Source: Amycolatopsis sp. FDAARGOS 1241 | Lineage (GTDB): Bacteria > Actinomycetota > Actinomycetes > Mycobacteriales > Pseudonocardiaceae | Direction: 5' to 3' | Assembly: GCF_016889705.1 (NCBI RefSeq) | Contig: NZ_CP069526.1 | Location: 7,451,001 to 7,515,000, forward strand | Length of the DNA: 64,000 nt | In this document: piece by piece, positions 1-64,000 of the stretch | Position numbering within the stretch: position 1 is the first letter of the stretch | Layout of the letters: every line of letters starts with the position of its first letter | Position numbers and translations under genes: made by a program | The notes under the pieces: generated by a model | What the model was told of the DNA's origin: nothing | Database searches by the model: none | What the model saw: only the letters and a program-made list of their open reading frames with translations

Positions 1-1
1 T

Positions 2-919
2 GTGCTGCAGTGCGCGCTCGGGGTGTTCGGGTACGCCGTGATCCACCGCGTGCAGGCCGTGATGAGCGCGGTGCTGGTGGTCGCGTTCGTGGCGCTCGCG
101 GTGAAGGTCGTGCTCGACCACCCGATCACGTTCACCGACTCCGCGACGGGCGGTGACTTCGCTGGCGCCGTGGTGCTGTTCTCGACGATCACGCTCAGCC
201 TCGCCATCTCGTGGGCGCCCTACGCGGCCGACTTCAGCCGCTACCTGCCGGCGGACACCAAGCCGGCTGGGGTCTTCTGGTTCACCCTGCTCGGGCTCAC
301 CGCGTCGTACGCGCTGGGTGAAGGCATCGGGCTCGCGCTGGGATCGGCGCTCGGCGACCAGACGGCCGCCGGGGTGTCGCAGCTGGTCGGCGGCGGGGTC
401 GTCGGCGCGCTCGCGTTGCTGGTGATCGGGCTGGCCGCCGTGTCGTCCAACGCGATGAACGACTACAGCGGTTCGCTCGCGCTGCAGACGGTGGGCGTGC
501 GGCTGCGCCGTCCGGTGTCGGCGGTGGTGGTGACGGTGCTGGCGTTCGCGCTCATCCTGTGGATGCACAGCGGTGACCTGTCGGCGAAGTTCGAGAACGT
601 GCTGCTGTTCGTGAGCTACTGGATCCCGCCGTTCCTCGGTGTCGTGGTGCCCGACTGGCTGCGCCGCACGCGCGGCGGCCGGCGGTTCGACGTGCTGACC
701 GAGCTGGCGAAGCCGGCCCGGTGGTGGCCGGCGGTGATCGCGTTCGTGGTGGGCTTCGCGGCGGCCGTGCCGTTCATGAACACCACCGTCTACACCGGAC
801 CGGTCGCGGCGGCGCTGCACGGAGCGGATCTGGCGTACTACGCCGGGTTCGTCGTTTCGCTGGTGGCGTACACGATCCTGCGCCGGTTGACCTCCAGTAA
901 GGTGGAGGTCGCAGGCTGA
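2..919 (+). CDS. NCS1-family purine/cytosine permease, C-terminal part
   Basis: Partial gene whose 5' end lies before the window; 305 codons remain of a family usually 450-490 aa long. The residues form a series of long hydrophobic segments joined by short polar loops. A segment around residues 58-75 (SLAISWAPYAADFSRYLP) matches the conserved WAPYAADYSRYLP-type stretch of NCS1 cytosine/purine permeases. The family moves nucleobases or related compounds across the plasma membrane with H+ or Na+; the substrate cannot be read from this part. It ends with TGA and is followed 25 nt later by an SDR gene with its own strong ribosome binding site. Confidence 0.85.
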   Translation: MLQCALGVFGYAVIHRVQAVMSAVLVVAFVALAVKVVLDHPITFTDSATGGDFAGAVVLFSTITLSLAISWAPYAADFSRYLPADTKPAGVFWFTLLGLTASYALGEGIGLALGSALGDQTAAGVSQLVGGGVVGALALLVIGLAAVSSNAMNDYSGSLALQTVGVRLRRPVSAVVVTVLAFALILWMHSGDLSAKFENVLLFVSYWIPPFLGVVVPDWLRRTRGGRRFDVLTELAKPARWWPAVIAFVVGFAAAVPFMNTTVYTGPVAAALHGADLAYYAGFVVSLVAYTILRRLTSSKVEVAG

Positions 920-944
920 AAGGTACCTACTCCAGGAGGTACCC

Positions 945-1625
945 ATGCCAGCCGCCGTCATCACCGGCGCGTCCGCCGGTCTCGGCCGGGCCCTCGCCGC
1001 GGCCCTCGTCCGTCGTGAGTGGACGGTGCTCGGCACCGGCCGGGGCGAGGCCGCGCTGCGGGCCGCCGCCGACGAGCTCGGCTTCACCGCCGTGCCCGGC
1101 GACGTCACGGACCCCGCGCACCGCGCCGCCCTCGCCGAGGCCGCCGGGCCGAGGCTCGACCTGCTCGTGAACAACGCCAGCACGCTGGGCGTGAGCCCGC
1201 TGCCGCCGCTCGCGCAGTACCCCGACGACGAGCTGGCGGCCGTGTTCCGCACCAACGTCTTCGCACCGCTCGCCCTGGCGCGGTTGCTGCTGCCGGCGTT
1301 GACGGCGGCGCACGGCACGCTCGTTTCCGTGAGTTCCGACGCGGCCGTCGAACCGTACGAGGGCTGGGGCGCGTACGGCTCGGCGAAGGCCGCGCTCGAC
1401 CACGCCACGGCCGTCCTCGGGGTGGAGAACCCCGCGGTCGCGGTGTACGCGGTCGACCCGGGTGATCTGCGCACGGCCATGCACCAGCTCGCGTTCCCGG
1501 GCGAGGACATTTCCGACCGGCCGCTGCCGGAGACGGCCGTGCCGGCGTTCCTGCGGCTGCTCGACGATCGCCCGGCCGGTGGCCGGTACCGCGCGGCCGA
1601 CCTGCTCGAGGCGGTGCGTCCGTGA
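945..1625 (+). CDS. Short-chain dehydrogenase/reductase (SDR)
   Basis: Classical SDR of 226 aa, predicted to be a cytosolic NAD(P)-dependent oxidoreductase of unknown substrate. The N-terminus holds the cofactor motif TGASAGLG (about residues 7-14). NNAS follows near residue 70, then a VSVSS strand and the catalytic YGSAK (YxxxK) near residue 145. The ATG start is fixed by AGGAGGT at 934-940, four bases upstream. The stop overlaps the GTG start of the next gene (GTGA), so the two are probably translationally coupled. The partner is a QueA-like protein, which is an unusual pairing and leaves the substrate open. Confidence 0.88.
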   Translation: MPAAVITGASAGLGRALAAALVRREWTVLGTGRGEAALRAAADELGFTAVPGDVTDPAHRAALAEAAGPRLDLLVNNASTLGVSPLPPLAQYPDDELAAVFRTNVFAPLALARLLLPALTAAHGTLVSVSSDAAVEPYEGWGAYGSAKAALDHATAVLGVENPAVAVYAVDPGDLRTAMHQLAFPGEDISDRPLPETAVPAFLRLLDDRPAGGRYRAADLLEAVRP

Positions 1626-2656
1626 GACCGGTTCGGGGCGGTGCGCCGCGTACCCGCTTCACCCTGCCCGAGGACCTGTACGCCGCCGCGCCGCCCGAAG
1701 CGCGCGGGCTCGCCCGCGACGAGGTCCGCCTGCTGTTCGCCGGTCCGTCCGGCGTCCGGCACGCCGTTTTCCGCTCCCTCGGCGACTTCCTGCGCCCGGG
1801 CGACCTGCTGGTGGTCAACACGTCCGGCACGCTGCCCGCGGCCGTCGACGCGGTGCGCTCCGGCCAGGTCGTCGGCGTCCACTTCTCCACCGAACTCGAC
1901 CACGACCTGTGGGTCGTCGAACTCCGCTCCCCCGGCGGCCCGCTGCTCGACGGCCGGCCGGGCGAGCTCCTGCGCTTGCCGGCGGGCGCGACTCTGACGC
2001 TGGACGCCCCCCACGTCCCGGGCGGGCGCCTGTGGCGTGCTCGCGTCGGCGTGGAGGGCGGCGTCGCCCAGTACCTGGCGCGGGTCGGGCGCCCGATCCG
2101 CTACGGCTACGTTCCGCGCACCTGGCCCCTGACCGACTACCAGACGGTGTTCGCCCTCGACCCGGGCTCGGCCGAAATGCCCAGCGCCGCCCGCCCGTTC
2201 ACCGAAGCCCTGGTCACCCGCCTCGTTTCCCGCGGCGTCCTGTTCGCGCCGCTGCTCCTGCACACGGGCGTCTCCTCCCCGGAAGCGGGCGAACCCCCGT
2301 ACGCCGAGCGCTTCCACGTCCCCGCGACGACCGCGGCGCTCGTCAACTGGGTGCGTGCACAGGGCGGGCGCATCATCGCCGTGGGGACCACCGCCGTGCG
2401 CGCCCTGGAATCGGCGGTCGTGGACGGGGCGGTGACGAGCGCGTCGGGGTGGACTTCGCTGGTGCTGGGGCCTGCGCACCCGGCCTCGGTCGTCGACGGC
2501 GTGATCTCGGGCCTGCACACCCCGGAGGCTTCGCACCTGCTGCTCCTGGAGGCGGTCGTCGGCCCTTCGCTCGTCCAACAGGCCTACGACGCGGCCGTCG
2601 AACGGCGGTACCTGTGGCACGAGTTCGGGGACGTGTCGCTGTTGCTGAAGCGGTGA
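1622..2656 (+). CDS. QueA-like SAM:tRNA ribosyltransferase-isomerase family protein
   Basis: Protein of 344 aa resembling QueA (COG0809), which transfers and isomerises the ribosyl group of SAM onto 7-aminomethyl-7-deazaguanine in tRNA to make epoxyqueuosine. Family segments visible are GDLLVVNTSGTLPA near residue 60 and GGRIIAVGTTAVRALESA near residue 255. The usual GVGTFxPV region is altered to HTGVSSPEAGEPPYAE. Many actinomycetes with such proteins lack the queuosine pathway, so the real substrate may differ. No other queuosine gene is in this window. The GTG start overlaps the SDR stop. Family membership is fairly sure; function is not. Confidence 0.75.
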   Translation: MRPVRGGAPRTRFTLPEDLYAAAPPEARGLARDEVRLLFAGPSGVRHAVFRSLGDFLRPGDLLVVNTSGTLPAAVDAVRSGQVVGVHFSTELDHDLWVVELRSPGGPLLDGRPGELLRLPAGATLTLDAPHVPGGRLWRARVGVEGGVAQYLARVGRPIRYGYVPRTWPLTDYQTVFALDPGSAEMPSAARPFTEALVTRLVSRGVLFAPLLLHTGVSSPEAGEPPYAERFHVPATTAALVNWVRAQGGRIIAVGTTAVRALESAVVDGAVTSASGWTSLVLGPAHPASVVDGVISGLHTPEASHLLLLEAVVGPSLVQQAYDAAVERRYLWHEFGDVSLLLKR

Positions 2657-2738
2657 CTGTTCTCCGGTCCTTTGTGGACCTTCAAGCGCAACCGACTTTC
2701 CCTGCCGTTCCGCGCCGGCGGCGGTGGCGTCGTTGCGC

Positions 2739-3933
2739 TCACAGCCGGATGCCTGCCCACGGCGCGAACCCGGCCAGCGAGCCGGTGACGCGCCGCTCGG
2801 CGGCGGCCGGCGCACGCACGGTCTCGGTGACCGACGGGTGGTGGCGAGTGGCGTTCGGCGCGACCTTCCGCGCCGCGGTCAACTCGGCGAGCGCCCTTTC
2901 CCGGTTGCCGTGCAGCAGCCACGCCCGCGCCATGTCGATGTGGTGGTGCCCGACGCGCTCCGGACGACCGGGATCCACCACGGTCACCGACTCGGCGCGG
3001 CGCACGGCTTCGGTGGCGTCGTAGTTCTCGACGGGCGCCGCGAACCAGTGGACGACTATGTTCGTCACGCTCGCGTCCACGTTGTAATAGGGCGTCTCAG
3101 GCGGGTGGAATTCGTCGGCGAACGCACGCGGCTCGGACAAATACCCGTCGGCCTCGTTCGGGTCGCCGGCGCGCGCGGCGAGGATCGCCGAGCGCAGATC
3201 GAGCTGGATCGCGATGGCGCGGTCGGCCGGCCCGGCGGCGACGTGCCGGCGCGCACGGTCGAGAAGCCGCAGCCCGTTGCGGTAATCGCCGTGCTGGAGG
3301 TAGCGCGTGCTGCGGTGGTACGCGCTGATCGCGATGCGCAGCGGGTCGCCGGTGGCCGGCGCGAGCTGGATGTGGCGCTCGGACGCGATCGCAGCGAGGT
3401 CAGCCTGCCGAAACCGCCCGGCGACGGTCGCCGCCATCCGGTAGGCGTCGTGCAGGAACGCGCGCGCCTGCTCCCCGGCGTGGCCCCGCTCGTCGGCCAG
3501 AACGTACAGGTGGTGCAGCAGAGGGGGCAGCTCGGCGAGCACGTCGGCGTTGCGCAGCAAGAGAGCCTTCGCCGAGGTTTTCGTGAGGCGTCCGGCGATG
3601 GTGTCGAGGGTGAGCGGGTCCCCCTCAGGCCGGGGGTCGTCGTAGGCGTCGAGCGCACTGCGCAGCTCGGCGACACCGGCTGACTCCGCGCTCGGCTCGT
3701 CGAGCACCTCGTTTTCCCGGGTGCCGTACAGCGTGGCGACCTGATCCCGAGCACTCGGGCCGCTCCCGCCACGAACGCGGCGCTCGGCGGCTTGCTGCCC
3801 TGCGCCACCTTCTTGACCAGCGACTGCGAGAGGTTGGCGCGCCGTGCGAGCTGGAGCTGGCTCAGCCCCTTCAGCTTGCGAGCTGCTTTGAGCCGATCGG
3901 CGACGCTGTCCCCGGAAGATCGGGCACGCGCAT
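2739..3933 (-). pseudogene. XRE-family HTH regulator with TPR-like C-terminus, two frameshifts
   Basis: An XRE-type DNA-binding domain (DRLKAARKLKGLSQLQLA...) and its ~300-aa helical, TPR-like sensor domain lie in different frames. The best start is ATG at 3933 with AGGAG five bases upstream (minus strand); it reads MRVPDLPG, then leaves frame at a four-G run (plus 3910-3913). The HTH frame reads GAARVLGI, then leaves frame at plus 3740-3741. The sensor part resumes as VATLYGTRENEV and runs to the TGA at 2739. One extra G at each site would restore a single protein of about 398 aa. Either the gene is decayed or two homopolymer bases were missed in sequencing. It diverges from two small ORFs. 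Confidence 0.8.
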
Positions 3934-4041
3934 GGTGCTCCTGCCGTCCGCCTGGTGTCCCTTCGGTGTCCCTCCAGCAAACCAATCACTTTTAGCCTCT
4001 CGGCAGTAACTATCAGCTACAACGCGTGTGGACGGTGCACG

Positions 4042-4305
4042 ATGACGGCGCAGATTGCGGGCACGCTGCCCGCAGACGAGATCGAAGAAGCGGCGTACGC
4101 CGTGCACTTCTGGGCGGAGGAAGCCCGCAACCACCTGTTCCGCCGGGCCGAGGTCGACGACCCGGTTCACGACGTGCTGGAACCGCAGTGCACCCGTGGG
4201 CGCGTGATCCCCGCGCGCTGGGTGTTCCGTTCGGAGCTGTCCGACGAGCACGGCGGCGACCGCGACCGTCCGCGGGAGGGCCGGCTGTGCTTCCGGAGGC
4301 GATGA
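4042..4305 (+). CDS. Small hypothetical protein next to XRE regulator
   Basis: Protein of 87 aa, not assigned to a family. It begins MTAQIAGTLPADEIEEAAYAV, is acidic in the first third and Arg-rich at the C-terminus (RDRPREGRLCFRRR). No signal peptide or membrane segment is seen. It diverges from the XRE regulator and its stop overlaps the next ORF's ATG (ATGA), suggesting a two-gene operon of the kind often placed beside XRE/TPR regulators in actinomycetes. A longer reading from 3955 is possible, but ATG at 4042 leaves a normal intergenic promoter region. Confidence 0.55.
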   Translation: MTAQIAGTLPADEIEEAAYAVHFWAEEARNHLFRRAEVDDPVHDVLEPQCTRGRVIPARWVFRSELSDEHGGDRDRPREGRLCFRRR

Positions 4306-4508
4306 CGGTGGGCTGGTGGATCCGCGACGACGGCGGCGAGACGGTCACCGACCCTGAGACCGGCGTCGTGATCGCGTCGGCGATGTCCACGACTTCGTGC
4401 GAGCTGTCCTCCGGCAGTCGGGTGCTCTCCTGGGAACAGCCCGCCGCCGACCTGTCCGAACCGGGCACGATCGAGCTGCCGTGCCCCAACGCCTGCGGCG
4501 ACGAGTGA
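4302..4508 (+). CDS. Small hypothetical protein (68 aa)
   Basis: Starts MTVGWWIRDDGGETVTDPET and ends PCPNACGDE; 68 aa, acidic, no membrane segment. CCGGAGG sits about five bases before the ATG, and the ATG overlaps the upstream stop, so translational coupling is likely. It has three cysteines (one mid-protein, two in CPNAC near the end). Family unknown to me; the context, divergent from an XRE regulator, is the only hint at function. Confidence 0.55.
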   Translation: MTVGWWIRDDGGETVTDPETGVVIASAMSTTSCELSSGSRVLSWEQPAADLSEPGTIELPCPNACGDE

Positions 4509-4747
4509 CGGAGCGTGACCGGGTTATCGAGCAAACCGAGGACCCGGCCCACGAACCATTCGCGGCCGGGCGGACCAATCCCGGGAAATCGGCCACGACT
4601 TCATCACTGCCATCCTTCGGCAGACCGGGCATCTCGAGCATTGACCGGCGCAGCGGCGCGGAGGTGCCGAAACCGCCGAAGTCCTTTGTGGACCCCCCGG
4701 CCGTAAACAACTTCCCCGGCCGCCCCCTGCCCTGCCAAGATCACCGG

Positions 4748-5970
4748 ATGGGGGTTCCACGGCCGTTGCGCCACCGGCGGTTCACGCTGTTCTTCACCGC
4801 TCGGCTGGTCTCGCTGCTGGGCAGCTCCATGACCCCCGTGGCGCTCGCCTTTGCGGTGCTCGACAGCAGCCGCACCACCGGTGACCTGGGCGTGGTCCTC
4901 GCGGCCAACATGGTGCCCATGCTCGCCCTCCTGCTGGTGGGTGGGTCGGTGGCCGATCGGTTCCCGCGGGCACTCGTCCTGCGCGCCGCGAACCTCGGCA
5001 GCGGCGTGACACAACTGGTCGCGGCCGGGATCCTGCTCACCGGTGACTACTCGCTCCCGGCGCTCATCGCGACGGAGTTCCTCAACGGCGTCCTCACCGC
5101 GTTCACCACGCCGGCGCTGCGCGGGATCGTGCCGCAGCTCGTGGAGCGCGCGAGCCTGCGGCAGGCGAACTCGCTGCTGGCCACGGCGCGCAACGTGGCC
5201 AAGGTGACGGGCCCGTCGCTCGCCGGGGTGCTGGTGGTGACGACGAGCGGCGGCTGGGCGATCGCGGCCGACGGGGTGTCGTTCCTGGTCGCCGGTGCGC
5301 TGCTCAGTGCGTTGAAGCTGCCACCCGCGCCCGCCGCCGCCCGGGAGTCGGTGGTGCGCGGCATCCGCGAGGGCTGGCGCCACTTCCGCCGCATCCCGTG
5401 GCTGTGGCAGATCGTGGCCGCCTACACGGTGGTCAACATCGCGCAGACGGGCGTGTGGCAGGTGCTCGGCCCGATCATCGCGCGCGACACAGTGGGCGAG
5501 GCGTCGTGGGATGTGGTGCTCAGCGTGCGGGCCGGGGGCGTGCTGATCACGGGTGTCCTGATGTACCGCGTCGCAATCAGGCGGATGCTGTCGCTGGGCC
5601 AACTGTGCGCCGCGCTCGGGGCTACGCCGTTGCTCGTGCTCGGCACCCACCCCGGCTTCCCCGCGCTCGCCGCGGCGGCGCTCATCGCGGGCGTCGGCAG
5701 CGGCGTCGCCAACGTCGCCTGGGACACCACGATGCACGAAAACATCCCGAGCACCTGCTGTCGCGCATGGCTTCCTACGACGACTTCGGTTCCTACGTGG
5801 GCATTCCCCTCGGCCAGCTCTCCGCGGGGCCCCTGGCCTCGGCCTTCGGCGCGGGTCCCGTGGCCACCGCCGGCGGCGTGCTCCTCGCGACGGCCGCGCT
5901 CGTCCCGCTGCTGTCGCCGGCTGTGCGGAGCATGCGCCACGACACGAAGCAGGCCCCCTCCCTGCCGTGA
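4748..5970 (+). pseudogene. MFS transporter with single frameshift
   Basis: Major facilitator superfamily exporter of the kind with 12 membrane helices, about 407 aa if repaired. The N-terminus (MGVPRPLRHRRFTLFFTARLVS) and helix 2-3 loop (GGSVADRFPRALVLR) are typical of actinomycete multidrug-type MFS proteins. Around 5749 the frame breaks: the upstream frame reads HENIPST, the downstream frame reads HLLSRMASYDDFGSYVGIPLG. One extra G (CCGGAG instead of CCGAG) gives the expected IPEHLLSRMASYDDFG. The final four helices are therefore out of frame. Decay or a missed homopolymer base are both possible. Confidence 0.8.
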
Positions 5971-5986
5971 CGGGGAGGGGGCCTGC
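5949..5986. terminator. Bidirectional hairpin terminator
   Basis: Perfect 14-bp inverted repeat GCAGGCCCCCTCCC (5949-5962) with its complement at 5973-5986 and a 10-nt loop. It overlaps the stop of the MFS gene and lies just downstream of the convergent protease gene, so it can serve both. There is no U-tract, as is common in high-GC actinomycetes. Confidence 0.7.
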
Positions 5987-6005
5987 TCCGACCCTCAGTG
6001 GCGGA

Positions 6006-7976
6006 TCACACGAGCAGCAGGAACGGCAGGCCGTTCGGCGAACCGAGGCCGGTCACGTCGTCGTAGCCCTCGGTCGTGTGGATCGTGAGGTTGGGGTAGT
6101 CGAACGTGCGGGCCGACGTGAGCAGCCCACCCGACGCGTCGACGCTGTTGGCGAAGTCCACGCGCTCCACGGCACCGTCCACGTGCTTCACGTCGTAGAT
6201 CACCGAGGTGCGCGACGTGAGCTGGTACAGCGCGGGGTTGATGAAGCCGTGGTGGAAGTGGTCGAGCGAGTCGGCCACGGCCATCACGCCGGCGAAGACC
6301 GGCGACGCGAGACTGGTGCCGCCGATGCGGTACTGGTCGTAGTAGTCGCCGTCGGGGAAACGCTGCGTCTGGCCCACCAGCATGCCGGTGTTCGGGTCGG
6401 CGACCGCGGAGATGTCCGGGACGACGCGGCCCTTCTTGTTGCCCTTCTGGTTCTTCGTGGACAGCGCGTCCGGCACGACCCCCTTCTGGTAGAAGGGCTG
6501 GCCGAACACGCGGCTCGTGCCACCGCCGGCGCCACCGTTGAACGCACCCGGGAACGCCGGGGCGTACGCGCCGTTGGTCAGCGTCGACTTGCCGGTCTCC
6601 CAGCCCGTCTCGAAGATCCGCTGGCCCTTCTTGTCCACCGCCAGCGAGGTGCCGCCCACCGCGGTCACCCACGGCGACGAAGCGGCGAAGTCGGGCGAAG
6701 GCGTGCCGAGGCGCGCGGCCTCGTCACCGTTGTCGCCGGAGGAGAAGTAGACGCCGATGCCCTCGAGCGCCGCCTGCTCCGCGATCTGGTTGAACGCCTT
6801 GATCTCGCTCGCCGGCAGGTCCTCGCCCGTGTCGCCGTAGGAGTTCGACACGATGTCGGCCTTGTGGCCCGCGACGACGTAGTTCAGCGCGGTGTCCAGT
6901 GACAGGTCCTCGCAGTCGGAGCCGCCGACGTAGAGGATGTCCGCACCGGGCGCCAGGCCGTGCGCGGCCTCGACGTCGAGGGTCTCCTCGCCGTACCAGC
7001 CCGAAGCGTCGCACTGGTCCGGCGGCTCGAGAGCCGGGTTCGCCGGGAAGACGTGCTGGCTGAACTGCGACTGCTTCAGCGGGTGCGCCGGGTCGTTGCG
7101 CTTGGCGTACTCGGACGCGTCGGCGTAGATGGTCGGCGACGCGAAGGCATCCACGATCGCGATCGTGGTGCCACTGCCGTCGGCGCCCAGCTTGGCGGCC
7201 TGGTCGACGCCGTAGGCAGAACGCAGCTGCGCCGGCGTGTAGCCGCACGGCGCGTACGGCAACTGCTTGCCGTTGTACGCCGGGTCGGTGGTGTCGGTCT
7301 TCTCGCCGTAGTAGGCGCTGCACGGACCGGAGTTGCGGAAGCCGGGTCCGGGCGGCGCGGTCTGCGGGCCGGACGACTCGGCGGTCCGCGAGTCGGCTCC
7401 GTCGGTGTGGTCCGGCTTCAGCAGGTTCGTGGCCTGGTCGACACCGACCACGCCGAGCACGTCGGCGGCCACCGACGCGGGCACGGACAGGTCCTTGTCC
7501 GCCGCGCGCAGCGTCTGGCCCTTCACCGAGTACTTGCCGAGCGTGACGTCGAACGCCCGCTGGACCTGGTCGGCCGAGCCGGTGGCCTCGACGTACGCGC
7601 GGTTCGACGGCACGTCACCGATCTTGAACCCGGCGCCCGAGAGCCAGTTCTTCACCGCCGCCACCGTCTGGTCCGACGCGGCGTAGCGGTCGCGCACCTG
7701 CTCCGGCGACAGGTACTGCTTGTAACTCTTCGACTGCGGGTTCGACACGGCCGCGGCCGCGGCTTCGGCGCCGGCTTCGTCCCGCTGGTTCAGGTACACG
7801 CGGAAATCCAGCTGAGAGGCCGGCGCGGTGTCGGCGACCTTGGCCCCGGGGTTCGCCCAGAGCGGGTGCGACTGGGGGATGTCGGCCCGCCCCTGGGCCG
7901 ACGCCACCGCCGGCGTGGTGGCCGCGAGACCACCCGCCACCGCCAGCGAAAGGAACACGGTGAGACTTCTTCGCAC
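6006..7976 (-). CDS. Secreted S53 (sedolisin/kumamolisin-type) serine peptidase
   Basis: Secreted acid-type protease of 656 aa. A Sec signal (RRSLTVFLSLAVAGGLAATT...ASA) is followed by a pro-domain of about 200 residues containing YLSPEQVRDRYAAS. Next comes a sedolisin catalytic domain. The Glu/Asp pair is in GEETLDVEAAHGLAPGA, and the nucleophile Ser is in GGTSLASPVFAGV. SNSYGDTG and the C-terminal VTGLGSPNG match the oxyanion and Ca2+-binding regions. The GTG start at 7976 was chosen because GGGAG lies six bases upstream; an ATG-type extension to 8078 would put 34 residues before the signal peptide. Likely acts in extracellular protein breakdown. Confidence 0.9.
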   Translation of the reverse strand: MRRSLTVFLSLAVAGGLAATTPAVASAQGRADIPQSHPLWANPGAKVADTAPASQLDFRVYLNQRDEAGAEAAAAAVSNPQSKSYKQYLSPEQVRDRYAASDQTVAAVKNWLSGAGFKIGDVPSNRAYVEATGSADQVQRAFDVTLGKYSVKGQTLRAADKDLSVPASVAADVLGVVGVDQATNLLKPDHTDGADSRTAESSGPQTAPPGPGFRNSGPCSAYYGEKTDTTDPAYNGKQLPYAPCGYTPAQLRSAYGVDQAAKLGADGSGTTIAIVDAFASPTIYADASEYAKRNDPAHPLKQSQFSQHVFPANPALEPPDQCDASGWYGEETLDVEAAHGLAPGADILYVGGSDCEDLSLDTALNYVVAGHKADIVSNSYGDTGEDLPASEIKAFNQIAEQAALEGIGVYFSSGDNGDEAARLGTPSPDFAASSPWVTAVGGTSLAVDKKGQRIFETGWETGKSTLTNGAYAPAFPGAFNGGAGGGTSRVFGQPFYQKGVVPDALSTKNQKGNKKGRVVPDISAVADPNTGMLVGQTQRFPDGDYYDQYRIGGTSLASPVFAGVMAVADSLDHFHHGFINPALYQLTSRTSVIYDVKHVDGAVERVDFANSVDASGGLLTSARTFDYPNLTIHTTEGYDDVTGLGSPNGLPFLLLV

Positions 7977-8218
7977 AGGCAACTCCCTCGTGAATCGCGG
8001 ACCCCAGGCCGCGAACGTCCGGCCTGAGACTAGGTCCGCACCCGCCGCCGGGGAAGCGCCGGCCACGCCGGTTCGCAACCGTTATCTCGCCCGCCGGATC
8101 GATCTTCGGCGGCAGGACAAGGAGAAGTCCGATTCGTCCGCACTGTCCCGAGTGGAATGGCGGGAGATACGAGGAAAGTCCGGTTTTCGTGTTCCGCCGA
8201 ACGGTAACACGGAGCACG

Positions 8219-8267
8219 CCGGGCGGCCGAGCACCACCTACTTCCGTCTGGTGCTTCGGCCGCCCGG
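8219..8267. terminator. Hairpin terminator after phoD
   Basis: Inverted repeat with arms 8219-8236 (CCGGGCGGCCGAGCACCA) and 8249-8267, perfect except for one bulged base, loop 12 nt. It sits immediately downstream of the PhoD stop (minus strand). No coding signal is seen in the remaining 7977-8271 gap, which also carries the protease promoter. Confidence 0.65.
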
Positions 8268-8271
8268 ATGA

Positions 8272-9825
8272 TCAGACCGCCTGCAGGCCCTTCGAACCCG
8301 CGTTGACCACGAAGCTCTTGTCCGCGTTGATCACGAGCTTCGCCGGGTCGTTGACACTCGTGTCCGACACGACCACGAAGTCCGCCAGCAGCTGCGCCGG
8401 CGTCGCGGTGACCCGCACGTACCCGCGTTCGCCCTTGCAGTACTTGATGTGCGGGTTGTTCGCGAGCCACGCGGCGCTCGGCGGCGCCGCGTCGTCGCTG
8501 TTGGACGTGACCGAAGTGGTCACCAGCTCCGAGCCGACGATCGGATCGCTGTGGTCGAAGTAGTCCTTGCGCAGGTCGGCCGCCCAGTGGCGGTGCACAT
8601 CACCGGTGAGCACGACCGGGTTGGGCACCCCGCGGTCGATCCAGCCCTGCGTGATGCGGTCGCGCGAGGCCTCGTAGCCGTTCCACGAATCCGGGCTCTC
8701 GCACGTGGCCGAGCTCCCGTCGCCGTCGCGCTGCGCGAAGAACACCTGCTGACCCAGGAAGTCCCACGTGGCCGGGTGCGACTCGAACGCCTTGAGCAGC
8801 CACTGCTCCTGCGCCGTGCCGGTGATGGTGCGCGACGTGTCGCGGTAGGGCCCGCACGCCGTGCCGCTGACCTGCGCGCTGCGGAACTGGCGCGTGTCCA
8901 TCATGTGGAAACGCGCCAGGTTGCCCCACAGGAACTGGCGGTACAGCTGGATCGACGCGCCGTTGGGCTTGGCCGTGGACCGGATCGGCATGTGCTCGTA
9001 GAACGCCTGGAACCCGTAGCCCTTGCGCGCGGTCGAGGCGGGGCTCGTGGTGCTGTTCCAGTTGTTCATCACCTCGTGGTCGTCGAACACGACCATCCAG
9101 GGGGCCAGCGCGTGCGCGGCCTGGAGGTCCACATCGGTCTTGTGCTGGCCGTGGCGCGCGCGGTAGAGCGCGAGCGTGGTGGTGTCCGAAGGCACGGCGA
9201 GCTTGCGCGGGTTGAGCTCCGCTTTCTTGCGCCCGGAAGGCTTTTCGTAGATGTAGTCGCCGAGGAACAGCACGAGGTCCGGGTCGTCGCGCACCACGCC
9301 CTTGTACGAGTGGTACCAGCCCTCTTCCCAGTGCTGGCAGGAGGTGAAGCAGTACTTCAGCCGGTTCACGGCCGCGCCGGCGGCCGGCGCCGTGCGCGTG
9401 CGCCCGACCGGCGAAATGTACCCACCGGCCTTGAAGCGGTAGAAGTAGTCGCGGGCCGGCTCGAGGCCCGTCGGTTCGATGTGGACACTGTGCGCCGAAG
9501 CGCGCACCGCGCTGGCCGATCCGCTCTGGACGATCGAGGAGAACGCTTCGTCGTTCGCGATCTCCCAGTCCACGGCGTACGTCGCGTCCGGCATGCCGCC
9601 GAACCCGTCGGCGTTGAGCGGCGCGGGCGCGAGCCGCGTCCACAGCACGACGCTGTCCGGCAGCGGGTCGCCCGAGGCGACACCGAGCTGGAACGGGTCG
9701 TGGATCGGCGGTGCGGCGATCGAGGTGCGCGCGGTGGCCCACGAGGGCAACGCGCTCGTGGTCGCGGCGGCGGTCACGGCGGCGAGTCCGCCCAGCAGCA
9801 CCGAGCGCCGGTTCACCTGGCCCAT
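8272..9825 (-). CDS. phoD: PhoD-family alkaline phosphatase, Tat-exported
   Basis: Protein of 517 aa. The N-terminus MGQVNRRSVLLGG carries a twin-arginine signal. It continues with the PhoD N-terminal Ig-like domain (FQLGVASGDPLPDSVVLWTRL) and a metallophosphatase domain with LVLFLGDYIYE, FDDHEVMNNW and LTGDVHRHW, which supply the metal ligands. PhoD enzymes hydrolyse phosphomono- and diesters outside the cell and bind Ca2+/Fe. The spacing to the SH3-like gene upstream is only 33 bp, so both may share one promoter. No PhoP box was located by eye. Confidence 0.93.
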   Translation of the reverse strand: MGQVNRRSVLLGGLAAVTAAATTSALPSWATARTSIAAPPIHDPFQLGVASGDPLPDSVVLWTRLAPAPLNADGFGGMPDATYAVDWEIANDEAFSSIVQSGSASAVRASAHSVHIEPTGLEPARDYFYRFKAGGYISPVGRTRTAPAAGAAVNRLKYCFTSCQHWEEGWYHSYKGVVRDDPDLVLFLGDYIYEKPSGRKKAELNPRKLAVPSDTTTLALYRARHGQHKTDVDLQAAHALAPWMVVFDDHEVMNNWNSTTSPASTARKGYGFQAFYEHMPIRSTAKPNGASIQLYRQFLWGNLARFHMMDTRQFRSAQVSGTACGPYRDTSRTITGTAQEQWLLKAFESHPATWDFLGQQVFFAQRDGDGSSATCESPDSWNGYEASRDRITQGWIDRGVPNPVVLTGDVHRHWAADLRKDYFDHSDPIVGSELVTTSVTSNSDDAAPPSAAWLANNPHIKYCKGERGYVRVTATPAQLLADFVVVSDTSVNDPAKLVINADKSFVVNAGSKGLQAV

Positions 9826-9858
9826 GGCAGGGTTCCTTTCTGGAGAACAGGGGTTGTG

Positions 9859-10512
9859 TCAGGCTGCGAAGTCGGTGAGGCCGGCGCTGCACCCGGCGAA
9901 GGTCGGCGGCGACGTGTGGTGGCCCGTGCAGACCTTGTAGAACACCCACTTGCCCTTCGCGACGGGCGCGGCCTGGTCCACCGATGTGCCGTTGCCGCCG
10001 GAAGCCCAGACGTAGTAGGGACCCGAGCCGTCGGCGAGCCAGTACTGCACGACCCCGGAACTGCCGTCGGCGTTGGTGTCGTAGGCGACGAAATGCGCGT
10101 CGGCCGAGCGGAACACCCCTTCGGCGGCGCACGACGCGGCGCACTGCGCGCTGCCCGTGCCGGTGCCGCAATCGGGGGCGACGCGGCCGTCGGACCCGGT
10201 CTGCACGTAGCCGTCGGACACGTACCCGCCGAGGGCGGGCACGTAGTCCCAGATCGTGGTGGTGCCGAGCGGTCCGGCCGCGGAGTTGCCCGTGGTCTGG
10301 CACTCGATGTTCACGGTGGCACCGTTCGCGACCGTTTTTACCGACGTGGCCGCGGTGTTGGGCGCGCGGCGGACGTTCAGCGGGTCACCGGCGGTCTGCA
10401 CCTTGCCGGGGACAGTGGCGGACGCGGGCACCGCCGCGGTGAGCGCGAACCCGCCCACCGCGGCCAGGACGACCCCGAAACCGGCGAGGCGCCGGAGCTT
10501 CGAACGCTTCAT
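9859..10512 (-). CDS. Secreted SH3-like domain protein
   Basis: Exported protein of 217 aa. The chosen start gives MKRSKLRRLAGFGVVLAAVGG, a Sec signal ending near ASA, followed by an SH3b-like segment (DPLNVRRAPNTAATSVKTVANG, IWDYVPALGGYVSDGYV). The C-terminal half is rich in Cys and aromatic residues (CAASCAAEG, VVQYWLADGSGPYYVW). SH3b domains often bind cell-wall peptides; the role here is unknown. It sits directly upstream of phoD and diverges from the AfsR-type regulator. Confidence 0.75.
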   Translation of the reverse strand: MKRSKLRRLAGFGVVLAAVGGFALTAAVPASATVPGKVQTAGDPLNVRRAPNTAATSVKTVANGATVNIECQTTGNSAAGPLGTTTIWDYVPALGGYVSDGYVQTGSDGRVAPDCGTGTGSAQCAASCAAEGVFRSADAHFVAYDTNADGSSGVVQYWLADGSGPYYVWASGGNGTSVDQAAPVAKGKWVFYKVCTGHHTSPPTFAGCSAGLTDFAA

Positions 10513-10532
10513 GGCCGTAGCGTGTCGAGGCG

Positions 10533-10551
10533 TTGTACACGACCCGTACAA
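10533..10551. promoter_or_regulatory. Inverted repeat in divergent promoter region
   Basis: TTGTAC-N7-GTACAA lies between the SH3-like gene and the AfsR-type regulator, 21 bp before the former's start. This is the spacing expected of an operator or promoter element. Protein partner unknown. Confidence 0.35.
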
Positions 10552-10614
10552 AACGCATTTCAGGGGCGTTCAGCGGCCGAATGGATCTAGCTAAGTGCCA
10601 CGGACGCTCCTAGC

Positions 10615-13600
10615 ATGCCCGGTCATGGGGACCTTGCCGCTCAGGCGGGTAAATTGTTGACTTCGCTCGCGTTCCGGATTCTCGGGCCGCTGGAGGTCGT
10701 CGCTGAAGGCCGGGCCGTCCCGCTGGGCGGGCCGAAGCCGAGGTTGCTGCTGGCCGCGCTGGCTTTCCAGCCGAATGTCGTGGTGTCCACCGAAGTGCTG
10801 GTCGAAGTTCTCTGGCCGAGCGCAGCACCTCGTTCCGCGGCAGCCAACATCCGCACCTACGTCCATTCCCTCCGCCGGCGGCTCGCGGACTCGGCGCCCG
10901 AGCTGGGCGACCGAATCAGCAGCCGCGCGTCGGGATGCCTGCTCTCGGCCGCAGACGAAGAACTCGATCACGTCGTTTTCGGCAAACACGCCGCCGAAGC
11001 GCGGAATGCGTTCGAACGCGGCGACGCGGAATCGGCGCTCGCGCTGCTCGACAAAGCCGACGCGCTCTGGCGCGGCGAAGTGCTCGAAGGCCTGCCGCAC
11101 GACCACAGCTGGGGTGCCGCGATCGCGCGGCTGACCGAGCTGCGGCTGGCAGTGCAGGAACAGCGGCTGAAAGCGCGGCTCGAGCTGGGCCGCCGCGGCG
11201 AGGCGATCGCCGAGCTGCGCGGCCTCGTCACCGAGCACCCGCTGCGTGAACAGCTGTGGCAGCAGCTCGTCACGGCGTTGCGCGACGGCGGCCGGATCGC
11301 CGAGGCCGTCGAGGCCTACGAGCTGGCCGAACGCACGCTCGAAGAGGAACTCGGCGCCCGACCCGGCGCCCGGCTGCGGGAGCTGCGGGCGACGCTCGTG
11401 GCGCCCGAGACCGCCGTGCCGGTCGTGCCCGTCGACTTGCCCGCCCTCCGCCCGGCGGCTGACCTGCCGATCTGCCAGCTGCCACTGGACCTGCCGGACT
11501 TCACCGGCCGCGACGACGTGGTCGAACAGCTGGTCACGCGGCTGCGCGAGCACGGCGAGACGGGCAAGCCGACGGTGGTCGTGTTGTCCGGCGCGCCGGG
11601 CGTCGGCAAGTCCGCGATCGCGGTGCGGGTGGCCCACGCGGTACGCGACGCGTTCGGCGACGGCCAGCTCCACGTCGACCTCGCCGGCACGTCGTCGTCG
11701 CCGCGGGCGCCGATGGGTGTGCTGGCCGAGTTGTTGCGCGCCCTCGGCATCCCGGATGCCGGGCTGCCGCGCGACCTGCCGGAACGCTCGGCGCTGCTGC
11801 GTTCGCGCCTGGCCGGCAAGCGCATGTGCGTGGTGCTCGACGACGCCGGCAGCGCGGCGCAGGTGCGTCCGCTGCTGCCGGGCACGGGCGCGTGCGCGGT
11901 GCTCGTGACCAGCCGTGTGCGCCTGCCCGACCTCGACGGAGCGGCGCCGGTGGACGTCGACCTCCTGCCCGAGCCGGAGGCGGCGCGGCTGCTGGAGGGC
12001 ATCGTCGGCGCGGAGCGCGTGGCGGCCGAACCCGACAACGCGGCGGCGATCCTGCGCCAGTGCGGGCACCTGCCGCTCGCGATCCGCGTGGCCGGGGCGA
12101 AGCTGACCAACCGGCCGAGCTGGTCGCTGCGGATCCTGGCCGACCGGCTGCACGACGAGAGGCGCCGGCTCGACGAGCTGCGCGTCGGCGACCTCGCCGT
12201 GCGGGCCAGCGTGACGCTGTCCTACGACCTGCTGCCGATGTCGGCGGCCGCGGCATTCCGCTGGCTCGGGGCGCTGGGGCCCGTGCAGTTCCCGGCGTGG
12301 GTGGTCGCCGCGATGCTGGGCCGGCCCTCGGCCGACGACGTGCTCGACGTGCTGGTCGACGCCCACCTCGTGGAGCTCGTCGCGTCCGACGCCACCGGCC
12401 AGCCCCGTTACCGGCTCCACGACCTGCTGCGTGTGTACGCGGCGGAGCTGGCGGAGCGGGACGCGCCAGGGAAGACGAAGCAGGCGGCGCGACGGGTGCT
12501 CGAGGGGTACCTCGGGCTGGCCGTCGCGGCGGCCGAGCGGATGCCGATCCACTTCTTCGGGCAGTACCGCGACCACGCCGTGCCGTATCCGGAACCGCCG
12601 GACGGGACCGACGAGCTGCTGGCCGACCCGGCCGCGTGGTTCGCCGCGGAGCGCCACTCGGGCGTCGCCGCGGTGACGCTGGCCGCGCAGCGGGGGCTCG
12701 ACGACCTGGCCTGGCAGCTCACGGCCGCGTTCACGCCGTACTTCGACCTGCGCGGGCACCAGGACGACTGGCACGCCACCCACGCGGTGGCGCTCGCGGC
12801 GGCCCGGCGCGCGGGGGCCGTGCGCGGCGAGGCGATCATCCAGCGCAACCTGGGGCAGATCCACCTGTACCAGGACAGCTACGCCGAGGCGTTCGTGGCG
12901 TTCGACGCGGCACGTGAGCTCTACGAGCGGGTCGGCGACGCGCAGGGCACCGGCGTCGCGCTGGCCGGGCTCGGCACGATCCTGCGGATCCAGGGTGACA
13001 ACGACCTCGCGCTCAAGCGCTGCCACGAGGCATCGGAGCTCTTCGCCGAGGCCGGTGATCCGCACGGTGAGGCGGTGGTCCGGATCGCCGTGGGCGCGGT
13101 GTGGATGGCGCAGAAGTGCTACGCGCCGGCCAAGCGGTGGTTCACCGACGCGCTCGAGCTGGCCGCGGCCATCGGCGACCGGCACCGCGAAGCCCACGCG
13201 CTGCAGCGGCTCGGGCTGCTGCACCAGCACGAGGGCAACCTCGGGCCGGCGCGCGAGCACGTGACGCGCGCGATCGCCGTGTTCACCGACCTGGGCGACG
13301 ACCACTGCGTCGGGTACGCCAACCAGAACCTCGGTGAGCTCTGCCTGGCCAGCGGCGACTTCGCACACGCGCAGCTGCTGCTGGTCAACTCACTGAGCGT
13401 GCACCGCCGCAACGGCGACCGCCGGTCGGAGGCCGAGGTGTCGCAGCTGCTGGGCGAGCTGCACTCCGCGCTCAGCCAGCCGGAGCGGTCGCGCACGTAC
13501 TCGGAGCGGGCGCTGGCGATCTGGCGAGAGCTCTCGGCGCGGCCGCAGCAGTCGGCGCTGGAGACGAGGCTGGAGTCCGCGGACTCCACGGGTGAGGGAC

Positions 13601-13620
13601 CACGGATCGTGTCAGCCTGA
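10615..13620 (+). CDS. AfsR/SARP-type transcriptional regulator (BTAD-NB-ARC-TPR)
   Basis: Large STAND regulator of 1001 aa. Order of domains: OmpR-like winged helix (FRILGPLEVVAEGRAVPLGG...), bacterial transcriptional activator domain (about residues 100-265), NB-ARC ATPase with Walker A GAPGVGKSAIAVRV (near residue 330) and VVLDDAGS, then a long TPR region (residues ~700-980). AfsR-like proteins integrate signals, often by phosphorylation, and switch on secondary metabolism or development. The start is uncertain: ATG at 10615 has a weak ribosome binding site, and TTG at 10651 is an alternative. No biosynthetic cluster lies beside it, so the target is open. Confidence 0.9.
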   Translation: MPGHGDLAAQAGKLLTSLAFRILGPLEVVAEGRAVPLGGPKPRLLLAALAFQPNVVVSTEVLVEVLWPSAAPRSAAANIRTYVHSLRRRLADSAPELGDRISSRASGCLLSAADEELDHVVFGKHAAEARNAFERGDAESALALLDKADALWRGEVLEGLPHDHSWGAAIARLTELRLAVQEQRLKARLELGRRGEAIAELRGLVTEHPLREQLWQQLVTALRDGGRIAEAVEAYELAERTLEEELGARPGARLRELRATLVAPETAVPVVPVDLPALRPAADLPICQLPLDLPDFTGRDDVVEQLVTRLREHGETGKPTVVVLSGAPGVGKSAIAVRVAHAVRDAFGDGQLHVDLAGTSSSPRAPMGVLAELLRALGIPDAGLPRDLPERSALLRSRLAGKRMCVVLDDAGSAAQVRPLLPGTGACAVLVTSRVRLPDLDGAAPVDVDLLPEPEAARLLEGIVGAERVAAEPDNAAAILRQCGHLPLAIRVAGAKLTNRPSWSLRILADRLHDERRRLDELRVGDLAVRASVTLSYDLLPMSAAAAFRWLGALGPVQFPAWVVAAMLGRPSADDVLDVLVDAHLVELVASDATGQPRYRLHDLLRVYAAELAERDAPGKTKQAARRVLEGYLGLAVAAAERMPIHFFGQYRDHAVPYPEPPDGTDELLADPAAWFAAERHSGVAAVTLAAQRGLDDLAWQLTAAFTPYFDLRGHQDDWHATHAVALAAARRAGAVRGEAIIQRNLGQIHLYQDSYAEAFVAFDAARELYERVGDAQGTGVALAGLGTILRIQGDNDLALKRCHEASELFAEAGDPHGEAVVRIAVGAVWMAQKCYAPAKRWFTDALELAAAIGDRHREAHALQRLGLLHQHEGNLGPAREHVTRAIAVFTDLGDDHCVGYANQNLGELCLASGDFAHAQLLLVNSLSVHRRNGDRRSEAEVSQLLGELHSALSQPERSRTYSERALAIWRELSARPQQSALETRLESADSTGEGPRIVSA

Positions 13621-13652
13621 CCCCCATCCGCGCGGCGCCGCTTGCCACCGCG

Positions 13653-13690
13653 AAGGGTCCTGCCGGGCCGAAGATTCCGGCGGGACCCTT
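13653..13690 (+). terminator. Hairpin terminator after the AfsR-type gene
   Basis: Arms AAGGGTCCTGCCGG (13653-13666) and CCGGCGGGACCCTT (13677-13690), one G-U-compatible mismatch, 10-nt loop, ending in TTT. Confidence 0.65.
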
Positions 13691-13710
13691 TGTCGTGGGA
13701 GGAAACGCGG

Positions 13711-14832
13711 ATGGTGCGGCTCGTCGCGGCTGTTGTCTTGGCGTTGACGGTGGCGCCGGCGCCGCCCGGTTCGTGGCGGGTGGATCTGTCCACGGTGGAC
13801 GGCGACGACGTCAACGTCTTGTGGACCGGCGACGGACTGACGTTGCGGGATCCGAACCCCGCGTCCGCCGGGAGTCTGGTCAGCCCGACCTTTGCCGTGC
13901 CCGTTCCGGCCGGTCGGGTGATCGCGCGCGTGGCGGCGGACGAGCCGCTCGGCACGGCGGTGGAGGTCGACGTCCGCGGCGAGGACGCGGCCGGGAACTG
14001 GACGGAGTGGACGAACGGGGCGTTCCCGTTCGCGGTCGACCTGGTCCAGGCGCGGGTTTCCCTGTCCTCTTCGGTGCGTGGGGTGGCGCCGGTCGTGCGG
14101 AGCGTGACGCTGTCGGCGGTCCCCGGCGCGGCGCGGTCCGCTGTGGACACCGCGCCCTCGACGTACCGGATCTACGCGACGCGCGAGGGCCTCGTCGGCA
14201 GCACGACCTCCAACGGGCACGTGATCGCGAGCCGGGACCACTTCGTGTCGTTCCCGTCGACGAAGTCCGTGTCGCCCAAGGGAAGCGGCACGTACACGGC
14301 GAAGGTCTGCCGCACCGACGGCACCCGCTGCGAGTACGCGCCCGTGTGGGAAGTCGGCCCGTGGAACACGCACGACGACTACTGGAACCCGCCGGCTTCG
14401 CGAGCCACGTTCCCGACCCTGCCCCAAGGCACCCCCGAGGCGCAGGCGGCCTTCCAGGACGGCTTCAACGGCGGCAAGGACGCGCGCGGTCGCGTCGTCA
14501 AGAACCCGGCCGGCATCGACCTCGCCGATGGCGTCCTGTGGGACGGCCTCGGGCTGACCGGGAGTTCGTGGGTGGACGTGACCTTCCTGTGGACAGGCAC
14601 GGCGGAGGGCTGGGGAGCGGTGACCACGGCGGGCGCGCCGCTGAACCTGCGCGCGAGCGCGAGCACGTCGGCCGCGGTCACGGGACTGGCGGCGAACCAC
14701 GCCCGCGTGCCCCTCGAGTGCTGGGTGCCCGGCGAGGCCGTCGACGGCAGCGCACGCTGGGACCGGCTGGGCCCGGGCGAATACGTGGCGGAGGCGTGGG
14801 TTCAGACCACGGGCGACGTGCCGCCGTGCTGA
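13711..14832 (+). CDS. Secreted protein of unknown function with SH3-like C-terminus
   Basis: 373 aa beginning MVRLVAAVVLALTVAPAP, a short Sec signal; GGGAGGA lies seven bases upstream. The middle holds a beta-rich region (TEWTNGAFPFAVDL) and a segment rich in Tyr/Trp (VGPWNTHDDYWNPP). The last 80 residues read as an SH3b-like domain (APLNLRASASTSAAVTGLAANH) ending DVPPC. Probably extracellular or wall-associated. The last codons are part of a 48-bp direct repeat whose second copy includes the end of the neighbouring TetR gene. Confidence 0.7.
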   Translation: MVRLVAAVVLALTVAPAPPGSWRVDLSTVDGDDVNVLWTGDGLTLRDPNPASAGSLVSPTFAVPVPAGRVIARVAADEPLGTAVEVDVRGEDAAGNWTEWTNGAFPFAVDLVQARVSLSSSVRGVAPVVRSVTLSAVPGAARSAVDTAPSTYRIYATREGLVGSTTSNGHVIASRDHFVSFPSTKSVSPKGSGTYTAKVCRTDGTRCEYAPVWEVGPWNTHDDYWNPPASRATFPTLPQGTPEAQAAFQDGFNGGKDARGRVVKNPAGIDLADGVLWDGLGLTGSSWVDVTFLWTGTAEGWGAVTTAGAPLNLRASASTSAAVTGLAANHARVPLECWVPGEAVDGSARWDRLGPGEYVAEAWVQTTGDVPPC

Positions 14833-14865
14833 GTCAGCGGTTCGTGTCGGGCGTGATGTGCTCGA
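14818..14865. repeat. 48-bp direct repeat, copy 1
   Basis: Covers the last codons and stop of the secreted-protein gene; 46 of 48 bases match 15001-15048, 183 bp downstream. Confidence 0.85.
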
Positions 14866-15000
14866 TCGTCGGCCCGGAGCGCGCGGCGCCATCGGGTGCG
14901 GCCCAGCGAAGCGCCGGGATGGTGAGGCAGCGGGCGCGCGCGCCGTCAGCCCCGCTCTTCGGCGACACCGACGTCCAAGCTCGCCTGTGTGACCGGCAGC

Positions 15001-15048
15001 GTGCCGGCGTGCTGAGTCAGCGGTTCGTGTCGGCCGTGATGTGCTCGA
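15001..15048. repeat. 48-bp direct repeat, copy 2
   Basis: Second copy of the repeat at 14818-14865 with two mismatches. It includes the last ten codons and the stop of the TetR gene on the minus strand. The unit therefore supplies the 3' end of two convergent genes. Confidence 0.85.
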
Positions 15049-15583
15049 ACAATCCCGGCCGGATCCGCGTGCGCACCCCCTCGGCCCATGGCGCAGCCAC
15101 CTCGTCGGCTCCGAGCGCGGCGGCGCCGTTGAGGAGCGCGCCGAAGGCGAGGAACGACTTGACCGTCACCGCGTCGAGGCCCGTCGTGTCCGCGACCGTG
15201 TCCCACATGCGGGCGACGCGGGCGCGAACCAGTTCGCGCACCTCGTCGTCGCCGCAGGCGGCGAAGCCCTGCAGCTGCAGTTTGAGCGTGGTGCGGTCCG
15301 CGAGGGACTCGTAGTAGCGGGCGCCCATGCGGGTCAGCGCTTCGCGGCCGCTGGTGTCCGCCGCGGCTTCGGCCATGCCCTCGCTGAAGCGGTCGAACGC
15401 CGCGCCGACCAGCTCCAGGAACAGGGCCTTCTTCGTGCCGAACATCCGGAACACGTAGGCCTGGGTGATGCCCGCCTCGTGCGCGATCGCCTCGACCGAC
15501 GCGCCGTGGAGCCCGTGCTCGCCGAACTCACCCGCGGCGATGGACAGGACCTGGGCCCGCCGTTCCGACCCGCTCATCCTCAC
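15017..15583 (-). CDS. TetR-family transcriptional regulator
   Basis: 188 aa. The N-terminal HTH reads RRAQVLSIAAGEFGEHGLHG...ITQAYVFRMFGTKKALF, typical TetR. The C-terminal ligand-binding domain is all-helical (YYESLADRTTLKLQLQGFAACGDDEVREL). GTG at 15583 is used; ATG at 15577 is possible. It diverges from a methyltransferase across a 39-bp gap holding an AAGTTA/TAACTT inverted repeat, so it likely represses both genes. Confidence 0.9.
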   Translation of the reverse strand: MRMSGSERRAQVLSIAAGEFGEHGLHGASVEAIAHEAGITQAYVFRMFGTKKALFLELVGAAFDRFSEGMAEAAADTSGREALTRMGARYYESLADRTTLKLQLQGFAACGDDEVRELVRARVARMWDTVADTTGLDAVTVKSFLAFGALLNGAAALGADEVAAPWAEGVRTRIRPGLFEHITADTNR

Positions 15584-15589
15584 GTGCCC

Positions 15590-15616
15590 AAGTTATCAGT
15601 GACTAACTGCTAACTT
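15590..15616. promoter_or_regulatory. Candidate TetR operator
   Basis: AAGTTA (15590-15595) and TAACTT (15611-15616) form an inverted repeat in the short divergent gap and cover any promoter there. Assignment to the adjacent TetR protein is inferred from position. Confidence 0.5.
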
Positions 15617-15622
15617 CGGGGC

Positions 15623-16402
15623 ATGGCCGATGACACCTGGGCCGGCTTGGCCGACAGATTCGCGGACGGCGCGTACGCCACCGTGAAGGGGCGCGTGCGG
15701 ACGTACGTGATCCACCAGCAGCTGCTCGACCACCTGCCCGCTCCGCCGGCCACGATCCTGGACGTCGGCGGCGGCGCGGGGCACCAGTCGTTCCCGCTGG
15801 CCCAGGCGGGATACGACGTGACGCTGCTCGACCCGTCGGCGGGCATGCTGAACAAGGCACGCGAACGGCTGCCGGCCGCGTTGCAGGACCGCGTGACGTT
15901 CGTGCAGGCGGACGGCGAACACGCGTCGACGGCGGTTTCCGGCGTGTTCGACGCCGTCCTGTGCCACGGCGTGCTGGGTTACCTGGAGGACCCTGCCGAG
16001 GTGCTCGACCAGCTCTGCGCCTGCGCCGCGCCCGGCGGCCTCGTCTCGATCATGGCCGGCAACGCTCACGCGTCCGCCGTGCGCCCCGCCCTGGAACGCC
16101 GCTGGGCCGATGCCCTCGCCTCCTTCGACGCGACGAGCGAGATCGGCGTCCTCGGCCTCCCCACCCGCAGCGACACCGTCGAAGACCTCAGCGCCGAACT
16201 GACCGGCCGCGGCGTCTCCCCACTCGAGTGGTACGGCGTCTGGCACTTCGTCGACTGGCTCGACCTCAGCGGCGCCGACCTCGACCCGGACAACACCGCC
16301 CAGGTCGCCGCAGCGGCGGCCGTGGAACTGGAGGCGGGCCGCCGCGACCCGTACCGGCAGCTCAGCCGGATCTTCCACTTGGTGGGACGCAAGGAATCCT
16401 GA
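15623..16402 (+). CDS. Class I SAM-dependent methyltransferase
   Basis: 259 aa. Motif I ILDVGGGAGHQSFPLA (near residue 45) and acidic motif II VTLLDPS define a Rossmann-fold methyltransferase. The overall plan resembles the CmoM/SmtA group that acts on tRNA wobble uridine derivatives, including the C-terminal WYGVWHFVDWL. Substrate is not proven. The start lies only 22 nt from the TetR start, with GGGGC before ATG, so the transcript leader must be very short. Confidence 0.85.
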   Translation: MADDTWAGLADRFADGAYATVKGRVRTYVIHQQLLDHLPAPPATILDVGGGAGHQSFPLAQAGYDVTLLDPSAGMLNKARERLPAALQDRVTFVQADGEHASTAVSGVFDAVLCHGVLGYLEDPAEVLDQLCACAAPGGLVSIMAGNAHASAVRPALERRWADALASFDATSEIGVLGLPTRSDTVEDLSAELTGRGVSPLEWYGVWHFVDWLDLSGADLDPDNTAQVAAAAAVELEAGRRDPYRQLSRIFHLVGRKES

Positions 16403-16432
16403 GTCCGGCCCGGATGGCGTCGGCGGCGACCA

Positions 16433-17743
16433 TCAGGCGATCCGGCAGGCGGCCGCGCCGTTGTGCAGAAAGCGGGCGCGGCCGTGCCGGTCGGCGCCGA
16501 CCAGGGACAGGACCTGGTGGCCGTTGGCCTTCGGTGCGGCGGTGATGATCGCGCTGTCGCCGAGGCGGACGACCTCGACGCGGTCGTCGGGCTTGCCGAG
16601 GAAGGACTTCGCGCGTTCGGCGCGGGGGCGTCGGGTGAGGAACGCGTGGTCGTTCTCAACGGTGAGCGTGAGGTCGTACTGGGTGGTGCGGTAGGTGCCG
16701 CACATGCGGTCCACGTCGATGGGGGCCGGATTCGCGGGCGGCGCCGGCAGCGGCGCCGTCTCGACGCCGGCCAGATCCCTGAGCACTGCGCCGAAGATCT
16801 CGTGGGCCAGCGGCTCGGCACCCGAACTGTTGGTCAGCACAGCCACCGCCACGCCGGCCGACGGAGCGACGCGCAGGAACGCCTTCTGTCCCCTGGAGAC
16901 ACCGGTGTGGCCGACGACGCCGTCCCGGTAGCGCATCCAGCCGAGCCCCCAGCCGAGGATGCCGCCGCCGAAGTCCGGGACGGGTTCGAGCTGGGGTTCG
17001 CGCAGTGCCGCGAGCGCGCGGTCGTCGAGGTGCAGGCGGACGAACTCCAGCAGGTCGCGTGCGCTCATCGCGAGATGGGAGCCACTGGGCGTGGAGAAAT
17101 AGCGGACCGCCCAGCTCTTCGTGGGCACGAGTGCCCCGCCGGTCTCGACATGGCCGACCGCCGCCCGGTGCAGGATCGCCTCGTACGTGGTGGTGGCGAC
17201 GGTGGGCAGGCCCAGTGGCGTCACGAGGCGCTCGCGCAGCACGTCGTGGAAGGGCTTGCCGCGCAGCACCTCCACGAGCCGGCCGAGCACCACGTACCCG
17301 CTGTTGGAGTAGGAGAAGAGGGTGCCCGGCGGGAGAAGGTGCTCGGCATCGGCGAGGGTGGCGACGAACTTCTCGATCGCGTCATCGTTGCGACCGGTGT
17401 CGGGGACGTGGTTGCCATCGATTCCGCCGGTGTGGGTGAGCAGGTGGCGGGTGGTCAGGGATTCCGTCGCGGCCGCGTCGCTCAACCGGAAGCCGGGCAG
17501 GTAGTCGCGAACGGGACGGTCGAGGTCCAGGACACCGTCGTTCACCAGGTGCTGGATCAGCGTGGCCGTCCAGATCTTGGTGATCGAGCCGATCTTGAAC
17601 ACCGAGTTGGTCGTGGTCTCGACCCGGGTGTGCAGGCTCAGCACTCCCGCGGCTTCGTCCTGGATTTGCCCGCCGGCCAGCACCGCGACCTGTGCACCCG
17701 GTACGTCGTACTTCGCGATGAGCTCGCGCAGCTGCCACCCCAC
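16433..17743 (-). CDS. Serine hydrolase, class C beta-lactamase family
   Basis: 436 aa. The N-terminal beta-lactamase/DD-peptidase domain carries the nucleophile motif SITK (near residue 53), YSNSGY (YxN) near residue 145, and GHTG in the third motif position. The last 110 residues form a beta-rich accessory domain (CGTYRTTQYDLTLTVENDH). No signal peptide is seen, so it is probably a cytosolic esterase or peptidase and not a resistance beta-lactamase. Start is GTG preceded by GGTGAGG. Confidence 0.88.
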   Translation of the reverse strand: MGWQLRELIAKYDVPGAQVAVLAGGQIQDEAAGVLSLHTRVETTTNSVFKIGSITKIWTATLIQHLVNDGVLDLDRPVRDYLPGFRLSDAAATESLTTRHLLTHTGGIDGNHVPDTGRNDDAIEKFVATLADAEHLLPPGTLFSYSNSGYVVLGRLVEVLRGKPFHDVLRERLVTPLGLPTVATTTYEAILHRAAVGHVETGGALVPTKSWAVRYFSTPSGSHLAMSARDLLEFVRLHLDDRALAALREPQLEPVPDFGGGILGWGLGWMRYRDGVVGHTGVSRGQKAFLRVAPSAGVAVAVLTNSSGAEPLAHEIFGAVLRDLAGVETAPLPAPPANPAPIDVDRMCGTYRTTQYDLTLTVENDHAFLTRRPRAERAKSFLGKPDDRVEVVRLGDSAIITAAPKANGHQVLSLVGADRHGRARFLHNGAAACRIA

Positions 17744-17786
17744 CTCACCAGCCTAGGGCAAGCAAACCGGGGGCGAGTGCTCGAGA

Positions 17787-19013
17787 TCAGCAGCTCGACA
17801 GGTCGATCGCCCGGTCCAGTTCCCGCGGCTTCAGCACCCGGAGAATCCCTTCCAGCAGGTAGTAATCCGCATACGGCAACGAAATCTCGACCCCGTCCTC
17901 GGCGGGCCGGTTGCGCGTGCAGCGGGCGACCACCGCGTCGGCCCGGGTCGAGCGGGTGGTCAGGCAAGTCCGGGCCGTCGCCTCCAACAGGCGCAGGCCC
18001 GCGACCCGGTAGTGCGGCTGGCCCGAAACCTCGGCCAGGTCCAGAAGCCCGCACGCCATCACCACGCCGGCGGACGCGTCCTTGATGTCGTTCGGCGCCT
18101 GTGGGGCCAGGTAGTCCCACACCGGCACGTTGTCCGGCGTCAGAGCCCCGAGTGCGAAGTCCGACAGGCGCCGCGCGGTGGTCAGGAACGATCGGTCGCC
18201 GGTGCGGCGGTACATGGTGGTGAAGCCGTAGATGCCCCACGACTGGCCACGCGACCAGCACGAACTCGCGCTGTAGCCCTGCACCGTGCCGGGGCCGAGT
18301 TCGGCGCCGGTGGCCGGGTCGAAGTCGAAGACGTGGGGCGTGGACCCGTCGGGGCGCACGAACACGCGCTGGGCCGTTTTGGCGTGCTCCACGGCGATGT
18401 CGAGGTACTGGCGCTCACCCGTCTGCCGAGTCGCGAAGTCGAGCAGGTCGAGGTTCATGATCGTGTCCATGATGATCCGGCCCGCGTCCTTCGGGTCGGT
18501 CAGCGCACCCCAGGCCCGGATGAAGTGGCCCTTCGCGTTGTAGCGCTTGATCAGCGACGCCGCGGCCTGCAGCGCGCCGGCGCGCCACTTGTCGTCGCCG
18601 GTGAGGCGCCAGGCGGTGACCCACGACGGGTAGAAGAGAAACCCGAGGTCGTGGGTGGAGGTGTCGTTCTGGCGCGGAGCGAGTTTGTCGGCCGACGCGA
18701 GAGCGAGGTCGCTGAATTGCGAGTCGCCCGTGTAGAGGTGCGCCATCCAGAGCGTGCCGGGCCAGAATCCGCCGACCCAGTCACCATTCTGGGAAAAGGC
18801 CCATTTCTCGAACTTGGTCCCCGTCGGAAACGCGGTGACGCCCGGCGCGACCGCGCGCAGCTTCTTCACCGCGTAGTCTGCCGCTGAGCGGAACACCGCG
18901 GTTTGACCGGAGACGCCCTGGTCGGAGGCTGCCGCCGGAATGGTGCTGGTGGCCGTCGCCGCCACCGCGGCACCGGCCGCCGTGGTCAGCAGAGTACGCC
19001 GGGAAACGCTCAC
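17787..19013 (-). CDS. GH88 glycoside hydrolase, Tat-exported
   Basis: 408 aa. The N-terminus VSVSRRTLLTTAAG is a twin-arginine signal. The (alpha/alpha)6 domain shows DWVGGFWPGTLWMA, HDLGFLFYPS (catalytic Asp region) and SSCWSRGQSWGIYGF, all typical of unsaturated glucuronyl hydrolases. These remove the unsaturated uronic acid left by polysaccharide lyases. Export is unusual for the family, whose members often act inside the cell. GTG at 19013 was chosen (GGCGGG upstream); GTG at 19028 is an alternative. A GH105-like enzyme is found 16 kb away. Confidence 0.88.
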   Translation of the reverse strand: MSVSRRTLLTTAAGAAVAATATSTIPAAASDQGVSGQTAVFRSAADYAVKKLRAVAPGVTAFPTGTKFEKWAFSQNGDWVGGFWPGTLWMAHLYTGDSQFSDLALASADKLAPRQNDTSTHDLGFLFYPSWVTAWRLTGDDKWRAGALQAAASLIKRYNAKGHFIRAWGALTDPKDAGRIIMDTIMNLDLLDFATRQTGERQYLDIAVEHAKTAQRVFVRPDGSTPHVFDFDPATGAELGPGTVQGYSASSCWSRGQSWGIYGFTTMYRRTGDRSFLTTARRLSDFALGALTPDNVPVWDYLAPQAPNDIKDASAGVVMACGLLDLAEVSGQPHYRVAGLRLLEATARTCLTTRSTRADAVVARCTRNRPAEDGVEISLPYADYYLLEGILRVLKPRELDRAIDLSSC

Positions 19014-19204
19014 GAGTGCCCGCCATTTCACAAGTGGGGAAATGCATAACCGGAAGGTCGACTGAGTTTTACACGACCGTCCTGACCTTGTACACCCGCC
19101 GAAGCGAGCATTCACAACCGTGAATTGTTCAAGGATGTGAACTCGCATTTCCGCGGCAGGAGCGGCTCCCGGGCGGCGAACCGGAACCGCTCCGGCCGGA
19201 CCAC

Positions 19205-19663
19205 TCAGTGGTGGTGGTGCGCGTGGACGACGGCGTGCCCCTTGCCACGGCCGATCATCCACTTGTTCACCGGCACCGTGACCACGAAGGCGACGGCGAG
19301 CGAGAACGCCAGCGACAGCCAGAACAACGCGCTCGTCAAGCCGGCGTCCAGCGCGCCCGGGATGACCACGACCACGAGGTTGTCGATGATCTCCATCACC
19401 GCGATCGACACGGTGTCGGCGGCCAGCGCGACCTTGAACGCCGCGGCGAGCGCGAGGCCGGACTTCAGGACACCACGCATCGTCAGGCCGTAGCCGAAGA
19501 CGAACGCGAGCACGATCGACAGCACCACCGTGGCCGCGTTGTGCAGCCCGAACGCGGTGCCGAGAACCATGCCGAGCACCTCACCGATGGCACACCCGGT
19601 GAGGCAGTGCAGTGTCGCCTGGATCGCGGTGGACCAGGGTGCTCCGTGCTGGTGGTCGGTCAT
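19205..19663 (-). CDS. DUF4396-domain membrane protein
   Basis: 152 aa with four hydrophobic segments, starting MTDHQHGAPW and ending HAVVHAHHHH; both ends are His-rich, which suggests metal binding. The body (LHCLTGCAIGEVLGMVLGTAFG) matches DUF4396, a family often found near copper-handling genes. A CsoR-like palindrome lies directly upstream of the start. Function unproven. Confidence 0.8.
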   Translation of the reverse strand: MTDHQHGAPWSTAIQATLHCLTGCAIGEVLGMVLGTAFGLHNAATVVLSIVLAFVFGYGLTMRGVLKSGLALAAAFKVALAADTVSIAVMEIIDNLVVVVIPGALDAGLTSALFWLSLAFSLAVAFVVTVPVNKWMIGRGKGHAVVHAHHHH

Positions 19664-19673
19664 GGCGCTCACC

Positions 19674-19690
19674 ATACCCCCTTAGGGTAT
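19674..19690. promoter_or_regulatory. CsoR-like palindrome
   Basis: ATACCCCCTTAGGGTAT sits 11 bp upstream of the DUF4396 start. GC-tract palindromes with TA ends are typical of CsoR/RcnR-family operators. A related TACCCCGAACGGGTA lies near 19853. No csoR gene is in the window, so the regulator would act in trans. Confidence 0.45.
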
Positions 19691-20006
19691 AAACCGACGA
19701 GCATCGTCTTCAGCGACGCGATCTCCGCCTACGCGGGCCGACGACCTACCGGGCCATCGCGTTCCCGGCTGTGGCACTCCCCTGCACCGCCTCAGTTCGC
19801 GCCACCTCGACGGCACCCGAGGGGTGGGCATCTCGTGATCAGCCTAGCTAAATACCCCGAACGGGTACCCCGTTACTGCGCCATCCGGTTGAACTCACTT
19901 CAGTAACCCTTTGCACACAACCGGTTGACCCCCGTGACCGGTCTCCCTTACGTTCGCTCCAGGTCGCCGGCGGTGCGCAGACCGGGAAACCGAAGGAATG
20001 GTGGGG
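19691..20006. other. Intergenic region upstream of orphan sugar-binding protein
   Basis: No coding signal. It contains CAACCGGTTG (19918-19927), a perfect 10-bp palindrome with a central CG as in LacI-family operators, about 80 bp before the binding-protein start. Confidence 0.5.
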
Positions 20007-21026
20007 ATGCGAAGGCCGTCCAAGACGCTCGTCCTGGGCGTCGCACTGCTGCTCAGCGCGGTGACGGGCCTCGGCAGCTGCTCGTCGGAGTTCCGCACCA
20101 CGGCGACGGACGACGCCCCCGTCAAGATCGCCTTCGTGCCCAAGGTCGCCGGCATCGCGTACTTCGACGCCATGAGCGCAGGCGGGGTCGAAGCGGCCAA
20201 GCGGCTGGGCGTGCAGTGGCTCACCAGGGGCCCCGCGACGGTCGACCCGGCCGCCCAGGCCGCGATCGTGCGCGACCTCGTCGCCCAGCACGTGAACGTG
20301 ATCGCCGTGGCGCCCAACGATCCCGCCGCACTCGCGCCCGCGATCGCCGACGCGCGGGCCCGGGGCGTCCACGTGCTCACCACCGACACCGACGCGTCGC
20401 AGTCACAGCGCGAGGTGTTCGTGAACCAGGCCTCCCCCGAAGGCATCGGCACGGCGCTCGTCGACTCGCTCATGGCGAAGACGGGCGGCGCCGGCAAGAT
20501 CGCCCTCGTTTCGTGTGGTGAAACCGCGGCGAACCTCAACGCGTGGATCGACGTCGAGAAGTCCTACACCGCGCGGCGCTACCCGAAGGCGCAGATCGTG
20601 GAAACCGTGTACGCCGGCGAAGACACGACGACCGCGACCGAGCTCGCGAAGGAGGTGCTCGACCGCCACCCGGACCTCACGGGCCTGATCGGCGAGTGCA
20701 CCACGTCGGCGCCGGGTGTCGCGCAGGCCGTGCGCGACCAGCAGAAGATCGGCCGCGTGTACACCGTCGGCACGGGCACGCCGCAGACGATGAAGCCGTA
20801 CCTGCTCGACGGTTCGTGCTCGGCTTCGGTGCTGTGGAACGTCGAATCCCTGGGGTACCTCACCGCGTGGACGGGGCAGCAGCTCACCGAAGGCCGCGGC
20901 TTCTCCCCCAGCAACGATGTGAGTCCCGAGCTGCCGGCGGTGAAGTACGACCAGCGCACGAAGACCCTGCTGCTCGGTGACCCGCTGCTGATCACGCAGA
21001 ACAACGTCGACCAGTTCAAGTACTGA
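20007..21026 (+). CDS. Sugar ABC transporter substrate-binding lipoprotein (LsrB/RhaS type), orphan
   Basis: 339 aa lipoprotein. The signal ends in GLGSC (lipobox LGSC), then VKIAFVPKVAGIAYFDAMSAGG, the periplasmic-binding fold of the LsrB/RhaS type. It would bind a sugar outside the membrane and deliver it to an ABC permease. No permease or ATPase gene is adjacent, so it is an orphan or borrows another system such as the one at 32-34.7 kb. ATG at 20007 is preferred because GAAGGA is nine bases upstream; ATG at 19998 has no room for a binding site. Confidence 0.88.
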   Translation: MRRPSKTLVLGVALLLSAVTGLGSCSSEFRTTATDDAPVKIAFVPKVAGIAYFDAMSAGGVEAAKRLGVQWLTRGPATVDPAAQAAIVRDLVAQHVNVIAVAPNDPAALAPAIADARARGVHVLTTDTDASQSQREVFVNQASPEGIGTALVDSLMAKTGGAGKIALVSCGETAANLNAWIDVEKSYTARRYPKAQIVETVYAGEDTTTATELAKEVLDRHPDLTGLIGECTTSAPGVAQAVRDQQKIGRVYTVGTGTPQTMKPYLLDGSCSASVLWNVESLGYLTAWTGQQLTEGRGFSPSNDVSPELPAVKYDQRTKTLLLGDPLLITQNNVDQFKY

Positions 21027-21028
21027 GC

Positions 21029-21063
21029 ACGGCCGGGGCCCCGCGGGGAACCCCGGCCGTTTT
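21029..21063 (+). terminator. Rho-independent terminator
   Basis: ACGGCCGGGG (21029-21038) pairs with CCCCGGCCGT (21051-21060), 12-nt loop, followed by TTT. Lies three bases after the binding-protein stop. Confidence 0.8.
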
Positions 21064-21073
21064 CGGACAGCGC

Positions 21074-22690
21074 TCAGCGGACGTCGATCGTGACCGTCGC
21101 CGTCGTGGTGCGGGCGGGCAGCTTCGCCATGTCGATCTTCAGGTACTCCCCGTCGTCCTGCTGCCCGTTCGGGAGCGTTTTGGCGTGGAGCGTGTACGGC
21201 GGCTCCGTGTCGGTCAGGCCATCGATGCCGAAGTCGTTGTCGTTGCTGACCACCACGGTGCGGCCGCCGTCGGTGGTCGCGACGCCTTCCACCTTGTCGT
21301 GGCCGAAGAAGCCGCCGGTCGGGTCGAACCCGGTCACGAGCGCGCCGAGGTCGAGGAACAGCTTCTTCGACACCGGCTTGATGCCGGCCTTCGCGAGGGC
21401 GGCAGTGGCTTCGTCGGTGGTGTCCTTGCCGACGTAGGCGTCGATGCTCTGCTTGGCGTCGCCGACGAGCAGGCCGCCCTTGACCGCGTCGTACGAAGCA
21501 CCCGAAACGTTCGCCTTCGGGCCGACGTCCGTAGCGCCCGTCAGGTCGATCTCGTAGAGCTTCTTGAACGCGCCCGGCTCGAAATCGCCGTCGCGTTCGT
21601 CCACCAGGAACTTCGTGGCCGACAGCGCGGTGATCTCGCTGACGGCCGTGCCGGTGTCGTCCGGGTCGTCAAGCAAGTAGAGGTACTCGTGCGTCGCGCG
21701 GGACTTGAGGTCGACGGTCACGATCCGCAGCGTGGTCACGTTGCCGGGCTTCTTGGTGAGGTCCGGCTGCTGCAACGCCGACTGCATGACCCCGACGAGC
21801 GTGCGGCCGTCGGGTGTGAGCGCGAGGCCCTCCATGCCCTTGTTCGGCACGCGGTACTTCAGCTCACGCGGCAGCGTGCCGTCGAACGGCGAGAGCCGCT
21901 CGATCGCGCGGCCGTCGGCGCGGAAGTGCGTGATGAACGGACCGTACTCATCGGACACCCAGAACGTGCCGTCGCGTTCGGCGACCAGCCCCTCCGAGTC
22001 GTAGCCGTTCGGCGTGGCAGGCAAGGGCTTGCCGTCGAGACCCACGATCGTCTCGCCGGTGTCGGCGGCGGTGCTGACCTGGCCGTTGTACGGCGAACCG
22101 TCTTCGGCACGCAGCGGGATCCGCTTCTCCAGCACGGCCTTGCCGTCCTTGAGGCGGAATTTGCCGATGGCCGGGTCGAAGGCCGGCAACGGCTCGACCT
22201 TGGCCCCGTCCGGCGCGTCGACGTTCGGCCCGCGGTCGGTGAGCCCGTAGAACTCGTCGCGCGAACCCGGCACCGGCGTGAGCGCGGAACCGTAGGCGCC
22301 ACCGGTGATCTTCACGCCGCCGATGGTCGCGAGCGGGGGCAGGTCGGTCGGGTAGAGCCGCACCGCGTCCGACACCGAGTAGGTGAAGGAGTCGAGCCCG
22401 TGGAAGTCCGCGGCGGGCGTGTAGCGGAACGTCCCGTCGGGGTTGAGGGTCAGGGAACCGTGCGCGGGCGCGGTGTGGCGGACGATCGCGCCACTGTCGC
22501 CGCTGCCACGCCCGTCGTTGCCGAGGACCCCGTCGCCGCGCACCTGCAGCGGCTGGCCGGCTCGCGTCCCGTAGTGGTCATCGCGGGCGGCGAACGCGGG
22601 GTCGCCACCGCCGTGCGCCGACGCCGTGCCGGTGGCCACCAGCCCCACGGCGAGGGTCCCCGCGGCGACCCCGATTCTCACGCGCTTCAT
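21074..22690 (-). CDS. Secreted phytase-like esterase with cadherin-like N-terminal domain
   Basis: 538 aa. Sec signal MKRVRIGVAAGTLAVG...ASA, then an Ig/cadherin-like repeat (residues ~40-105: GDGVLGNDG, GTFRYTPAADFHGLDSFTY), then an esterase-like phytase domain (EFYGLTDRGPNVDAPDG, FWVSDEYGPFITHF, NKGMEGLALTPDG, EITALSATKFLVDERDGD). The family is a beta-propeller thought to act on phosphoesters. ATG is preceded by GGAGGAG. Gene stands alone. Confidence 0.87.
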   Translation of the reverse strand: MKRVRIGVAAGTLAVGLVATGTASAHGGGDPAFAARDDHYGTRAGQPLQVRGDGVLGNDGRGSGDSGAIVRHTAPAHGSLTLNPDGTFRYTPAADFHGLDSFTYSVSDAVRLYPTDLPPLATIGGVKITGGAYGSALTPVPGSRDEFYGLTDRGPNVDAPDGAKVEPLPAFDPAIGKFRLKDGKAVLEKRIPLRAEDGSPYNGQVSTAADTGETIVGLDGKPLPATPNGYDSEGLVAERDGTFWVSDEYGPFITHFRADGRAIERLSPFDGTLPRELKYRVPNKGMEGLALTPDGRTLVGVMQSALQQPDLTKKPGNVTTLRIVTVDLKSRATHEYLYLLDDPDDTGTAVSEITALSATKFLVDERDGDFEPGAFKKLYEIDLTGATDVGPKANVSGASYDAVKGGLLVGDAKQSIDAYVGKDTTDEATAALAKAGIKPVSKKLFLDLGALVTGFDPTGGFFGHDKVEGVATTDGGRTVVVSNDNDFGIDGLTDTEPPYTLHAKTLPNGQQDDGEYLKIDMAKLPARTTTATVTIDVR

Positions 22691-22781
22691 CCGTTTTCTC
22701 CTCCTCCGGCGTCACCCGACGCCGGAGGACGAGTCTGGTTACCGGAGTTGGACAACGCCCGTCATCGAGGCGACGCCCGCG

Positions 22782-23948
22782 TTAACGGCCGCGCCTCACA
22801 TGCGCGGCGGCTGCGCCGCCGCCGAGGATGAGGACCAGCGCGGTGAGGCCCCACCTGCGGTGTTTCTCGACGCGCTCACCGGCGTCGGCCACCGGTCCGG
22901 CCGTCGGGACCGGACGGAAGTTCGCCGGCGGCGCCGCGGCAGCCGGTGCCGCGACAGGATCCGCCGGCGCCGAGACCGGCGCCGGGTTCACGGACGGCGG
23001 TTGTTCGGCCACTTGGCGCGGTGGCGCGACCACCTGCGACGGCGCAGGTATCACGGAACTCCGCGACGGCGTGGGAGACGGCGGTGGTGGCAGTGACGGT
23101 GGTGGCAGTGACGGTGGTGGCGGCGGTGGGGCCGCGACGGCGAGGCACCCGGCGGCGTCCGAACTGACGAGCTCCGGACCCGTGCTGATCTCCACGGCCG
23201 GCCCGGCTCCGTTACGGGGCAACCGGTACGTGACGCTGCGGCGCCCGATCTTGTTCGCGGTCGCGTAGAGCGCACCATCCAGTCCGAACACGACCGAGCC
23301 GTACGACGTCGCGAGCGGGAACTCCAGCCCAGGCACGGCAGCCACCCGGCCGTCGCGCGGGTTGATCGTGACCACCGAACCGTGGCCGGCCGCGGTGACG
23401 GAAACGCCGTACAACAAGCCATTCGCGGGGTTGTAGGCGATGTCGTCGACACCGGCGGACAGCACGACGGGCCGCAGCTGCACGCGCCCGGTGACGTCGA
23501 GGTACGCGCGACTCGCCGGATCGGCGTCCACTGTGTACAGGTTGTCGGCGCGCAGCACGTACCACGTGTTCGCGGCCATGGCACCACCGACGGCGCCGGT
23601 CACGCCCGCGCCGCGCTGGCTGCCGAGGTCCGTCACCCGGCCCGAACTGTCGACGCGCACGACGTGAGCCTTGTCCGTGACGCCGTACGACACGCCTTGC
23701 TCCGCCGAATAGGCCAGCGCGTTGATCGAAGAGCCGGCGCTGCCTAGCACGCGGCGCTCACCGGAGGGCAGCGTGAGCCGCACGATCGAGGACGAGTGCG
23801 TGGTCTGGTTCTCGACCTGCAGGACGGGACACGACGCGGGTGCCGCCCCGCGCGTGCGGCCGGGCGGCCCGAGCCAGCCCGACACGACGAGCAGGGCCGA
23901 CACGGCGACCGCGGCCGCCACCACGGGAACGAACCGGGGAAGGCACAC
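22782..23948 (-). CDS. Envelope protein: DUF6923-like propeller, Pro-rich linker, membrane anchor
   Basis: 388 aa. A hydrophobic segment near the N-terminus (VVAAAVAVSALLVV) is followed by a beta-propeller-like region (LGSAGSSINALAYSAEQG, GVDDIAYNPANGLLYGV) resembling DUF6923. A Pro/Ser-rich stretch (PPPPPPSLPPPSLPPPPS) leads to a C-terminal membrane helix (WGLTALVLILGGGAAAAH) and a basic tail. This is the layout of a wall-spanning surface protein. GTG start, five bases after the upstream gene's stop, so the two are probably one operon. Confidence 0.7.
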   Translation of the reverse strand: MCLPRFVPVVAAAVAVSALLVVSGWLGPPGRTRGAAPASCPVLQVENQTTHSSSIVRLTLPSGERRVLGSAGSSINALAYSAEQGVSYGVTDKAHVVRVDSSGRVTDLGSQRGAGVTGAVGGAMAANTWYVLRADNLYTVDADPASRAYLDVTGRVQLRPVVLSAGVDDIAYNPANGLLYGVSVTAAGHGSVVTINPRDGRVAAVPGLEFPLATSYGSVVFGLDGALYATANKIGRRSVTYRLPRNGAGPAVEISTGPELVSSDAAGCLAVAAPPPPPPSLPPPSLPPPPSPTPSRSSVIPAPSQVVAPPRQVAEQPPSVNPAPVSAPADPVAAPAAAAPPANFRPVPTAGPVADAGERVEKHRRWGLTALVLILGGGAAAAHVRRGR

Positions 23949-23953
23949 GGCGG

Positions 23954-24715
23954 TCAGGCGAGCCGGGACAACGCCGACGTGAACGCATCGGGCTGGATGC
24001 TCGCGCCGCCGGCGAACGAGTTCTGCAGCTGGTAGATCGCGTAGACCAGCAGCGCGATCGTGCCCGCCAGCGTCGACACGATCACCAGGTGCGCCGCCAT
24101 GCGCGTGCCACCGAAGAGGTTCGGCAGCAGCACGCAGATGACGCTGCCGAGGATCAGCGCGAACCACACGACCGAGCCGACGCCGCTGGTGGCCGCGGCG
24201 GTGAGCCGGGCCTGCCGGGCCTGGTAGACCTGCCACAGGTCGTTGGCGGCCTCGGTTTTGCGGTCGTTCTGCCAGTCGTTGCCGGCCGGCGCCGCGGCGA
24301 TCGTCTTGCGCAGCTGGTCGAGCTGCGTCCAGCCCGTCTGCGGGACCTCGCCGTCGTCGGCGAGCCGCGGCCACTCCTGGTGCTGCACGGTGTTCGCGTA
24401 CGCCTGGGCCAGCTGCTGCACGCGCGGCCCGGTGTCGCCTGGCAGCGCTTCGGCGGCCCACGTCATCGCGACGAGGCTGTCGGCCTCGGTGTAGGAGCCG
24501 TCGCGTGCCGTGCCGACCGTGTCGAACAGCGAGATCAGCACGAACGCGACGAGCACCGCGTGGAGCCCGCCGACGATGGTGAACACCTGACCGGCCGCGT
24601 CGTTGTTGTCACGACGACCTTCGTCCCAGCCGAACCGCCGCACCAGATAGCCGATCACGGCGGCCACCACGGCCGCTCCGACCACCCAGAAGATCCCGGT
24701 CAGGTAGACGTTCAT
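23954..24715 (-). CDS. DUF4239-domain membrane protein
   Basis: 253 aa with two N-terminal and two C-terminal hydrophobic segments, matching DUF4239 (bestrophin-like). Key parts: GGLHAVLVAFVLISLFD, then a long soluble loop, then SVVWFALILGSVICVLLP. Role unknown. ATG at 24715 follows AAGGGG. It is the first gene of a probable two-gene operon with the Pro-rich envelope protein. Confidence 0.75.
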   Translation of the reverse strand: MNVYLTGIFWVVGAAVVAAVIGYLVRRFGWDEGRRDNNDAAGQVFTIVGGLHAVLVAFVLISLFDTVGTARDGSYTEADSLVAMTWAAEALPGDTGPRVQQLAQAYANTVQHQEWPRLADDGEVPQTGWTQLDQLRKTIAAAPAGNDWQNDRKTEAANDLWQVYQARQARLTAAATSGVGSVVWFALILGSVICVLLPNLFGGTRMAAHLVIVSTLAGTIALLVYAIYQLQNSFAGGASIQPDAFTSALSRLA

Positions 24716-25232
24716 CCGACCCCTTTCCCACTTGAACACCGCGCGTTTCACCATTGTTCGGCGAATTCCCGACGCGGGCCCGGCTCAAGCTAGTCACGCG
24801 ATTCCGGCGCGACAAGCAACAGCACTTCGGTTCATTCGAGTGGCCGTGTGCGGGACCTGCTGATCACTGGAACGGAGCAGTTGAACGTTGGAACACCCGC
24901 TCTGAATAGGCCTGTCACCTGCGAACCACCGTAGATCTCTCGCAGAAACTCCCAACCGGGTGACAGCCATCGACCCACGGTGACCGGAATCGGACATCGG
25001 AAGATCATCTCGAAACTGGCAGTCTGACAACAGGAACTGAAATGCCCGATTACCCCTTCTGGCAAACAGGTGAATCGAGTCTGCTGACCCGATCGTGGGG
25101 TTGTCCGCACAGGTCGGCTTGATATGTTGAATCCCGCGGCGCCGTTGAAATGAATTCACGCAGCAAACGATGTTGCATTCGTGCTGGACCCTATTTCGCA
25201 CGTTGGATATTCGACGATGGGTGGTTTTCGCA
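24716..25232. other. Low-GC intergenic region upstream of encapsulin operon
   Basis: About 515 bp without a convincing gene and visibly less GC-rich than its flanks, especially 24830-25220. Short ORFs on both strands lack ribosome binding sites and codon bias. It must contain the promoters of the encapsulin operon (+) and of the DUF4239 gene (-). Confidence 0.6.
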
Positions 25233-26645
25233 GTGACCGTCACGGACCCCGTGGACTCCGCGAACCCGGAACAACCGCAACTGAGCCTGGGCCGGGCCGC
25301 GGCCCGCACGCTCGCGACGACGACCAAGTCCGTTCCGCAGATGCAGGGCATCACCACGCGGTGGCTGCTCAAGGTGCTGCCGTGGGTCGAGGTCTCGGGC
25401 GGGGCGTACCGCGTGAACCGCCGGCTGAGCTACTCCGTCGGCGACGGCCGCGTCACGTTCGCCACCACCGGTGCCGAGGTGCGGGTGATCCCGCCGGAGC
25501 TGGGCGAGCTGCCCCCGCTGCGCGGCTACGACGACGAGGAGGTGCTGACCGAGCTGGCCGGGCGGTTCGTGCAGCACGAGTTCGAACCCGGCGACGCGCT
25601 CGTGGAGTTCGGTCACCAGGCCGACCAGGTCTTCCTCGTGGCGCACGGCAAGATCAGCAAGGTCGGCACCGGCGCGTACGGCGACCAGACGGTGCTCGGC
25701 ACCCTCGCCGACGGCGACTACTTCGGTGACACCGTGCTCACCACGGCCGACGGGATCTGGGAGTACACGGCCAAAGCCGTGACCGCGTGCACCGTGCTTT
25801 CCCTGTCCCGCAGCGAGTTCCAGGGCGTGCTCGAGCGGTCCGATTCGCTGCGTGAGCACGTCGCGGCCGTCGCCGAGGGCGCGGCGGGCCCGGCCAACGA
25901 CCACGGTGAGGCGGCGATCGACGTCGCGTCCGGTCACGACGGCGAACCGCAGCTGCCCGGCACCTTCGTGGACTACGACTCCGCACCGCGGGAGTACGAG
26001 CTGAGCGTGGCGCAGACCGTGCTGCGGGTGCACTCGCGCGTCGCGGACCTCTACAACCAGCCGATGAACCAGATCGAGCAACAGCTGCGCCTGACCGTCG
26101 AAGCCCTGCGCGAGCGGCAGGAACACGAGCTGGTCAACAACCGCGACTTCGGCTTGCTGCACAACGCGGACTACGCGCAGCGCGTGTCGACCCGCACCGG
26201 GCCGCCGACCCCGGACGACTTCGACGACCTGCTTTCCCTGGTGTGGAAGGACCCCGCGGTCTTCCTGGCCCACCCGAAGACGATCGCCGCGTTCGGCCGC
26301 GAGTGCAACCGCCGCGGCGTGTACCCCGACGCCGTGGACCTCGGCGGGCACCAGGTGCCGGCGTGGCGCGGGGTGCCCGTGCTCCCGTGCAACAAGATCC
26401 CGGTCACCGACACGCGGACCAGCTCCGTGCTGCTGCTGCGCACGGGCGAGCAGGCGCAGGGCGTCGTGGGCCTGCACCAGACCGGTCTGCCCGACGAATA
26501 CCAGCCGGGCCTCAACGTGCGGTTCATGGGCATCAGCGAGCAGGCGATCATGTCGTACCTGGTGAGCGCGTACTACTCCGCCGCCGTGCTGGTGCCCGAC
26601 GCGCTGGCTGTGCTGGAGAACGCCGAGATCGGACGTGGTGACTGA
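25233..26645 (+). CDS. Family 2B encapsulin nanocompartment shell protein, paralogue 1
   Basis: 470 aa HK97-fold shell protein. The N-terminus ([20 protein letters not shown]) and C-terminus ([20 protein letters not shown]) are hallmarks of family 2 encapsulins. A cyclic-nucleotide-binding-like domain is inserted at about residues 105-215 ([26 protein letters not shown]), which defines family 2B. Such shells enclose enzymes of terpenoid or related metabolism. GTG at 25233 is the likely start; GTG at 25221 is possible. The TGA overlaps the ATG of the next small ORF by one base, so they are coupled. Confidence 0.93.
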
Positions 26646-26830
26646 TGCCCGCGCCGGCCACGCCGCCGCGGCCGCCCGAGGCGGGGGCTCCCGGGCCTTG
26701 CGCGGCGCCCCTGCCGCCGTCGGCGTTCGGGCCGACGGGGCTCGGCACGAGCGCGCTGAAGATCGTGCCGAGACCGGCGGACGCGCGAACCCCGGACGCT
26801 CCCGAGCCTGACAAGCGAGGAACCGCATGA
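26645..26830 (+). CDS. 61-aa Pro/Ala-rich protein with GPTGLGTSA motif, putative cargo-loading peptide
   Basis: Small disordered protein, about half Pro/Ala, with one conspicuous ordered stretch [18 protein letters not shown] (residues ~24-41). A similar GPTGxGTAA motif occurs in the disordered N-terminus of 2-methylisoborneol synthase, a family 2B encapsulin cargo, where it is thought to direct loading. Here the motif is a separate protein. The ATG overlaps the stop of shell 1 and the stop overlaps the ATG of shell 2 (ATGA), so all are translated together. It may bring cargo in trans, occupy the shell interior, or be a remnant. Motif match is from memory of the family. Confidence 0.7.
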
Positions 26831-28212
26831 CCGTCGCCGAAGAACCGCGCGCGCCGCTTTCGCTGTCCACGCGCGCGGCCCGCACGCTCGCCACCACCAC
26901 GAAGTCGCTGCCGCAGATGCGCGGCATCACCCCGCGCTGGCTGTTGTCGCAGCTGCCGTGGGTCGAGGTGCCGTCCGGTTCGTACCGGGTCAACCGACGG
27001 CTCACCTACACGCTCGGCGACGGCCGGGTGAGCTTCTACAACACCGGAGCGCAGGTGCACGTCGTGCCGGCGGAGCTGGCGGAACTGCCGCTGCTGCGCG
27101 GGTTCGGCGACGCCGACGCGCTCGCGGCACTGGCCGAACGGTTCGAGCAGCGCGAGTACGAGCCGGGCGACACCGTCGTGACGGCCGGCGCGCCGCTCGA
27201 CACGGTGGTGCTGGTGGCCCACGGCAAGGTGGCGCGGACGGCGCCGGGCGCCTATGGCGAGGACGCGCACCTGGGCACGCTCACCGCGGGCGATCACTTC
27301 GGCGGCTCGGTGCTCGGCGGCGGCGCCGGGACCTGGGAGTTCACCGCGAAGGCACTGACCCGATGTGTCGTGCTCGTGCTACCGGCCGACGCGTTCGAGC
27401 GGCTCAACGGGCGCGTCGAAAGCCTGCGCTCGCACATTCGGTCCGTGCTGCAGAACCCGGCGAAGGCGCACAACAAATCCGGTGAGGCGAACATCGACCT
27501 GTCCGCCGGGCACGACGGCGAGGTCGCGCTGCCGGGCACGTACGTGGACTACGACCCGGCGCCGCGGGAGTACGAACTCGCGGTGGCGCAGACGATCCTG
27601 CGCACGCACAACCGCGTGACCGACCTGTACAACCAGCCGATGAACCAGCTCGAGCAGCAGCTGCGGCTCACCGTGGAGGCGTTGCGCGAGCGGCAGGAGT
27701 ACGAGCTGGTGAACAGCACGGACTTCGGCCTGCTGCACAACGCGGACCTCGGGCAGCGCATCACCACCCGCTCGGGTCCGCCGACGCCCGGCGACCTCGA
27801 CGAGCTGCTGTGCCGCCGGCGCAAGTCGCGGTTCTTCCTGGCCCACCCCAAGGCGATCGCCGCGTTCGGGCGTGAGTGCACCGCGCGCGGGCTGTACCCG
27901 GCGAACGCGGTTCTCGACGGCCGGCGCGTGACAACGTGGCGGGGCGTGCCGCTGCTGCCGTGCGACAAGACCCCGGTCTCGCCGCGGGGCACCACGTCGA
28001 TCTTCGTGCTGCGCACGGGCGAGGAGGACGCGGGCGTGATCGGGCTGCGGCCGGCGGAGCTGCCGGACGAGTACCAGCCGGGCCTGAACGTGCGGTTCAT
28101 GGGCGTGAACGACCGGGCCGTGACGTCGTACCTGGTCAGCGCGTACCACTCGGCCGCGGTGCTGGTGCCGGACGCGCTGGGTGTGCTCGACGACGTGGAG
28201 ATCGGGCGCTGA
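26827..28212 (+). CDS. Family 2B encapsulin nanocompartment shell protein, paralogue 2
   Basis: 461 aa, closely similar to the shell protein at 25233 over its full length (shared [59 protein letters not shown]). The inserted cNMP-binding-like domain is present ([20 protein letters not shown]). Differences cluster in that domain and in the loop after [15 protein letters not shown], where [10 protein letters not shown] replaces [11 protein letters not shown]. Two paralogues suggest a mixed shell. Coupled by ATGA overlap to the 61-aa ORF; the prenyl synthase follows after 22 nt. Confidence 0.93.
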
Positions 28213-28234
28213 GGCTCACCTTCGGAGAGGACGT

Positions 28235-29257
28235 ATGACCACAGTGGACACGCGGGCGAGGTCGGTTCCGGAGGTGCTGGCGTGGAGCCGCGAGCTGTGG
28301 GAGCCCGCGATGCGCGCGGCGGTCGACCGGCTGCCCGAATCGATGCGGCGCATCGCCGGTTACCACTTCGGGTGGTGGGACGGGTCGGGCTCGGGTGCCG
28401 CGGTACCGAGCGGCAAGGCTTTGCGGCCGGCGTTGGTGCTGTTGTCGGCGGAGGCCGCCGGCAGCGATCCGGCCGACGCGGTCGCGGCCGCCGTGGCGGT
28501 GGAGTTGGTGCACAACTTCTCGTTGCTGCACGACGACGTCATGGACGGCGACGAAACCCGGCGGCATCGGGCGTGCGCGTGGACCGTGTTCGGGACCAGT
28601 CCGGCGATTCTGGCCGGCGATGCCTTGCTGGCGCTGGCTTTCGACGTGCTGTCGGTGGACGGTCCGACTTCGGCTCGGGTGTTGAGCACTGCGGTGCTTC
28701 ACCTGTTGCACGGGCAGAGCGAGGATCTGGCGTTCGAACGGCGGCCGTCGGTCGATCGGGAGTCGTGCGTTCGCATGGCGGAGGGCAAGACCGGGGCGCT
28801 GCTGGCGGCGGCTTGCACGCTCGGTGTGCTGGCGGTGGGTGGGCGTGGTGAGCACGTTGCGGGACTGGGGGCGTTCGGTCAGTCGTTGGGGCTGGCTTTC
28901 CAGCACGTCGACGATCTGCTGGGGATCTGGGGTGACCCGGCGGTGACGGGCAAGCCGGTGTTTTCGGATCTGCAGAGCCGGAAGAAGTCGTTGCCGGTGG
29001 TGGCCGCGTTGGGTGCTTCTGGTGCGGCTGCGGTGGAGTTGGGTGGGTTGTATCGGCAGCAGGAGCCGTTGTCCGAGGCCCAGCTGGTGCGGGCGGCTGA
29101 GCTGGTGGAGTCGGCTGGTGGGCGGGAGTGGAGTGCTTCGGAGGCTTCGCGGTTGGTCGGGTGTGCGTTGGAGGCGCTGGAGGGAGTGGCGCCGGTGAGG
29201 AGGGCCGGGGCGGAGTTGAGGGGGATTGCCGAGCACATCACGCGTCGGGATCGTTGA
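28235..29257 (+). CDS. Polyprenyl diphosphate synthase family protein, likely encapsulin cargo
   Basis: 340 aa trans-isoprenyl diphosphate synthase. First Asp-rich motif LLHDDVMDGD (DDxxD, near residue 100); second is DDLLGIWGD, a changed form of DDxxD seen in this group. GKALRPALVLL is the FARM-flanking basic region. Members make or use C15-C20+ prenyl diphosphates. It has no long disordered N-terminus, unlike many encapsulin cargoes; the needed motif may come from the 61-aa ORF. GGAGAGG precedes ATG. The last 600 bp are very G-rich on this strand. Confidence 0.9.
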   Translation: MTTVDTRARSVPEVLAWSRELWEPAMRAAVDRLPESMRRIAGYHFGWWDGSGSGAAVPSGKALRPALVLLSAEAAGSDPADAVAAAVAVELVHNFSLLHDDVMDGDETRRHRACAWTVFGTSPAILAGDALLALAFDVLSVDGPTSARVLSTAVLHLLHGQSEDLAFERRPSVDRESCVRMAEGKTGALLAAACTLGVLAVGGRGEHVAGLGAFGQSLGLAFQHVDDLLGIWGDPAVTGKPVFSDLQSRKKSLPVVAALGASGAAAVELGGLYRQQEPLSEAQLVRAAELVESAGGREWSASEASRLVGCALEALEGVAPVRRAGAELRGIAEHITRRDR

Positions 29258-29561
29258 GGGGTGGGGTTGGCGGTTGTGGTCTCGCGCCTTGGCCAATGGG
29301 CGCGTGGATTCGGTTGCGGGAGAATGCTTGCGACTCGTTGCGCTGGCGCGCAACGTTGCGCGCAGGGTGGTTGCGAGGGGCACCCCGATCGTTGAGTGTC
29401 ACCGGAGGCGGGGATCGAGGTGCTGGGCGGGGGCTGGGTGCACCGGTGGGTTTTGCAGATCGGTGCGGGGAGGCTCGGTGGGTGGTGCGTGGCGTAGGCG
29501 AGGTGGGTGGCGGGGGCACCGGGGCTTGTTCTGTGGCCGCTGGGGCGCCGGTGGATTGCGG
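29258..29561. other. Convergent intergenic region, strongly G-skewed
   Basis: 304 bp between convergent genes. No coding signal or classic hairpin stands out; the + strand is a run of G-rich blocks (GGGG, GGTGGG). The skew continues into both flanking genes. Confidence 0.6.
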
Positions 29562-30683
29562 CTACTTGCCTGGACGGGTGAGGCCGTTGTCGGCGGCGCC
29601 GCGGGAGAGGACTACCTCGTCGGTGTTGGAGAGGGCTTCCGTGCCGCGGGGGGTGGGGGTGGCGGTGGTCAGGTCGCGGAGGCGGATGGGTGGGCCGAGG
29701 TCGATGAGGGTCGGCAGGTATTCGGCGCGGGAGACGGTCCAGTGGGCGCCGGAGCGGGAGAAGGTGAAGCGGGCGGCGACGCCTTCTTCGGTGGAGCCGC
29801 GGGGGTCGTCGTGGCGGGCGATTTCGTTGCCGAGGCCGTAGGCGACCCACTTGTTCTCCACCTTCTCGAACGGCTGGACCACGTGGGCGTGGTGGCCGAT
29901 GATCAGGTCGAGATCAGGGGAGGCCAGGAGTTTGCGCGCCAACGACTCCTGTGAGGCCGTCACCTCGTGGTGGTATTCGGTGCCCCAGTGGAGGCTGGCG
30001 ATCACGACCTGCGCGCCGGCTTCCCGGGCGGCGTGGGCGGCGGCGAGGATCGAATCAGCGTCGATCTCGTTGGCCAGCCACGGTTTGCCGGCCGGGCGTT
30101 CAATGCCGTTGAAGCCGAAGGCGTAGGAGAGCTGCGCGACGCGGACGCCGTGGACATCCAGGATCAGGGGCTTGGCAGCTTCCGCGGCCGAACGCGCCGA
30201 ACCCGTGTGCTTGAGGCCCACCGCGTCGAGTTTGTCCAGCGTGCGCGTGATGCCCGCCGCGCCCTTGTCGAGGGTGTGGTTCGACGCCGTGGAGCAGGTG
30301 TCGTAGCCGGTGTCCTTCAGGGCGTCCGCGATGACCGGCGGCGCGCTGAACGACGGGTACCCCGTGTACGGCCCAGCCTCGGGCGCCAACGGTGTCTCGA
30401 GGTGGCAGATCGCCAGGTCCGCCCCGGACACGAGCGGCTTCACGCCCGCGAGGATCTGCCGGTAGTCGATGGTGCCGCCACCGTCGGCCATGGCCTGGTC
30501 GGTCAGCGGCGGGTGGATGAGGACGTCGCCGGTGGCCACCACCGTGAAGGAAGCCGCGGGAGCAGCCGGCGACGAAGGCACCGGCGAAGCGGGCAGAGCC
30601 GGCTGCGCGGCCGGCGCACCACTGCACCCCGCCAGCACCAGCACGGCTCCGGCCCACGCCAAGGCCGGTCGGATGCGTGCCAC
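29562..30683 (-). CDS. CapA-family lipoprotein (metallophosphatase fold)
   Basis: 373 aa. Lipobox in VLVLAGCS; mature protein begins with a Pro/Ala linker, then VVATGDVLIHPPL, HLETPLAPE, TASNHTLDKG, ASLHWGTEYH and GHHAHVVQP, the metal-ligand motifs of the CapA/PgsA group. Members are linked to poly-gamma-glutamate capsule but most actinomycete copies have no known role. GTG at 30683 with AAGGGGG upstream. No PgsB/PgsC genes are nearby, so capsule synthesis is not supported. Confidence 0.88.
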   Translation of the reverse strand: MARIRPALAWAGAVLVLAGCSGAPAAQPALPASPVPSSPAAPAASFTVVATGDVLIHPPLTDQAMADGGGTIDYRQILAGVKPLVSGADLAICHLETPLAPEAGPYTGYPSFSAPPVIADALKDTGYDTCSTASNHTLDKGAAGITRTLDKLDAVGLKHTGSARSAAEAAKPLILDVHGVRVAQLSYAFGFNGIERPAGKPWLANEIDADSILAAAHAAREAGAQVVIASLHWGTEYHHEVTASQESLARKLLASPDLDLIIGHHAHVVQPFEKVENKWVAYGLGNEIARHDDPRGSTEEGVAARFTFSRSGAHWTVSRAEYLPTLIDLGPPIRLRDLTTATPTPRGTEALSNTDEVVLSRGAADNGLTRPGK

Positions 30684-31039
30684 GTTCGCCCCCTTCGTCC
30701 AGATACGGCCGCGTTGCGCGCCACATCCTGCCGCATGTCCACCGGACAGGCCGCAAGCCCCGGCATCACGGATCGTAATCACACCTAAGTCAACAAGAAA
30801 ACCCACCAGCGACCGCAAACCGGTCACCACCAGCGCAGGGTAACAAACCCTGGCCAGGCAGGAAAAAATACGATAATTACCGCGTCCGCCGCCGTGAAGT
30901 GATCACACTGAGTAGGTAACACCCTGCTAACCGCCCACAAACCTGTGGTTGACGTCACCCGATCCAGTGTCTTGTAATACGAGCCACGCGCGGTTCACGC
31001 AGACGCACCACTCGCCTTCGGCCCCCATGGGAGCACTGG
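30684..31039. other. Divergent promoter region, capA-like / sugar ABC operon
   Basis: 356 bp, no gene seen. AT-richer in the middle (AAAAAATACGATAATTA near 30864). Contains the promoter-like pair listed separately at 30949-30978. Confidence 0.6.
30949..30978 (+). promoter_or_regulatory. Putative sigma70-type promoter of sugar ABC operon
   Basis: TTGACG (30949-30954), 18-nt spacer, TGTAAT (30973-30978), about 60 bp before the binding-protein start. Confidence 0.5.
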
Positions 31040-32065
31040 ATGTCCACATACCCGCACAGGTTGCGCACCTGGAGCGTTGTTGGTTGTTGTTTGATTGCCG
31101 GTGCGGTGTTGGCCGGGTGCTCGTCGGGCAAGGACGCCGCCGCACCCGCGCAGCAGGCGCCTACCAACGGCAAGATCACGCTGTACTACCTGCAGAAGCA
31201 GGGTGACCAGCAGTACTTCGTGGAGCAGGCGCAGGGCGCGCAGGAGAAGGCGAAGGAGCTGGGCGTCGACCTCAAGGTCGTCAACCTCGGCCAGGACGCC
31301 AACAAGGCCATCACCGAACTCGACGCCGCCGTCGCGCAAGGCGCCAACGGCGTCGCCATCGTGGTGCCCGACCAGGCCATCGGCCCGGAGGTCATCGACA
31401 AGGCCAAGAGCGCCGGCATCCCCCTCGTCGCCTCCGACGACGTCATCAAGGACGGCCAGGGCAAGGCCGCGGCGTTCGTCGGCTTCAACGGCACCCAGAT
31501 GGGCACGTCCGTCGGCCAGGAAGCCGCGAAGCTGTTCAAGGCCGCCGGCTGGTCCGCCGCCGACACCAAGGTGATCAGCGCCTACAAGCAGGACCTCACC
31601 GTCTGCACCGACCGCGTCAACGGCGCCAAGGCCGCGTTCGAGAAGGACTCCGGCGCGCAGGTGCAGGTGATCGACGTCGGCACCGACAACTCCCCCGTCG
31701 ACGCGCAGAACCGCTCCGGCGCCGTGATCAGCTCCAACCCGGGCGTGAAGCACTGGATCGTCTGGGGCTGCAACGACGAGAACGAGACCGGCGTCGTCAC
31801 CGCGCTCGCCAATTCCGGCGTCGCCGCGAACAACATCCTCGGCGTCGGCTTGGGTGCCTACCTCGACTGCAAGGACTGGGCCGCGGGCAAGGACACCGGC
31901 AACAAGTCCTCGCTCTACATCTCGGGAGCCGAGGTCGGCAAGACCGCGATCCAGGTGCTCGTCGACAAGATCAAGAACGGCAAGGAGCTCCCCGCGGAGA
32001 GCATCGCCAAGACCACGATGGTGAACAAGGACAACTTCAAGGCGGCCGGCGTCAACTGCACCTGA
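31040..32065 (+). CDS. Sugar ABC transporter substrate-binding lipoprotein
   Basis: 341 aa. Lipobox VLAGCS after a Sec signal. The mature part (ITLYYLQKQGDQQYFVEQAQGA, GVAIVVPDQAIGPEV, VGFNGTQMG) is a periplasmic-binding fold close to arabinose-type (AraF) proteins. It captures a monosaccharide for the ATPase and permease encoded next. ATG with GGGAG upstream. A strong hairpin after the stop would let this gene be expressed more than the rest of the operon. Confidence 0.9.
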   Translation: MSTYPHRLRTWSVVGCCLIAGAVLAGCSSGKDAAAPAQQAPTNGKITLYYLQKQGDQQYFVEQAQGAQEKAKELGVDLKVVNLGQDANKAITELDAAVAQGANGVAIVVPDQAIGPEVIDKAKSAGIPLVASDDVIKDGQGKAAAFVGFNGTQMGTSVGQEAAKLFKAAGWSAADTKVISAYKQDLTVCTDRVNGAKAAFEKDSGAQVQVIDVGTDNSPVDAQNRSGAVISSNPGVKHWIVWGCNDENETGVVTALANSGVAANNILGVGLGAYLDCKDWAAGKDTGNKSSLYISGAEVGKTAIQVLVDKIKNGKELPAESIAKTTMVNKDNFKAAGVNCT

Positions 32066-32075
32066 CGCGTCCGCG

Positions 32076-32108
32076 GCCCGGGGGTGTCCACAAGCGACGC
32101 CCCCGGGC
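32076..32108 (+). terminator. Intra-operon hairpin after binding-protein gene
   Basis: GCCCGGGGGTGTC (32076-32088) pairs with 32096-32108, one G-U pair, 7-nt loop. Position between binding-protein and ATPase genes suits partial termination or 3'-end protection. Confidence 0.65.
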
Positions 32109-32130
32109 TCCCCTGTGAGGAAGGCTCACC

Positions 32131-33662
<1,532 letters not shown>

Positions 33663-33666
<4 letters not shown>

Positions 33667-34706
33667 GCACCCCGACCCGGCCCAGCTCCGCGCAGGAGCA
33701 GCCGACCGACCACCCCGATCCGCACCGCGTGTCGACCGCGCGCAAGGTGCTGGGCGGCATCGGCGTGCAGAACAGCAGCTTGATCATCACGCTCGTGGTG
33801 CTCGTCGTGCTGCTCTCGACGCTCAACGACAACTTCCTGCGCACCAACAACCTGCTGCTGATCGGCAGCGCGATCACCATCATGGGCCTGCTGTCGCTCG
33901 TGCAGACGCTGGTGATCATCCTCGGCGCGCTCGACATCTCCGTCGGTTCGATGGCCGGCCTCGCGTCGGTGATCTCGGCGATGGCGTTCACGTCCACCGG
34001 CAGCTCGATCGTCGGCATCCTGGCCGCCGTCGGCACCGGCATCGCGTGCGGGCTCGTCAACGGCCTGATCATCATCTTCGGCCGCGTGAACCCGGTCGTC
34101 GCGACGCTGGCGACCCTCGCGACGTACAAGGGCATCGCGCAGGTCGTATCGGATGGCAAGGCGCAGGGCTACACGGGCGCCGACGACCTGTTCATCTTCC
34201 TGGCCAAGGGCAGCGTGCTCGGCCTGCCGACGCTGGTGTGGGTGTTCCTGATCGTCGCGGCGGTGCTGCACTTCCTGCTGAAGTACACCGACATCGGCCG
34301 CAACGTGTTCGCCATCGGCGGCAACGACACGGCCGCGCGCCTGGCAGGCATCAACATCAACCGCTACATCATCGGCGTGTACGCGCTCGTCGGTGTGGTC
34401 GCGGCCATCGCGGGGGTGCTGATCACCGCGCGCACCGGCTCCGGCCAGCCGACGTCCGGCTCCGAAGGCCTCGAGCTGCAGGCCGTGACGGGCGCGGCGC
34501 TCGGCGGCACGATGCTCAAGGGCGGCAAGGGATCCATCGTCTCCACGGTGCTCGCGGTGTTCATCCTCGGCGTGCTCGACAACGGCATGTCGGGCCTGGG
34601 CATCAACCAGTTCTGGCAGAACGTGGCCCACGGTGCGCTGCTCGTGGTCGCCGTCGTGCTGCAGCAGCTGCGCAGCGGGGAGCGCCGCGTCGGTCTCCCG
34701 GCCTGA
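33663..34706 (+). CDS. Sugar ABC transporter permease (AraH/RbsC type)
   Basis: 347 aa, about ten hydrophobic segments. QTLVIILGALDISVGSMAGL and NPVVATLATLATYKGIAQ are CUT2 permease hallmarks; ITARTGSGQPTSGSEGLELQAV and AALGGTMLKGGKGSI form the family C-terminal signature. Forms the membrane channel with the AraG-type ATPase. GTG start overlaps the ATPase stop. Confidence 0.94.
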
Positions 34707-34707
34707 C

Positions 34708-35385
34708 GTGGGCTCTGTCGTGGGGGAGGACGGAGCCGGCCTGCACGCCCGCGTCGTCGACGCGCTCGGCCGGCTGATCGTCGAAGGCACGCTGCCCGCC
34801 GGCGAGCCGATCGTGCCGGAGGACATCGGGCGCCGCTTCTCGGCCTCCCGGACGGTGGTCCGGGAGGCCCTGCGGGTGCTGCAGTCGAAGGGCTTGGTGG
34901 CGGCGCGGCCGCGGGTCGGCACGTGGCCGCAGCCGCCGGAAGCCTGGGACGCGATCGACCCGGACGTGATCGGCTGGCGCGTGGGTGGGCCGGACGGGCA
35001 GCGCCAGCTGCACGATCTGCTCGAGCTGCGCCACCTCGTCGAGCCGCAGGCCGCCCGGCTCGCGGCGCAGCACCGGAACCGCGACGAGCTCTCGGCGCTG
35101 GCCGCCGCGTACGGGTTGCTGACGGACGCGGTGGAACGCGAAGACACCGCAGAGTTCGCGGAAGCCGACGCGCTCTTCCACGCCGCACTCGTGCGGGCCG
35201 CGGGCAACGCACTGATCACGCAGCTGCAGGTGCCCGTGGTCGCCGCGCTGCGCGCGGCGCCGGAACCGACGGCAGGCACGCTGGTGGCGCACTCGCGAGT
35301 GCTCACCACCGTGCTGGCGAAGAACGCCGACGGTGCGGAGAGCGCGACGCGGCGGCTGCTGGAAACCGTTGCGGCGTACCACTGA
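34708..35385 (+). CDS. GntR-family (FadR/FCD) transcriptional regulator
   Basis: 225 aa. Winged helix at residues ~12-80 (IVPEDIGRRFSASRTVVREALRVLQSKGLV), then an FCD ligand domain (LLELRHLVEPQAARLAA, EADALFHAALVRAAGNALI). FadR-type regulators of this kind sense sugar acids or related ligands. It follows the permease by one base and precedes a GH105-like enzyme, so it probably controls this sugar locus. Start could be GTG 34708 or GTG 34720. Confidence 0.9.
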   Translation: MGSVVGEDGAGLHARVVDALGRLIVEGTLPAGEPIVPEDIGRRFSASRTVVREALRVLQSKGLVAARPRVGTWPQPPEAWDAIDPDVIGWRVGGPDGQRQLHDLLELRHLVEPQAARLAAQHRNRDELSALAAAYGLLTDAVEREDTAEFAEADALFHAALVRAAGNALITQLQVPVVAALRAAPEPTAGTLVAHSRVLTTVLAKNADGAESATRRLLETVAAYH

Positions 35386-35392
35386 CCGGCAC

Positions 35393-35422
35393 CTTGACAC
35401 GTCAAGTGGTCCACACCATAGT
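35393..35422 (+). promoter_or_regulatory. Promoter with overlapping inverted repeat upstream of GH105-like gene
   Basis: TTGACA (35394-35399), 17-nt spacer, CATAGT (35417-35422). The -35 box lies in CTTGACACGTCAAG (35393-35406), a 6-bp-arm inverted repeat suited to a repressor such as the GntR protein just upstream. Confidence 0.6.
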
Positions 35423-35488
35423 CCGTGATCGACCGGCCACCGATCGCGGTGGCTCCCGCCGCCCTGAGCCTTTGAGGAGGACGCAGCC

Positions 35489-36583
35489 ATGCGTTTCCCG
35501 GGAATCCGCGGCTTCGCCGTGCTCGCGGCGGCGGTGACGGCCGGCGGGCTGGCACCGGCGGCCACCGCGGCCGCGGCGCCGGCGGCCCCCGCCGCGCAGT
35601 GCTCGGTGGCCGACCTGATGGTCAAGGCCGGTGACTACTGGGTGGCCCACGGCGAGAACCTGGCACCGGCGGACTCGCAGAACGCGACGTTCCACGTGGG
35701 CAACCTCGCCGTCGTCAGAACCACAGGCGTGTCCAACCACACGACCCTGCCGTGGGGCCAGGCCAACAACTACCTGCTGCCGGCCACACCCGGTCAGCCG
35801 TTCCGCGCCGAGGACGAGGCAGCCGGCGAGGCGTACCTCGACCTCTACACCTACTTCCACCCCGACCCGCCGATCCTCGCGGACCTGCGCTCGCGCCTGG
35901 CCGACGAGGTGGCGAGCGTCCAGGCCGGGCACACGGCCTACTGGGACCACGTCGGCGCGCTGAACATGGCGATGCCGTCGTTCGCCCGCATCGGCGTCAT
36001 GGACTCGTCCGAACCCACGCTGGAGGCGATGCAGAAGCTCTTCCACAGCACGGAAAAGAACCTCTTCGACGAGTTCACCGGCCTGTGGCGCACCGACGCG
36101 CGCTCGATCGGCTACTGGTCGCAGGGAAACGGCTGGGCGCTCGCCGCGCTCGTGAAGGTGCTGCAGGTCCTGCCCGCGAACGACCCGCGGCGGCCCGAGT
36201 ACCTGCGGGTGTTCAAGAAGATGGCGACGACGCTGAGCGTGCTCCAGCGCCCCGACGGCTTCTGGAACGCCAACCTGCTGCTCCCCTTCGGCGGCCCTGA
36301 AAGCAGCGGCACCTCGCTCATCACCTACGGCCTCGCATGGGGCGTGAACGCGGGTGTCCTCGACAGCCGCTGGTTCAAGCCGGCGGTCGAGAAGGCGTGG
36401 CAGGCGTTGTCCACCAAGGCCGTGACGGCCGACGGTCTCGTCGGCTACGTCCAGCCCAAGACGGACGGACCCGGGCCGGCCGCGGCGACGGACACGTCGG
36501 GGTACGGGGTCGGCGCGTTCCTGCTGGCGGGTCAGCAGGTCGCGGACCTCACGCCGGGCTGCGCGCTGCCGCCGGCGCAGTGA
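35489..36583 (+). CDS. Secreted GH105-like (unsaturated rhamnogalacturonyl hydrolase) protein
   Basis: 364 aa. Sec signal MRFPGIRGFAVLAAAVTAGG...AAA, then an (alpha/alpha)6 domain with GALNMAMPSFARIG and GYWSQGNGWALAALVKVL, the two landmark segments of GH105. In characterised members the first reads DALxMAxP with a catalytic Asp and the second WxRGNGW; here they read GALNMAMP and WSQGNGW. The catalytic residue may be the Asp four residues earlier (YWDHVG) or may be lost. Likely acts on uronic-acid oligosaccharides taken up by the adjacent transporter. Confidence 0.8.
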   Translation: MRFPGIRGFAVLAAAVTAGGLAPAATAAAAPAAPAAQCSVADLMVKAGDYWVAHGENLAPADSQNATFHVGNLAVVRTTGVSNHTTLPWGQANNYLLPATPGQPFRAEDEAAGEAYLDLYTYFHPDPPILADLRSRLADEVASVQAGHTAYWDHVGALNMAMPSFARIGVMDSSEPTLEAMQKLFHSTEKNLFDEFTGLWRTDARSIGYWSQGNGWALAALVKVLQVLPANDPRRPEYLRVFKKMATTLSVLQRPDGFWNANLLLPFGGPESSGTSLITYGLAWGVNAGVLDSRWFKPAVEKAWQALSTKAVTADGLVGYVQPKTDGPGPAAATDTSGYGVGAFLLAGQQVADLTPGCALPPAQ

Positions 36584-36590
36584 CCGCGGT

Positions 36591-36615
36591 CGGGCCGTTC
36601 CGCCCAGGAGCGGCC
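36591..36615. terminator. Hairpin between convergent genes
   Basis: GGGCCGTTCC and GGAGCGGCCC form a 10-bp stem with one mismatch, lying between GH105-like and dinB stops. Confidence 0.5.
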
Positions 36616-36622
36616 CGGCCGG

Positions 36623-37939
36623 CTACTTCAGGCAGTCCTTCGGGTCCCCGCGGGTGAGCGCCGGGTCGGTCTGCTCGAACGTCCGCGCCACCCCCGGGCC
36701 CGAGGACCGGGTCTCGAACCGCACGGTGACGCGGCCGTGGCCCGCGCCCTGCACCCAGCCCGTGCCGAACTCGGCGTGGACCACGTCGTCGCCCTGGCGC
36801 CAGCCGCTCGAGGACACCGGTGCCGACCCGCCCGGCGACGGCGTGGTCGCCACCACCGGTTCCGCGGCCGCGGGCACGGTGAGGGTGAACAATGCGTCCT
36901 GGTGCGGCACGGAAAGGCCGCTGAACGCGACCCCGGCCAGCCGCACGCCGCCGAACTCCCGGGGGTCGAGCAGCAGCCGTTCGGCGGTGGCGGCGAGCTG
37001 GCCGAGGTCGTCGGTGGGCGACGCGGTGGTCTCCGACCGCGTCACGGTGCTCATGTCCGTGTGCCGCAGCTTGATCACGACCGTGCGGGCAACCCGCCCG
37101 GCCTTGACGAGCCGCGCGTGGGCGCCCGCGGCGATCTTGCGGACCTCCGCGCGCAACGTCGGCAAGTCGACGATGTCGGTGTCGAACGTCGTCTCCGCGC
37201 TGACCTGCTTGGCCTCGCCGCGTTCGGCGACGGCGCGATCGTCGGTGCCGCCCGCGAGCTTGCGCAGTTCACGGCCCACCACGCCCCCAAGCGTCGCCAC
37301 GGCGTCGGCCTCCGACAGCGCGGCCAGCTCCCCCAGCGTGAGCACGCCGATCGTGCGCAGCTTCGCCTCCGCAACCGGCCCGATGCCCCACAACGCCCGC
37401 ACCGGCAGGGGCGCGAGGAATCCCCGCTCCGTGCCCGGTGGCACCACGAGCAAGCCGTCGGGTTTCGCCCGGTCGGAGCCGATCTTCGCGATCTGCTTGC
37501 CCGTGCCCGCGCCGATCGACGCCGTGAGGCCGGTTTCCGCGCGGATGCGCGCCCGCAGGTCCTCGGCGAACCGCGTCACCTCCTCGACGGAAGCCCCGGC
37601 CAGCGACGGCGGTTCGGCGAACGCTTCGTCGAGCGAGATGCGCTCCAGCACGGGCGCGACCTCAGAGACGACGTCGAAGACCTGCTTGCTCAGCACTTCG
37701 TAGAGCCGGAACCGCGGCGGCAGGACCACCGCACCGGGCGGGAGCAGCCGCCGCGCCTGCGACATCGGCATCGCCGAGCGCGCGCCGTACTCGCGGGATT
37801 CGTAGCTGGCCCCGGCCACGACCCCGCGCGGGCCTGTGCCGCCGACGACCACCGGGCGACCCCGCAGCGTCGGCCGCGTGAGCTGCTCCACCGAGGCGTA
37901 GAAGGCGTCCAGGTCGAGGTGGACGACCCAGCGGGTCAC
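36623..37939 (-). CDS. dinB: DNA polymerase IV (Y-family, DinB)
   Basis: 438 aa translesion polymerase. VVHLDLDAFYASVEQL carries the first catalytic Asp residues, and ISLDEAFAE the second Asp-Glu pair. YESREYGARSAMPMSQA, the HhH ALWGIGPVAEAKL and the little-finger domain follow. The last 60 residues (GDDVVHAEFGTGWVQGAGHGRVTV) form a Tudor-like module as in PcrA/UvrD tails. GTG start one base after the upstream regulator's stop, so it is co-transcribed with it. Confidence 0.94.
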   Translation of the reverse strand: MTRWVVHLDLDAFYASVEQLTRPTLRGRPVVVGGTGPRGVVAGASYESREYGARSAMPMSQARRLLPPGAVVLPPRFRLYEVLSKQVFDVVSEVAPVLERISLDEAFAEPPSLAGASVEEVTRFAEDLRARIRAETGLTASIGAGTGKQIAKIGSDRAKPDGLLVVPPGTERGFLAPLPVRALWGIGPVAEAKLRTIGVLTLGELAALSEADAVATLGGVVGRELRKLAGGTDDRAVAERGEAKQVSAETTFDTDIVDLPTLRAEVRKIAAGAHARLVKAGRVARTVVIKLRHTDMSTVTRSETTASPTDDLGQLAATAERLLLDPREFGGVRLAGVAFSGLSVPHQDALFTLTVPAAAEPVVATTPSPGGSAPVSSSGWRQGDDVVHAEFGTGWVQGAGHGRVTVRFETRSSGPGVARTFEQTDPALTRGDPKDCLK

Positions 37940-37940
37940 G

Positions 37941-38258
37941 TCAGCTCCCGCCGGTGGCGTCCAGGAGCCGGTGCAGCGCCTCGGTGTAGGCCTCGAACGC
38001 GGCGCGGCCCTTGGCGGTCAGGCGCACGAGCGTGACGGGGGTGCGGTGCTCGTAGGCTTTCGTGATCTCGACGTACCCGGCGTCCTCGAGCTTGCGCAGG
38101 TGCGTGGAGAGGTTGCCGGCCGTCATGTCGAGCAGTTGCTGCAGCCGCGGGAAGGTGATCTGGTCGCCCCGGTGCAGCCCGGCGAGCGCGACCGTGACGC
38201 GCAAGCGGGCCTGGGCGTGGATCACCGGGTCGAGTTCCGGCAGGCTGGCCTCGGTCAC
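37941..38258 (-). CDS. Winged-helix transcriptional regulator (ArsR/MarR-like, HTH_34)
   Basis: 105 aa one-domain DNA-binding protein: LRVTVALAGLHRGDQITFPRL, LLDMTAGNLSTHLRKLEDAGYVEI, TPVTLVRLTAKGRAAFEAY. Such proteins sit with membrane partners and often control them. GTG start overlaps the upstream membrane-protein stop (GTGA), and dinB follows after one base. Confidence 0.88.
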   Translation of the reverse strand: MTEASLPELDPVIHAQARLRVTVALAGLHRGDQITFPRLQQLLDMTAGNLSTHLRKLEDAGYVEITKAYEHRTPVTLVRLTAKGRAAFEAYTEALHRLLDATGGS

Positions 38259-38911
38259 CGCTCGGCCGCCCGCGTCGGCCCGCGGCGCCGCTCCCGGACG
38301 AAGTACACGAGCGAAGCCACGAGGAAGCCGCCACCGCCGGCCAGGCACAGCACGAGGAAGTTGCCCGGCACGCCCACGAGCACGCTCGCGCCGCCGGACA
38401 CGATGATCCACACGCCGAAGCCGTACTGGAGCTTGTCCTGCCACAGCATGCCGCCCGCGAGGTACAGCACCCCCGTGAGCAGGAGGGAGGTGCCCGACCA
38501 CAGCAAGGAGATCGTGTGCGGGTCGAGCACGCCGGCGTTCATCACGCTGATGTTGATCAGGCACAGCGCGGCGAACGAGATCATCCAGCTCCAGCCGTAC
38601 ATCGCGCCGATGCGCCGCGACGGGCCGCGGATGCCGCGGTTGATGCGGCTGCCGTAGTAGATGGAGTACGCGATCGCCGACACGAACAGCACTGCGACCA
38701 CCACCCCCGAGAGCCACCCCGGCATGAGCGGCCTCGCGTGGCTGGGATCGGACAGGAACACCAGAGCCCAGCCGACCAGCCACGCGAGGGCCCATACCCC
38801 GAGCAGGCGCGCCGGGCCGGCCCCCAGCTCCCGCCGCGTCCGCTCGTTCTGCCGGGCGATGAGGTTCAGCGACTCGGCCGCCGTCATCGGCTGCTCTTCG
38901 TCGTCTTCCAC
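38255..38911 (-). CDS. Membrane protein paired with winged-helix regulator
   Basis: 218 aa; an acidic N-terminus (VEDDEEQPMTAAESLNLIARQ) is followed by six hydrophobic segments. No named domain recognised beyond the common regulator-partner type. GTG at 38911 with GGAGGG upstream; ATG at 38887 is possible. First gene of a three-gene operon with the regulator and dinB. Confidence 0.7.
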   Translation of the reverse strand: MEDDEEQPMTAAESLNLIARQNERTRRELGAGPARLLGVWALAWLVGWALVFLSDPSHARPLMPGWLSGVVVAVLFVSAIAYSIYYGSRINRGIRGPSRRIGAMYGWSWMISFAALCLINISVMNAGVLDPHTISLLWSGTSLLLTGVLYLAGGMLWQDKLQYGFGVWIIVSGGASVLVGVPGNFLVLCLAGGGGFLVASLVYFVRERRRGPTRAAER

Positions 38912-39065
38912 CTTGCTTCGCCCTCCCACCGTGCTGACCCCTATGCAGCACGGAAGCTACTGTGCTGCTCGTTACCGATCCGACCACAGTCACGGCGGGA
39001 ACGGTCGCCAGACACGGTAACGTCCCGTTGGGTGCCCGCCTGCTTTTGGTCGGATTGGCAACAAG

Positions 39066-39801
39066 TCACACGACCTTCGCCGTGTCCAACCGGAACCGCC
39101 GCACCACCACGAGCGCGGGCACGACCAGCCACGCGGCCAGTACGCCGACGGCGAGCCCGAGCCCGCCGGAGTGCGTCACCGGCATCGCGCCGACGCGGCC
39201 GAGCCAGTACGTCGGGACGAAGTGCGCGACCGTCGTCATCCACGTCGGCATGATCGACAGCGGCATCCACAACCCGCCGAACACGCCCAGCGGCAGCATC
39301 AGCGCCCCCGGTCATCGCGCCGACGGTGTCGCCCTTGCCGAACAGCCCCAGCATCAGCCCGAGCACCGCGAAGGGCAACGCGGCCAGCCACACGGCCAGC
39401 GCCGTCAGCAGCCACTGCCCACCGGTGAGGTCGACGCCGCGCAGCGCGCCGGCCACGAAGACCACGACCAGCACAGGCAGCGCCATCGCCATCGCGGACG
39501 CGAGCTTGACGAACAGGTAGTCCGGGCCGCGCATCGGCGTGAGGCGCAGCTGGCGCTGCCAGCCGTCGGTGCGTTCGGTCGCCACGCGTGTGCCGGTGAA
39601 CAGTGCACCGCTCATGGCGCCGTACGCACCCGTGTTGATCATCGTCGTGGTGCTCGCCCGGACACCGTCGGGCCCGACGTAGTCGCCGAACAAGCCGCCG
39701 AAGAGCAGGAACATGCCCAGCGGCACGGCGATCGTGAACAACGCGAACTGCGGACTGCGCACGATGCGCAGGATCTCCAGGCGCAGGTAGACGAGGTTCA
39801 T
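39066..39801 (-). pseudogene. ABC-2 type transporter permease with frameshift
   Basis: Exporter permease with six hydrophobic segments, about 244 aa if repaired. It starts MNLVYLRLEILRIVRSPQFAL and contains RQLRLTPMRGPDYL, typical of DrrB-like permeases. At plus 39306-39310 a run of five G/C bases shifts the frame: the upstream part reads GAMTGGADAAA, the downstream part MLPLGVFGGLWMPLSIMP. One base fewer gives GAMTGALMLPLGVFGGLW. ATG overlaps the ATPase stop. Decay or a miscounted homopolymer; the rest of the gene looks healthy. Confidence 0.8.
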
Positions 39802-40754
39802 CGCAGAGCTCCTTCCGGTCCGCCGGTGGTGTCCGGGGCGTCGGCAGTGTCGGCGGTGTCGGCGGTGTCGGAGGTGTCGGAGGTCAAGGCGAGGAACGCT
39901 TCTTCGAGCCCGACGGCCGTGATCTCGATGTCACTGGCTTCGGGGAACGTCGTGAGCAGCGCGCGGATCGCCAGGTCGGAGTCCGCGCACGCGAGCTCGG
40001 CCCGCGCGCCCTGGATGCGCGCCGTGGTGACGCCGGCGAGATCCGCCAGCGCGGCCTGGCTCGCCCCTGGCACCACGGCGCGCAGCACCCGCCCGGACAC
40101 GGCGGCGCGCACCTCGGCAACGGTCCCGTCGGCCACCACGCGGCCGTGGCGCATGAGGACGACGCGGTCGGCGTAGTCCTCAGCCTCGGCGAGGTAGTGC
40201 GTCGCGAACAGCACCGTGCGCCCGGACGCGCTGAACTCGTGCATCGACGCCCAGAAGGACCGGCGCCCGTCCACGTCCATCGCGGCGGTCGGCTCGTCGA
40301 GCACCAGCAGTTCGGGGTCGCCGGCGAGCGCCAGTGCGTATCGCACGCGCTGCAGCTGGCCGCCGGACAGCTTGCCGCATCGGCGATGGGCGAACTCGCC
40401 GATGCCCGCCCGTTCGACGACTTCCCCGGCGGGCAGCGGGTTGCGGTACATCGACCGCATCAGCGCCACCAGCTCCGCCGGCGTAACGTCGCGCAGCAGG
40501 AACCCGTTCTGCACCATCGCCGCCAGGCGCCCGGCGTCGACGGCCGCGCGCGGCTCGCCACCGAACACCCGCACGTCCCCCTCGTCGGGCTTCGTCAGCC
40601 CCAGCAGCATGTCGACCGTGGTCGACTTGCCGGCCCCGTTCGGGCCCAGCAGTGCCACCACTTCGCTCCGTTCGACCTCCAGTGACAACCCGTCGACCGC
40701 GAGCACGGGACCGAACCGCTTGGTCAGTCCCCGCAGGCTGAACGCCTCGCTCAT
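39798..40754 (-). CDS. ABC transporter ATP-binding protein (DrrA-like exporter)
   Basis: 318 aa. Walker A LLGPNGAGKSTTVDML, Q-loop MVQNGFLL, signature LSGGQLQRVRYAL, Walker B LLVLDEPTAAMD, H-loop ATHYLAEAEDYADR. The C-terminal ~90 residues are the extra domain usual in DrrA-type exporters. ATG at 40754 follows GGGGGACG. The stop overlaps the permease start. Confidence 0.93.
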   Translation of the reverse strand: MSEAFSLRGLTKRFGPVLAVDGLSLEVERSEVVALLGPNGAGKSTTVDMLLGLTKPDEGDVRVFGGEPRAAVDAGRLAAMVQNGFLLRDVTPAELVALMRSMYRNPLPAGEVVERAGIGEFAHRRCGKLSGGQLQRVRYALALAGDPELLVLDEPTAAMDVDGRRSFWASMHEFSASGRTVLFATHYLAEAEDYADRVVLMRHGRVVADGTVAEVRAAVSGRVLRAVVPGASQAALADLAGVTTARIQGARAELACADSDLAIRALLTTFPEASDIEITAVGLEEAFLALTSDTSDTADTADTADAPDTTGGPEGALR

Positions 40755-40872
40755 CTCGTCCCCCGTCGACTTTGCATCGCAAACCTCCAGGCGAACTTTG
40801 TAACACAAACTTCGCTGCGAAGGAAAGCCCTATGTGCGGCGAAGCCGATTGATCAAGGCCCCGCAGACGGCG

Positions 40873-40907
40873 AAGCGCCGGGTGGGGAAAGTCCCCACCC
40901 GGCGCTT
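40873..40907. terminator. Strong hairpin terminator
   Basis: AAGCGCCGGGTGGGGA (40873-40888) and its perfect complement (40892-40907), 3-nt loop. Lies between the ABC exporter's upstream region and the end of the aminopeptidase gene. Confidence 0.75.
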
Positions 40908-40927
40908 GGCCGTGCTGTTTCAGCAGG

Positions 40928-42502
40928 TCAGAGGTGACCCACCAGCGGCAGCGACCGCGCCTTCGCCTGCTCCTGGGCGGCCGGCGCGGACGGCGCCGGC
41001 TGCGGCTGGGGCAGCGGGGCGCACTCGACGTCCGCCGTGCGGCCCGGCTTGCGGGCCGGCAGGGCGCCGGTCGCCAGGTAGTCCGCGATCTTGGTGTCGA
41101 CGCACGCGTTGCCGCGCGGGGTGATGGCGTGGCTGGTACCACCCGGCTCCGCGATCAGCGACGCACCCGGGAAGCGGCTACGGACCTCGAGGCTGCCTTC
41201 GTACGGCGTGGCCGCGTCCAGCGTCTCGTCGATCATCAGCACGCTCTTCACGCCCTTGCCGTCGACCTGCACCGGCTTGCCGGCCTTCGCGGGCCAGAAC
41301 ACGCAGGGCGCGTTGAACCAGGCGTTCTGCCAGGTGAAGTACGGCGCCTTGAGGAACGTCTTCCAGTTGTCGACGCGCCACTGGTTCCAGTTCGTCGGCC
41401 ACTGCACGTCGGTGCACTGCACGCCGAGGTACACGGCGTAGCCGTTGTCGCTGTCGGACTCGAACAGGGCCTTGACCTGCGACGGGTCGCCCTTGGTCAC
41501 GAGGGCCGACAGCGCGTCGGCGACGCCGAGCCAGGTCAGCTGGTAGTACGAGGCCTGCTGGATGACGTCGGTGAGCTCGTCCGGGCCGATCTGGCCGCCG
41601 GCGGGCTTGAGCGAGAGCTTGACCAACTCGCGGTCCACGGTCGCCTTCACCGCGGCCTGCGTCTTGCCCAGGTGGTACGTGCTGTCGTACTTGGCGAGCC
41701 AGCCGAACCAGATGTTGATGTTGCGGTCGAACGCCACGTCCTGGTTCAGGTTCGCCTGGTACCACACGTTGCGCGGGTCGACGGTCGAGTCCAGCACCAT
41801 GCGGCGCACGCGCTGCGGGAACATCGTGCCGTAGACCTGGCCGAGGTAGGTGCCGTACGAGTAACCGTAGAAGTTGATCTGCTCGGCACCCAGCGCGGCA
41901 CGGATCGAGTCCATGTCGCGCACCGTGTCGGTGGTCTTCAGGTTGTCGAGCAGCGCCTTCGGGTTCTTCTTGGCGCAGTCCGCGGCGTAGTTCTTGGCGC
42001 GGTCGAGCCAGGTCTTCTCCAGCTGCGGCGTGAGCGGCACGTAGGAGGGCCGGTCGAAGCTCGTGTAGCCGTTGTCGCAGGACAGCGCGGGCTTGCTGGA
42101 GCCGACGCCGCGCGGGTCGAAGCCGATCCAGTCGTACGCGTCGCCCGCGTGGTTCGGGACGTTGCCGCCGACACGCGCGAGCGTGAGCCCCGAACCGCCG
42201 GGGCCGCCGGGGTTGGTGAGCATGACGCCCTGGTACTGCGAGTCCGGCGTCTTGTGCTTGATGCGGCTCACGGCGAGCTGTGCCTTGGCGCCGCCGGGGT
42301 TCTGGTAGTCCAGCGGCACGGTGACGAAACCGCACTGGGCGCCGGCTGCCTGGAGGCCGGCGTTGTCGCACGGTCCCCACGCCACGGGCGGCGGGGTGTA
42401 GGCCGCGGGGGCCGGAGCGGCGGGCGCCGCGCCGGCGGCGGGCGCGGCGACCAGCGAGGCCAGCGTCGCGGCGGCGACCGCCGCGAAGACAGCACGTCTC
42501 AC
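40928..42502 (-). CDS. Secreted tripeptidyl aminopeptidase (alpha/beta hydrolase, SlpD/E type)
   Basis: 524 aa. Sec signal VRRAVFAAVAAATLASLVAAP. Oxyanion region LTNPGGPGGSGL, nucleophile elbow GYSYGTYLGQVYG, C-terminal TAP-like domain with ETLDAATPYEG (Asp) and GTSHAITPRGNACV (His). The family removes N-terminal tripeptides outside the cell. GTG at 42502 follows GGGAAGGAA. Pairs naturally with the sedolisin protease at 6-8 kb for extracellular protein use. Confidence 0.93.
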   Translation of the reverse strand: MRRAVFAAVAAATLASLVAAPAAGAAPAAPAPAAYTPPPVAWGPCDNAGLQAAGAQCGFVTVPLDYQNPGGAKAQLAVSRIKHKTPDSQYQGVMLTNPGGPGGSGLTLARVGGNVPNHAGDAYDWIGFDPRGVGSSKPALSCDNGYTSFDRPSYVPLTPQLEKTWLDRAKNYAADCAKKNPKALLDNLKTTDTVRDMDSIRAALGAEQINFYGYSYGTYLGQVYGTMFPQRVRRMVLDSTVDPRNVWYQANLNQDVAFDRNINIWFGWLAKYDSTYHLGKTQAAVKATVDRELVKLSLKPAGGQIGPDELTDVIQQASYYQLTWLGVADALSALVTKGDPSQVKALFESDSDNGYAVYLGVQCTDVQWPTNWNQWRVDNWKTFLKAPYFTWQNAWFNAPCVFWPAKAGKPVQVDGKGVKSVLMIDETLDAATPYEGSLEVRSRFPGASLIAEPGGTSHAITPRGNACVDTKIADYLATGALPARKPGRTADVECAPLPQPQPAPSAPAAQEQAKARSLPLVGHL

Positions 42503-42798
42503 AGGTGTTCCTTCCCTGTCGGGTTCGAGTCGGTCGGGGGCCCGCCAGACCCTAGACCCCTTCGTGCCCGCTGAGCGGCACTTCGCCCGTCGCGGCCCGA
42601 TAGTCCCTACTAAAGGTGGACGTTCGAGCCGGAAATCGGGTTGGTCGTCGCCCACGCGGGCCGCTACGGTGGCCCGCATGACGATCTTCCCGCGCATTCG
42701 GCGGCTCTGACCCGGCGTGACTCTTCACCGCCGCGCACGTGCGCGGCCGTCCCCTTGCGCGCCGGGCCCTTCCTGCAGTCCGGAAAGGACCCACCACC

Positions 42799-43971
42799 TT
42801 GCGCGAACACATCGTGATGGTCGGCGCCACCGCGCCGAGCCACATCTACCCGTCCCTGGGTGTCATCGCCGAACTCGTGCGCCGCGGCCACCGCGTGAGC
42901 TACGTCGTCGGTTCGCCCCTGGCGTCGCTGGTCGAGCCGACGGGTGCCGACGTGGTCACCCACCCGACGATCCTGCCCCTCGGCGAGGCCGGCATCTGGC
43001 CCGACGACCCGGCCGACGCCATGCGCGTCTTCCTCGACGAGGCGATCGCCGTGCACCCGCTGCTGCTGAAGGCGTTCGACGACGACCGGCCGGACCTGGT
43101 GCTCTACGACATCGGCGGGCTCGGCGCACCGCTGCTGGCTTCGCGGTACGGCGTGCCCGCCGTACAGCTCTCGCCGACGTTGGTCGCGTGGGAGGGCTAC
43201 GACGAGGACATGGCCGAGGTCATGGACCCGATCAAGACCTCTCCGTCCGGTGTGGACTACGCGCGGACTCTCGGCGAGTGGCTGCTGCAGAACGGCGTCG
43301 ACGAGGACGCGTGGACGTGGCTGGGCCACCCGCCGCGCGTGCTGTCCCTGATCCCGCGCGCAATGCAGCCGCACGGGGACCGCGTCGGTTCACACGTGCA
43401 GTTCGTCGGGCCGTGCCTGTCTCCCGACCGCCTGGCCGACCGCAGCTGGACCCCGCCGTCCGACGGGAAACCCGTGCTGCTGGTCTCGTTCGGCACGGCG
43501 TTCACCGACCAGCTGCCCGTGTACCGGGCGTGCCTCTCCGCTTTCGCGGATTCCGGGTGGCACGTGGTGCTGTCGCTGGGTTCCTCCGTGTCACCGGCGG
43601 ACCTGGGCCCGCTACCGTCGTCGTTCGAAGTGCACGAACGCGTGCCCCAGCTGGCGGTTCTCGAGGCCGCCTCGGCGTTCGTCACCCACACCGGGATGGG
43701 CAGCTGCACGGAATCCCTGTGGTACGGCGTGCCCGCGGTCCCCATCCCGCAGGCCGCCGACCAGTTCGGCAACGCCGCCCAGCTGGAATCCCTCGGCGTC
43801 GGCCGCCACCTCCCGGCCGCGGACGTCACTCCCGCGTCCCTGCGCAGGCTGGTGGACGAGGTCGCCGCCTCGGCGGACGTGGCCGCACGGCTGGCCGCGC
43901 TGAAGGCCGAAATCCGCGCACACGGCGGGATCGAAGTGGCCGCCGATGCGGTGGAGGCGTTCCTGGAGTGA
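42799..43971 (+). CDS. MGT-type glycosyltransferase
   Basis: 390 aa GT1-family enzyme of the macrolide-glycosyltransferase type. N-terminal acceptor half: MVGATAPSHIYPSLGVIAELVRRGH. C-terminal donor half: LLVSFGTAF, HERVPQLAVLEAASAFVTHTGMGSCTESLWYGVPAVPIPQAADQ, with the HTG and DQ residues that bind NDP-sugar. Such enzymes often inactivate macrolides or decorate natural products. TTG at 42799 with AAGGA upstream is preferred. No antibiotic cluster is adjacent. Confidence 0.9.
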   Translation: MREHIVMVGATAPSHIYPSLGVIAELVRRGHRVSYVVGSPLASLVEPTGADVVTHPTILPLGEAGIWPDDPADAMRVFLDEAIAVHPLLLKAFDDDRPDLVLYDIGGLGAPLLASRYGVPAVQLSPTLVAWEGYDEDMAEVMDPIKTSPSGVDYARTLGEWLLQNGVDEDAWTWLGHPPRVLSLIPRAMQPHGDRVGSHVQFVGPCLSPDRLADRSWTPPSDGKPVLLVSFGTAFTDQLPVYRACLSAFADSGWHVVLSLGSSVSPADLGPLPSSFEVHERVPQLAVLEAASAFVTHTGMGSCTESLWYGVPAVPIPQAADQFGNAAQLESLGVGRHLPAADVTPASLRRLVDEVAASADVAARLAALKAEIRAHGGIEVAADAVEAFLE

Positions 43972-43977
43972 GCGCAG

Positions 43978-44010
43978 GGCGGGGTCCCCGGTGACCTTCG
44001 GAACCCCGCC
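43978..44010 (+). terminator. Hairpin after glycosyltransferase gene
   Basis: GGCGGGGTCC pairs with GGAACCCCGCC, six bases after the stop. Confidence 0.55.
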
Positions 44011-44496
44011 TCTCTCACGTGCGGATCGCGAAGCCTCGGCAGTGATCACCGCCGGCGCTTTCGTTTCGGCGCGTTGTGCCGTTGGTGTTGCGGTTCCCGG
44101 TCCGCGCTACACCCCGGCAACAACCGAGAGCACTCGTCAGGCCCGCAGCCCAACAGCACAGTCGAGGCCACCGAACGGCTCGGCAACGCGCTGACCGACG
44201 TCGTTCTGAAGAACATCGAACAGGCATACCGTGGACCGTTGCCGAAACCGGGTCACCAAGGTCATCCTGCAGTCGCGTGAGCAACATCGCCGGCTGCCGC
44301 TCGAAGAGGTCGTGGTGAAGACGGCGGTCAAGAGTGTGTGGAACCTCTTGCAGCCGCGGACGTGGTTCGGAGTGCTCACCGGATTCAAGAATGACCTGCT
44401 GCGTTGATCCCTTGCTGAATCGTTGACCGGCAAGGTGAAGCAGCGCCTTCTCAAGGCCTTGAGCGACGGGCTTCCTCGGCTGCTGAGCGAAGCCGG
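44011..44496 (+). other. Intergenic region with decayed coding remnants
   Basis: Three short out-of-register stretches read like one lost protein: TVEATERLGNALTDVVLKNI (about 44160-44220), LPLEEVVVKTAVKSVWNLLQ (about 44290-44350) and VKQRLLKALSDGLPRLLSEA (about 44435-44500). Each ends in a stop, none has a good start, and GC at third positions is weak. Family not recognised. Confidence 0.3.
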
Positions 44497-44532
44497 GGCT
44501 GCGGCGGCGTAACCAGCCGTTCCGCCGCAGCC
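44497..44532. terminator. Hairpin downstream of aminotransferase-regulator gene
   Basis: GGCTGCGGCGG (44497-44507) and CCGCCGCAGCC (44522-44532), perfect 11-bp stem, 14-nt loop. Confidence 0.6.
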
Positions 44533-44545
44533 CTCCTCGCTTCTC

Positions 44546-46270
44546 TCACGCGCGGATCTCGTTGAGGTAGTTGTAGATCGTGTACCTCGTGACGTCCAGG
44601 TGCGTCGCCAGGTGGTCCACCGCGTCTTTGATCAGGAAAAAGCCCGCTTCGTCGAGTTCGCGGACCACGGCGGCCTTGTGGCGCTTCTTCATGAGCTCCA
44701 CCGGGATCCCCGCCTTGCCGATCGCGCGGTCGACGAGGAAGCGCTGCAGGCTGTCGACGTCCGGGGGGAACGTTTCCGCGCGCGCAAGCGCGGCGGCGCC
44801 GTCCGCGGATGTCTCGCTGTTCACGCACAGGCAGCCGACGGCGGCGCCGTCCGCGTCGCGCAGGAAGAGGGTGGACGAGCGGATCGGGCGGCCGTCCGGG
44901 CCGTGGGTCTGGTAGTTCGTGAGGTCCTGCGTGGTGCCGCGACGGACGAGGCCCAGCAGCAGGTCCGTCATGGGGCCGCCGACCGTCCGGCCGGTGACGT
45001 CGCCCGCGATGGCGACGATGGAGTCGGGCAGGCGCGACAGGTCGTGCAGCAGCACCTCGTTGCCGGGGCCCAGCATGGCGGCCAGGCCGTCGACGGCGGG
45101 GATCAGCGAGGTCAGCAACGCGTGCGTCGCCGCGCCGGCGGCGGCCGGGGGGACGACGACGAACCTGCGCGGCCGCAGCAGATCGTCCAAAGCGGACCGA
45201 AGCGCGTCGGCCGCGGAGACGGCCGTGGATGCGTGCGGGGAGAGCCGCACGTGCTCCGGGCGGACCGTCGCCGCGATGCCGGCCGCGGACAACGCCGCGC
45301 CGACCTGCTCCGCCGGGTGGCCGGGCAGGGTGAACGCCAGGATGCCCGCGCGCCGTTCAGTCGCGGACACGATCGAAGCGCCCAGCGACAGCAGCACTTC
45401 TTCCAGCGCGCCCACGCGTTCCGCGATCCGGCCCGCGATCGCCGCGACGCCCGCTTCCTCCACGAGTTCCAGTGCCGCCGCGAAGGCACCCGACGTGACC
45501 GGGCTCAGGTTCGAGATCGACCAGCCCGCGGCGGTCGCGTCGGCGGGGTGGATCTCGTCGTCGAAGAGGCCGGGGTCGCGCGCGCCCGTCCAGCCGGACA
45601 GGATCGGCTCCAGCCGCTCCAGCGCGCGGTCGGACAACACGGCGAACCCCGTGCCCCAGCCCGCGCGCAGCCACTTCTGGCCACCGGCCACGAGCACGTC
45701 CGCGACCTCCCACGGCTCCTCGACCACGCCGAAACCCTGGATGGCGTCGACGACCAGCAGCCGGTCGCCCACCGCTTCACGCAGCGCGGCGAGGTCCGCG
45801 CGGTAGCCCGTGCGGAAATCGACGGCGCTCACCGACACCACCGTCGTCTCCGGCGTCAGCGCCTCCGCGACGCGAGAAGCCGTCACGTACCCGCTGGGCA
45901 ACCGCCGAACGTGCACCCGCCCGGCCTGCTCGGCCCGGGCCCACGGATACGTGTTCGCCGGGAATTCCGCCGCCGACACGAGGACCTCACCGGTGCTGTT
46001 GAACGCCGCCTGGAACAGGCCCAGGCTCGTGTGCGGCAGCAGCACCGTGTGGTCGGTGTCGCTGCCGCACAGCCGCGCGGCGGCCGCCTTCGCGCGCGTC
46101 TCCTGGCGCATCAGCTCGTCCACAGTGGACGGGCCGGCCTTCGTCGTCGCCTCGAGCAGGCTCGCCGTGGTGTCGAGCACCGCGTGCGAGGGCGGGCCGA
46201 AACGCGCGAAGTCCAGGTAGCCGGCGGGCTCGTCGAACTGCAGCAGGTACCGGGGCGAGATCCGCGTCAC
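44546..46270 (-). CDS. Class V aminotransferase fused to YheO/DauR-like regulator
   Basis: 574 aa fusion. Residues ~1-350 are a class V PLP aminotransferase: [21 protein letters not shown] and [15 protein letters not shown], where the Lys of GGQKW is the PLP lysine. Residues ~365-480 read as the PAS-like YheO domain ([29 protein letters not shown]). The last ~80 residues give a DauR/HTH_22-type DNA-binding end ([27 protein letters not shown]...[15 protein letters not shown]). It closes an amino-acid ABC transporter operon (GTGA overlap with the ATPase stop), so it may process the imported amino acid and sense it. Confidence 0.88.
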
Positions 46271-47040
46271 GAGAGGACCCGCGCGAGGAACTGGCGGGTG
46301 CGCTCGTGCTCCGGCGCCTTCAGCACGCGCTCCGGCGGACCGGTTTCGACCACCGCGCCGTCGGCGAGGAACACCACCTCGTCGGCCGCCTCGGCGGCGA
46401 AGGCCATTTCGTGCGTCACGACCACCATCGTCATCCCCTCCTGCGCCAACGTACTCATCACGGCGAGCACCTCCCCCACCAGCTCCGGGTCGAGCGCCGA
46501 CGTCGGCTCGTCGAACAGCATCAGCTTCGGCTTCATCGCCAGCGATCGCGCGATCGCGACACGCTGTTGCTGACCACCCGAAAGCTGCGCCGGGTACGCG
46601 TCGGCGCGGTGCGCGAGCCCGACGCGGTCCAGCAGGTCCAGTGCCTCCGTGCGCGCCCGCTCCGCGTTCGTGCCGAGCACGCGCACGGGCCCTTCGACCA
46701 CGTTCTCGAGCACCGTCCGGTGCCCGAAGAGGTTGAAGCGCTGAAACACCATGCCGATGTCCCGGCGCTGCCTGGCGACGTCCTTTTCGCGCAGCTCGTA
46801 CAGCTTCCCGCCGCGCAGCTTGAACCCGATCGGCTCGCCGTCCACCCACACCTGGCCGGCGTCGATGGTCTCCAGGTGGTTGAGGCACCTGAGAAAGGTG
46901 CTCTTGCCCGCCCCCGACGGCCCGAGCAGGCACACCACCTGGCCCCGGTGGACTTCCAGGTCGATGCCCTTCAGCACCTCGGTGTGCCCATAGCTCTTGC
47001 GGACGTCGACCGCACGCAGCAAAGGTTCAGACACGTGCAC
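46267..47040 (-). CDS. Polar amino acid ABC transporter ATP-binding protein
   Basis: 257 aa GlnQ/HisP-type ATPase: Walker [18 protein letters not shown]-loop [11 protein letters not shown], signature [13 protein letters not shown], Walker [16 protein letters not shown]-loop VTHEMAFA. Overlaps the permease by 14 bp and the aminotransferase-regulator by 4 bp. Confidence 0.95.
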
Positions 47041-47920
47041 TCCTCACCAGCGGCATCCCGCGCAACGCCTTGCCCGCGCGCGCCACCGGGCCCCGGTCGG
47101 CCGCCCCGAACGCGCGTTCCAGGTAGTGCTGGCCGACGCCGGCCACGGTCACCACGACCATGTACCAGATCGCCGCCGCGATCAGCGTTTCCATCACCAG
47201 CAGGTTGTTCGACGAAATGTTGTTGGCCGCGTGGATCAGCTCCGTCACGCCGATCACCGACGCCATCGACGTGCCCTTGAGCATGTTGATGAAGTCGTTG
47301 CCGGTCGGCGGGATGATCACGCGCATCGCCTGCGGCAGCACGACCCGCCGCAGCGTCGCGCCCGGCGTCATGCCGATCGACTTCGCGGCTTCGGTCTGGC
47401 CGACGTCGACGCTGTTCAGGCCCGCGCGCACGATCTCGGCCATGTACGCGCTTTCGTTGAGCGCCAAGCCGAGCAGGGCGGCGGTGAACGCGCTGATCAG
47501 CACGTTCGTCTGCTCGTGGACGAGGTAGCCGCCGAAGGGCAGCGGGATCGAGATCGTCGGGAAGATCAGCGCGAGGTTGTACCAGATCAGGATCTGCAGC
47601 AGCACCGGAAGCCCGCGGAACAGCCAGATGTACGCGGCGGCGAACCACCTCGCCACCGGGTTGGCGCTGCGGCGCAGCAACGCGATCAGGATGCCGAGCA
47701 CGATGGCGACGGCCTGCGAGATCACCGCGAGCACCACGGTGTTGAGCAGGCCGACCGCCATCACGCGGTAGAACACGAAGTCCGGCACCGAACCCCACTC
47801 GATCTGGGCTTGCGCGAGCGCGAACCCCAGCAGCACGAGCACGGCGATGATGAGCACCGCCGCAATCCAGCGGCCCCAGTGCCTGAGCCGGACGATCGGC
47901 AGCGGCTCAGCTCCCGCCAT
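47027..47920 (-). CDS. Polar amino acid ABC transporter permease
   Basis: 297 aa HisM/GlnP-type permease: [33 protein letters not shown], and the EAA loop [22 protein letters not shown]. Five to six membrane helices. Overlaps both neighbours, consistent with one operon. Confidence 0.94.
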
Positions 47921-48869
47921 TGACGGCTGCCTCCTTGACCGCGCCCTGCTCCACGCCCCAGGCCTGCAGGATCTTGCCGTACGTGCCGTCGGCGACGAGT
48001 TCCTGCAGCGCCTGCTTCACGGCGTCGCGCAGCTTCGTGTTGGTCTTGGTGAAGCCGATCCCGTACGGGCCGCCCTCGATGGGCTGGCCGGGCACGACCT
48101 CGAAGAACTTGCCGTCGCCGGCTGTGCGCGAGATGTAGACGGCGCTGGGCAGGTCGTTGAGGATCGCGGCGACGCGGCCGGTGCGCAGCTGGTTCTGGTT
48201 CTGCGTGTCGGAGTCGGTGGCCGTGACGGTGATCGCGGGCTTGCCGGCCTGCGTGCACTTGGTGCTCTGCGCGGCGGCGAACTTCTGGTGGCTCGTGCCC
48301 TGGACGACGGCGACGTTCTTGCCGCACAACGTGTCCGGGCCCGTGATGCCGTCGGGGTTGCCCTTGCGGACCATGATCGTGATGCCGGAGGAGAAGTAGT
48401 CGACGAAGTCGATCTGCTGCTGGCGCTCCTTCGTGTCGTTCATCGCGGCCATGGTCAGGTCGACCCGGCCGGACTGCAGGCTCGTGATCAGTGAGCCGAA
48501 CGCCATGTCCTGGTACGACACCGTGACGCCGAGCTTGGCACCGATCGCCTTCGCGAGGTCGACCTCGTAGCCGATGGGCGTCTTGCCGTCGCTCGAATAG
48601 AAGTTGTTGGGCGCCGACTGGATGTTCGACGCGAGGTGCAGCGTCTTCGCCTGCGCGACCGCGGGCGGCAGGGCGGCGGTGAGCTGCGCGTCCGGCTTCA
48701 CGGCGGAGATGAGCGCGGAGTTGTCCGGGATGGCCGAGGCCGCGGGCTGGTCGGCGGCGGCCGAGCCGCCGGCGCCGTCGGGACCACCTCCGCAGGCGGC
48801 GGTGACGAGAGCGAGTGAGCCGGCGAGCAGGCCGGCCTGCCAGGCGCGGGTACGGGACGGCGACGGCAT
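47907..48869 (-). CDS. Polar amino acid ABC transporter substrate-binding lipoprotein
   Basis: 320 aa SBP_bac_3 protein. Lipobox in ALVTAACGG; mature part IGYEVDLAKAIGAKLGVTVSYQDMAFGSLITSLQSGRVDLTMAAM shows the family core. First gene of the operon; ATG follows TTGGAGG. The ligand is not predictable but the aminotransferase in the operon favours an amino acid or amine. Confidence 0.94.
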   Translation of the reverse strand: MPSPSRTRAWQAGLLAGSLALVTAACGGGPDGAGGSAAADQPAASAIPDNSALISAVKPDAQLTAALPPAVAQAKTLHLASNIQSAPNNFYSSDGKTPIGYEVDLAKAIGAKLGVTVSYQDMAFGSLITSLQSGRVDLTMAAMNDTKERQQQIDFVDYFSSGITIMVRKGNPDGITGPDTLCGKNVAVVQGTSHQKFAAAQSTKCTQAGKPAITVTATDSDTQNQNQLRTGRVAAILNDLPSAVYISRTAGDGKFFEVVPGQPIEGGPYGIGFTKTNTKLRDAVKQALQELVADGTYGKILQAWGVEQGAVKEAAVNGGS

Positions 48870-48901
48870 GTGGGGACCTCCAAGGCGTCGTGGTGGGCGG
48901 A

Positions 48902-48930
48902 ACGCTACAACTCGTTGTTGAAGAGGTCAA
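48902..48930 (-). promoter_or_regulatory. Promoter of amino-acid ABC operon
   Basis: On the minus strand TTGACC, 17-nt spacer, TAGCGT. Inside the spacer ACAAC-GA-GTTGT makes a short inverted repeat, and TTCAAC occurs twice; either could be bound by the operon's own DauR-like regulator. Confidence 0.55.
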
Positions 48931-48970
48931 CGCCTAGTTGAAGTCCGCTGGTCCGCTGGTGTGCCGGATC

Positions 48971-49960
48971 ATGCGCAGGGGAGTGCTCGGAGCCGCCGCG
49001 ATCGCACCCGCGGCCTTCCTGAGGCCGGCCCGGGAGAACCCGGATGTGGACATCGCCGCCGTCGCCGCTCGGGATGTCGTGCGCCCACGCGTTCGCGGCG
49101 AAGCACCGCATCCCCCAGGTGCACTCGACCTACGAGGAGCTGCTGGCGGACCCGTCGATCGACGCGGTCGACAACCCCACCCCCAACGGCCTACACGGAC
49201 GCCGGACGCTCGCCGCGCTGGCCGCGGGCAAGCACGTGCTGTGCGAGAAACCGTTCACCGCCAACGCTTCCGAAGCCCGCGCCGTCGCCGACGCGGCGGA
49301 CGCGTCGGGGCTCGTGGTGATGGAGGCGTTCCACTACCGCTACCACCCGTTCGCGCGGCGCATGGAAGAACTCCTCGCGTCCGGCGAACTGGGCGAGGTG
49401 CGGCACGTGGAGGCAGCGGTGTGCTTCCCGCTGCCCCGGTTCAAGGACATCCGCTGCGACCTGCGCCTGGCCGGCGGCGCCACCATGGACGCCGGCTGTT
49501 ACGCGGTGCACCTGGCCCGCCTACTGGGCGGCGCCACGCCTACGGGGCGGCGCCACGCCTGCGGTGGTGTCCGCCCGCGCCAAGCTGCGCTCCCCCGGCG
49601 TCGACCGCGCGATGACGGCGTCACTCGCGTTCCCGTCCGGCGCGACGGGCCGGGTGCGGTGCTCGCTGTGGTCCTCGGACGTGCTGCGGATCAGCGCGCG
49701 GGTGCAGTGCAGCCGCGGTGAGCTGCGGGCGGTCAACCCGATCTCGCCGAGCTTCTACCACCGGTTGTCGATCCGGCGCTCCGGCGGCAGCCGCGAAGTC
49801 GTCCGCTTCACGCGACGGCCGTCGTATGCGTGCCAACTGGAGACCTTCGCGGACGCAGTGCTGCACGACGGCCCCGTGCCGACCTCTCCGGCGGACGCGA
49901 TCGAGACGATGACGGTGCTGGACGCGATCTACTCGGCCGCGGGTTTGCGCCCACGCGTGC
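48971..49960 (+). pseudogene. Gfo/Idh/MocA oxidoreductase, broken in two places
   Basis: NAD(P)-dependent sugar-type oxidoreductase remains in three frames. Part 1 (MRRGVLGAAAIAPAAF...VAARD) leaves frame near 49085. Part 2 (AFAAKHRIPQVHSTYEELLAD...VLCEKPFTANASEA...MEAFHYRYHPFARRM) includes the EKP motif and leaves frame at a 19-bp tandem duplication at 49526-49563. Part 3 (SARAKLRSPGVDRAMTASLAF...AIYSAAGLRPR) resumes the first frame. Deleting one duplicate gives LLGGATPAVVSARAK. No natural stop follows; the frame runs on to 50325 beneath the NADAR gene. Diverges from the amino-acid ABC operon. Confidence 0.85.
49526..49563. repeat. 19-bp tandem duplication
   Basis: GGGCGGCGCCACGCCTACG followed by the same unit with one A-to-G change. 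It shifts the reading frame of the Gfo/Idh/MocA gene by +1. Confidence 0.9.
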
Positions 49961-50441
49961 CGACCGCCCGACGGACCTCCATCAGCGCGAAGCCGAGGAG
50001 GTTCAGCCCCCGCCACGCTCGCGGTTCACCAACGCGCCGATCGTCGGGCGCGAGGCCGATCCCCCACACCCGGTCCACCGGACTCGCCTCGACGAGCACG
50101 CGTTCACCGGTGTTGCCCAGGTACTGCCCGAGCCCGGCGTTCTGCCCGAACTTCGCCGCGTTGCCCTCGACGACGATCTCGAAGCGGTGCGCGTTCCACA
50201 CGTCGGCCTCGAACCCGCGCACCTCCCGGCCGAACGCCTTGGCCTGCCCGGGGTGCTTCGCGGCGAGGATCTTCGCAGCCGCCGCAGCGTCACCGAAGAG
50301 GACGGCTTTGCGCCACATCATGTAGTGCTCGGCAGTCGCGAAGATCCTTCCCTCCCGCTCGAACGCCGCCGGCCACCACTGGCTCAGACACCCCGCCCCG
50401 ATGCGGTTACCCGGGTCCGGCCGGTGTACCCAAAAGGGCAA
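49929..50441 (-). CDS. NADAR-family (YbiA-like) protein, start uncertain
   Basis: 170 aa from a TTG start; CLSQWWPAAFEREGRIFATAEHYMMWRKAVLFGD, KILAAKHPGQAKAFGREV and NAHRFEIVVEGNAAKFGQN are clear NADAR motifs. The fold handles NAD/ADP-ribose or riboflavin-pathway by-products. In-frame sequence upstream (FDELCRALDRGRRFKYLPFW) looks like genuine protein, and an ATG at 50510 would begin it, but a TAG lies at codon 4 (complement 50499-50501). A CAG-to-TAG change would explain this. The gene may be weakly expressed from TTG or inactive. Confidence 0.75.
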   Translation of the reverse strand: MPFWVHRPDPGNRIGAGCLSQWWPAAFEREGRIFATAEHYMMWRKAVLFGDAAAAAKILAAKHPGQAKAFGREVRGFEADVWNAHRFEIVVEGNAAKFGQNAGLGQYLGNTGERVLVEASPVDRVWGIGLAPDDRRVGEPRAWRGLNLLGFALMEVRRAVGTRGRKPAAE

Positions 50442-50689
50442 GTACTTGAACCGCCGGCCCCGATCGAGGGCACGACAGAGCTCGTCGAACGTCCGGGGCT
50501 ACGGTGGCATACCGACAGTGTGGCTGAGGGCAGGGGAAGTTGCGTGGTGTTTTCGCTGGTTGGGCCGGATGGCGGGGGTTGGGTGGTGCTGGTGGCGGGT
50601 GGCCCGGGCTTTGAACTGGACCAGTTCGGTACGGGCCGGTGGGCGTTCGGCTGGCTGTGGTCGGCCTCTGCGGTCTGACCGTTTGCGCG

Positions 50690-51115
50690 ACCGCTCGTCG
50701 AACCGGACCAGCCTCACCGGTGACCGGCTGCCATCCGCCCGAGCGCAGCCTATAACCGGGCTGGCCACCGCGTGCGACCACTCCTCGAACCCGACCACCC
50801 TCACCGGTTGACCAACTGCCATCTGTCCGGCCCGCGGCCGATTCAATCGAGCTGGCCACTTTGTGCACCGCTCCTCGAACCCGACCGCCCTCACCGGTGA
50901 CCGACTGGCATCTCCGCCACCGCGGCCGATTCAGTCGGACTGGCCATGTTGTGCGACTGCCCGTTGAATCCGGACCGGCCTCACCGGTGACCGACCGCCA
51001 TCCGCCCGACCGCAGCCCATTCAACCTAGCTGGCCACCTCGTGCGACCGCTCCTCGAACCCGACCACCCTCTTTGGTGACCGACGGCCACTTCCCCAACC
51101 GCAACCCGTCCGCAC
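50690..51115. repeat. Degenerate ~89-bp tandem repeat, about 4.5 units
   Basis: Each unit contains CCTCACCGGTGACCG with the palindrome TCACCGGTGA at 50714, 50801 (one base inserted), 50891, 50981 and 51070 (degenerate). Spacings are 87, 90, 90 and 89 bp. Other shared blocks are CGCTCCTCGAACCCGACC and GATTCAATCGAGCTGGCCA. Spacing and indels do not keep a reading frame, so it is non-coding. Confidence 0.8.
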
Positions 51116-51873
51116 CGACCCGACCTCTCCACGGCCTCTCTTCAAACCAGGCCACCGCCACCCGCGACCGACCACCATCTACAAAAAGTCACCGATGCTC
51201 GGACGAACGAGAACGACCAACCCCCGCCCTGCTCCCCGATACGAAGCCAGAACGCGGTTCTGGGCCTCTTGTCAAGGTACGCTTTCCCGCCTTGACAAGA
51301 GGCCCCGAACCGTAGTCACAATTTGGCTTCGGGGAGCGTCACGTGAGCTTTTCGCCGAAGGCGAAGTCTCTTTTTGCCGTAGGCAATGGTTGTTCTCGCG
51401 GAAGGCGAGCGTCGTCCTCACCAACACGGAAAACGCGCTACGGGAGAAAAGATTCCATGGGAACGACATCCTGTCATTGTGTCAAGGCTGGAAAGCGTAC
51501 CTTGACACAAAGTGAGTACCGTAGAGGAGGCCGAGGATCGGGGCCGGGGGGGGAGGTGTGGGTGATTACTATTTCGTTTTTTCGTTGCAGCCGGTTATTG
51601 GTTGGCAATGCAACGAAGTGGGTCGTTCTCTCATGTTCGAGGCGTTGCGGTCGTGTCTTCAGCAGCAGTGCGGCGAGCAGGTGGGTTAGCTGCGGGGTTT
51701 CGTCTTCACGGCAAGCTGTTGGCGATGCGACAAGGCGTGTGATTCCGTCGCGGAGCGCCGCGGTCGAGTATTCAACAGGGCCGCAAACGATGCCGACGGT
51801 TTCCTCGTTCACCCGAGGGGGAACCATTGCCGTCCCGCAGGGGTTTAGCAGTCCAACGAAGCACCGTGCCGAC
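51116..51873. other. Non-coding stretch around repeats
   Basis: Apart from the hairpin element no firm gene is seen. A minus-strand ORF of about 117 codons (51474-51827, starting MVPPRVNEETVGIVC) has mixed codon bias and ends inside the repeat element; I do not call it. Confidence 0.5.
51262..51510. repeat. MITE-like element bounded by inverted hairpins
   Basis: Left end: GGGCCTCTTGTCAAGG (51262-51277) with perfect complement at 51290-51305. Right end: TTGTGTCAAGG (51477-51487) with complement at 51500-51510. The loops (TACGCTTTCCCG, CTGGAAAGCGTA) are inverse copies, so the ends are inverted repeats that are each a hairpin. The inside, AT-richer than its surroundings, has small stems such as TTCGCC-GAA-GGCGAA, TTGCC-GTA-GGCAA and CTCGC-GGAAG-GCGAG. 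Confidence 0.75.
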
Positions 51874-52203
51874 TCAGTCTTCGTCGTCCTTGAACCAGTG
51901 GCCGATGTTGGTCCAGGTGAAAGCGGCTTTCCATTGGCCGTCACCTTTCAGCCAGCCGAGGAATGCGGTGGTGACCTTTCCCCTGGAAACAGTGAGTGTT
52001 TGATAGTGCTCGGAGGGGGTGCCGGCGCGGTACTCGCGTTGGTAGATGCCGTTGGGGCGGTACCAGACTTGCCAGAATTCGTTGTCGTGGGCGCAGTGGA
52101 GGATCGCGAGGGCGCCGCGGGGCAGGGATTCCAGCAGGGCCGCAAAGGTGTTCGCGGTCGGGTTTCCAATTCTGACGCCGGTTGAGGTGGTGAGGGTGAC
52201 CAA
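51874..52203 (-). CDS. Small conserved protein, possibly Imm1-like immunity protein
   Basis: 109 aa: MVTLTTSTGVRIGNPTANTF, then AILHCAHDNEFWQVWYRPNG, YRAGTPSEHYQTLTVSRGKV and a C-terminal WKAAFTWTNIGHWF. The length and Trp/Tyr-rich beta core suggest an Imm1-type immunity or related actinomycete small protein. No toxin gene is adjacent. The stop of the interrupted erythromycin-esterase gene is 4 bp upstream, so the two may share a transcript. Confidence 0.55.
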   Translation of the reverse strand: MVTLTTSTGVRIGNPTANTFAALLESLPRGALAILHCAHDNEFWQVWYRPNGIYQREYRAGTPSEHYQTLTVSRGKVTTAFLGWLKGDGQWKAAFTWTNIGHWFKDDED

Positions 52204-52206
52204 GGG

Positions 52207-53325
52207 TCAGGTGTCCTTCAGGTCGTTCGTCGTCTTGGTGGTGTCCGTGATCTGGAGTATCGCGTCGGCCGTGTCGATTGTTGCTTGGGCCAGGGGGAAG
52301 TAGCCGCGGTCGGGGTGGGGGGTCGGGCGGGGTGGGGCCGCGCGGAGGAGCTTCGGGGAGACAAGGTGCCAGGAAGTCGTAGGCGGTGGGGTCGGGAGTT
52401 CGAGGGCGTCGGTGGTGGAGGGGATGAAGAAGTAGTCCCGCGAAACCGCCGTGAGGATCGAGCCGGCGCTGGGCCAGTCCAGCTTGGTCAGCGGGGAGGA
52501 CCAGGTGCACAGGGGGCGTTGCAGGTGGAGGTTGTGGGCGGAGACCAAGGTGGCGCCGCGGGTGGATTCGCGGTGGCGGATGTCCAGGAGGTTCCGGGCC
52601 ATCTGGGCGTCGCGGACGGCGGAGAGGAGGGAGATGCGCGTGCGGAGGTCCGCGGCGGTAGCGGCGGTGCGGTGGTAGCGGAGCAGGCCGAGGGCGGCGG
52701 TGCAGTGGGTGTGCGCGCGGAACCACGACTCGCGCGAAGTGGCGGTGATCAGCGCAGGCGCGCGGACGTACAGGAGCGAAAGCAGGTCGTCGGCCAGCGC
52801 GCGAAGGCGGTCGGACGCGGGGGTGGCGCCTGGGGAGCACGCGGGGTCCAGGACGGCCTCCTCGCGGGACCAGTCGTCGTCCGGGCCCGCCAGCGCCGCG
52901 ATGTCCCAGTCGAGGGCGAGGTAGTCGCGAGTGTGTTCCAGGTACGGGCGGGGGTTGGGGGCGCTGGTCATCTCGGTGGGCAGGTCGAAGCCGTGGAAGT
53001 GCACCCGGTCGGCGGGGCAGGCCGCGGCGTTGTGATCGCGCAGCCACTCGACCAGGGCGCGGTTGCCCGCCAGGGAGCCGAAGGTGTGGGTGAACCCGGT
53101 GGCCAGCAGGTCGTCGAGGGCGCCGCCGCGGCCCAGGACGTAGTCGTTCACCTTCATGGCGGCCACGCGGTCGGTTTAGAGGACGATGGAGCGAAAACCG
53201 GCGGCGACGAGCTGGGCGAAGACGGCGTTGCGGGCCCACTGGAAGGCCGGTTCGGAGTGAGTCGGCTCACCCAGGGCGACGAGCTCGGCCGACGGTGGGA
53301 CGAAATCGCGGATCTGCTGGTTCAT
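52207..53325 (-). pseudogene. Erythromycin-esterase family gene with nonsense codon
   Basis: About 372 codons if read through. N-terminal part MNQQIRDFVPPSAELVALGEPTHSEPAFQWARNA carries the conserved GEPTHxEP motif. At codon 50 a TAA (complement 53176-53178) replaces the Glu expected in RSIVLETDR. The frame then continues DRVAAMKVNDYVLG, FHGFDLPTEMT and the full C-terminal domain. The second ORF (52207-53166) lacks the catalytic GEPTH region, so the enzyme is probably inactive unless the stop is a sequencing error. Family hydrolyses macrolide lactones or similar esters. Confidence 0.8.
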
Positions 53326-53463
53326 GAGCTTCAATCGTATCGTTGAACGCTCGGTTGAAACCTCTCCCGAGAACAGGGGCGAAGACCACCCAGAACCTTC
53401 AAACGGGCAGTTCACCCACCCCGTGGCGCGGGATGCGCCGCACCGCGAGCTAGCGTGCGGGGT

Positions 53464-53865
53464 ATGGAGATCGACCTGACCGCGCGCGGCGACGAGTTCC
53501 GCGCCTTCTGGACCGAGCGGCGCCTCGCCTCGCTGACCACCGTCCGCGCCGATGGGACGCCGCACGTCGTCGCGGTCGGGGTGACCGTCGACTTCGAGGC
53601 GGGCGTCGCGCGGGTCATCACGTTCGCCGATTCGCACAAGGCGCGCGTGACCCGAAACGGCACCGGTGACGGCGTGGCCGCGGCCGTGTGCCAGGTGGAC
53701 GGTCCGCGCTGGTCTACTTTGGAGGGCCGCATGATCCTGCGCGACGACGAGGAATCCGTGCGCGACGCCGAAAACCGCTATGCGCAGCGCTATCGCCAGC
53801 CCCGGCCCAACCCGAAGCGGGTCGTGCTCGAGATCGCGATCAAGCGGGTCCTCGGCAACGCCTAG
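53464..53865 (+). CDS. PPOX-class flavin/F420-dependent oxidoreductase
   Basis: 133 aa split-barrel protein: FWTERRLASLTTVRADGTPHVVAVGVTVD, VITFADSHKARVTRNG, ALEGRMIL-like WSTLEGRMIL, and RYRQPRPNPKRVVLEI. This pattern is typical of FMN- or F420-binding PPOX-class enzymes (TIGR03618 type). ATG at 53464. The 3' end overlaps the convergent TetR gene by 26 bp. Confidence 0.88.
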   Translation: MEIDLTARGDEFRAFWTERRLASLTTVRADGTPHVVAVGVTVDFEAGVARVITFADSHKARVTRNGTGDGVAAAVCQVDGPRWSTLEGRMILRDDEESVRDAENRYAQRYRQPRPNPKRVVLEIAIKRVLGNA

Positions 53866-54400
53866 CGCGCGAGTGCACCAGCCAGGTGTACTCCGCGATC
53901 AACGCCGGCAAGTCCGTGTCCTCCCCCGCCGCCGCGAGCTGCTGGTGGCCGACGAGCATCGCCAGGCCCAGTGCGGTCAGCGTGCGCGCCGGAACCGCGT
54001 CACTCACGATGCCCTTCACGGCGCGCCCGACGGTCCGCAACCGCGCGTGGTCGACGCGTTTCTGGGCAGCTCGCACCGTTTCGTCGTTCACCGACCACGC
54101 GCGGATCGCCGCTTCGGCCTTGTGGTGCAGCCCGAGCGTCAGATCCATCAGGGCGGCGAAGTCGGCGGCCGGGCCCGCCGTGCCGAAATCGCCCGCGGCA
54201 AGGATCAGGACCTGGCGGTTCTCCCAGAACGCCAGCAGCTCGTCGACGAACGCCGCCCAGCCGCCGAAGTGGTGGTAGAACGAACCGCTCGTCACACCCA
54301 GCTCGCGGCACAGGCGGCCGACGTTCAGGCCCGCGAAGCCATCGGCCGACAGCACGCCCAACGCCGCCTCGAAGTACTGCTCCCTGGTGACCGCGGGCAT
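53840..54400 (-). CDS. TetR-family regulator of the acyl-CoA ligase operon
   Basis: 186 aa. HTH: TREQYFEAALGVLSADGFAGLNVGRLCRELGVTSGSFYHHFGGW; all-helical C-terminal domain. ATG overlaps the ligase stop (TGATG), so it is co-expressed with the ligase and probably represses it through the CATAGAG palindrome at 55981. Confidence 0.9.
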   Translation of the reverse strand: MPAVTREQYFEAALGVLSADGFAGLNVGRLCRELGVTSGSFYHHFGGWAAFVDELLAFWENRQVLILAAGDFGTAGPAADFAALMDLTLGLHHKAEAAIRAWSVNDETVRAAQKRVDHARLRTVGRAVKGIVSDAVPARTLTALGLAMLVGHQQLAAAGEDTDLPALIAEYTWLVHSRARRCRGPA

Positions 54401-55959
54401 CAGACGTTGCGATCCCGGTCCCGCCAGTACGGCTCCCGCAGCGTGCGCTTGAGGATCTTGCCGGTCGCGTTGCGCGGCAAGGCTTCGAGAACGTCCACAC
54501 TGGACGGGCATTTGAAGTGCGCCAGGCGCTCGCGGCAGAACTCCAGGAGCTTGTCCACGTCCACGGCCTCGTCCGGCAGCGGCGCGACCACGGCCTTCAC
54601 CTGCTCACCCCACCGCTCGTCCGGCACGCCGATCACGGCGACGTCCGCGACGCCGGGAAACTCCGCGACCACGCGCTCCACCTCGGGCGAGTACACGTTC
54701 TCACCACCGGTGATGATCATGTCCTTCACCCGGTCCTCGAGGAACAGGAACCCGCCGTCGTCGAGGCGGCCGATGTCGCCGGTGCGCACCCAGCCGTCCA
54801 CGACGGTCTCCGCGGTCGCCTCCGGTTTCCCGAGATAACCTGACATCCGCTGGTCCGTGCGGATCCAGACCTCTCCCGATTCCGCGTCCTCCGACGTCGC
54901 CGGATCCACGATGCGAACCTCCACACCGGACACGGGGCGGCCCGCGGACGCGAGCCGCTCGGGACGCGAGGTGTCGCGGTGGGCGTCGTTGTCCAAAGTG
55001 GTCACCGCACCCGAGAGCTCGGTCATGCCGTAGACCTGCACGAACCGCATGTCCGGCCAGGCCGCCAGCGCCGTGCGCAGCAGGGGTAACGGCATCGGCG
55101 AAGCGCCGTAGCCGAGGTACTTCAGCCGGGAGAGCGCCGCGATCGCCTGCTCCCCCGCCTGCACGATCGCGCCGACCACCGCCGGCACCAGGAACGCGTG
55201 GGTCGCGCCCGCGGCGAGCGCACCGAACAGCGACTTCGCGTCCGGCTCGCGCGTCATGATCGTGGGCAAGCCGGTGAGGAAACCCACGATGGCGTAACAG
55301 GTACCGCCGACGTGGAACAGCGGCATCGCGACCAGGTTCTTGTCCCCCGGGTCCATCGGGAACGCCTTGCCCACGGCCGTCCCGTGCGTGAGCACGCTCC
55401 GGTGCGTGAGCACCGCGCCCTTCGGGAACCCCGTGGTACCGCTGGTGTACATCACCAGCACCCCGTCGCCCTCTGCGACCAGCCCGGAGTCCACAGCGGA
55501 CGGATCGCAGTTCGCGGCGAACGCCTCGAACTCGTCGTCCTCCCCGCCCACCACGACGATCCGCCGCACAGCGGGCAGCCGGTCGCGGATCGCCTCGACC
55601 GTGGGCAGCAGGTCGGCACCGGCGAACACGACCTCCGCACCGGAGTCGTTGAGCACGTAGACGAGCTCGTCGGGCGACAGGCGCCAGTTGGGGATCGCGT
55701 TGGCCGCGCCCAGCCCGCCCGCCGCGAACGTCACTTCGAGACAGGCCGGGTGGTTCTTGTCCACGAACGCCACCCGATCGCCGCGGCCCACCCCGGAAGC
55801 GGCCAGCGCCGCCGAGAGCCGCCGAACGCGCTCGTCGAACTCCGCCCAGGTGCGCGTGACGCCGCCGAAGGTGACCGCCGGCTCGTCGCCGCGCTCCCGC
55901 GCCCAGTGCGCGAGCACGTCCCCGAGGAGACGGAAGTCAGGACGCTCGCCGACAGCCAT
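54400..55959 (-). CDS. Fatty-acid/acyl-CoA ligase (AMP-binding)
   Basis: 519 aa ANL-superfamily enzyme: VLVMYTSGTTGFPKGAVLTH (P-loop), VQVYGMTELSGAV, GWVRTGDIGRLDDGGFLFLEDRVKDMIITGGENVYSPEVE, and the catalytic Lys in PRNATGKILKR. Activates a carboxylic acid with ATP and CoA; chain length not predictable. ATG at 55959 with AAGGGAG upstream. Confidence 0.94.
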   Translation of the reverse strand: MAVGERPDFRLLGDVLAHWARERGDEPAVTFGGVTRTWAEFDERVRRLSAALAASGVGRGDRVAFVDKNHPACLEVTFAAGGLGAANAIPNWRLSPDELVYVLNDSGAEVVFAGADLLPTVEAIRDRLPAVRRIVVVGGEDDEFEAFAANCDPSAVDSGLVAEGDGVLVMYTSGTTGFPKGAVLTHRSVLTHGTAVGKAFPMDPGDKNLVAMPLFHVGGTCYAIVGFLTGLPTIMTREPDAKSLFGALAAGATHAFLVPAVVGAIVQAGEQAIAALSRLKYLGYGASPMPLPLLRTALAAWPDMRFVQVYGMTELSGAVTTLDNDAHRDTSRPERLASAGRPVSGVEVRIVDPATSEDAESGEVWIRTDQRMSGYLGKPEATAETVVDGWVRTGDIGRLDDGGFLFLEDRVKDMIITGGENVYSPEVERVVAEFPGVADVAVIGVPDERWGEQVKAVVAPLPDEAVDVDKLLEFCRERLAHFKCPSSVDVLEALPRNATGKILKRTLREPYWRDRDRNV

Positions 55960-55980
55960 CGCGGCTCCCTTCGCCGGGAC

Positions 55981-55996
55981 CATAGAGTGCTCTATG
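55981..55996. promoter_or_regulatory. Candidate TetR operator
   Basis: CATAGAGTGCTCTATG, 7-bp arms and 2-bp centre, 21 bp upstream of the ligase start. A TTGACG on the minus strand about 21 bp further up may be the -35 box. Confidence 0.6.
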
Positions 55997-56073
55997 GTGC
56001 GACCAGGACCGCCGAGCGTCAACTCCCCGGGCAGGCGAAAACCGGCCACGTCGCGTCACGAAACCGGGCAGGC

Positions 56074-57267
56074 TCACGCGAACAGCGCGAGCACCCCCTC
56101 CGCACTGCGCACCACGACCTGCGCCGCCGCCCGCTCGGCCGGCGGCCGGTCGGGCCGCTCGGCTTCGTGCCGCCACCGCATCACCGCGTCTACGCCCGCG
56201 GCGTAGACCTCGCGCGGATCGGTCTCGACCTCGAACCCCAGGCGTTCCTCCGGCGTCGTGCCCTGCGCACCCAGCAGCCGCACGGCTTCCTCCGCCGGAT
56301 CCCCGGACAACGCCGTGCGCCCGCCGCGGATGTCGGCGATCAGCCGCAGTTCGCGGAAGTCGTGCGCGGTCGCGGCGAAGCGCTCCACGCGCGCTTCCAG
56401 CCGGTCGCTCTGCGGCCGCGGCTCGTTCTTGAGCACCGTTTCCAGCCGCACCACGGCCGTGCGCGCCTTCAAGGCGTCGGCTCGCGCCGCGAAACAGCCC
56501 GCGATCGTGTCCCGCAGCTCGCCGAGCCCGCTGCGGCGCACCAGCTCCGTCGACAGCTTCACGCGGCTGTCGCTGCCGGTGCGGATCAGCGTGAGCGCGA
56601 GCTTCACCCCGAACAGCCCGAACCGCGACACAAGCGAACGCCGCGTGTCCACGGAGACCGGGCCGGGGAACGCCGGATCCGTGAAGGCGTCGACCGACAG
56701 CAGGTAGCGCTCCATCTCCTCGCGCGGCACGGCGGCGAAGGCGGCGAGCAGTTCGAACTCGTCCTCGGTGAACATGCGGGCCCCGTACGCGAGCTGCCCG
56801 GCCACCGCGATCACGCCCTGCGACCCGCTGCACAACGGGTCTTCGCGCCACGCCCGGCGCGCGAGCTGCTTCGCCGTGAGCAGCGCGTCGATGCGCCCGG
56901 CGCCCGTCTCGTCGGCCCGCGCGAGCACCAGGACCGTGTCCACGGCCGTCTGCCGCGCGAACCCCGAGCGCGCGGCGGCCGGCGCGCTCGCCAGCTCGTC
57001 GGGCTCCAGGTGCCGCAGCAGCCGCACGGTCGCGTCGGTGAGCACCGATGGCGGCGGGTCGTCCACCAGGGCCAGGTCGCGCAGCGCCCGGATCTCGCCG
57101 AGCGCCGCCGCCAGCGTCGATTTCCCCGTGCCCGGCGCACCGGTCACGCCGACGCGCAACGGTTCTTCCAAGTGGTCCAGCACTTCGCGCAGCGACGCGG
57201 CCGCGCGCGGGCTGTCGCGGTAGAAGGCACAGGCGTCGGCCAGCAGGCCGCGAACGTCGTCGGTCAC
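56074..57267 (-). CDS. iniC: IniC-like dynamin-family GTPase
   Basis: 397 aa. P-loop VGVTGAPGTGKSTLAAAL (near residue 45) is intact. VDTVLVLARADETGAGRIDALL is the probable switch/G4 region. A long helical C-terminus (RLETVLKNEPRPQSDRLEARVERFAATAHDFREL) resembles the mid-domain of mycobacterial IniC. Shorter than the mycobacterial protein (about 490 aa). GTG start overlaps the iniA stop (GTGA), so the pair is coupled as in mycobacteria. Likely acts at the inner face of the membrane with IniA. Confidence 0.82.
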   Translation of the reverse strand: MTDDVRGLLADACAFYRDSPRAAASLREVLDHLEEPLRVGVTGAPGTGKSTLAAALGEIRALRDLALVDDPPPSVLTDATVRLLRHLEPDELASAPAAARSGFARQTAVDTVLVLARADETGAGRIDALLTAKQLARRAWREDPLCSGSQGVIAVAGQLAYGARMFTEDEFELLAAFAAVPREEMERYLLSVDAFTDPAFPGPVSVDTRRSLVSRFGLFGVKLALTLIRTGSDSRVKLSTELVRRSGLGELRDTIAGCFAARADALKARTAVVRLETVLKNEPRPQSDRLEARVERFAATAHDFRELRLIADIRGGRTALSGDPAEEAVRLLGAQGTTPEERLGFEVETDPREVYAAGVDAVMRWRHEAERPDRPPAERAAAQVVVRSAEGVLALFA

Positions 57268-59036
57268 GCCGGCAACTCCTTCGGCGCCCGGCCCGCGAGC
57301 ACACCCAGCTCGCCCGCGCGCTGGTGCAGCGACGCGAGCCGCTCGATCTCGCGGCGCAGCCGCACAGTCCGCCGTTCCCGTTCGGCGGAGCCGGCGATGA
57401 TCATCTCGCGTTCGCGGGCGAGCTGATCCGAGAGTTCCTCGGCCAGTGAGGCGAAATGATCGCGCAACCGCCGCTGCACACCGCGGATCGCGTCGCGGCA
57501 CTCCTTGGAAAAGCGCAGGAAGACGTCGTCGACGTGGCGCTGCGCGGTCATCTTCGCCACGGCTTGGCGCCGTTGCAGCCGCATACCGCTCTCGTCGCTG
57601 ATCGTCTTCGCGGCGAACGCCGCGCCCGCGCCGAGCGAAACGGGGTTGATCAGCGGCAGCCCGGCGAGGCTCGTCACGAGCCCGAACATCAGCACACCGC
57701 CGTAGGAGCCGCGCAGACCGGTGAAGAGCTTGTGCCCGATCTTGAACCCCTCCACGCGGGGCCGGCGGACGTCGGTGATCAGCTCCGCGCCAGGCGAGTC
57801 CAGCCGCAGCTCCGGCAGGTCGTACTGCTCGCCGAACGCGATGGCGACCGCCCGCGCGATCCACTCCGCCCGGTCGGCGGTGAAGGCGTAGTTGGTCTCG
57901 ACGGCCTCGGACAGCGTCTTGTCGAGCCACGGCCCGAACTCGTCCCACACCTTCACCGGGTCGCCGCGGTCGAAGGTCTCGTCGATGGTCTCGACGATCT
58001 TGCGGGTGCGCTCGCGCAGGTCGTACTCGGCATCGGACTGCAGATCGGCGATCTCGTCGGCGAGCAGGTTCTGCCAGCGGGTGTTGCGCTTGCGCAGCTC
58101 GTCGGCCTTGCGCTGCGCGCGCTGCAGCAGGGTCGTCTGGTCCACACCGGCTTCCTGCGCGGCGATCTCGGCGCGCGCCCGCAACGCCTCCACGAGCTCC
58201 GCGGCGGCGGCCCGCACGCTCATCGCCGCGAGCACGGCGTTCGTGTGCTCCGGCGGGCGCGCGGCCTGCTCCGCGATCCACGACAACAGCTGCGGGAAGC
58301 CCGAGCGTGCGTTGAGCTCCTGGTCCCCCGTCTTGGCCGCGGCGAGGCGGACGGTGGCCGAAACGGGCAGGACGGTCGCGTCGATGCCGGCGTTCGACAG
58401 CAGCGCGCGGTCGCGCTCGGCGACGGCGCGCCAGCTCGGGCAGACGTCGATCTTGGTCAGCGCCAGCACCACGTGGGGCACCCAGGTGCGCACGTGGTGG
58501 GCGAGGGCGATCTCGGCGGGGCCCAGCGGCGTGGTGGCGTCGGAGACGAGCACCACGGCGTCGGCGTCGGCCAGCACGTCGAGAGCCGCGGCGGTGCGCG
58601 GCGAGCGCGGGTCGCCGATGGCGGGGGTGTCGACGAGCACGAGGCCCGCGGAGAGCAGCTCCCGCGGCACGCCGACCTCGACGCGGCGCAGCGAGCCCGA
58701 GGGGCGTGCCCCGAGCTCGCCGGTGAGGCGTTCGACGGGAACGGGCACGCGCTCGTCGGCGCGGCCGACGAGCGTCGCGGTGGGCTGGGCGGAGAAGCCG
58801 ATCTCCACCGGTACCGCGGGGGTCGGCGCGTCGCCGACGGCGCACACGGGCGCGTTGAGCACTGCGTTCACGACGTAGCCCTTGCCCTGCTTGGGAAAAC
58901 CCAGCACGGCGATGCGGGTGCCGCCCGGCGGCCGGTCCCGGCGTCTGCGCAGGCGCTGCACCAGGTCTTCGCGGCCGTGGGTCCGGCAGGCGTCCAAGGC
59001 CTCGTCGAGCACTTCGAGCCAAGCGGAAGCGGTCAC
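57264..59036 (-). CDS. iniA: IniA-like dynamin-family protein with altered GTPase motifs
   Basis: 590 aa. N-terminal G domain: IAVLGFPKQGKGYVVNAVLN at the P-loop, LVLVDTPAIGDPR (G3), LALTKIDVCPSW (G4). Where GKS/T and DxxG are expected, it has GKG and DTPA. A helical stalk follows, with a hydrophobic hairpin near residues 450-490 (GGVLMFGLVTSLAGLPLINPVSLG) as in membrane-remodelling bacterial dynamins. GTG at 59036 chosen; the frame is open to 59099. Mycobacterial IniA is linked to isoniazid tolerance and membrane fission. Confidence 0.82.
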   Translation of the reverse strand: MTASAWLEVLDEALDACRTHGREDLVQRLRRRRDRPPGGTRIAVLGFPKQGKGYVVNAVLNAPVCAVGDAPTPAVPVEIGFSAQPTATLVGRADERVPVPVERLTGELGARPSGSLRRVEVGVPRELLSAGLVLVDTPAIGDPRSPRTAAALDVLADADAVVLVSDATTPLGPAEIALAHHVRTWVPHVVLALTKIDVCPSWRAVAERDRALLSNAGIDATVLPVSATVRLAAAKTGDQELNARSGFPQLLSWIAEQAARPPEHTNAVLAAMSVRAAAAELVEALRARAEIAAQEAGVDQTTLLQRAQRKADELRKRNTRWQNLLADEIADLQSDAEYDLRERTRKIVETIDETFDRGDPVKVWDEFGPWLDKTLSEAVETNYAFTADRAEWIARAVAIAFGEQYDLPELRLDSPGAELITDVRRPRVEGFKIGHKLFTGLRGSYGGVLMFGLVTSLAGLPLINPVSLGAGAAFAAKTISDESGMRLQRRQAVAKMTAQRHVDDVFLRFSKECRDAIRGVQRRLRDHFASLAEELSDQLAREREMIIAGSAERERRTVRLRREIERLASLHQRAGELGVLAGRAPKELPA

Positions 59037-59133
59037 GACGAAGGAGTGTCCCCCGTGCACGGGGAGTACGCGAACCGGGTGGTGGCTCCGCGGTCGCACC
59101 CAGACCGCGAAGCCGCCACTCTAGGACCTCAGA

Positions 59134-60183
59134 TCAGAGGTGAAGGTCCAGCTCACCGCCGCCGTGGCTGGTCTCGGCGCCCGCGTGGAGGTCGAGGCCC
59201 AGCGAGTGCTGGCCGAGGTCGGTCACGGTCGACACCGTGTCGTGCACCACACCGACGCCCGCGTCGGTGCCCGTGTGCGCGTCGGTGCCCGCGTCCGAAG
59301 CCGCCGAGCCCAGGTCCGGAGCCTCGTGCGTGAGTGCGCCGACCTCGTGGGTCACGCCACTGACGGCGTGGTCCACGCCACCGGCGCCGAGGCCGCCGGT
59401 GAGGTTGCCGACCTGGTCCGTGACCGAGCCGGCGAGGTCGCTGACGTGGCCCGCGACGCCGCCGCCGGCCTCCGCCAGGCTGTTGGTCAGGTCGCCCACC
59501 GGGGCAGCGGCACCGGCGACGGCCGGCAGGTCGCTCGCGTGGACCGGGGAGGCGGCGCCGACGGCGTTGCTGACGTCCGCGCCGACCTGGTCGACCTGCC
59601 CGACGGCGCCGTTGACGACACCGCCGACCTTGTTGACGGCCTCGGAGTCCAAGCCGCGCGAGAGGTCGTTGCCGAAGGAGAACGCGCCGGTCGGGTCCTG
59701 CGCGAGGGCGGTGACGCCCGCAGCGGTGTTCTGCAGGTCGCTGGCGCCGGGGAGATCGCTCAGGGCCGGGAGGCCGGACAGGCCACCGACGGCGGGCAGC
59801 TCGCCCACCGCGGGCAGCTCGCCCACGGCCGGGAGCTCGCCGACGGCCGGCAGCGCCGAGAGGTCGCCGACCGACGGAACAGCCACGCCGGGGAGACCGA
59901 ACGAAGCGGTGAGCGCCTGCAGCTGCTCGATGGCACCCTGCGGGCCGTCGGCGAGGACGCCGGTCAGGTCGCCGGCCTGCGGCAGGCTGCCCAGCGAACC
60001 CAGGTCGTCGACCGGGATGGTGTCGAGCACCAGCGGCATGACCTCGTGCACGTCGGCGGCGTTGATGTCGCCGAGCCCAGCGGCCTCGAGCGCGGCCTGC
60101 GGGTCCTGCGCGAACGCGGCCAGCGACGTGGGGTCGTTGAGCAGGGTGAGCGTGAAGTCGTGCAGAGTCTGCACCGGGTCCAT
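59134..60183 (-). CDS. iniB: IniB N-terminal domain protein
   Basis: 349 aa. The first ~55 residues (LHDFTLTLLNDPTSLAAFAQDPQAALEAAGLGDINAADVHEVMPLVLDTIP) match the IniB N-terminal domain. The rest is low-complexity, Gly/Ala/Val/Asp-rich, with four LPAVGE/G repeats around residues 112-136. No signal peptide. Mycobacterial IniB heads the iniBAC operon and is cell-wall associated. ATG with GGAGAT upstream. Lies 97 bp before iniA on the same strand. Confidence 0.85.
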   Translation of the reverse strand: MDPVQTLHDFTLTLLNDPTSLAAFAQDPQAALEAAGLGDINAADVHEVMPLVLDTIPVDDLGSLGSLPQAGDLTGVLADGPQGAIEQLQALTASFGLPGVAVPSVGDLSALPAVGELPAVGELPAVGELPAVGGLSGLPALSDLPGASDLQNTAAGVTALAQDPTGAFSFGNDLSRGLDSEAVNKVGGVVNGAVGQVDQVGADVSNAVGAASPVHASDLPAVAGAAAPVGDLTNSLAEAGGGVAGHVSDLAGSVTDQVGNLTGGLGAGGVDHAVSGVTHEVGALTHEAPDLGSAASDAGTDAHTGTDAGVGVVHDTVSTVTDLGQHSLGLDLHAGAETSHGGGELDLHL

Positions 60184-60312
60184 GTGGGGATCTCCAGTTG
60201 TGTTGATTACGGGGGATGCCCCGGCCGTTCACGGCCGGGAGTGGCGATCAAGCTAGGGACCGGGCACCCCCGCTCACATCGGGGTTTACTCCCAGTCGCC
60301 ACTCGCTCAGCC

Positions 60313-60350
60313 GTTAGGGGGTCGATATGAGATCGTTAGGGAGTTAGGGG
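60313..60350 (+). repeat. Three GTTAGGG direct repeats
   Basis: GTTAGGGGG (60313-60321), GTTAGGG (60335-60341), GTTAGGGG (60343-60350); starts are spaced 22 and 8 bp. MalT-family activators bind spaced direct repeats, so these could be IniR-type boxes. Confidence 0.5.
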
Positions 60351-60424
60351 CTCATCCATACGGGGGCTCGGTTGGGTTAAATCCCACCCCAGCTTGCCGA
60401 GATGACCCGAACGGGTGAGGATGA

Positions 60425-60442
60425 CGTACCCCTAGGGGTACG
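60425..60442. promoter_or_regulatory. 18-bp perfect palindrome
   Basis: CGTACCCCTAGGGGTACG, 49 bp before the Hsp70-like TTG start. Its GC-tract/TA form also resembles CsoR-type operators; the regulator is unknown. Confidence 0.55.
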
Positions 60443-60490
60443 GATTGCGCTCCTTGGCCCGTCCCGGTGCGACGAAGGGAGGAAGCGGCG

Positions 60491-61636
60491 TTGCCCTATG
60501 TGCTCGGCATCGATGTCGCCCACACCCGGACCCACGCCGCCACGCGCCGCAGGCAAGCCGACGGCTGGGGTGCCCCCGAACCGGTGTGGCTCGGAGAGGG
60601 CTCGCCGGCTGCCGCGACGGCGTTGTTCCTGGACAGCGAGGGTTATCTCCTCACCGGCGACGCCGCGACGCACGCCGGAGCGGGCACCCCGTCTCGGTTG
60701 CTGACGGGGTTCCACCGCCGCATCGGCGACGACGTCCCGGTGTTCGTCGCGGGCGAGCGCTTCTCTCCGGAGTCACTCACCGCAGTCCTCGTCGAGGGCA
60801 TCGCCGAACACGCGGGCGCGCAACTCGGAGGAGCTCCGCGCCACCTCGTGATCACCCACCCCGGTGATTGGGGGAATTACCGGCGTGACCTACTGCGACG
60901 AGCGCTCGGCGAATCCGGCTTCGCGGCCGTGACGCTCGTGCCCAGCGCGATCGCCGCGCTCTACGCCCACGTCCCCGAGCCCGGACCCGGCGACCAGACG
61001 GCCGCCGTGTGCGAGTTCGGGCCGGACGGCGTCACCGTCACGCTGGCCACGATGTCCGGCGCGAGCGGCTGGGTCGCGCGCACGAGCACCGAGGGCGTGG
61101 CGCCCGCGGCCGCCGTGAGCACCGCGTTCGCGCTCGCCCACGGCATTTCGGTCGCCCCGGATGCGTTGGCGGGCATCGTGTTCTGCGGCGAGCCGGGACC
61201 GGGCGTGCTGCCGGGCCGGCTCCCCTGTCCCGTGTTCACCGGAGCGCAGCCCGCGCTCACGGCCGCGTTCGGGGCCAGTAGTCTCGCCGTCCAGCGGATG
61301 AGCCCGCCGACGCGGCGGGACCAGCCCGCCGCGGAAACCACCTTGCTTCCCCGGGTCGAAAGCCGGCCCGAGCTCACCGAGCGGCCCGCACCGCCGCCCG
61401 TGGAGATCACGCCCTTCGAGCTCCCCGAGCCAGAGGGGCCCGCGAAACTGCTCCGCCGCTGGCGGCCGCTCGCCGCCGCGGCGGCGGTGCTCGCCATCGG
61501 TTCCTCCGTCCTGATCGCCGCCCTGACGTCCCACGAAGCCACCGCGGACAAGGGCACTCCCCCAGCGCACCCCGCTTCCCTCAGCTCCTGCGCCCGCCCC
61601 GCCGGCGCAGCCCCCACCGGTGAAGGTCACTGTTGA
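60491..61636 (+). CDS. Hsp70-like actin-fold protein with C-terminal membrane anchor
   Basis: 381 aa. Begins PYVLGIDVAHTRTHAATRR (phosphate-1-like loop of actin/Hsp70 folds), with PRHLVITHPGDWGNYRRDLLRRAL, VPSAIAALYAHV and CEFGPDGVTVTLATM (phosphate-2 region, altered). No substrate-binding domain. A Pro-rich linker leads to a single membrane helix (PLAAAAAVLAIGSSVLIAAL) and short outer tail. TTG start chosen since GGGAGGA is seven bases upstream. Its stop overlaps the regulator start (TTGA). Probably senses or scaffolds envelope stress with the ini proteins; inferred. Confidence 0.75.
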   Translation: MPYVLGIDVAHTRTHAATRRRQADGWGAPEPVWLGEGSPAAATALFLDSEGYLLTGDAATHAGAGTPSRLLTGFHRRIGDDVPVFVAGERFSPESLTAVLVEGIAEHAGAQLGGAPRHLVITHPGDWGNYRRDLLRRALGESGFAAVTLVPSAIAALYAHVPEPGPGDQTAAVCEFGPDGVTVTLATMSGASGWVARTSTEGVAPAAAVSTAFALAHGISVAPDALAGIVFCGEPGPGVLPGRLPCPVFTGAQPALTAAFGASSLAVQRMSPPTRRDQPAAETTLLPRVESRPELTERPAPPPVEITPFELPEPEGPAKLLRRWRPLAAAAAVLAIGSSVLIAALTSHEATADKGTPPAHPASLSSCARPAGAAPTGEGHC

Positions 61637-64000
61637 ACGCACTGCTGGCGAAATCCGGCACCGAAGCCATCCACCCCGTCGCCCGGCTGCTCCTCGCGGA
61701 GCTGACGGCTGCCTCCGACGCGCCGTTGCGGCTCGTCGTCGTCGCACCCGGCGGCTACGGCAAGAGCGCGCTGCTCGGCGCGCTCGAAGCGGGCTGCCGC
61801 GAGGCGGGCGTCGACGCGACGTTCGTCGACGACGCCGACCAGCTCGGTGCGCAGGACCTGGCGAGACTCACGTCGGTGGCGGGCCCGGTCGTGCTGGCAC
61901 ACCGGCCGAACCCGCGCGCGGAGGCGTTGCGCGCGCTGACCGAGCCGATCGCACGGCAGGTGCACCTGCCGCCGCTGGACACCGAGGCGGTCGGGCGGCT
62001 GGCCCGGCAGCTGACGGGCCGGCTCGTCGACGCCGCGGCCGCGGCCGCGCTGCACTCGCGCACCGGCGGTGTGCCGCGGCTGCTGGAACGCACGCTGACC
62101 GGCCAGCTCGCCGACTTCCGCGCCGAGCTGGCCGAGCTCGACGACGACGTGCTGCGGTACCTCATTGCCGCCGAAGCCGGTGCGAGCCGCAACCTGGACC
62201 TGTTGTGCGCGCTGCTCGACCGGACGCCCGACCGGCTGCCCGAGGTCGTCGACGGCGCCCGGGCCACGGGCCTGCTCGACGCGAACGACACCCTGCTGCC
62301 GGTAGCGGCCGAGGCGGTGCGCACGTACGGGCCGCCGGCGCGGCGCCTGACGGTGCTGCAGCAGCTCGTGGAAGTGCAGCTGAGCGGTGGTCTGCCGGTG
62401 CTGGACCTGGCTCGTTCGCTGCTGGACACCAGGAGTTCCGGCGCGAGCGCGGCGGCGGCGTTCGCGGCGGCCGCGGGCGAGGCGCTGCCCGGAGACGCGA
62501 AACTCGCGGCGCGGCTGTTCGAAGCCGCGTTCGACGCCGGGGCGCGCGACGCCGCCGTGACGACGGGCTGGGCGCGCGCCGCAGCGCTGTCCGGTGATCT
62601 CGACACGGCGCTGCGGCTGGGCGACGGCATGGTGACCGGCGACGACCCCGAAGCGCGCGCGGCCGGCGCGGAGATCGCGGCCACCGTGCTGGCGCACCGG
62701 GGCGAGCTGGCGCGCAGCGCGGAGCTGTACCGCTGGGCCGCGGCGGCGGACTCGGCGACCGGCTCACCGGGCCCCGATTCGCACCGCTGGGCCGGGCGAG
62801 GCGCGGCGACCGCGTTCGCGGCCATCGCGCTGGCCGGCACGGGACAGCTGGCCGCCGCCCGGGAGCTGGTCGACGCGCCGGTGCCCGGAGTGGCGCCGAC
62901 GTTGTTCGCGGGGGCGGTGGCGCGGACCGCGAGCGGGATCGTCGACTCGGTGAACGGCCACGGCGCGGAGACGCTCTCGGCGCTCGTCGGTGCGGCCGCC
63001 ATGCTGGAGCCCGCGTCGGGCGGCGCGCCGCTGCCCGACAGCCCGGCCGCGCTGGCCGCGCTCGTCGGGCTGCACTCCGGTGAGCTCGGGCTCGCGGAGT
63101 CGGCACTGGAGCGCGCGCTGGCGCGCGACGTCGGCGGCGGCCTGCTGACCGCCCGGCACCGGCTGCTGCTCGGCTGGGTCGCGATGACCAGCGGCCACCT
63201 CACCGCCGCCGCCGCCCACCGCGACGCCGTGGCGGACACCCGCCTGGAAGCCCGAGACGAACTGTTCTTCGCCACGTTGGAGCTGGGCCTGGCCCGGCGC
63301 GCGAGCGACCTCGTGGGACTGCAGCAGTCGTGGGACCGCGCGTACCAGGCGTCGATGCGGCAGCAGACGGACCTGTTCACCTTGCTGCCCCTGGGCGAGC
63401 TCGCGATCGCCGCCGCGCGGACGGGCGCCCAGGCGAAGCTCGCGCGCCAGCTCGACCGCGCCCACGCCATGCTCGGCGAACTGAACAACCCTCCACTGTG
63501 GACGGTTTCGCTGTGCTGGCACGAACTCCACGCGGCGATCACCGTGGAGGACCTCGACACGGCCGCGCGCCAGCTGGCGGCGCTCACGGAATTCGCCGGC
63601 CACGGCCGCTACCCCGCCGCCCTCGCCCGCGCCGCGACCTGCTGGCTGGCGGTCCTGGGCGGCACCTTCGACCACGACGAGGTCTCCGCGGCCGCGGCCG
63701 AGCTCCACGGCCTCGACCTCTGCTGGGACGCCGCCCGCCTGGCCGGCCAGGCCGCCATCCGCACCTCCGACCGCAAAGCCATGGTCCAGCTGCTGGAAGC
63801 CGCCCGCCAGTTCCAGGCCGGCACCGGCCGCCGCGAATCCGCCACCCCGGAATCCGGCGCCGCCCCGGGCCTGAGCTCCCTGAGCGAACGCGAACTCGAA
63901 GTCGCGCGCTTGGTGGTCGACGGGCTGACGTACAAGCAGGCCGGGAGCAAGCTGTTCATCTCCGGCAAGACCGTGGAACACCACATGGCCCGCATCCGCG
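61633..64000 (+). CDS. iniR: LuxR/MalT-family regulator, IniR-like (3' end outside window)
   Basis: 789 codons in the window, open at the right edge. N-terminus LNALLAKSGTEAIHPVARLLL, then P-loop VVVAPGGYGKSALLGAL and Walker B-like FVDDADQL, a STAND-type ATPase. A long helical TPR-like middle follows. The end is a LuxR HTH: LSERELEVARLVVDGLTYKQAGSKLFISGKTVEHHMARIR. In mycobacteria a regulator of this architecture (IniR) next to iniBAC activates the operon, reportedly in response to trehalose. TTG start overlaps the Hsp70-like stop. Confidence 0.85.
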   Translation, partial: MNALLAKSGTEAIHPVARLLLAELTAASDAPLRLVVVAPGGYGKSALLGALEAGCREAGVDATFVDDADQLGAQDLARLTSVAGPVVLAHRPNPRAEALRALTEPIARQVHLPPLDTEAVGRLARQLTGRLVDAAAAAALHSRTGGVPRLLERTLTGQLADFRAELAELDDDVLRYLIAAEAGASRNLDLLCALLDRTPDRLPEVVDGARATGLLDANDTLLPVAAEAVRTYGPPARRLTVLQQLVEVQLSGGLPVLDLARSLLDTRSSGASAAAAFAAAAGEALPGDAKLAARLFEAAFDAGARDAAVTTGWARAAALSGDLDTALRLGDGMVTGDDPEARAAGAEIAATVLAHRGELARSAELYRWAAAADSATGSPGPDSHRWAGRGAATAFAAIALAGTGQLAAARELVDAPVPGVAPTLFAGAVARTASGIVDSVNGHGAETLSALVGAAAMLEPASGGAPLPDSPAALAALVGLHSGELGLAESALERALARDVGGGLLTARHRLLLGWVAMTSGHLTAAAAHRDAVADTRLEARDELFFATLELGLARRASDLVGLQQSWDRAYQASMRQQTDLFTLLPLGELAIAAARTGAQAKLARQLDRAHAMLGELNNPPLWTVSLCWHELHAAITVEDLDTAARQLAALTEFAGHGRYPAALARAATCWLAVLGGTFDHDEVSAAAAELHGLDLCWDAARLAGQAAIRTSDRKAMVQLLEAARQFQAGTGRRESATPESGAAPGLSSLSERELEVARLVVDGLTYKQAGSKLFISGKTVEHHMARIR

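Follow-up and report, generated by a model that had tools for sequence, protein, structure and literature searches.

The window, that is, the whole 64,000-nucleotide stretch of DNA analysed, carries two family 2B encapsulin shell genes, Enc1 and Enc2, with a small ORF for a 61-aa protein containing GPTGLGTSA between them and a polyprenyl diphosphate synthase (PT) gene next (Table 1). This arrangement, with cNMP domains in the paired shells, had been proposed in an initial annotation and was borne out by the ORF calls, by matches of both shells to the NCBIfam family 2B shell model NF041163 (cut-off 400 bits), and by the Pfam cNMP_binding domain (PF00027), which is present in both shells; the two matches together mark them as HK97-fold shells with an inserted cNMP-binding-like domain. 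The one- and four-nucleotide overlaps of the small ORF with Enc1 and Enc2, respectively, also hold (coordinates 26645 and 26827–26830). An in-frame ATG at 25170 is also possible as an alternative start of Enc1.

Table 1. Genes and conserved features of the two-shell locus, in window coordinates.
Feature	Position	Strand	Details
Enc1, first family 2B encapsulin shell gene	25233..26645	+	470 aa from GTG; NF041163 785.9 bits; SrpI-like and cNMP_binding domains
Stand-alone, targeting-tail-like, Pro/Ala-rich microprotein (61 aa)	26645..26830	+	ATG start; homologs, alignment, 21/80 genus genomes, codon-position bias
TPPRPP, conserved N-terminal box of microprotein	26660..26677	+	TPPR in 21/21 aligned copies
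Conserved core of microprotein	26711..26770 (motif itself 26729–26755)	+	GPTGLGT in 21/21 copies; like the motif in terpene cyclase tails and in PMC8346489
DKRGTA, C-terminal basic box of microprotein	26810..26827	+	[KR]R near the end of most copies
Enc2, second family 2B shell gene (461 aa)	26827..28212	+	ATG start; NF041163 734.9 bits; 4-nt ATGA overlap with microprotein
PT (340 aa), without disordered N-terminal domain	28235..29257	+	ATG start; PF00348; NF041169 442.7 bits; AlphaFold2 pLDDT 91.9

The locus resembles the terpene cyclase (TC)/PT operon type of two-component family 2B encapsulins, as set out in the available part of its description (Dutcher, Andreas, and Giessen, 2025; PMC12407261), in three respects: the diagnostic motif 1 of the two shells, the position of PT directly after Enc2, and the presence of a gene in the slot between Enc1 and Enc2. 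Compared with that source, the xVWK versus RRRK pair is found here, with LVWK in Enc1 (TVWK in Streptomyces lydicus Enc1) and RRRK in Enc2. The slot itself, however, holds a TC in the published type and the 61-aa tail-like protein here. Solved structures (9bix, 9bje, and 9bhu) match Enc2 along its length, and a PDB search with a profile of the small protein returned no chain at E ≤ 10.

The microprotein gene and its conservation

The small protein, composed of 28% Pro and 20% Ala, is predicted to be disordered (mean pLDDT 64 and pTM 0.14 for the structure model), and its motif lies within this disordered Pro/Ala-rich stretch, as would be expected of a targeting tail. Homologous small proteins number 37 at E ≤ 7.8e-10, Amycolatopsis being the source in every case where an organism is named, and 21 of 80 genus genomes have the small ORF (E ≤ 1e-9). 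In all 21 it is a stand-alone ORF with no enzyme attached; that is, the tail does not belong to a cargo enzyme. The frame is maintained through total lengths of 51–87 aa with the core and TPPR box invariant (Table 1), and residues 53–61 are more variable than both, the C-terminal box being gone in G029 and G039. A frameshifted copy in G006, which lies outside the 21-copy alignment, lacks TPPR if the frame that gives its core is followed. Across seven species pairs, differences at the three codon positions numbered 36/30/77 (binomial p = 3.6e-7), with third positions favoured. As a weak control, 17 of the 21 copies have one or both of the other forward frames interrupted by a stop and four have neither interrupted, and the reverse frames are often open. 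A spurious frame in GC-rich DNA is ruled out by the codon-position bias together with the conservation, and the accidental origin that the initial annotation had judged unlikely is indeed so, given the homologs and their spread: the gene is real and under selection.

Among 390 family genomes, for which fewer candidates per genome were scored than in the 80-genome search, matches below 1e-8 were confined to the same 21 genus genomes. Weaker matches in eight genomes (G003, G030, G062, G097, G127, G186, G238, and G350) were opened with their flanks and proved to be terpene cyclases, and were rejected as members of the small-protein family outside the genus. The weaker match in G011 coincides with that genome's own geosmin synthase match, and that in G195 falls within an open frame of 177 aa, located where a contig ends and having a third-position GC of 0.67. 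A further motif match in the genome under study lies inside an unrelated 415-aa frame.

The motif is the same as the presumed tag of known cargo, and the protein is Pro-rich and predicted to be disordered, features consistent with a microprotein that is packaged in its own right and binds, say, a metabolite or a cyclase inside the shell. Such a regulator or other cargo is nevertheless very improbable, the Pfam and NCBIfam scans of the small protein having given no match at E ≤ 1 and its conservation extending to little beyond the short boxes.

The polyprenyl synthase and the operon contexts

PT adjoins the shells and scores just below the cut-off of 450 bits of NF041169, the family 2 cargo PT model. 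Its AlphaFold2 model has a mean pLDDT of 91.9 and its first helix from residue 11, and PT is therefore without a disordered N-terminal domain, in agreement with the initial annotation; four residues have pLDDT < 50, the single run being residues 1–3, and the block at residues 51–60 averages 68. Family 2B PT cargo is described, in the available part of Andreas and Giessen (2021; PMC8346489), as having a disordered N-terminal domain of 50–100 residues. This domain is found neither here nor in any of the 68 two-shell PT loci, and an N-terminal extension of at least 40 aa is possible in 0/68, whether or not the small ORF is present. Thus, compensation by the small ORF for a lost N-terminal domain of PT is ruled out, all 68 measured loci being short.

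The order Enc1–small ORF–Enc2 with PT occurs at 15 loci (15 of the 21 small-ORF genomes). Taken together with the missing tag domain of PT, the conservation of an N-terminal box outside the core, and a translational coupling that suggests similar amounts, this order is compatible with an adaptor whose core would bind the shell interior and whose TPPR and [KR]R boxes would bind PT, so that the tag-less enzyme would be loaded in trans. Against this, eight of 20 further loci of related species are Enc1–Enc2–PT operons without the small ORF, with PT N-termini equally short and with PTs that fall within the same PT clade, and three two-shell operons with a methyltransferase and 2-methylisoborneol (2-MIB) synthase carry the small ORF without PT (one of these, in G029, has shell genes whose central parts are masked by runs of N). 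An adaptor for PT is accordingly rather unlikely. Eight further 2-MIB operons have both shells without the small ORF; together with the eight related PT operons, these indicate that the small protein is not essential. In several genomes, the Enc1 and Enc2 of the two loci are near-identical, and the small ORF in 2-MIB operons may therefore be hitch-hiking.

Absence of the motif from homologous operons had been named at the outset as evidence that would speak against loading in trans. With eight two-shell PT operons lacking the small ORF and three PT-less 2-MIB operons having it, this objection therefore applies in part. What is supported of the initial interpretation is a selected, separate, tag-like protein coupled to both shells; the link to PT is weak, the comparative data not specifically favouring PT as the partner, and loading of PT in trans keeps a modest probability. 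The small ORF appears to be linked to the shells rather than to PT, which is counted in favour of the reading preferred below.

Loss and alteration of the small ORF were observed as well. It is missing from 15 of the 33 rows of the Enc2 clade. In G022, the frame that follows Enc1 opens with MPGPA, as the small ORF does in the sister genome G073, before continuing into Enc2. At shell junctions without the small ORF, the shell matches lie 8–20 nt apart in 10 of the 13 read, and in the other three the Enc2 match starts about 10 residues in. No Enc2 was found beside three small-ORF copies, two of which are altered or frameshifted (G039 and the PT locus of G006); the third, in G064, is intact though no Enc2 follows. 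The copy in G029 has lost its C-terminal box though both shell genes, with the N runs inside them, appear present. These losses, the close-set shell genes, and the altered copies in G029, G039, and G006 are what would be expected of a dying remnant of a cyclase gene, temporarily kept as its frame couples the translation of Enc1 and Enc2. The excess of third-position changes, the invariance of the core and TPPR in 21 genomes, and the maintenance of the frame argue otherwise, as a pure coupler would not need a conserved peptide, and we regard such a vestige as unlikely.

Likeness to terpene cyclase tails

The GPTGLGT(SAAR) motif of family 2B TCs (NF041167 and NF041168; PMC8346489, available part) and the microprotein share an identical core followed by S/A/T and by a basic residue three positions on, in a Pro/Ala-rich disordered setting. 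In the TCs the motif is part of the enzyme, whereas here it is in a separate protein without one. The pattern in the small protein is GPTGLGT, three residues, K/R, and I/V/L, and TCs have a similar motif ending in [LIV], with variants; this likeness spans about 12–14 residues of low-complexity surroundings and was scored on TCs that had been selected for holding the motif. The initial annotation had placed the motif in the disordered N-terminus of the cargo itself, which is too narrow: the available part of Andreas and Giessen (2021) also locates it in geosmin-synthase-like cyclases, where it sits C-terminally as well as between the domains, and such a tail is what the small protein matches. 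A role of the motif in targeting is given there as a possibility only.

In other genera, and in two genomes of this genus (G004 and G032), the slot between the shells is filled by a full-length two-domain TC. In both of these genomes, the TC frame closes 4 nt after the Enc2 match has begun (5435/5438 and 5627/5630), which fits the same 4-nt overlap. The slot TC of G032 ends in a GPTGLGT-like tail, GAPSGLGTEITRI, and that of G004 has a tail without such a motif; the L061 slot holds a shortened 245-aa TC (profile positions 15–229 of 735). Because the same slot holds a TC elsewhere, which in G032 has a GPTGLGT-like tail and a fitting Enc2 overlap, the microprotein resembles a targeting tail that has outlived its cyclase. 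It may equally well descend from the tail of the geosmin synthase located at another place in the genome.

Our preferred reading, held tentatively and at somewhat under an even chance, regards the 61-aa protein as a stand-alone targeting tail, a ligand of the tag site in the shell interior, derived from an eroded slot cyclase. Its ancestor would most likely have been the C-terminal tail of a geosmin-synthase-like TC in the order Enc1–TC–Enc2–PT, whose enzyme portion disappeared while the tail persisted as its own gene. Because its reading frame overlaps both shell genes, it would be made in amounts close to those of the shell proteins. The GPTGLGT core would dock at the site in the shell lumen where this motif of TCs is recognised, and the rest of the chain, flexible and bearing the short conserved boxes, would extend within the lumen. 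The microprotein would thus act at the shell by occupying tag sites, and would not be a dedicated PT part; it might assist assembly where a shell no longer has a built-in cyclase, and/or set the number of sites left for cyclases encoded elsewhere, namely geosmin synthase here and 2-MIB synthase in relatives. Counting against this reading are the motif-free tail of the G004 TC, the two-shell operons that do without the protein, the intact G064 copy, and the G029 copy without its C-terminal box.

Family 2B shell loading is little understood, and a natural near-tag-only protein, variably present among close relatives with an otherwise identical operon, offers a clean test of tag binding and of loading in trans. 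The series in one slot, from full cyclase to shortened cyclase to tail only to nothing, would document the erosion of a cargo gene down to its address tag. The microprotein could in this way serve the study of how encapsulin compartments fill.

No such small protein is described in the available main text of PMC12407261, and no stand-alone tag protein or loading in trans was found in open-licence PMC text, which is weak evidence of novelty. With somewhat less than an even chance, the microprotein is the first non-enzymatic stand-alone encapsulin tag protein, a lumen ligand that either recruits a tag-less enzyme in trans or, by competing, meters the loading of distant cyclases. Scaffold or adaptor proteins of other compartments, such as carboxysome CsoS2, are disordered, are encoded with the shell, and link shell and cargo. 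The microprotein is likewise disordered and encoded with the shell and might link shell and cargo, a putative role; it differs from CsoS2-like scaffolds in being far smaller and without repeats.

The microprotein also points to the genome's geosmin synthase, encoded at a distance, as a possible real cargo of these shells, supplied in trans. No other PF19086 terpene synthase was found in the genome; the enzyme is encoded 230 kb away and scores 1193.5 bits with the encapsulin cargo model NF041168 (cut-off 1200). It carries two motif stretches, one being GPTGIGTEALRI, and a relative is present in 78 of the 80 genus genomes.

The operon and its small coupled gene

The operon consists of two family 2B encapsulin shell genes (Enc1 and Enc2; NCBIfam NF041163), each with a cNMP-binding domain, a small ORF between them, and a downstream polyprenyl diphosphate synthase (PT), with coordinates and profile matches in agreement with the initial annotation. 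The difference between Enc1 and Enc2 described in the available text of PMC12407261—xVWK versus RRRK—is present in the sequences of the window shells, the sole shells detected in the source genome at E ≤ 1e-100. The PT score against NF041169 (family 2 encapsulin cargo PT) lies slightly under the cut-off of 450 bits.

Genes of the operon, and the terpene synthase encoded outside the window in the source genome (G000)
Feature	Position	Strand	Annotation
Enc1	25233-26645, GTG start	+	NF041163, cNMP-binding domain
Small ORF, 61 aa	26645-26830	+	between Enc1 and Enc2
Enc2	26827-28212	+	NF041163, cNMP-binding domain
PT, polyprenyl synthase	28235-29257	+	PF00348; NF041169 442.7 bits
Own terpene synthase (loci L189, L200)	G000:C1:7709662-7711881, outside window		PF19086, NF041168-type

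The small ORF is a real, coding gene under selection. A protein search returned 10 relatives, and a profile search, limited to the 7984 candidates with the largest number of shared words, returned 37 at E ≤ 7.8e-10, with the next match only at E 1.6; those named to organism belong without exception to Amycolatopsis, and within the searches made the small protein is confined to this one genus. The profile is matched at E ≤ 0.001 in 25 of 80 genus genomes, 21 of which carry the small ORF proper (E ≤ 1e-9), the other four matches (in G003, G011, G030, and G062) being terpene cyclases. All 21 aligned copies—two with the start set at an inner GTG by the start rule, and with a frameshifted 22nd copy from G006 excluded—are open frames of 51-87 aa with linkers of varying length, and all 21 contain both the GPTGLGT core and the TPPR of the N-box. 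Differences at codon positions 1/2/3, pooled over all pairs, amount to 0.21/0.18/0.44 per codon (uncorrected pN/pS = 0.43), and the counts in seven species pairs are 36/30/77 (p 3.6e-7). For the 16 copies outside the loci typed as 2-methylisoborneol (2-MIB), amino-acid difference is 0.16 in the core, 0.22 in the N-box, 0.45 and 0.39 in the linkers, and 0.37 in the C-box ([KR]R). As scored by script, 16 of the 18 loci having both genes show a 4-nt overlap between the end of the small ORF and the beginning of Enc2; in G010 the script did not resolve the overlap, the small ORF still ending in ATGA, and in G029 there is a 4-nt gap. Enc1 and the small ORF lie -1 to +5 nt apart, a range that includes manual readings for two starts set in the wrong place and two stops that the script left unresolved. 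Relatives, open frames, codon-position bias, and 4-nt overlaps thus bear out the earlier description of a separate, coupled gene.

Distribution and history within Amycolatopsis

Shells of this type are detected at E ≤ 1e-100 in 75 of the 80 genus genomes. The order Enc1-small-Enc2-PT is found in 15 of the 21 genomes with the small ORF, including three (G040, G051, and G077) whose contig begins within Enc1. In G055, G006, and G029 the order is methyltransferase-2-MIB-synthase-Enc1-small-Enc2 with no PT, the G029 locus carrying N runs of 1,036 and 1,185 bases over the middles of Enc1 and Enc2. Profile matches in the G055 locus (L124) identify the methyltransferase as GPPMT (NF041943, 516 bits) and the cyclase as an encapsulin cargo (NF041167, 478 bits, cut-off 400). 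No Enc2 was found in the 2-MIB-type loci with the small ORF of G064 and G039; as the G039 contig begins within Enc1, that locus was typed from the genes downstream. The G044 contig stops directly past the small ORF. In both encapsulin loci of G029 (L128 and L172) the shell genes are broken by N runs, and shell searches miss or split them.

Among 20 further Amycolatopsis loci, an author-selected comparison set, eight have Enc1-Enc2-PT and eight combine the two shells with a 2-MIB synthase (L177 in a different gene order), all without the small ORF, and four (L170, L171, L175, and L176) are without Enc2 or cut. In L176, the PT locus of G006, Enc2 is missing and the small ORF is frameshifted; between the Enc1 end and the PT start, a low-complexity frame from the N-box stays open for ~175 codons into PT, which may be chance in GC-rich DNA. 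L170 and L175 have Enc1 only, with no Enc2 found, next to a 2-MIB synthase or PT; since Streptomyces lydicus Enc1 by itself forms no shells, according to the available text of PMC12407261, these loci may need Enc2 from another locus.

In an Enc2 tree of 46 rows, the small ORF occurs in both deep branches of the 33-row Amycolatopsis clade, in 5/6 rows of one and 12/27 of the other (26 of the 27 being assigned as to its presence). Gain through exchange between loci is possible. Enc1 and Enc2 are near-identical between the PT and 2-MIB loci within G055 (L161/L124), G042 (L164/L163), G069 (L165/L166), and G025 (L168/L167), which suggests gene conversion of shell genes between the two cargo operons, so that the small ORF of the 2-MIB loci may have arrived with the shells. 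A single origin with several losses nevertheless fits best. A loss is visible in G022, where the frame past the Enc1 stop starts with MPGPA, matching the beginning of the small ORF in the sister genome G073, and continues into Enc2.

Cargo enzymes

In the AlphaFold2 model of the PT (mean pLDDT 91.9), the first helix begins at residue 11, with averages of 66 for residues 1-10 and 68 for residues 51-60, a prediction that agrees with the earlier statement that the enzyme is without a disordered N-terminus. A short N-terminus is the norm for PTs of two-shell operons and so does not indicate that its role has passed to the small protein: in 68 two-shell PT loci, some species being counted twice via two collections, the possible extension is at most 23 aa (median 0). 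The 50-100 disordered N-terminal residues ascribed to family 2B PTs in the available text of PMC8346489 are found neither in the window PT nor in any of these 68, contrary to that general description. Among loci classed by script as one-shell, which include loci whose shell is cut by a contig end or N runs, an extension of at least 40 aa is possible in 5/21.

In genera other than Amycolatopsis, a two-domain NF041168-type terpene cyclase (TC; 984 bits in locus L041, cut-off 1200) sits in the slot flanked by Enc1 and Enc2, an arrangement described for TC/PT operons in the available text of PMC12407261. In L041, L063, and L032, the TC C-terminus comprises a Pro-rich linker, an 11-residue motif (GPSGLGTSAAR in L032), and 13-28 further residues, ending 9-12 bases ahead of the Enc2 match start. 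Within Amycolatopsis, G004 and G032 have the order Enc1-TC-Enc2-PT, with the TC frame ending 4 nt inside the Enc2 match start; the G032 C-terminus is GAPSGLGTEITRI plus 15 residues, and the G004 tail has no motif. A 245-aa shortened TC without the GPTG motif in the slot of A. acididurans (L061:3844-4581) is a further stage of cyclase loss there. Motif-bearing cyclase frames (52 entries, some being one protein in two loci) score 3.0-31.7 bits against the small-protein profile among the matches listed, the best shuffled control reaching 9.9 bits; because the frames were picked for the motif, these scores say little beyond the 12-14 residue core. As the tail of the source genome's own geosmin-type cyclase, FGPTGIGTEALRI, resembles the small protein equally well, several donors of the small ORF are possible.

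A single PF19086 terpene synthase (two domains, one protein) was found in the source genome, at a distance of 230 kb from the operon. Its score against NF041168 (encapsulin cargo) is 1193.5 bits, with a cut-off of 1200. The enzyme contains a 12-residue GPTGLGT-like motif in the interdomain region and GPTGIGTEALRI close to the C-terminus, and has a relative in 78 of the 80 genus genomes; the motif [GAST]G[LIV]G[TSA] lies within the last 45 residues in 24 of 25 readable proteins from the 30 loci listed. We infer that this enzyme is a trans-encoded candidate cargo of the window shells.

Role of the small protein

The small protein, predicted to be disordered, bears the motif, is coupled to both shells, and is not tied to PT. 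It might act as an adaptor, since boxes beyond the core are also conserved and require a partner. A shell-level role is favored because the protein tracks the shell pair, not one enzyme: the GPTGLGT core would bind the luminal tag site, and the protein, if made near shell amounts, could act as a shell ligand—a filler, an assembly aid, or a competitor. The altered state of two of the three copies without an adjoining Enc2 leans toward this shell-level role and the altered G029 copy beside both shells leans against it, both in small numbers.

Encapsulin systems themselves and the motif as a possible tag are already known, and no stand-alone tag protein was found in the open literature searched. 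In the 2-MIB synthases of many Amycolatopsis (L124, L127, L163, and others), the variant xPFGLGTSAAR replaces the 11-residue motif at the N-terminus.
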